Shown here piece after piece: positions 1-17,268 of a DNA stretch of 17,268 nucleotides; within the stretch, counting starts at the first letter, position 1, and each line of letters begins with the position of its first letter. The notes below the pieces were generated by a model that did no database searches, was not told the DNA's origin, and was given only the letters and a program-made list of their open reading frames with translations. The DNA comes from Deltaproteobacteria bacterium RIFOXYA12_FULL_61_11 (GTDB lineage Bacteria; Bdellovibrionota_F; JAHFAK01; YA12-FULL-61-11): the NCBI GenBank assembly GCA_001799195.1, contig MGSU01000048.1, positions 1-17,268 of the forward strand, given 5' to 3'. A program made the translations under genes and the position numbers.

Positions 1-1
1 T

Positions 2-325
2 CTTTTCTTGACCTTTCTGCTGGAAGGCCCCTTCCTTTTGCCGCTCCGGCTCGCGAAAAACGCATGGAAACGCCGGGCAGAACTCGCTGCCGACGCTTTT
101 GCCGAAAAAATCTCCGGGGCTGGCGCGGAACTGGCGAATCTACACCTTGCGCTGACCAGGGATGGTCTTTTTCATCCGACTCCTCACCCCGCACTGGTGC
201 TGTTGGAGTACGAACACCCCCCGCCGCTCGAGCGCGAAGCAGCACTGCGGTCGCAATTGACCTTGCCCTTGTCTTCGGGCGATGATTACATGGTAATTCC
301 ACCGCTCTTCGAAGATAAACTATGA
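2..325 (+). CDS. M48 family (Ste24/CAAX protease-like) zinc metalloprotease, C-terminal part only
   Basis: The reading frame is open to the left window edge, so only about the last 107 residues are visible. A hydrophobic stretch (LFLTFLLEGPFLLPLRL) is followed by RAELAADAFAEKI, which matches the E-x-x-A-D-A-F-A segment of Ste24-type M48 proteases. The Glu there is the third zinc ligand. Further on, PTPHP and YEHPPPLERE fit the family's conserved PHP...YSHPPLLER ending. Family knowledge: these are integral membrane zinc endopeptidases. The HEXXH motif would lie upstream, outside the window, so activity cannot be judged. The stop codon overlaps the next gene's start as ATGA, which implies co-translation with the PaaK-like gene. 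The family call rests on motif recognition alone. Confidence 0.66.
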   Translation, partial: LFLTFLLEGPFLLPLRLAKNAWKRRAELAADAFAEKISGAGAELANLHLALTRDGLFHPTPHPALVLLEYEHPPPLEREAALRSQLTLPLSSGDDYMVIPPLFEDKL

Positions 326-1635
326 GCCTCCGGAAAGGGTGGTACTTCTCCGGTTCACTGCTCCGATGGCCTGCCGGACCTACCCCCGACAAGTCCCTTC
401 CCGCCCTACGTCGCGTGGTCGAGCGCGCTCACCGCGACAATGCCTGGTACCGGCGACACTTCGCAACGGCGGGTTTCCATCCGTCGATGCTCGAAAGCCT
501 CGCAGATTTCGAGCGCGTTCCCCTGTTGCACCGCCACGACTTTGATGCCAGTCCTGAGGCACTCTACCTCAGGCGGCCCAGACCTCCGCACGAGGTCGTG
601 CTGACGACCTCAGGGACCCTGGGTGAGCCCTTGCGTGTCATCCACTCCCGAGAGGCGGTGGACCGCAGCACAGCCTGCTTCGCCCGTTGGCTGTGGAAAC
701 TCGGTTTCCACCCACCGTTGCGTCTGGCCATGTACCGGACCCCGGGAGAGTTGGCGACCGCCACCCGCTTCTGGTACCACCGTCTCGGACTGATGAAGAA
801 ACTCTGGATCGATGCTGCGGCCGAACCCGCTGTGCAGTTGTCGGAACTACGGCGTTTCAAACCTGACCTGCTCTTTGCCTATCCCTATGCTCTTCTCTGG
901 ATCGTCACGCACCTCCTGGCTCCCGATGAGCCCCTAGGCTTTGCACCGCAAGCAGTCGTGTCGTTCGGAGAATACCTCTCGCCCCAAATTCGCACGATAC
1001 TTGAAGGGAGATTGCAGGTGCCAATCTATAATTGGTATGCCAGCACCGAATTCTGGGGACTGGCGGGACAATGCCGGGAGTGTGGTCACTTGCACCTTGA
1101 ACCAGAAACGACGTATCTCGAGGTACTCCACGAAGGTCGCCCCGTGATCGGAAAACGCGGAACGGTGGTTTGTACCAGTCTACACAATGACCTCATGCCG
1201 CTAATACGTTACGTGGTCGGCGATGAGGCCCGCTTGGAACACACTGTCTGTGCCTGTGGCTATCGCGGCCCTTCGCTAGTCGAGGTTGGAGGTTACCGCA
1301 GCAAGAAGAAGACGGCCCTCGCCCATTGGGAAAAGATCCTTAGTAGTATCGAGGAGACGCTGATAGGCCAGGGTAACCTTGCTGCCGTGCAACTCGAGGT
1401 ACAGATTGAGACCGGTGAACTCGTAGTGCGCTATGTGCGCGGTGCACGTTTCGAACCCCAAGATCCCCATCGCCTCGAACAATTAGTGTACAATTTGGGT
1501 ATTCCAGTAAAACTGTTCCTGCTCGAAGTCGGACGTATCGCCCCTTTGGCGAGCGGCAAGCAGGCACATCTCCTTATCAGGGATGAAGAGCCTCACAATT
1601 CTTCGCGCGGGAAACTCGGGAAACTCTCGAGATGA
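322..1635 (+). CDS. PaaK/CapK-type adenylate-forming enzyme (phenylacetate-CoA ligase-like), copy 1
   Basis: This 437-residue protein belongs to the AMP-forming ligase superfamily, in the PaaK/CapK branch that activates carboxylic (often aryl) acids as acyl-adenylates. Visible motifs are the P-loop TTSGTLGEP (residues 95-103), YNWYASTEFWG (236-246, with the Glu that binds ATP/Mg in this family) and RYVVGD (296-301, the ribose-binding Asp). Cys pairs C251/C254 and C310/C312 resemble the metal-binding knuckle seen in some PaaK-like proteins. The start is the ATG overlapping the previous stop. The C-terminal tail (EEPHNSSRGKLGKLSR) abuts an IS remnant, so the last residues may be altered. It is a clear paralogue of the gene at 4830, sharing MSLR...W at the N terminus and the AGFHP and FARWLW/FGRWLW blocks. 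The true substrate is unknown. Confidence 0.85.
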   Translation: MSLRKGWYFSGSLLRWPAGPTPDKSLPALRRVVERAHRDNAWYRRHFATAGFHPSMLESLADFERVPLLHRHDFDASPEALYLRRPRPPHEVVLTTSGTLGEPLRVIHSREAVDRSTACFARWLWKLGFHPPLRLAMYRTPGELATATRFWYHRLGLMKKLWIDAAAEPAVQLSELRRFKPDLLFAYPYALLWIVTHLLAPDEPLGFAPQAVVSFGEYLSPQIRTILEGRLQVPIYNWYASTEFWGLAGQCRECGHLHLEPETTYLEVLHEGRPVIGKRGTVVCTSLHNDLMPLIRYVVGDEARLEHTVCACGYRGPSLVEVGGYRSKKKTALAHWEKILSSIEETLIGQGNLAAVQLEVQIETGELVVRYVRGARFEPQDPHRLEQLVYNLGIPVKLFLLEVGRIAPLASGKQAHLLIRDEEPHNSSRGKLGKLSR

Positions 1636-1642
1636 GCGGCAC

Positions 1643-1930
1643 TACCGAGTAGGATACGGGTCCGTCCTGCCCCGAACCCAGCACCAAGGTCCAGAACAAG
1701 GCCCCGCTCTTGTCCTTACGGTCCCGCTGGACGGCCCAGTCTGCTTTGCAAATTCTTTCAAATCCTTTGCCGAAAACAGCTTGCTCAGCGCTTCCTGGAT
1801 TGCTATTCTCGGCTGCTTGGCTATCGCGTTCCTCCTCCGTTTGGGTTTTCCAACCATGTTGGAATCAAACGCTGATGGCCTTTTCAAGCTCTTTTCGCAG
1901 CTTCGGAGGGGGCTTCAGGAAATACGAATG
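1643..1930 (-). mobile_element. Decayed N-terminal fragment of an IS4-type (DDE) transposase
   Basis: Read on the minus strand from about 1887, one frame gives a start region ending IQEALSKLFSAKDLKEFAKQTG. After a one-base frame change near 1735 it continues AVQRDRKDKSGALFWTLVLG. Together these match the usual N terminus of IS4-type transposases (LF...L..LA..TGFVQR.RK....FFWTLVLGFG). Only about 80 codons remain and the catalytic DDE part is absent. The fragment ends against the tail of the PaaK-like gene at 1635. An inverted relative lies at 14901-15180. The frameshift and truncation make it a fossil. The exact IS group cannot be set from so little sequence. Confidence 0.68.
1711..1930 (+). 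repeat. Left arm of a ~220-base imperfect inverted repeat
   Basis: This stretch pairs with the reverse complement of 14901-15120. Both arms are 220 bases long and about three-quarters identical by eye, with a few small indels. The 24 bases at 1860-1883 are identical to the reverse complement of 14948-14971. The arms correspond to the start region of the IS4-type transposase fossils. Similarity stops sharply at the inner end, just after ACGAATG. Confidence 0.85.
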
Positions 1931-1941
1931 TCCATGCGCGG

Positions 1942-2136
1942 GCCTTTGAAGAATGCGAAGGGCTGGCCTGGGCAGAGAAGGTGGCGAGAGCCGCGAGGAG
2001 GAAGGCCAGGATGTCCCCCTACTTCTTCTTCAATGCCTAGCTACCACCATTATTGCAAGTACTTGCCGTACGACCCGATTACCTGGTACGGAAATGGCGG
2101 CTTCATCCGGTGCTCCACCCAGAGTTCTAGTACTGA
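1942..2136 (+). pseudogene. 3' stump of a fourth B12-type radical SAM gene
   Basis: Translating from 1942 gives AFEECEGLAWAEKVARAARR and then RMSPYFFFNA, an in-frame TAG at about 2038, and later YLVRKWRLHPVLHPEF. This aligns without gaps to the C terminus of the radical SAM protein encoded at 9153-10703 (FDEIEGMSWEERVAKN, then RLAAVFHYYT, then YQLKKMLLRPYYNLEF). The first TAG replaces a Tyr codon and a second TAG (2128-2130) a Leu codon. The final TGA (2134-2136) falls exactly where the paralogue stops. That TGA overlaps the ATG of the UbiA-like gene (TGATG), a typical translational-coupling junction. The upstream part of the gene is missing and the fossil transposase sequence begins within about a dozen bases. 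What I see is the alignment and the stops; the loss through IS insertion or deletion is inferred. Confidence 0.72.
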
Positions 2137-3017
2137 TGTCTCCTCTTGAGAACATGCTGATTCGCACGTGGAAACACTTCTTCTCGCTGTACCGGCTCGA
2201 CTTCGTGCTGCGCGACCAAGGTCTGGTCGTAGTCGCCATCCTAGCGGCACGAAAACCTGACTCGGTGCTGAACGGCCTGGTTGTACTGATCATGCATATC
2301 CTTGTTCAAATGCACTCTTTTTCGGCCAATGACCTGCAGGACCACCTGGCTTGGGACGAAGCCAATGCTCTCGGCCATTTTCACGCGCGTTACGGTCTCA
2401 TCGTGAGTCAAATACTCGTCCACCTCCCCCTGCTACCTCTTGCCGTACTAGCACTAATCAGCCCCCATCCCGCCCATTTCCTTCTGTTGCTCTACATCCT
2501 CCTCTTTGCCGGGTACCAGATGCAACCGTTCCGTTGGAAACACCACTACGTCCCGTCGTTGTTCATCAACGCGCTGTGCCTCGGCACCATTCCCTTCCTC
2601 CACCCCTACTTGGTGCTTCGAAACGACCTTGACCTGGCCGGAGCGCTCTTCTCCGTGCTCTTCTTCTGTTATCTCGCCTTCCACGAGGTCGTCCATCAGC
2701 TCGCCCATTGGGGGGAGGACGACATCGTGTCGTTACCCTCGGCGCTGGGCCTGCGCGGTGCCGGCCGAACCTCCTTGGCCTTTCTCCTCGCAGCCCTCGG
2801 CTTTGCCATCTCCGGTCTACTCCTTGTTCCAGGACACCGCTGGGCCTTCTTCGTCGCCATCGGCTTCACGCTCTTGCGGCTCCTCCTCGTTGCGCGGGCA
2901 GATTGGAGTAAAGCCTACTTCGCAGGACTGCGCGCCTCTTGGCACAAGAGCTACAGTCTGCACGAGGGAGGGTGTTATGTAGTTCTCTATTTATTCGGCA
3001 GTATCTTCCAGATGTGA
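2136..3017 (+). CDS. UbiA-like membrane prenyltransferase
   Basis: This 293-residue, very hydrophobic protein has several likely transmembrane helices. The first Asp-rich motif, SANDLQDHLAWDEAN (N65, D66, D69, D74), corresponds to the UbiA NDxxDxxxD signature that binds prenyl diphosphate through Mg. YQMQPFRWKHH (127-137) matches the family's Y.(M/P)P.R.K segment. The second motif is divergent: HWGEDDIVSLPSALG (191-205) in place of the usual (Y/R)D..D...G..TLP...G. UbiA enzymes transfer an isoprenoid chain to an aromatic or other acceptor in the membrane. The ATG at 2136 was chosen because it overlaps the stop of the radical SAM stump; an alternative is ATG 2154, and the in-frame ATG at 1953 would run through fossil DNA. 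It converges on the mfnE-like gene after a 33-base gap. The substrate is unknown. Confidence 0.72.
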   Translation: MSPLENMLIRTWKHFFSLYRLDFVLRDQGLVVVAILAARKPDSVLNGLVVLIMHILVQMHSFSANDLQDHLAWDEANALGHFHARYGLIVSQILVHLPLLPLAVLALISPHPAHFLLLLYILLFAGYQMQPFRWKHHYVPSLFINALCLGTIPFLHPYLVLRNDLDLAGALFSVLFFCYLAFHEVVHQLAHWGEDDIVSLPSALGLRGAGRTSLAFLLAALGFAISGLLLVPGHRWAFFVAIGFTLLRLLLVARADWSKAYFAGLRASWHKSYSLHEGGCYVVLYLFGSIFQM

Positions 3018-3050
3018 GCCGAGGTGGGCAGAAACGGAGACCAGGTCCGG

Positions 3051-3758
3051 TTAAAAAGACACGGTCGGCCTTCCCGGCACCAGCAGGTAGGAGCCATCGT
3101 CGGTATCTCGGATAGCAGCGCTCAACCCCGTCAGATCGTCCGCCCAACACAGGGCGAGTTCGTGGTCGAGTCCGCGGAGCAGTCCTGGCAGGTGGGCATC
3201 GACCATCTGTTCCCAGAGAGGCCCTCCTTCGATCCAAGGCCCTGGACCTCTCGTCAGTATACCGGGGCCCAGGCCAGGTCTGCACATCTTGACCAGCACG
3301 GTGCGGCGGCATCCTAGCGCTCCTGCCAGGTGCAAGGCAATGCTGTCCGAGGTGACCGCCCAGCTCGCCGGTAAGCCGGGAAAGCTTTCGAGCAATGGCC
3401 GAGACATGAGCACTGGCACCTTTCGACCCAACCAGGCAGAATCGAGAGCAACCATGGTGGCAACCAACCGGCAGCGCGGTGCGAGCCCTGCCAGCATGCG
3501 GGCATGCAGGTCCATAGCATCGATCGCAAGCCAATGGGCAAGATCATCGGGGAAACTGTATCGTTGATCAAGGAGACGAACCTGGTCGGCCAGACTCCCT
3601 CCGCCCGGCAGCACTAGAAGGCGGAGTCCGCTTTTCGCTAGGCCGACGAGTTCAGCCACAACCCTCAACGTCATGGGGGGGTTTGCAAGGAGTGCACCGC
3701 CTAGCTTGATCAGGACCGGCGACGAGATCGTCTTGCCGATGCTTGGTCTATCGCCCAT
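3051..3758 (-). CDS. mfnE: Amino-acid-kinase-fold enzyme, MfnE-like ([5-(aminomethyl)furan-3-yl]methyl phosphate kinase)
   Basis: This 235-residue protein has the amino acid kinase fold. VLIKLGGALL near the N terminus supplies the Lys/Gly-Gly phosphate-binding loop. LLVLPGGGSLADQVR is the PGGG loop, and WAVTSDSIALHLAGALG followed by TVLVKMC is the nucleotide-binding half. In methanogens MfnE phosphorylates (aminomethyl)furanmethyl phosphate to the diphosphate in methanofuran synthesis, and homologues occur in methylotrophic bacteria. The start is ATG 3758; a TTG lies one codon upstream. The gene overlaps the stop of the mfnB-like gene by 11 bases, so the two are probably translationally coupled. 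No clear ribosome binding site precedes the start, which also fits coupling. The symbol rests mainly on fold plus partnership with mfnB. Confidence 0.74.
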   Translation of the reverse strand: MGDRPSIGKTISSPVLIKLGGALLANPPMTLRVVAELVGLAKSGLRLLVLPGGGSLADQVRLLDQRYSFPDDLAHWLAIDAMDLHARMLAGLAPRCRLVATMVALDSAWLGRKVPVLMSRPLLESFPGLPASWAVTSDSIALHLAGALGCRRTVLVKMCRPGLGPGILTRGPGPWIEGGPLWEQMVDAHLPGLLRGLDHELALCWADDLTGLSAAIRDTDDGSYLLVPGRPTVSF

Positions 3759-4467
3759 CAAAGCAATGCAAAAGGGCTCTCACCCGTTGTGGATCCAAGG
3801 TGTCGCTGCGATGCCCGCAGGTCAGGCAACCCCTGAAGCCGAGGAAGTCGGGTTCGATTTCAAGCAGCGCGGGGACCTCGCTCGGTCCGAGTGCCCCCGC
3901 CAAACCTATACCGAGACCTGCAGCATGGGCCTCGGAAATGACCTGAGCGAGTTCGCTGGGCGGGAGATGATCGAACAGGGTCTCGCCTTGCTTGCTGAAG
4001 GTATCCAGGAGCACGATGGTGGCACCGCCAGCCACTGCGGCCTCGATCATTCCAGACGGCGACAAGGTGCCCTGTCGGCGATAGTCACCGTAACCAGCCG
4101 CAACTAAAAGGGTCTCTGCGCCTTGCTCGGTCAACACCTCCTGCACCGCAGCGAGTACTTCGGTTGCCATCCTGGCAGGTCCGGGCAAGTTGAGGCCAAC
4201 CTTCAGATAAGATGGTTTATACGTGAGGGCAGCCTGGGCAGCCAGTGCTGCCGTACCCGGTTGGTAACCGAGATCTCCCAGGGCGATGCTCAAGGGGCAA
4301 CGTCCGCCCACTCGCGCAGCAATACCAGCCAGAACATGTGGTCGCGGCGCTCCGAGAGTCCCAGCTTCAGGATCCTTGACGTCAAGGATGAAAGGCAGCC
4401 CCCCAAAGAAAGGTTGGAGTAACGCCACTTCTGAGACTGACTGCACTGAGAGGAGCGGTACGGTCAT
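3748..4467 (-). CDS. mfnB: (5-formylfuran-3-yl)methyl phosphate synthase, MfnB-like
   Basis: This 239-residue TIM-barrel protein matches the MfnB (DUF556) family, which joins two glyceraldehyde-3-phosphate molecules to make the furan precursor of methanofuran. The three lysines known as catalytic in the archaeal enzyme are in the expected contexts: FILDVKDPEAGTLGA (K31), YLKVGLNLPG (K89) and LLDTFSKQGETLFD (K159), each four residues later than archaeal K27/K85/K155. GDLGYQPGT and GFRGCLTCG are further family blocks. Length is normal. The ribosome binding site AAGGGA (4473-4478) lies 5 bases before the ATG. It is the first gene of a two-gene minus-strand unit with the mfnE-like kinase. The pair implies that this bacterium makes a methanofuran-type C1 carrier. 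Confidence is high on family. Confidence 0.9.
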   Translation of the reverse strand: MTVPLLSVQSVSEVALLQPFFGGLPFILDVKDPEAGTLGAPRPHVLAGIAARVGGRCPLSIALGDLGYQPGTAALAAQAALTYKPSYLKVGLNLPGPARMATEVLAAVQEVLTEQGAETLLVAAGYGDYRRQGTLSPSGMIEAAVAGGATIVLLDTFSKQGETLFDHLPPSELAQVISEAHAAGLGIGLAGALGPSEVPALLEIEPDFLGFRGCLTCGHRSDTLDPQRVRALLHCFDGR

Positions 4468-4487
4468 GTTGGTCCCTTATTTTTTCG

Positions 4488-4530
4488 CTTGTACACAATA
4501 AACCACTTTTGCCATTGATTGCAATCAACC
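4488..4530 (-). promoter_or_regulatory. Putative promoter of mfnB-mfnE with a perfect 14-base palindrome
   Basis: On the minus strand TTGCAA (4524-4519) could be a -35 box. It is followed by TTTATT (4502-4497, spacing 16) or TATTGT (4500-4495, spacing 18) as -10; each hexamer matches 4 of 6 consensus positions. The palindrome TTGATTGCAATCAA (4515-4528) overlaps the -35 box, a position typical of an operator. This is pattern-based only. Confidence 0.35.
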
Positions 4531-4562
4531 TGTTCTAGGGTCAGCAATGAAGAGTGAAGCGT

Positions 4563-4727
4563 ATGAAGGCAGGAACTCACAAGCGATCAGGGGAGGAGAA
4601 CATTGCCACCCTTCGATTACGCCTGCTCAGGGTGGCATGCTGACTCAAGATCACGAGCCGCTACATCTGGGTCCGGCTGACCAACCATGGCCCAGCTCTG
4701 GATTTCAATAATGTTGAGAGACAGTAG
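4563..4727 (+). pseudogene. Possible fossil C terminus of a DDE (IS1380-like) transposase
   Basis: One plus frame reads ATLRLRLLRVAC, a TGA at 4641-4643, then LKITSRYIWVRLTNHGPALDF before a TAG at 4725. The pattern R.RLL.V.......SR.I.VRL resembles the C-terminal end of IS1380-type transposases, which I recall as L.LRLLKIGA....S.RR..VRL. It lies in the 362-base gap between the divergent mfnB and second PaaK-like genes. Part of it can fold into a 9-bp stem (4604-4612 with 4629-4637). Nothing else coding is evident in this gap. The match is short and I hold it loosely. Confidence 0.33.
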
Positions 4728-4829
4728 GTTTTGGTAAAGAATCCCAGCAAGAAAAAATCTTCCTGTCGATTTGAGGTTGTGTTATAGAAAAATCAGTGTG
4801 TGCATGTTTTCATCGATTAAGGGGGGACC

Positions 4830-6221
4830 ATGAGCCTACGATTTCCTTGGTATATATCTCGTTCCTTTCTACGCGTGGGGCAAAAAGATCGGGCAGTTTC
4901 AACCTTGCCGAGACTGAAGGCCATTGTGACTCATGCTTATACACACAGCCCTTTCTACAAGCAACACTTCGACGCTGCGGGATTCCATCCGAGGCACCTC
5001 CGCACGCTTGGAGATGTCCAGTATATCCCCCTGCTGACCAGAGATGACCTGGTAGCACATTACGACCAAATAGTAACCCAACCTGCTTCCAAGAAGAGTA
5101 ACTCCGTAACCTTCACCTCCGCCGGCACAATTGGCCAGAAGATACCCATCACCTATGAATCGAAAGGGTTGGAACTTTATGCCGCTGTCTTCGGGCGTTG
5201 GCTCTGGTCCGTCGGTTTTCGGCCTGGTGAGCGTATTCAATGCTATACCTACGCTCCTACTGCCTCCACGGAAGCAATGGATACTCCTGCAATCAAAGCA
5301 CCACCATCTCAACCGACACCGCCGGCCTGGCGTGCTTTGGATGTGTGCAGAGATTACCGTTCAACCATGCCGACCCGGTTCTACCACCGCATGGGTATGG
5401 TCAAACGCGGTTGGTTCGACCAAAGTTTTCCCGCAGAGTTACAGCTTCAGCAAATTCGATCCTTTCAACCCGATTGGTTGATGGGTATGCCTTCGACAAT
5501 ACGTCGCATTGCAGCCCTCATGCGACAACGTGGCGAACAGCCTGGTTTTGCCGCACGCGGTATCGTGCTCGGTGGCGAGTTGCTCACCGAGACAACTCGA
5601 GAACTGATCGAAAGCTCGTTCCACTGCCGAGTCTACAACCGTTACTCATGTGTGGAACTATGGGCCATGGCCTATGAATGCCGCCACGGCAACCTGCATG
5701 TAGAGGACGATTTAGTTCATCTCGAGGTAATCAAAGACGGTTTACCGGTATTTCAAGAACACGGTCAACTAGTCTGCACCAGCTTGATTCATCGTCATCT
5801 TCCGCTCATTCGCTATCAGAACGGCGATGAGGGTAAACTCAGCTCTCAATCCTGTTCTTGTGGAAACACCGCCCTGGTATTGTCGGAAATTGGTGATTAT
5901 CGCGTGCGCGAAAATTCGTTGGCTCGTCTCTGGTCACCTGTGGTTACCCTTCTTGAAAACAGCTTCCAGCGTAATTTTGTCCTCGGTGAATTCCAACTTC
6001 GACTCGCTGCTGACGGTCACGGTGCCTCCCTGCACTACGAACGTGGTCCTCGGTTCACCGCGAGCACACCGCAAGCTTTACGTCAGGCCCTCGCTGACTT
6101 TGCACCGGAATTGAACATCGAAATGGTGGAAAATGCCCGTTTCGATACCGAGATGAGTTTCAAATTCTCCCCCCTCACTGTCGTCAACCCACCGAACTGT
6201 TCGAGAATGCTGTTGCATTGA
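4830..6221 (+). CDS. PaaK/CapK-type adenylate-forming enzyme, divergent copy 2
   Basis: This 463-residue paralogue of the gene at 322 shares MSLR..WY.S.S at the start, AGFHP (50-54), the GRWLW block (122-126), RFYHRMGMVK (183-192), VCTSL (315-319) and the RY..GDE block (328-334). Several signature positions differ. The P-loop is TSAGTIGQK (96-104) rather than TSGTTG.P. The catalytic block is YNRYSCVELWA (269-279), keeping the Glu but with Ser-Cys-Val before it. CSCG (342-345) and C284 with H286 take the place of the other copy's paired cysteines. An extra stretch of about 32 residues (roughly 143-178), rich in Pro, Thr and Ala, is inserted relative to copy 1. The ribosome binding site is the G-run AAGGGGGG (4819-4826). 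A radical SAM gene follows 66 bases downstream, likely in one operon. It may be an altered-specificity ligase or an acyltransferase-like relative. Confidence 0.8.
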   Translation: MSLRFPWYISRSFLRVGQKDRAVSTLPRLKAIVTHAYTHSPFYKQHFDAAGFHPRHLRTLGDVQYIPLLTRDDLVAHYDQIVTQPASKKSNSVTFTSAGTIGQKIPITYESKGLELYAAVFGRWLWSVGFRPGERIQCYTYAPTASTEAMDTPAIKAPPSQPTPPAWRALDVCRDYRSTMPTRFYHRMGMVKRGWFDQSFPAELQLQQIRSFQPDWLMGMPSTIRRIAALMRQRGEQPGFAARGIVLGGELLTETTRELIESSFHCRVYNRYSCVELWAMAYECRHGNLHVEDDLVHLEVIKDGLPVFQEHGQLVCTSLIHRHLPLIRYQNGDEGKLSSQSCSCGNTALVLSEIGDYRVRENSLARLWSPVVTLLENSFQRNFVLGEFQLRLAADGHGASLHYERGPRFTASTPQALRQALADFAPELNIEMVENARFDTEMSFKFSPLTVVNPPNCSRMLLH

Positions 6222-6287
6222 GCATGAGGAACTGGCTCAACGAATACTCATTCTCCCCTCGTCTCATTCTGAAAAGCTAATACTGGC

Positions 6288-7790
6288 ATGGATCTCCTGC
6301 TAATCACCCCTCCGGCCCCAAGGTTCACCCGTGAGTCCTTTGTCCATCTCGGCCCTGCCTTGTTGAAAAGCCATCTTTCGAGTCAGGGAAAGCAGGTAAA
6401 ACTGATCGATCTTACGGCCAGAATTCGAGCCAGGATACCGTGGGTTGATCCATACGACCATGCAGTGCTGTTGCTCAATGATAGCAAGGATTTATCCGCC
6501 TATCTGCATGGATTTCACCGAGAAGAGATCGATCGGGCGGCGGGAAGATTGTGGGAACTCATTCCTGCACGAGACAGAACAGCCCGAGTTATCGGCTTTT
6601 CGGTGTTTTCTCGACATCTTCTAAAACCCGCTTTGGCTATGGCTGCCTGGTTACAACGCCATGACAAGAAAAAGAAGATCGTCTTCGGAGGTTGGCTCTT
6701 CAGCGACCCCCTTTATCATGACATAACAGCATTTCCTTGGGCTAACCACGTTGTATCGGGTCCTGGGGAAGATACCGTGGAAAAGCTGACCAATGGCGAA
6801 CCAGTCTCACAACGCATCATCAGTGAACCATTGCCGCTTAAAACATTGCCCTGTCCCGTTTTTGAAAACGAGGACTTGTTGTGGTATCGCCGGGTCAGTA
6901 TCCGAAGAATGCTACTATTGCCATATTTACTCACCCGAGGCTGTCGCCACCAATGTCAATTTTGTCCCTCCTCCAGAGCTGTTCCGGAGTTCATGCCCAT
7001 CGAAAAAGCCTCGACAGAACTATTAGCACTCCAAGAAACGTATGCACCCGATGCTTTTTTCTTCTCTGAAGTTAACCTCAATAACCAAACAATGTACCTG
7101 AGTGAACTTTGCCAATGCATGTTGGATTCTGGCCTGAGAACCCCTTGGGGTGGCTTTGCTTCACTCATCGGATTGAGCCCTACACTCATTCGTTTGATGG
7201 CCAAGGCAGGGTGTAGATATTTACAGATAGGCATCGAGAGCGGCAGCAAGAGAATTCGGACACGTTTTAACATCTTCAAAGTACCTAACCTACCAGAAGT
7301 CGAATCTATCTTGGCCAACTTACGCGCTGCAGGGATTCGGCTCAACCTTTACTTCATGCACGGGTTTCCCCATGAAAACGAAAGAGAATTTGCCCAATCA
7401 GTAGATTGGCTCCATCGGCTCAGCCGGTATGCAGCAACCTGTGTGGTCAGCATTTTCAGTGTAGAACCAGGGACGCCGATCTTTCTGCATCCAGAAGAAT
7501 TCGGAATCAGACTGCACCCACCTATTCACCGCAACGATAGCCTGGCTTTTCTTGAGCCTATGTTCTCGCTTCCAAAGACACATATGGTCACTATTCCCTT
7601 CGATGAAATCAACGGCATGAACTGGGCCGAAAAATTCTCCCAGAATCTTCGTCGACAACAAAGCCTGCAGAGGTTCCTGACCAATGAGGTCTATGCACGG
7701 CACCTTCTTCGGATCTCTCCCTGTAGTCCATTATACGCATTGAAAAAAAAGTGGTTCCGGCCGTACTTTCACTACGATGTATACCTGTAA
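6288..7790 (+). CDS. B12-binding-type radical SAM protein, paralogue 1
   Basis: This 500-residue protein has two recognisable parts. Residues 1-165 resemble the Rossmann-like cobalamin-binding domain: LLLITPP at the start, HLGPALLKSHL, then VIGFSVFSRH (101-110) and VFGGWLFSD (132-140), corresponding to the SxL/GG parts of the B12 motif. The DxHxxG histidine is not visible; the equivalent place reads DLTARIR. The radical SAM core has C-x3-C-x2-C in TRGCRHQCQFC (C219, C223, C226), plus GIESGS (315-320) and YFMHGFPHE. A C-terminal block holds IPFDEINGMNW (436-446) and a Lys-rich tail. Such enzymes often methylate unreactive carbons or rearrange rings. It follows the second PaaK-like gene by 66 bases. 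The ribosome binding site is weak. Substrate and cobalamin use are unproven. Confidence 0.84.
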   Translation: MDLLLITPPAPRFTRESFVHLGPALLKSHLSSQGKQVKLIDLTARIRARIPWVDPYDHAVLLLNDSKDLSAYLHGFHREEIDRAAGRLWELIPARDRTARVIGFSVFSRHLLKPALAMAAWLQRHDKKKKIVFGGWLFSDPLYHDITAFPWANHVVSGPGEDTVEKLTNGEPVSQRIISEPLPLKTLPCPVFENEDLLWYRRVSIRRMLLLPYLLTRGCRHQCQFCPSSRAVPEFMPIEKASTELLALQETYAPDAFFFSEVNLNNQTMYLSELCQCMLDSGLRTPWGGFASLIGLSPTLIRLMAKAGCRYLQIGIESGSKRIRTRFNIFKVPNLPEVESILANLRAAGIRLNLYFMHGFPHENEREFAQSVDWLHRLSRYAATCVVSIFSVEPGTPIFLHPEEFGIRLHPPIHRNDSLAFLEPMFSLPKTHMVTIPFDEINGMNWAEKFSQNLRRQQSLQRFLTNEVYARHLLRISPCSPLYALKKKWFRPYFHYDVYL

Positions 7791-7845
7791 TTTCTAGCAC
7801 TACCAAAAGGTATACAACACAAGGTGCCCTTATTAGGTCAACTTC

Positions 7846-8943
7846 TCATCGGGAACCTCCTAGCCCCTGGAAGATATATTCCAACCGACGATAGAATGGT
7901 AGCGGGCGAAGAATGACCTCTGGCCTCGCGTTTCTCCTTATGTGAAGCAATACCAGATACTTATGAGTTGGGCTAAATTCCGGTTCGTGCCAGTCTACAC
8001 GCGCCATCGGCCAAAAAGCTTGTACCTCGACGGCGATCGACAACCCCGATTCTTTGACCAAGTCCCTGAGGGAGGAATAGAGTATATTCTCCCCCTGGAC
8101 CACCGGTGCACCTGTCAGTAGTAATGCTTGCCCATTTTCATGGAGCGCTTTCTCAATATAACGAATGACTTTTATTGTCTTTTCAATGCCGTACTTCCCT
8201 CCGTAAGCATTTCGGACCCCCTGGAACGATGAAGGGAGATCGGCGGCGGGAGGATTGCCAACGATAAAATCAAAACCAGTTTCCTGGAACTGGTTGAAGT
8301 CGTCCGTGATGAATTGCACTCCGCTGATATTATTGAATGTACGATTCAATGAAGCGGTTGTAGTCGCTTCATCTGAAATGTCGATTCCCACAACCTCCCG
8401 ACAGAAGCGACGTAACATGAAGGTGAGGATACCGGAACCACTGCCGATATCTAACCCACGACCATGTGCAGGCCAGGAATGCGACAAGAGATACTGGGCC
8501 ATAAAACAGGAAGTTGCCCCGAGGTACACGTGATCTTGATGACTGATTGGAAAATCACAAAACAGATAATAGTTTTTAAAAGGAACAATACATTGACGAG
8601 CTCGATATCCATCGAAACCTACCTTGAACAGGAGCGAGGCGTCGAGGAGTTCCGTTAGCACCCCATCCAACAATGGTTCAACGAGGTCGGGACGTACAAC
8701 AAGGCCGCGAAAGAATAATTGATACAGTAGATATGTCTCTGGTTTCAGACACTTGATGGAATATTCAATCAATCTGCGCAGTCGAGAATACGAAAAAAGA
8801 AGGGTTGTACGTTGCCGATACGAAGAGAGTAGAGTCAATAGACCCCACTCGTTTCGAGAAAACGCAACGTCCATATCGGCGGGTATCATCGAAATGTACC
8901 GGTAGTGGTGTCGGTCGAGAATCTCTCGCAACGTTTCGAACAT
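7846..8943 (-). CDS. Class I SAM-dependent methyltransferase with NPPA motif
   Basis: This 365-residue protein has an N-terminal region of about 140 residues that I do not recognise, then a Rossmann methyltransferase domain. The SAM-binding motif I is GLDIGSGSG (163-171), the acidic motif II GIDIS (186-190), and motif IV NPPA (230-233). An NPP(Y/F/A) motif is typical of N-methyltransferases acting on planar amides or bases (PrmC/HemK, RsmC types), although small-molecule enzymes also carry it. The ribosome binding site AAGGAGG (8948-8954) is 4 bases from the ATG, the best in the central block. The gene converges on radical SAM paralogue 1 (55-base gap) and diverges from paralogue 2. Its location among the radical SAM genes suggests a tailoring role, which is inferred. 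Confidence 0.82.
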   Translation of the reverse strand: MFETLREILDRHHYRYISMIPADMDVAFSRNEWGLLTLLSSYRQRTTLLFSYSRLRRLIEYSIKCLKPETYLLYQLFFRGLVVRPDLVEPLLDGVLTELLDASLLFKVGFDGYRARQCIVPFKNYYLFCDFPISHQDHVYLGATSCFMAQYLLSHSWPAHGRGLDIGSGSGILTFMLRRFCREVVGIDISDEATTTASLNRTFNNISGVQFITDDFNQFQETGFDFIVGNPPAADLPSSFQGVRNAYGGKYGIEKTIKVIRYIEKALHENGQALLLTGAPVVQGENILYSSLRDLVKESGLSIAVEVQAFWPMARVDWHEPEFSPTHKYLVLLHIRRNARPEVILRPLPFYRRLEYIFQGLGGSR

Positions 8944-9035
8944 GAAGCCTCCTTCCGATAACGTCCAGGGATTAGCATGGATTGACGGTACATATCATTA
9001 GAGCGGGCAACACTATAGCATACAATAGCGTAGAG

Positions 9036-9059
9036 CAATATTCTATTCTTGAAATATTG
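9036..9059. promoter_or_regulatory. Inverted repeat in the divergent spacer (CAATATT/AATATTG)
   Basis: CAATATT (9036-9042) and AATATTG (9053-9059) form a perfect 7-base inverted repeat with a 10-base spacer. It lies in the 209-base spacer between the divergent methyltransferase and radical SAM paralogue 2 genes. It is a candidate regulator-binding site; its A+T richness makes chance plausible. Confidence 0.28.
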
Positions 9060-9086
9060 AGAGTAACTTGCTAGATTGCCAACTCT

Positions 9087-9109
9087 CCGTTTGGTTAATT
9101 TCCGAACGG
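9087..9109. promoter_or_regulatory. Second inverted repeat in the divergent spacer (CCGTTTGG/CCGAACGG)
   Basis: CCGTTTGG (9087-9094) and CCGAACGG (9102-9109) pair at 7 of 8 positions around a 7-base loop, TTAATTT. There is no following T-run, so it is not a standard terminator. It sits 43 bases before the ATG at 9153 and could be an operator or a leader hairpin. Confidence 0.33.
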
Positions 9110-9152
9110 GGTGTTCCCTGGAAGTAGGTTGAAATAGGTTGTAATATTTACC

Positions 9153-10703
9153 ATGCTACGCAGCATTTGCCTTCAACACAAACCATACAGGGCAAATAGC
9201 CGACCGGATCTTCTCCTGGTGACCGCTCCATCTCCCGATATTACCACCGATTCTTTTCCTCATCTGGGCCCCGCTTACCTAAAAAGTCATCTCGAGAGCC
9301 TGGGGTATTGTATACAAACCGTTAATTTCACCTCAAGGGTACGTTCCCACATCCCTTGGCTCAACCCCTATCGAAAAGCTTTGGCTCAAATCGTGAGTCG
9401 CGAGCCCTTGAAACGCTATCTATTGGGGGAGCGTGTAGAAAGTGTCGATAGCGCAGCAGGGGTTCTATGGACCCTGCTCGGTAAACGTCCGGAAGCCAAA
9501 GTGTATGGTTTTTCAGTTCTTTCTCAATATTCGTTGCATGCTACTCTGGCTATGGCAGCCTGGCTCAAACGCAGACAACCACGGCAACGGTTGATCATTG
9601 GAGGTTGTCTTTTTTCTGATCCCAGGTATCGTGACCTGCTTGCGCTTCCTTGGCTCGACCATGTCGTATCCGGGCCAGGAATGCATGTTCTACCTCTCCT
9701 TCTTGATCGGTCTGATGCTCCACGTTGGATTTCTTCAGTAGATGAACCCCTTGCTTCCAATCCCCTTCCCAGTTTCGAACGGGAGGATCTTCAGGCATTT
9801 AGAAAAAGTGGTGTCAGAAGCAAATTGATTCTCCCCTATCAAGTCACAAGAGGTTGCCGCTATCAATGCCGTTACTGCACGGAAGCAAACACTCTTCCCC
9901 AGCATCTGCCGATCGACAGAGTTGTCACTGATCTCGGTATTCTCCAGACAACGTATAAACCCGATGCTTTCTTCCTTACTGGAGTCAATCTTAACAATGA
10001 TCCATTATTTCTCCAGGGATTGTGCGACACCCTGAGCAGCAGAAAACCGGCCCTTCGCTTCGGGTGTCCAGTTTCAGCAAGGGGACTCGATGCTAATCTT
10101 ATCAAGTCCCTGGCCGCAGCCGGTTGCAAGTTTGTCTTGATCGGCATTGAAACAGGTAGTCCGCGCATCCGCACGTTGTGCCGAATAAAAAAAACACCTT
10201 CCTTACTCGTAATGGAAAGAACCTTGCGCTATCTTCGGCAGGAAAATATCAACGCACATCTGTATTTCATGCACGGTTTTCCTGGAGAACTGGACAGCGA
10301 TTTTGAGCAAACCCTCACCGCTGCATTCCGTCTTGGTTGGCATGCCGCAAACGGTACCGTGCATGCTTTTGGTCTCATGACCGGCGCACCTGCTTTCAAA
10401 GAAGCTGCAGAACTGGGGATAAAACCTCGACACAACGATAATTCTGCTGACCCGCTTTCTTGTCTCGACCCCCTTGATCCGACAAGACCAGATTATCTCA
10501 TATCAATACCTTTTGATGAAATCGAGGGGATGTCTTGGGAGGAACGAGTTGCCAAGAATAAAAACAACCAAGACAGGTTGGCAGCGGTCTTTCACTATTA
10601 TACTTATCCTCATCAACTCTGGCGCATGGCTGCATACGGCCCGTTATACCAGTTAAAAAAGATGCTTCTGAGACCGTACTACAATCTCGAGTTTCTTTTA
10701 TGA
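9153..10703 (+). CDS. B12-binding-type radical SAM protein, paralogue 2
   Basis: This 516-residue protein has the same architecture as paralogue 1. The cobalamin-like domain starts at PDLLLVTAPSPD and has HLGPAYLKSHL, YGFSVLSQYS and IIGGCLFSD. The radical SAM cluster motif is TRGCRYQCRYC (C235, C239, C242), with GIETGSPRIR and YFMHGFPGE later. The C-terminal block is IPFDEIEGMSWEERV, ending LYQLKKMLLRPYYNLEF. The B12 histidine motif is again absent (NFTSRVR at the equivalent position). The first ~18 residues (MLRSICLQHKPYRANSRP) are extra relative to the paralogues. No other in-frame ATG gives the shorter start and the ribosome binding site is weak, so the start is uncertain. It is closest to paralogue 3, which follows 133 bases downstream. 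Confidence 0.84.
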   Translation: MLRSICLQHKPYRANSRPDLLLVTAPSPDITTDSFPHLGPAYLKSHLESLGYCIQTVNFTSRVRSHIPWLNPYRKALAQIVSREPLKRYLLGERVESVDSAAGVLWTLLGKRPEAKVYGFSVLSQYSLHATLAMAAWLKRRQPRQRLIIGGCLFSDPRYRDLLALPWLDHVVSGPGMHVLPLLLDRSDAPRWISSVDEPLASNPLPSFEREDLQAFRKSGVRSKLILPYQVTRGCRYQCRYCTEANTLPQHLPIDRVVTDLGILQTTYKPDAFFLTGVNLNNDPLFLQGLCDTLSSRKPALRFGCPVSARGLDANLIKSLAAAGCKFVLIGIETGSPRIRTLCRIKKTPSLLVMERTLRYLRQENINAHLYFMHGFPGELDSDFEQTLTAAFRLGWHAANGTVHAFGLMTGAPAFKEAAELGIKPRHNDNSADPLSCLDPLDPTRPDYLISIPFDEIEGMSWEERVAKNKNNQDRLAAVFHYYTYPHQLWRMAAYGPLYQLKKMLLRPYYNLEFLL

Positions 10704-10792
10704 TTCATGCATTCTGGTAAACACCGCTCCACGAGAAAGGAATATCGTCGCTATTACTTGCATACACCCTCTCAACTTGGTAGATGCAGTAC

Positions 10793-10820
10793 TTGAGATA
10801 AAGGTGCAATAGGACATATT
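10793..10820 (+). promoter_or_regulatory. Candidate sigma70-type promoter before radical SAM paralogue 3
   Basis: TTGAGA (10793-10798, 5 of 6 to consensus) is followed after 16 bases by CATATT (10815-10820, 4 of 6). This would give a leader of about 40 bases before the ATG at 10870. It suggests that paralogue 3 can be transcribed separately from paralogue 2. Consensus matching only. Confidence 0.3.
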
Positions 10821-10869
10821 TTTCTTTTTCATATGAATGCTATTTACACCAACCATTAGAATAACTTAT

Positions 10870-12372
10870 ATGAAACACGACCTTCTACTTCTGACCGCCC
10901 CTGTCCCTGATGGTATACCCGATTGTTTTCCTCATTTAGGGCCTGCATTTCTCAAAAGCCACCTTGAAAACTTGGGTTTTTCAATTCGAACAATCAACAT
11001 GACCACAATGATTCGATCGCATTATCCATGGTTCAATCCCCACAGGAAGGCGGTATCCCAACTCATGGCGATCGAACCCTTGAAAAAATATCTTCGTGGG
11101 GAAAATGTCGAGAACGTTGATAAAGCAGCCGGGATATTGTGGAACCTCCTTGGTGAAAATATTTCCGCCAAAGTCTTTGGTTTTTCAGTGCTAACACAAT
11201 ATTCTTTGCCAATTGCGCTTGCAATGGCTTCGTGGCTAAAACGTAGGCAGTGCAAACAAAGAGTAATATTCGGGGGAAGTGTCTTTCTCGAACCACAGTT
11301 TCTTTGCCTCCATAGGCTACCTTGGATCGATCACCTCGTTGTTGGTCCTGGTATTCATATCTTACCGATTTTACTCGTAAAAGCAGATGCACCACGTTTG
11401 ATAACAATGCCTGATGAGCCTCTACCCCTCAATTTAATACCTCGATTTGACCTGTTGGATTTAATGACTTCAAGAAACAGTAGCGCAAGAAGAAAACTGA
11501 TTCTCCCCTACCAACTCACCAAGGGGTGTCACTTTCAATGTCAATATTGTACAAATGTCGGCATCCATCCTGAGAGTATGCCGGTGGGAAAAGCCATTTC
11601 CGATCTTCATTATCTCCAGAGAACCTATCGGCCTGACAATATATATCTGACAGATGTAAACCTGAACAATGATACAAGGTATCTTGATGATTTTTGTAAT
11701 AGATTAATCAAGAATAATCTTTCTCTTCATTTTGGTGGATCGCTGTCAGTAAAAGGACTGGATCAACATAGCATCGGATTATTGGCTACTGCTGGTTGCA
11801 GATATGCCTATATAGGTATTGAAACCGGAAGTCCGAGAATACGGAAATTGTTCCGAATTACGAAAATTCCATCTTCACCAAAGCTTGAAATGATTTTGCG
11901 CCAATTGTATGCAGCGGGAATCAATAATCATCTGTATTTCATGCACAGTTTTCCAGGAGAAAGCGACAGAGACTTTGCATTAACACTTACGCTAGCACGA
12001 CGACTAAGTTGGTACGCCGCTAACGGAACCGTATATCCATTTGCGCTCAAGTATGGTGCTCCAGCTTTTCACAGAACCGTTGAGTTAGGAATAATACCTC
12101 GTCACCTAGAACAAAGCGCTGATGCACTCTCTTGCTTGGACCCCTGTGATCCGAAGAATCCGATGATGATTATGTCACATCCCTACGATGAAATCGATGG
12201 ATTGTCTTGGGAGGAAAAACTCCACGAAAGCGCATTTCGGCAGAAAAGGTTGGCTGAAATATTTCATTATATTTCCTATCCTCGTCGAGTAATCAACATG
12301 CTCCCAATCGATCCATTGTACCAACTCAAGAAGGTCATTAAACCATACTTTTTCATGGACATCATGTTATAA
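10870..12372 (+). CDS. B12-binding-type radical SAM protein, paralogue 3
   Basis: This is 500 residues from ATG 10870, the start that lines up with paralogue 1 (MKHDLLLLTAPVPD against MDLLLITPPAP). ATG 10837 would add 11 residues, and neither start has a good ribosome binding site. The cobalamin-like domain has HLGPAFLKSHL, FGFSVLTQYS and IFGGSVFLE, and lacks the DxHxxG histidine. The cluster motif is TKGCHFQCQYC (C220, C224, C227), followed by GIETGSPRIR and YFMHSFPGE. The C-terminal block is HPYDEIDGLSWEEKL and the tail LYQLKKVIKPYF. It is nearer to paralogue 2 than to paralogue 1, suggesting a local duplication. This gene has the lowest GC content in the window (24 of 60 at 10921-10980), so it may have arrived from another genome. 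It converges on the glycosyltransferase gene (46-base gap). Confidence 0.84.
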   Translation: MKHDLLLLTAPVPDGIPDCFPHLGPAFLKSHLENLGFSIRTINMTTMIRSHYPWFNPHRKAVSQLMAIEPLKKYLRGENVENVDKAAGILWNLLGENISAKVFGFSVLTQYSLPIALAMASWLKRRQCKQRVIFGGSVFLEPQFLCLHRLPWIDHLVVGPGIHILPILLVKADAPRLITMPDEPLPLNLIPRFDLLDLMTSRNSSARRKLILPYQLTKGCHFQCQYCTNVGIHPESMPVGKAISDLHYLQRTYRPDNIYLTDVNLNNDTRYLDDFCNRLIKNNLSLHFGGSLSVKGLDQHSIGLLATAGCRYAYIGIETGSPRIRKLFRITKIPSSPKLEMILRQLYAAGINNHLYFMHSFPGESDRDFALTLTLARRLSWYAANGTVYPFALKYGAPAFHRTVELGIIPRHLEQSADALSCLDPCDPKNPMMIMSHPYDEIDGLSWEEKLHESAFRQKRLAEIFHYISYPRRVINMLPIDPLYQLKKVIKPYFFMDIML

Positions 12373-12418
12373 TCATAGTCAGGAATAGTCCGAGGTGGTT
12401 GAATCATATGAGATGTTT

Positions 12419-14884
12419 TCAGGGGTGAATATTGAGTTCACGCAGCAATCGACCACATAATATGCCGGTAGAGGTATTTTTCCCCAGGCGTAGGCATTCT
12501 TCTATCTGTTCGATGGTTTTTCTCGGTGAACCTTGCTGTTCGTGAACGAGGCTCAGGCTGTAGTGGAGATCTTGTCGCAGTCGATCCACACGTTCTTCGT
12601 GTAGTACCCTTTCGAGGAGTTGCGACAATCCAGGAAGTACCGTTTGAGCGGGAAGTTCATCAAGCCTCGAAACCAGTCGTTGCCCTAACATGAGACGAAA
12701 GGCATGGTTTCGCCAGGGTAACACTTCGGGATTCAATCGTTCCAACAACCACAGTAATTCGTTCAAGCCAAGTTTTGAAAATAATTTATCGAGATAACAT
12801 CCAGAATACAACTTCTCGGGAAGGATCACCATTTGCGCTTGCCGGCTGGAATTTTTATGGAGGTCGACTAGAAGATCTTGAACATCGATAATCAGACACA
12901 CGGAAATGCCATTTCGAGAAAAAAATTTCATCTCAATGTTTTCATGATACATGTGTGTACACCCAGCGTCCATCTGAGATCCAGATTGGTGGTTCAAACC
13001 AAGTGTCACATAGATCAGTGGTTTGCGGTCATGATCATCGAGTTCATATCCTGGTCTAGTAGTGCCTAAATGTGACAGGAGAAGATAACGAGCCGATTCA
13101 AGAATGTTAGACGGTTCGTTATCAACAACAAAGGGAACATCTAACGCGATAAGATATCTCGATAATCGCTCGAAACTTGCAGCACCCATATTAAAAGGAC
13201 TGACAAGGGGTGTATCAGTAGTCTCAGTAGTATAGTGTCCAGTGCCTGAAAGGTTATCAGGCGAAACATCGGGATCAATGGCGGAAGAAAGGGTAATTTC
13301 AACGATATCTGGGCAGAATTCACCGATGTTTGTAAAGGTACGGAGTATACGAAAATCGAAACTGGAGAACATCCGGTGCAGACAGATGTCAATCACTCGG
13401 AGATCCCCTGCCTGGTCAGCGAAGAGTCCCGGGGGAAGAAAGAGCAACAACTGCTTGGATGCGGTTGTAATCGATGGCCAAGTACCATCTGGAAGGCGAT
13501 CTGGCAGAAACACCTCCAGGCCAGGTTGGCGGAGACCATAAAGATAGCGATGATACCGTGGACTAATAGCACCATTATCGCTACAATCGAGCATGATGAT
13601 GGCAGGTGAGGAGGTCAACTCCAGGTTCGGAACGCAGGATTGGTCCAGGGGTTCGGGACGGTGGGGATAATATCCAAGCATATTCCGATCAAACTGATCC
13701 CGTGGTATTGCAGATGCGAGTCGCAGAGGATGACCGAAGGAAGCATCCCAACCGATGGTGACATTGAACAAGACGATCAGGGTGCTAAAAATTACAGTCA
13801 TGGACCGTGGAAGCTTCTCGAGGGAGGTCGCTGTTATTACAGCAACCAATGGTAATACAGGCTGAAGGTAATTCAGATTTTTCAAGCCAATACAAGTCAG
13901 GAAGAACGCCACAGAGCAGATTAATCCAAAGAGATGAAGTATCCCTTCTACATGCGGGCGCCCCCCCGACCATAGACCCAAAAGCATGATCAACACGCTT
14001 GGGAAAAGAATCGCCTTGAGCAGGTAGTAAGGGTAGAACATGAAAAATACCCAGAGTGGGGTACCTTCGGTGCGCAACATGATGGTGTAGGGGTTTGCCA
14101 GGAAAAGGTAGTACCATGGAGCATGAATATATCTTTGAACCAGTTCGAGAAATTGCACCATCCATGATGGCAGAAGCGCTGGCCAGTACCATTGTATAGT
14201 CCAGACCACAAGGAAACCGTAACCGCTTATAATGAGCATTCCCAATAGAAAAAATACCCAATACTTACGGGCTGCACGCTTTGCCCCCCAGAATAATGCT
14301 GCCACTATGTAGAGCGGAGCAGTACTCTTGAGGCCAATACCGACCAAGAAGAACAAGGGAAGGATGATCACTGCCCAAGGACCGAAAACCCGAGTGGGAT
14401 GATGCCAGATTACGTAAACCACACCGAGGAACCAGACAGTTAGCGGCAAATCGATGGTATAGTACCTTGTCAAACCGATGAAAGCTGGGAAACTCAGCAG
14501 TAATGCAACGCTCAGAAATCGGTCAGTCAGTCCTAGTCGTTTGGAAAAGGAGACAAGGAGAAGACAGATGAGCAGAACAATCACGAGGTTTAAAGCCCAG
14601 GGGGAAAAAAAGGATCGGCCACCAATGGCCAGAAAGGGAAGGGTCAAGATATAGGTCAGAGGGCGGTGTACCGGGTCGGGCCCGATCAGCAAGTTGTACA
14701 GTTTGGACAAGGATGGCGCATGAACGAAATCGAGCACGCTCGTTTCGTAATCCATCAGGCCAGCAAGATGGGGCAAATTATCGTGACAGGACAGATCGTT
14801 AAAAGTAGAATGCCAACATACCTGCAATATGACCAAATTCATCGCGCAGGCAAGCAAGAGAAGAAGAGGATACCGCAAGAACAT
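12419..14884 (-). CDS. Large membrane glycosyltransferase, GT39/GT83 (PMT/ArnT-like)
   Basis: This 821-residue protein starts with a hydrophobic helix (FLRYPLLLLLACAMNLVILQ), then a loop with Asp residues (STFNDLSCHDNLPH, about 26-39) where this superfamily keeps its catalytic Asp. RPLTYILTLPFLAIGG and RYYTIDLPLTVWFLG (140-154) match conserved blocks of the dolichyl-phosphate-mannose/ArnT-like transferases. About ten hydrophobic segments extend to roughly residue 400. The remaining ~400 residues are mostly soluble, ending in a helical, TPR-like region (HYSLSLVHEQQGSPRKTIEQIEECLRL, given here in part). Such enzymes use a polyprenyl-phosphate sugar to glycosylate protein or lipid outside the membrane. 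The reading frame extends 34 codons upstream to 14986, but that part is transposase-fossil DNA. ATG 14884, preceded by GGAG, is the likelier start and lies 17 bases from the repeat boundary. Confidence 0.74.
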   Translation of the reverse strand: MFLRYPLLLLLACAMNLVILQVCWHSTFNDLSCHDNLPHLAGLMDYETSVLDFVHAPSLSKLYNLLIGPDPVHRPLTYILTLPFLAIGGRSFFSPWALNLVIVLLICLLLVSFSKRLGLTDRFLSVALLLSFPAFIGLTRYYTIDLPLTVWFLGVVYVIWHHPTRVFGPWAVIILPLFFLVGIGLKSTAPLYIVAALFWGAKRAARKYWVFFLLGMLIISGYGFLVVWTIQWYWPALLPSWMVQFLELVQRYIHAPWYYLFLANPYTIMLRTEGTPLWVFFMFYPYYLLKAILFPSVLIMLLGLWSGGRPHVEGILHLFGLICSVAFFLTCIGLKNLNYLQPVLPLVAVITATSLEKLPRSMTVIFSTLIVLFNVTIGWDASFGHPLRLASAIPRDQFDRNMLGYYPHRPEPLDQSCVPNLELTSSPAIIMLDCSDNGAISPRYHRYLYGLRQPGLEVFLPDRLPDGTWPSITTASKQLLLFLPPGLFADQAGDLRVIDICLHRMFSSFDFRILRTFTNIGEFCPDIVEITLSSAIDPDVSPDNLSGTGHYTTETTDTPLVSPFNMGAASFERLSRYLIALDVPFVVDNEPSNILESARYLLLSHLGTTRPGYELDDHDRKPLIYVTLGLNHQSGSQMDAGCTHMYHENIEMKFFSRNGISVCLIIDVQDLLVDLHKNSSRQAQMVILPEKLYSGCYLDKLFSKLGLNELLWLLERLNPEVLPWRNHAFRLMLGQRLVSRLDELPAQTVLPGLSQLLERVLHEERVDRLRQDLHYSLSLVHEQQGSPRKTIEQIEECLRLGKNTSTGILCGRLLRELNIHP

Positions 14885-14900
14885 GAGTCTCCATCTCTTG

Positions 14901-15120
14901 CATTCGTGCTTCCTCAGGACCCCTCCAAAGCTATAGAAAGAGCTTGGAAAGGCCATCAGCGTTTGATTCCATCGTGGCTGGGACACCCAACGAAGGAGGA
15001 ACGCGATGGCGCCCGATGCCCGAGATTAGCGATCCAAGAAGAGCTCAGCAACTTCTTTTCACAAAGTATTTGAACGGACTTGCAAAGAAGACAGCTCTGT
15101 CCGGAGGGACCGCAAGGTCA
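14901..15120 (-). repeat. Right arm of the ~220-base imperfect inverted repeat
   Basis: Reverse-complement partner of 1711-1930. The inner boundary is at ACGAATG in both arms. The two arms enclose about 13 kb, including the mfn genes, all three radical SAM genes and the glycosyltransferase. Confidence 0.85.
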
Positions 15121-15180
15121 AGGTAGGCGATGCGCCAGAGTTCGAGCAGGTGCTCGCGGGATCTCGGGGTTTCCACAGGG
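14901..15180 (+). mobile_element. Second decayed N-terminal fragment of an IS4-type transposase
   Basis: Plus-strand frames give AIQEELSNFF, then after a frame change FTKYLNGLAKKT, then after another VRRDRKVKVGDAPEFEQVLAG. These match the IS4-type N terminus (LA..TGFVQR.RK), as in the left fossil, but with different frame breaks. The fossil points outward (rightward), opposite to the left copy. The similarity fades by about 15180. From there to the GH13 gene at 15380, about 200 bases, I see no coding pattern. The whole gap from 14885 to 15379 holds no intact gene. Confidence 0.6.
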
Positions 15181-15379
15181 ATGCTCGTACCACCCATCAG
15201 CCGGCGTGTATACCAGGTCTAAGCAACCCGAGCAACGCAGGGGGAGGAAATCCTTCCTGCACCAGGAATCGGCAAGGTAGCTCAGAGAGAATGGGTAGCG
15301 ACAATGGTATCAAGGATATTGGACAATCAGGCCTCATCGTGGTAGGGGCACTACGTGCATGCTACCAGGAGGGACGGAT

Positions 15380-17101
15380 ATGACGAAGCGTCGTCGAAAT
15401 GAAAACTACCCCCTGTCCTTCGTCTTCCTAGCCTCCCTCCTCTCTCCGACAGCCCCCGCCGCAACCCCCGAGGCCTGGTGGAGAAGTGCGGTCCTGTATC
15501 ATATCTACCCGCGCAGTTTCCAGGACAGCAACGGTGACGGTGTCGGCGATCTCAAGGGGATCACCTCGCGGTTGGAGTACCTCGCAAGTCTCGGAGTCGA
15601 CGGCCTGTGGCTCTCTCCGGTCTACCCCTCGCCTCACTACGATCACGGGTACGATATCGCCGATTACTATGGGGTAGACCCGCTCTTCGGCACTTCGGCG
15701 GACCTGGAAGAACTCATCGCCGAGGCTCATCGCCGCGGGCTCAAGATAGTCCTGGACATGGTCCTCAACCATACCTCACACCTCCACCCCTGGTTCCAGG
15801 GTGCAGTGAAAGGCAACAAGACCCCCACAAGGGATTTCTATGTATGGCGGAAGGGACGGGGGAAGCACGGAGAGCTGCCGCCCAATAACTGGATCACCAG
15901 CTTCGGCGAACGGGCCTGGACCCGGGAAGCGCAGAGCGGCGAGTGGTACTACCACCAGTTCTCGCGCTTCCAACCCGACCTGAACTATACCAACCCGGCC
16001 GTCGAGGCGGCCATGTTCTCGGTGTTCGACCATTGGATCGCCAAGGGCGTGGACGGTTTCAGGCTCGACGTCATCGGAGCCCTCTTCGAGGATCCCGACT
16101 TTCCCGACAACCCTCGCTGCTTGCAAGGCCCCCCCTCGGACCTGAACATGCGCTGGCTCTTCCAGGAACACCGCTACGATTGGAACCGGCCCGAAACTCT
16201 ACGGTTGGTGCAACGCCTGCGCGCCCATGTCGAAGGGCTCGATCCGCGGGTGCTTCTTCTGGGGGAGACCCTCGGCCCACCGGAGACCGTGCGCAGCTTC
16301 TACGGGCAGCAAGGAGACGGGCTCCACCTTGCCTTCAACTTCTCACTGGCCTCGCACAGCATCTCGAAAACTCCGTACAGGGCCCGCGCCTTCGCCGAAC
16401 GCATTGCCCGTATCGAGACGACCCTCCCCGACCCGCTGTGGCCCTGCTATGCCTTTTCCAACCACGATCGTAGCAGGATCATCTCGCAACACGGCGGCGA
16501 TCGGGCGAAAGCAATGCTGCTCTCCTTCGTGCTCCTGACTCTGCGCGGGACCCCGGTACTCTACTATGGCGAAGAGCTGGGTATGCGGAACGTCCGAGTG
16601 CCGCGGGCACGGTTACAGGATCCCCTCGGCAAGAAGTTCTGGCCGTTGCCCGTCTCCAGAGATGCAGGTCGAACCCCGATGCAATGGAACGAAACCCCTG
16701 GGGCCGGCTTCTCTACGGCAGACCCAAACCGATTCTGGCTACCCCTGTCCCCGGACGCAGGCCTCATCAACGTCGTGCGGCAACTCGAGGAAGACACCAG
16801 CCTCCTCCGTTTCCACGCCGACCTCCTGGCCCTGCGTCGCGAGCAGCTCGCCCTCTCGGGAGGATCTCTCCGGCTCCTCCCCCTCTCCAACTCCGAGGTG
16901 TTGGCCTATGTTCGAAGCGAAGCGAACGATCATCGACTGATCCTCGCGCACTTCGGCGCAAGGACTACCGAGGTTGCGCTCCAGGAACTGCCTTCCCTAT
17001 CCGAACTCCTCTTTCACAGCAATGGGGTAGCGCCTCATATTCTTCATGGAAACCTCCGCCTCGGCCCACACCAAGGTGCGATCTACAGTATTGATCCCTG
17101 A
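15380..17101 (+). CDS. Exported GH13 alpha-glucosidase / oligo-1,6-glucosidase-like enzyme
   Basis: This 573-residue protein starts with a likely signal peptide: a basic MTKRRRNENY, a hydrophobic stretch, then SPTAPAA at about residue 28. All four GH13 regions are present. Region I is DMVLNH (126-131), region II GFRLDVIG with nucleophile D230, region III LLLGETLG with acid/base E296, and region IV FSNHD with D363. DSNGDGVGDLKGI (49-61) is the calcium-binding loop typical of the alpha-glucosidase branch. PVLYYGEELG (392-401) and RTPMQW (431-436) fit the same branch. It probably cleaves short alpha-glucans or sucrose-like substrates outside the cytoplasm. The start at 15380 was chosen for AGGAGGG (15367-15373), 6 bases before the ATG; ATG 15359 would put the basic residues later. 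GC content is much higher than in the central block, and the gene lies outside the right IS fossil. Confidence 0.9.
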   Translation: MTKRRRNENYPLSFVFLASLLSPTAPAATPEAWWRSAVLYHIYPRSFQDSNGDGVGDLKGITSRLEYLASLGVDGLWLSPVYPSPHYDHGYDIADYYGVDPLFGTSADLEELIAEAHRRGLKIVLDMVLNHTSHLHPWFQGAVKGNKTPTRDFYVWRKGRGKHGELPPNNWITSFGERAWTREAQSGEWYYHQFSRFQPDLNYTNPAVEAAMFSVFDHWIAKGVDGFRLDVIGALFEDPDFPDNPRCLQGPPSDLNMRWLFQEHRYDWNRPETLRLVQRLRAHVEGLDPRVLLLGETLGPPETVRSFYGQQGDGLHLAFNFSLASHSISKTPYRARAFAERIARIETTLPDPLWPCYAFSNHDRSRIISQHGGDRAKAMLLSFVLLTLRGTPVLYYGEELGMRNVRVPRARLQDPLGKKFWPLPVSRDAGRTPMQWNETPGAGFSTADPNRFWLPLSPDAGLINVVRQLEEDTSLLRFHADLLALRREQLALSGGSLRLLPLSNSEVLAYVRSEANDHRLILAHFGARTTEVALQELPSLSELLFHSNGVAPHILHGNLRLGPHQGAIYSIDP

Positions 17102-17105
17102 GGAA

Positions 17106-17227
17106 AGTCACGGCAGTCACAAGGTTCAAGGTCGAGAGTTAAGGGAGAGTCATGGAGTCAGGGGAGAGTCAGGGGGACGGAGGGTGACTTCAACAGAGTG
17201 CGACTTCTCCTCGACTTCTCCTCGACA
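17106..17227. repeat. Short-repeat intergenic sequence (AGTCA clusters and a tandem 11-mer)
   Basis: AGTCA occurs five times between 17106 and 17171, including two GGGAGAGTCA copies 19 bases apart (17143 and 17162). GACTTCTCCTC is then repeated in tandem (17202-17212 and 17213-17223). No gene is evident from 17102 to the window end. It may be a degenerate minisatellite or slippage product; no function is claimed. Confidence 0.5.
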
Positions 17228-17268
17228 ACGAGAATGGTGGAAGACGTGTTGTCCAGTTCTGGAGCCCC

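Follow-up and report, generated by a model that had tools for sequence, protein, structure and literature searches.

The locus

The stretch of DNA that we analysed, hereafter the window, is 17,268 nucleotides long. It carries genes for two phenylacetate-CoA-ligase-like enzymes (PaaK1 and PaaK2), three radical SAM proteins (R1, R2, and R3) and a UbiA-like membrane protein. Between PaaK1 and the UbiA-like gene lie a repeat and the remnant of a fourth radical SAM gene, which we call rSAM4. The features referred to below are as follows.

322 to 1635, plus strand: PaaK1, an AMP-forming enzyme resembling phenylacetate-CoA ligase, encoded upstream of the fossil
1709 to 1930, minus strand: decayed, insertion-element-like copy of a repeat, with its conserved end at 1930; 79% identical to 14901 to 15122, in the opposite orientation
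1942 to 2136, plus strand: rSAM4 pseudogene remnant, comprising the final 64 codons of a fourth radical SAM paralogue, with its stop
2134 to 2138, plus strand: TGATG overlap, in which the last base of the fossil stop is also the first base of the UbiA-like gene's ATG
2136 to 3017, plus strand: distant UbiA-family membrane protein, an intact ORF of 293 residues and the sole UbiA match of the genome
3051 to 4467, minus strand: gene pair for an MfnE-like kinase and MfnB (4-HFC-P synthase), adjacent to the UbiA-like gene
4830 to 6221, plus strand: PaaK2, which shares 34% identity with PaaK1 and immediately precedes R1
6288 to 7790, plus strand: R1, radical SAM paralogue with a CX3CX2C motif
9153 to 10703, plus strand: R2, the radical SAM paralogue with the highest identity to the fossil, and with a predicted core like that of cobalamin-dependent radical SAM enzymes
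10837 to 12372, plus strand: R3, radical SAM paralogue with a CX3CX2C motif
14901 to 15122, plus strand: second copy of the repeat in the window, abutting the start of gene 12419-14986
contig C174 (G000:C174:94; L027:1-94): end of a third copy of the repeat; bases 4 to 94 of the contig are 86% identical to 1841 to 1930

R1, R2, and R3 are radical SAM proteins, as judged by a match to Pfam PF04055 and by their CX3CX2C motifs (CRYQCRYC, CHFQCQYC, and CRHQCQFC, respectively). A preliminary description of this DNA, made from the sequence alone, had called the family B12-type. The Pfam B12-binding domain had no match in R1–R3, but the best fold matches of the predicted R2 core were TsrM, MgmA, AprD4, and OxsB, and by sequence, too, AprD4 was the best match in the PDB. 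On the evidence of the predicted fold, B12-type appears to be a reasonable assignment.

The radical SAM fossil and its decay

Translated in the frame that opens at 1942, the fossil reads AFEECEGLAWAEKVARAARRKARMSPYFFFNA, a stop, LPPLLQVLAVRPDYLVRKWRLHPVLHPEF, a second stop, Y, and the terminal stop. Positions 1942–2133 give an ungapped alignment with the final 64 codons of both R1 and R2. R2 is the closest paralogue by identity: the ungapped alignment with its last 64 residues has 19 identities, 33 positive columns, and a BLOSUM62 score of 86, as compared with 16 identities and a score of 69 for the R1 tail, while the R3 tail required one gap. Among themselves, the intact tails of R1–R3 share 25–29 identities in 64. 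An ungapped match to roughly the last 64 codons of R2 had been claimed previously, with shuffled sequence proposed as the standard against which to judge it, and the claim withstood that comparison: in 5000 shuffles the ungapped score against the R2 tail averaged -61 (standard deviation 17) and never exceeded 8.

We also built a search profile from the C-terminal tails of R1, R2, and R3. A six-frame search of the window with this profile detected the fossil with an i-E of 4.9e-9. In the comparison with shuffles, the fossil scored 34.7 bits and the shuffles at most 7.8 bits. Leaving any one paralogue out of the profile still gave the fossil 31–32 bits, with codon and base shuffles reaching no more than 8.4 bits. 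When the profile was run against the whole 4.6-Mb genome, it matched in four places, all of them within the window, namely R1, R2, R3, and the fossil (33.8 bits, E 1.5e-7). Similarity by chance, or a leader at the N terminus of the UbiA-like protein read in another frame, is an exceedingly improbable explanation for values of this kind, which shuffles never approached; the UbiA frame does stay open back to 1953, but where it runs over the fossil it is a different reading frame from that of the fossil. The stretch thus shows significant co-linear homology to the R1–R3 family together with disabling lesions, and at the level of sequence we regard it as confirmed that it is the true decayed tail of a fourth radical SAM gene.

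The lesions can be read against the paralogues column by column. The first TAG (2038–2040) stands where both R1 and R2 have Tyr (TAT), the second (2128–2130) where R2 has Leu (CTT) and R1 has Tyr (TAC), and the terminal TGA (2134–2136) falls at the stop position of the paralogues themselves. The preliminary description was therefore correct about a TAG in place of a Tyr codon and about the expected place of the TGA, whereas its TAG in place of a Leu codon holds with respect to R2 and not R1. The fossil has retained 8 of the 19 residues that are invariant in the R1–R3 tails. Its matches to R2 number 36, 35, and 23 of 65 at the first, second, and third codon positions, respectively, and the better preservation of the first two positions indicates that the gene was still coding when most of its divergence arose.

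The 5′ seven-eighths of rSAM4, including the CX3CX2C motif, is missing, with the break at 1930/1931; we looked for this part of the gene and found none. What is left could not give a radical SAM enzyme. The internal stops are both TAG and both face a Tyr of R1, as might be seen if TAG were read as a sense codon and the stretch were still coding, but we rejected this hardly credible reading in view of the lost 5′ part, the erosion of conserved residues, and the fact that MfnB, in the same window, terminates in TAG.

The two edges of the fossil

The left boundary of the fossil coincides with the end of the repeat. The three copies of the repeat agree up to the sequence CGAATG, which ends at 1930, and then diverge into unrelated sequence; the alignment of the fossil with the paralogues begins 12 bases further on, at 1942, similarity across 1931–1941 being too weak to call. 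Several copies with a common sharp end are what would be found for an insertion sequence. Only this one end of the repeat is preserved with confidence, the other having been lost, and the inner limit (1709/15122) is less certain because another repeat takes over at 15122. This other repeat (15122–15216) abuts the first and is 95% identical to a segment of contig C96 (G000:C96:2194-2288). In contig C174, the repeat end once more lies directly before a gene, in this case one for a membrane-protein-like sequence. The listed GTG start of gene 12419-14986 (minus strand) falls inside the repeat end; translation of this gene probably begins instead at the ATG near 14884, which lies just past the repeat.

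A fossil transposase had been reported to begin within about a dozen bases upstream of the radical SAM remnant. The boundary of the repeat does lie 12 bases before 1942, and there is indeed a repeated element with a sharp common end at this place, but the minus-strand ORF of the repeat contained no recognisable transposase, having neither a Pfam match nor a plasmid match of note. We consider it likely that the repeat is a fossil transposase and that rSAM4 was truncated at the end of a mobile element. From the boundary that the repeat and the fossil share, we infer that the remainder of the gene was removed by an insertion event.

On the right, the homology continues up to the native stop of the radical SAM gene, and hence this side of the fossil is undisturbed. 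The ATG at 2136–2138 opens on the A of the fossil TGA and is in frame with the UbiA-like ORF, just as the preliminary description had stated. Coupled gene pairs usually take this form, with stop and start codons overlapping. Judging from the overlap, UbiA was probably once read by re-initiation after rSAM4, and the junction between the two genes is most likely ancestral. No convincing ribosome-binding site was seen for the UbiA-like gene, the candidate starts of which are 2136 and an ATG at 2154. We note that the start of PaaK1 is overlapped as well, by a truncated ORF lying upstream of it (ATGA at 322–325).

Might a genuine fossil instead have been brought beside UbiA by rearrangement, the TGATG being coincidental and the two genes never having formed one operon? 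The repeats, and the loss of DNA to the left of the fossil, are compatible with such a history, and no orthologous locus confirms the gene order. The right side, however, is seamless, with homology extending to the native stop and UbiA beginning on the same base, a base on which a random junction would seldom fall. Moreover, the fossil and UbiA agree in composition. For these reasons we judge a rearrangement to be improbable and favor an ancestral junction.

Reconstruction of the gene order and the pathway question

The order PaaK1–[rSAM4 fossil]–UbiA parallels the order PaaK2–R1 further downstream. A gap of 66 bases separates PaaK2 from R1 behind it, and PaaK1 is followed by the repeat and then by the rSAM4 fossil; the two ligases are homologous, 144 of their 429 aligned pairs being identical. 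Given this parallel order and the homology of the ligases, PaaK1 probably had the lost gene as its radical SAM partner, and the natural reading is that there were two ligase–radical SAM units, one of which is broken. The fossil (57% GC) has a GC3 of 0.65, which is like that of PaaK1 (0.64) and UbiA (0.71) and unlike that of R1–R3 (0.39–0.51), arguing that it is native to the PaaK1–UbiA block and is not a recent copy from R1–R3.

We propose that an operon-like unit, PaaK1–rSAM4–UbiA, once stood here as the counterpart of PaaK2–R1, and that within it the rSAM4 stop would have overlapped the UbiA start, allowing UbiA to be read by re-initiation. A mobile repeated element would have inserted in, or recombined with, rSAM4, and some 440 of its approximately 500 codons, together with most of the element, would then have been lost. 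Later, the two TAG stops would have arisen in the 64-codon stump, and about half of the residues common to all of R1–R3 would have been lost from it. We assign this account as a whole (the operon-like unit, the element-linked truncation, and the later decay) a probability of roughly 0.85.

This reconstruction of the ancestral state draws on a single genome, since no orthologous locus with an intact rSAM4 was found in the collections searched, which contain only two genomes of the phylum. Close relatives of the UbiA-like protein were found neither among genome contigs nor in 58 other genomes. Similarly, R1–R3 had no close relatives among genome contigs, viral contigs, or a 386-genome sample of the domain; plasmids yielded only four distant radical SAM matches (22–29% identity), and the single class-mate genome likewise yielded only distant radical SAM matches. 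In ten genomes with MfnB, MfnE was nearby in four, and relatives of UbiA, PaaK, or R1–R3 were near MfnB in none. A search of the literature on radical SAM and UbiA clusters turned up nothing relevant.

From their co-location and the overlap, rSAM4 and the UbiA-like protein are likely to have belonged to one pathway. The preliminary description had gone further in treating the UbiA-like protein as a prenyltransferase, which our results do not establish. Its match to Pfam UbiA (PF01040) spans most of the protein but is weak, at 23.6 bits as against a curated cut-off of 34.2. Of its Asp motifs, as read by eye, the first (NDLQDHLAWD) is mostly present and the second (HQLAHWGED) is altered. Given these motifs and a score under the cut-off, prenyl transfer is not to be assumed. 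Like the UbiA prenyltransferase family, the protein is rich in helices and contains NDxxD, but the last Asp of its first motif is shifted, and at two of the altered positions in its second region Asp is found in canonical members. Structure prediction for the protein alone was poor (pLDDT 51).

MfnE and MfnB represent the furan-forming steps of methanofuran/methylofuran synthesis (PMC8141765). The formyltransferase FTR (PF01913) was not found in the genome, which is approximately 87% complete, and the furan may be for something other than C1 transfer. A new pathway can be imagined, though we think it very doubtful, in which each PaaK-like ligase is paired with a cobalamin-type radical SAM enzyme and the UbiA-like protein, once joined to the lost rSAM4, uses an unusual diphosphate, possibly the aminomethylfuran diphosphate of MfnB/MfnE, and not a prenyl diphosphate.

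The fossil is ordinary as such, and its value is as a record of former gene neighbours. Most likely, it ties the UbiA-like gene to the PaaK1 ligase–radical SAM unit, a connection that cannot be read from the present arrangement.

Finally, we compare the locus with known systems. The predicted R2 core is most like the folds of the cobalamin-dependent enzymes TsrM, MgmA, AprD4, and OxsB, at about 16% identity. The C-terminal tail of R2, about 120 residues long, was modelled without confidence, and so structure adds nothing on the part that is kept in the fossil. The fossil itself resembles the remnants of IS-truncated pseudogenes in bacterial operons in being cut at a repeat end, in having acquired nonsense mutations later, and in being followed by an intact downstream gene. 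It differs from them in that the element is itself decayed and has no recognised transposase. An ordinary kind of event appears to have taken place within an unusual, orphan gene cluster.
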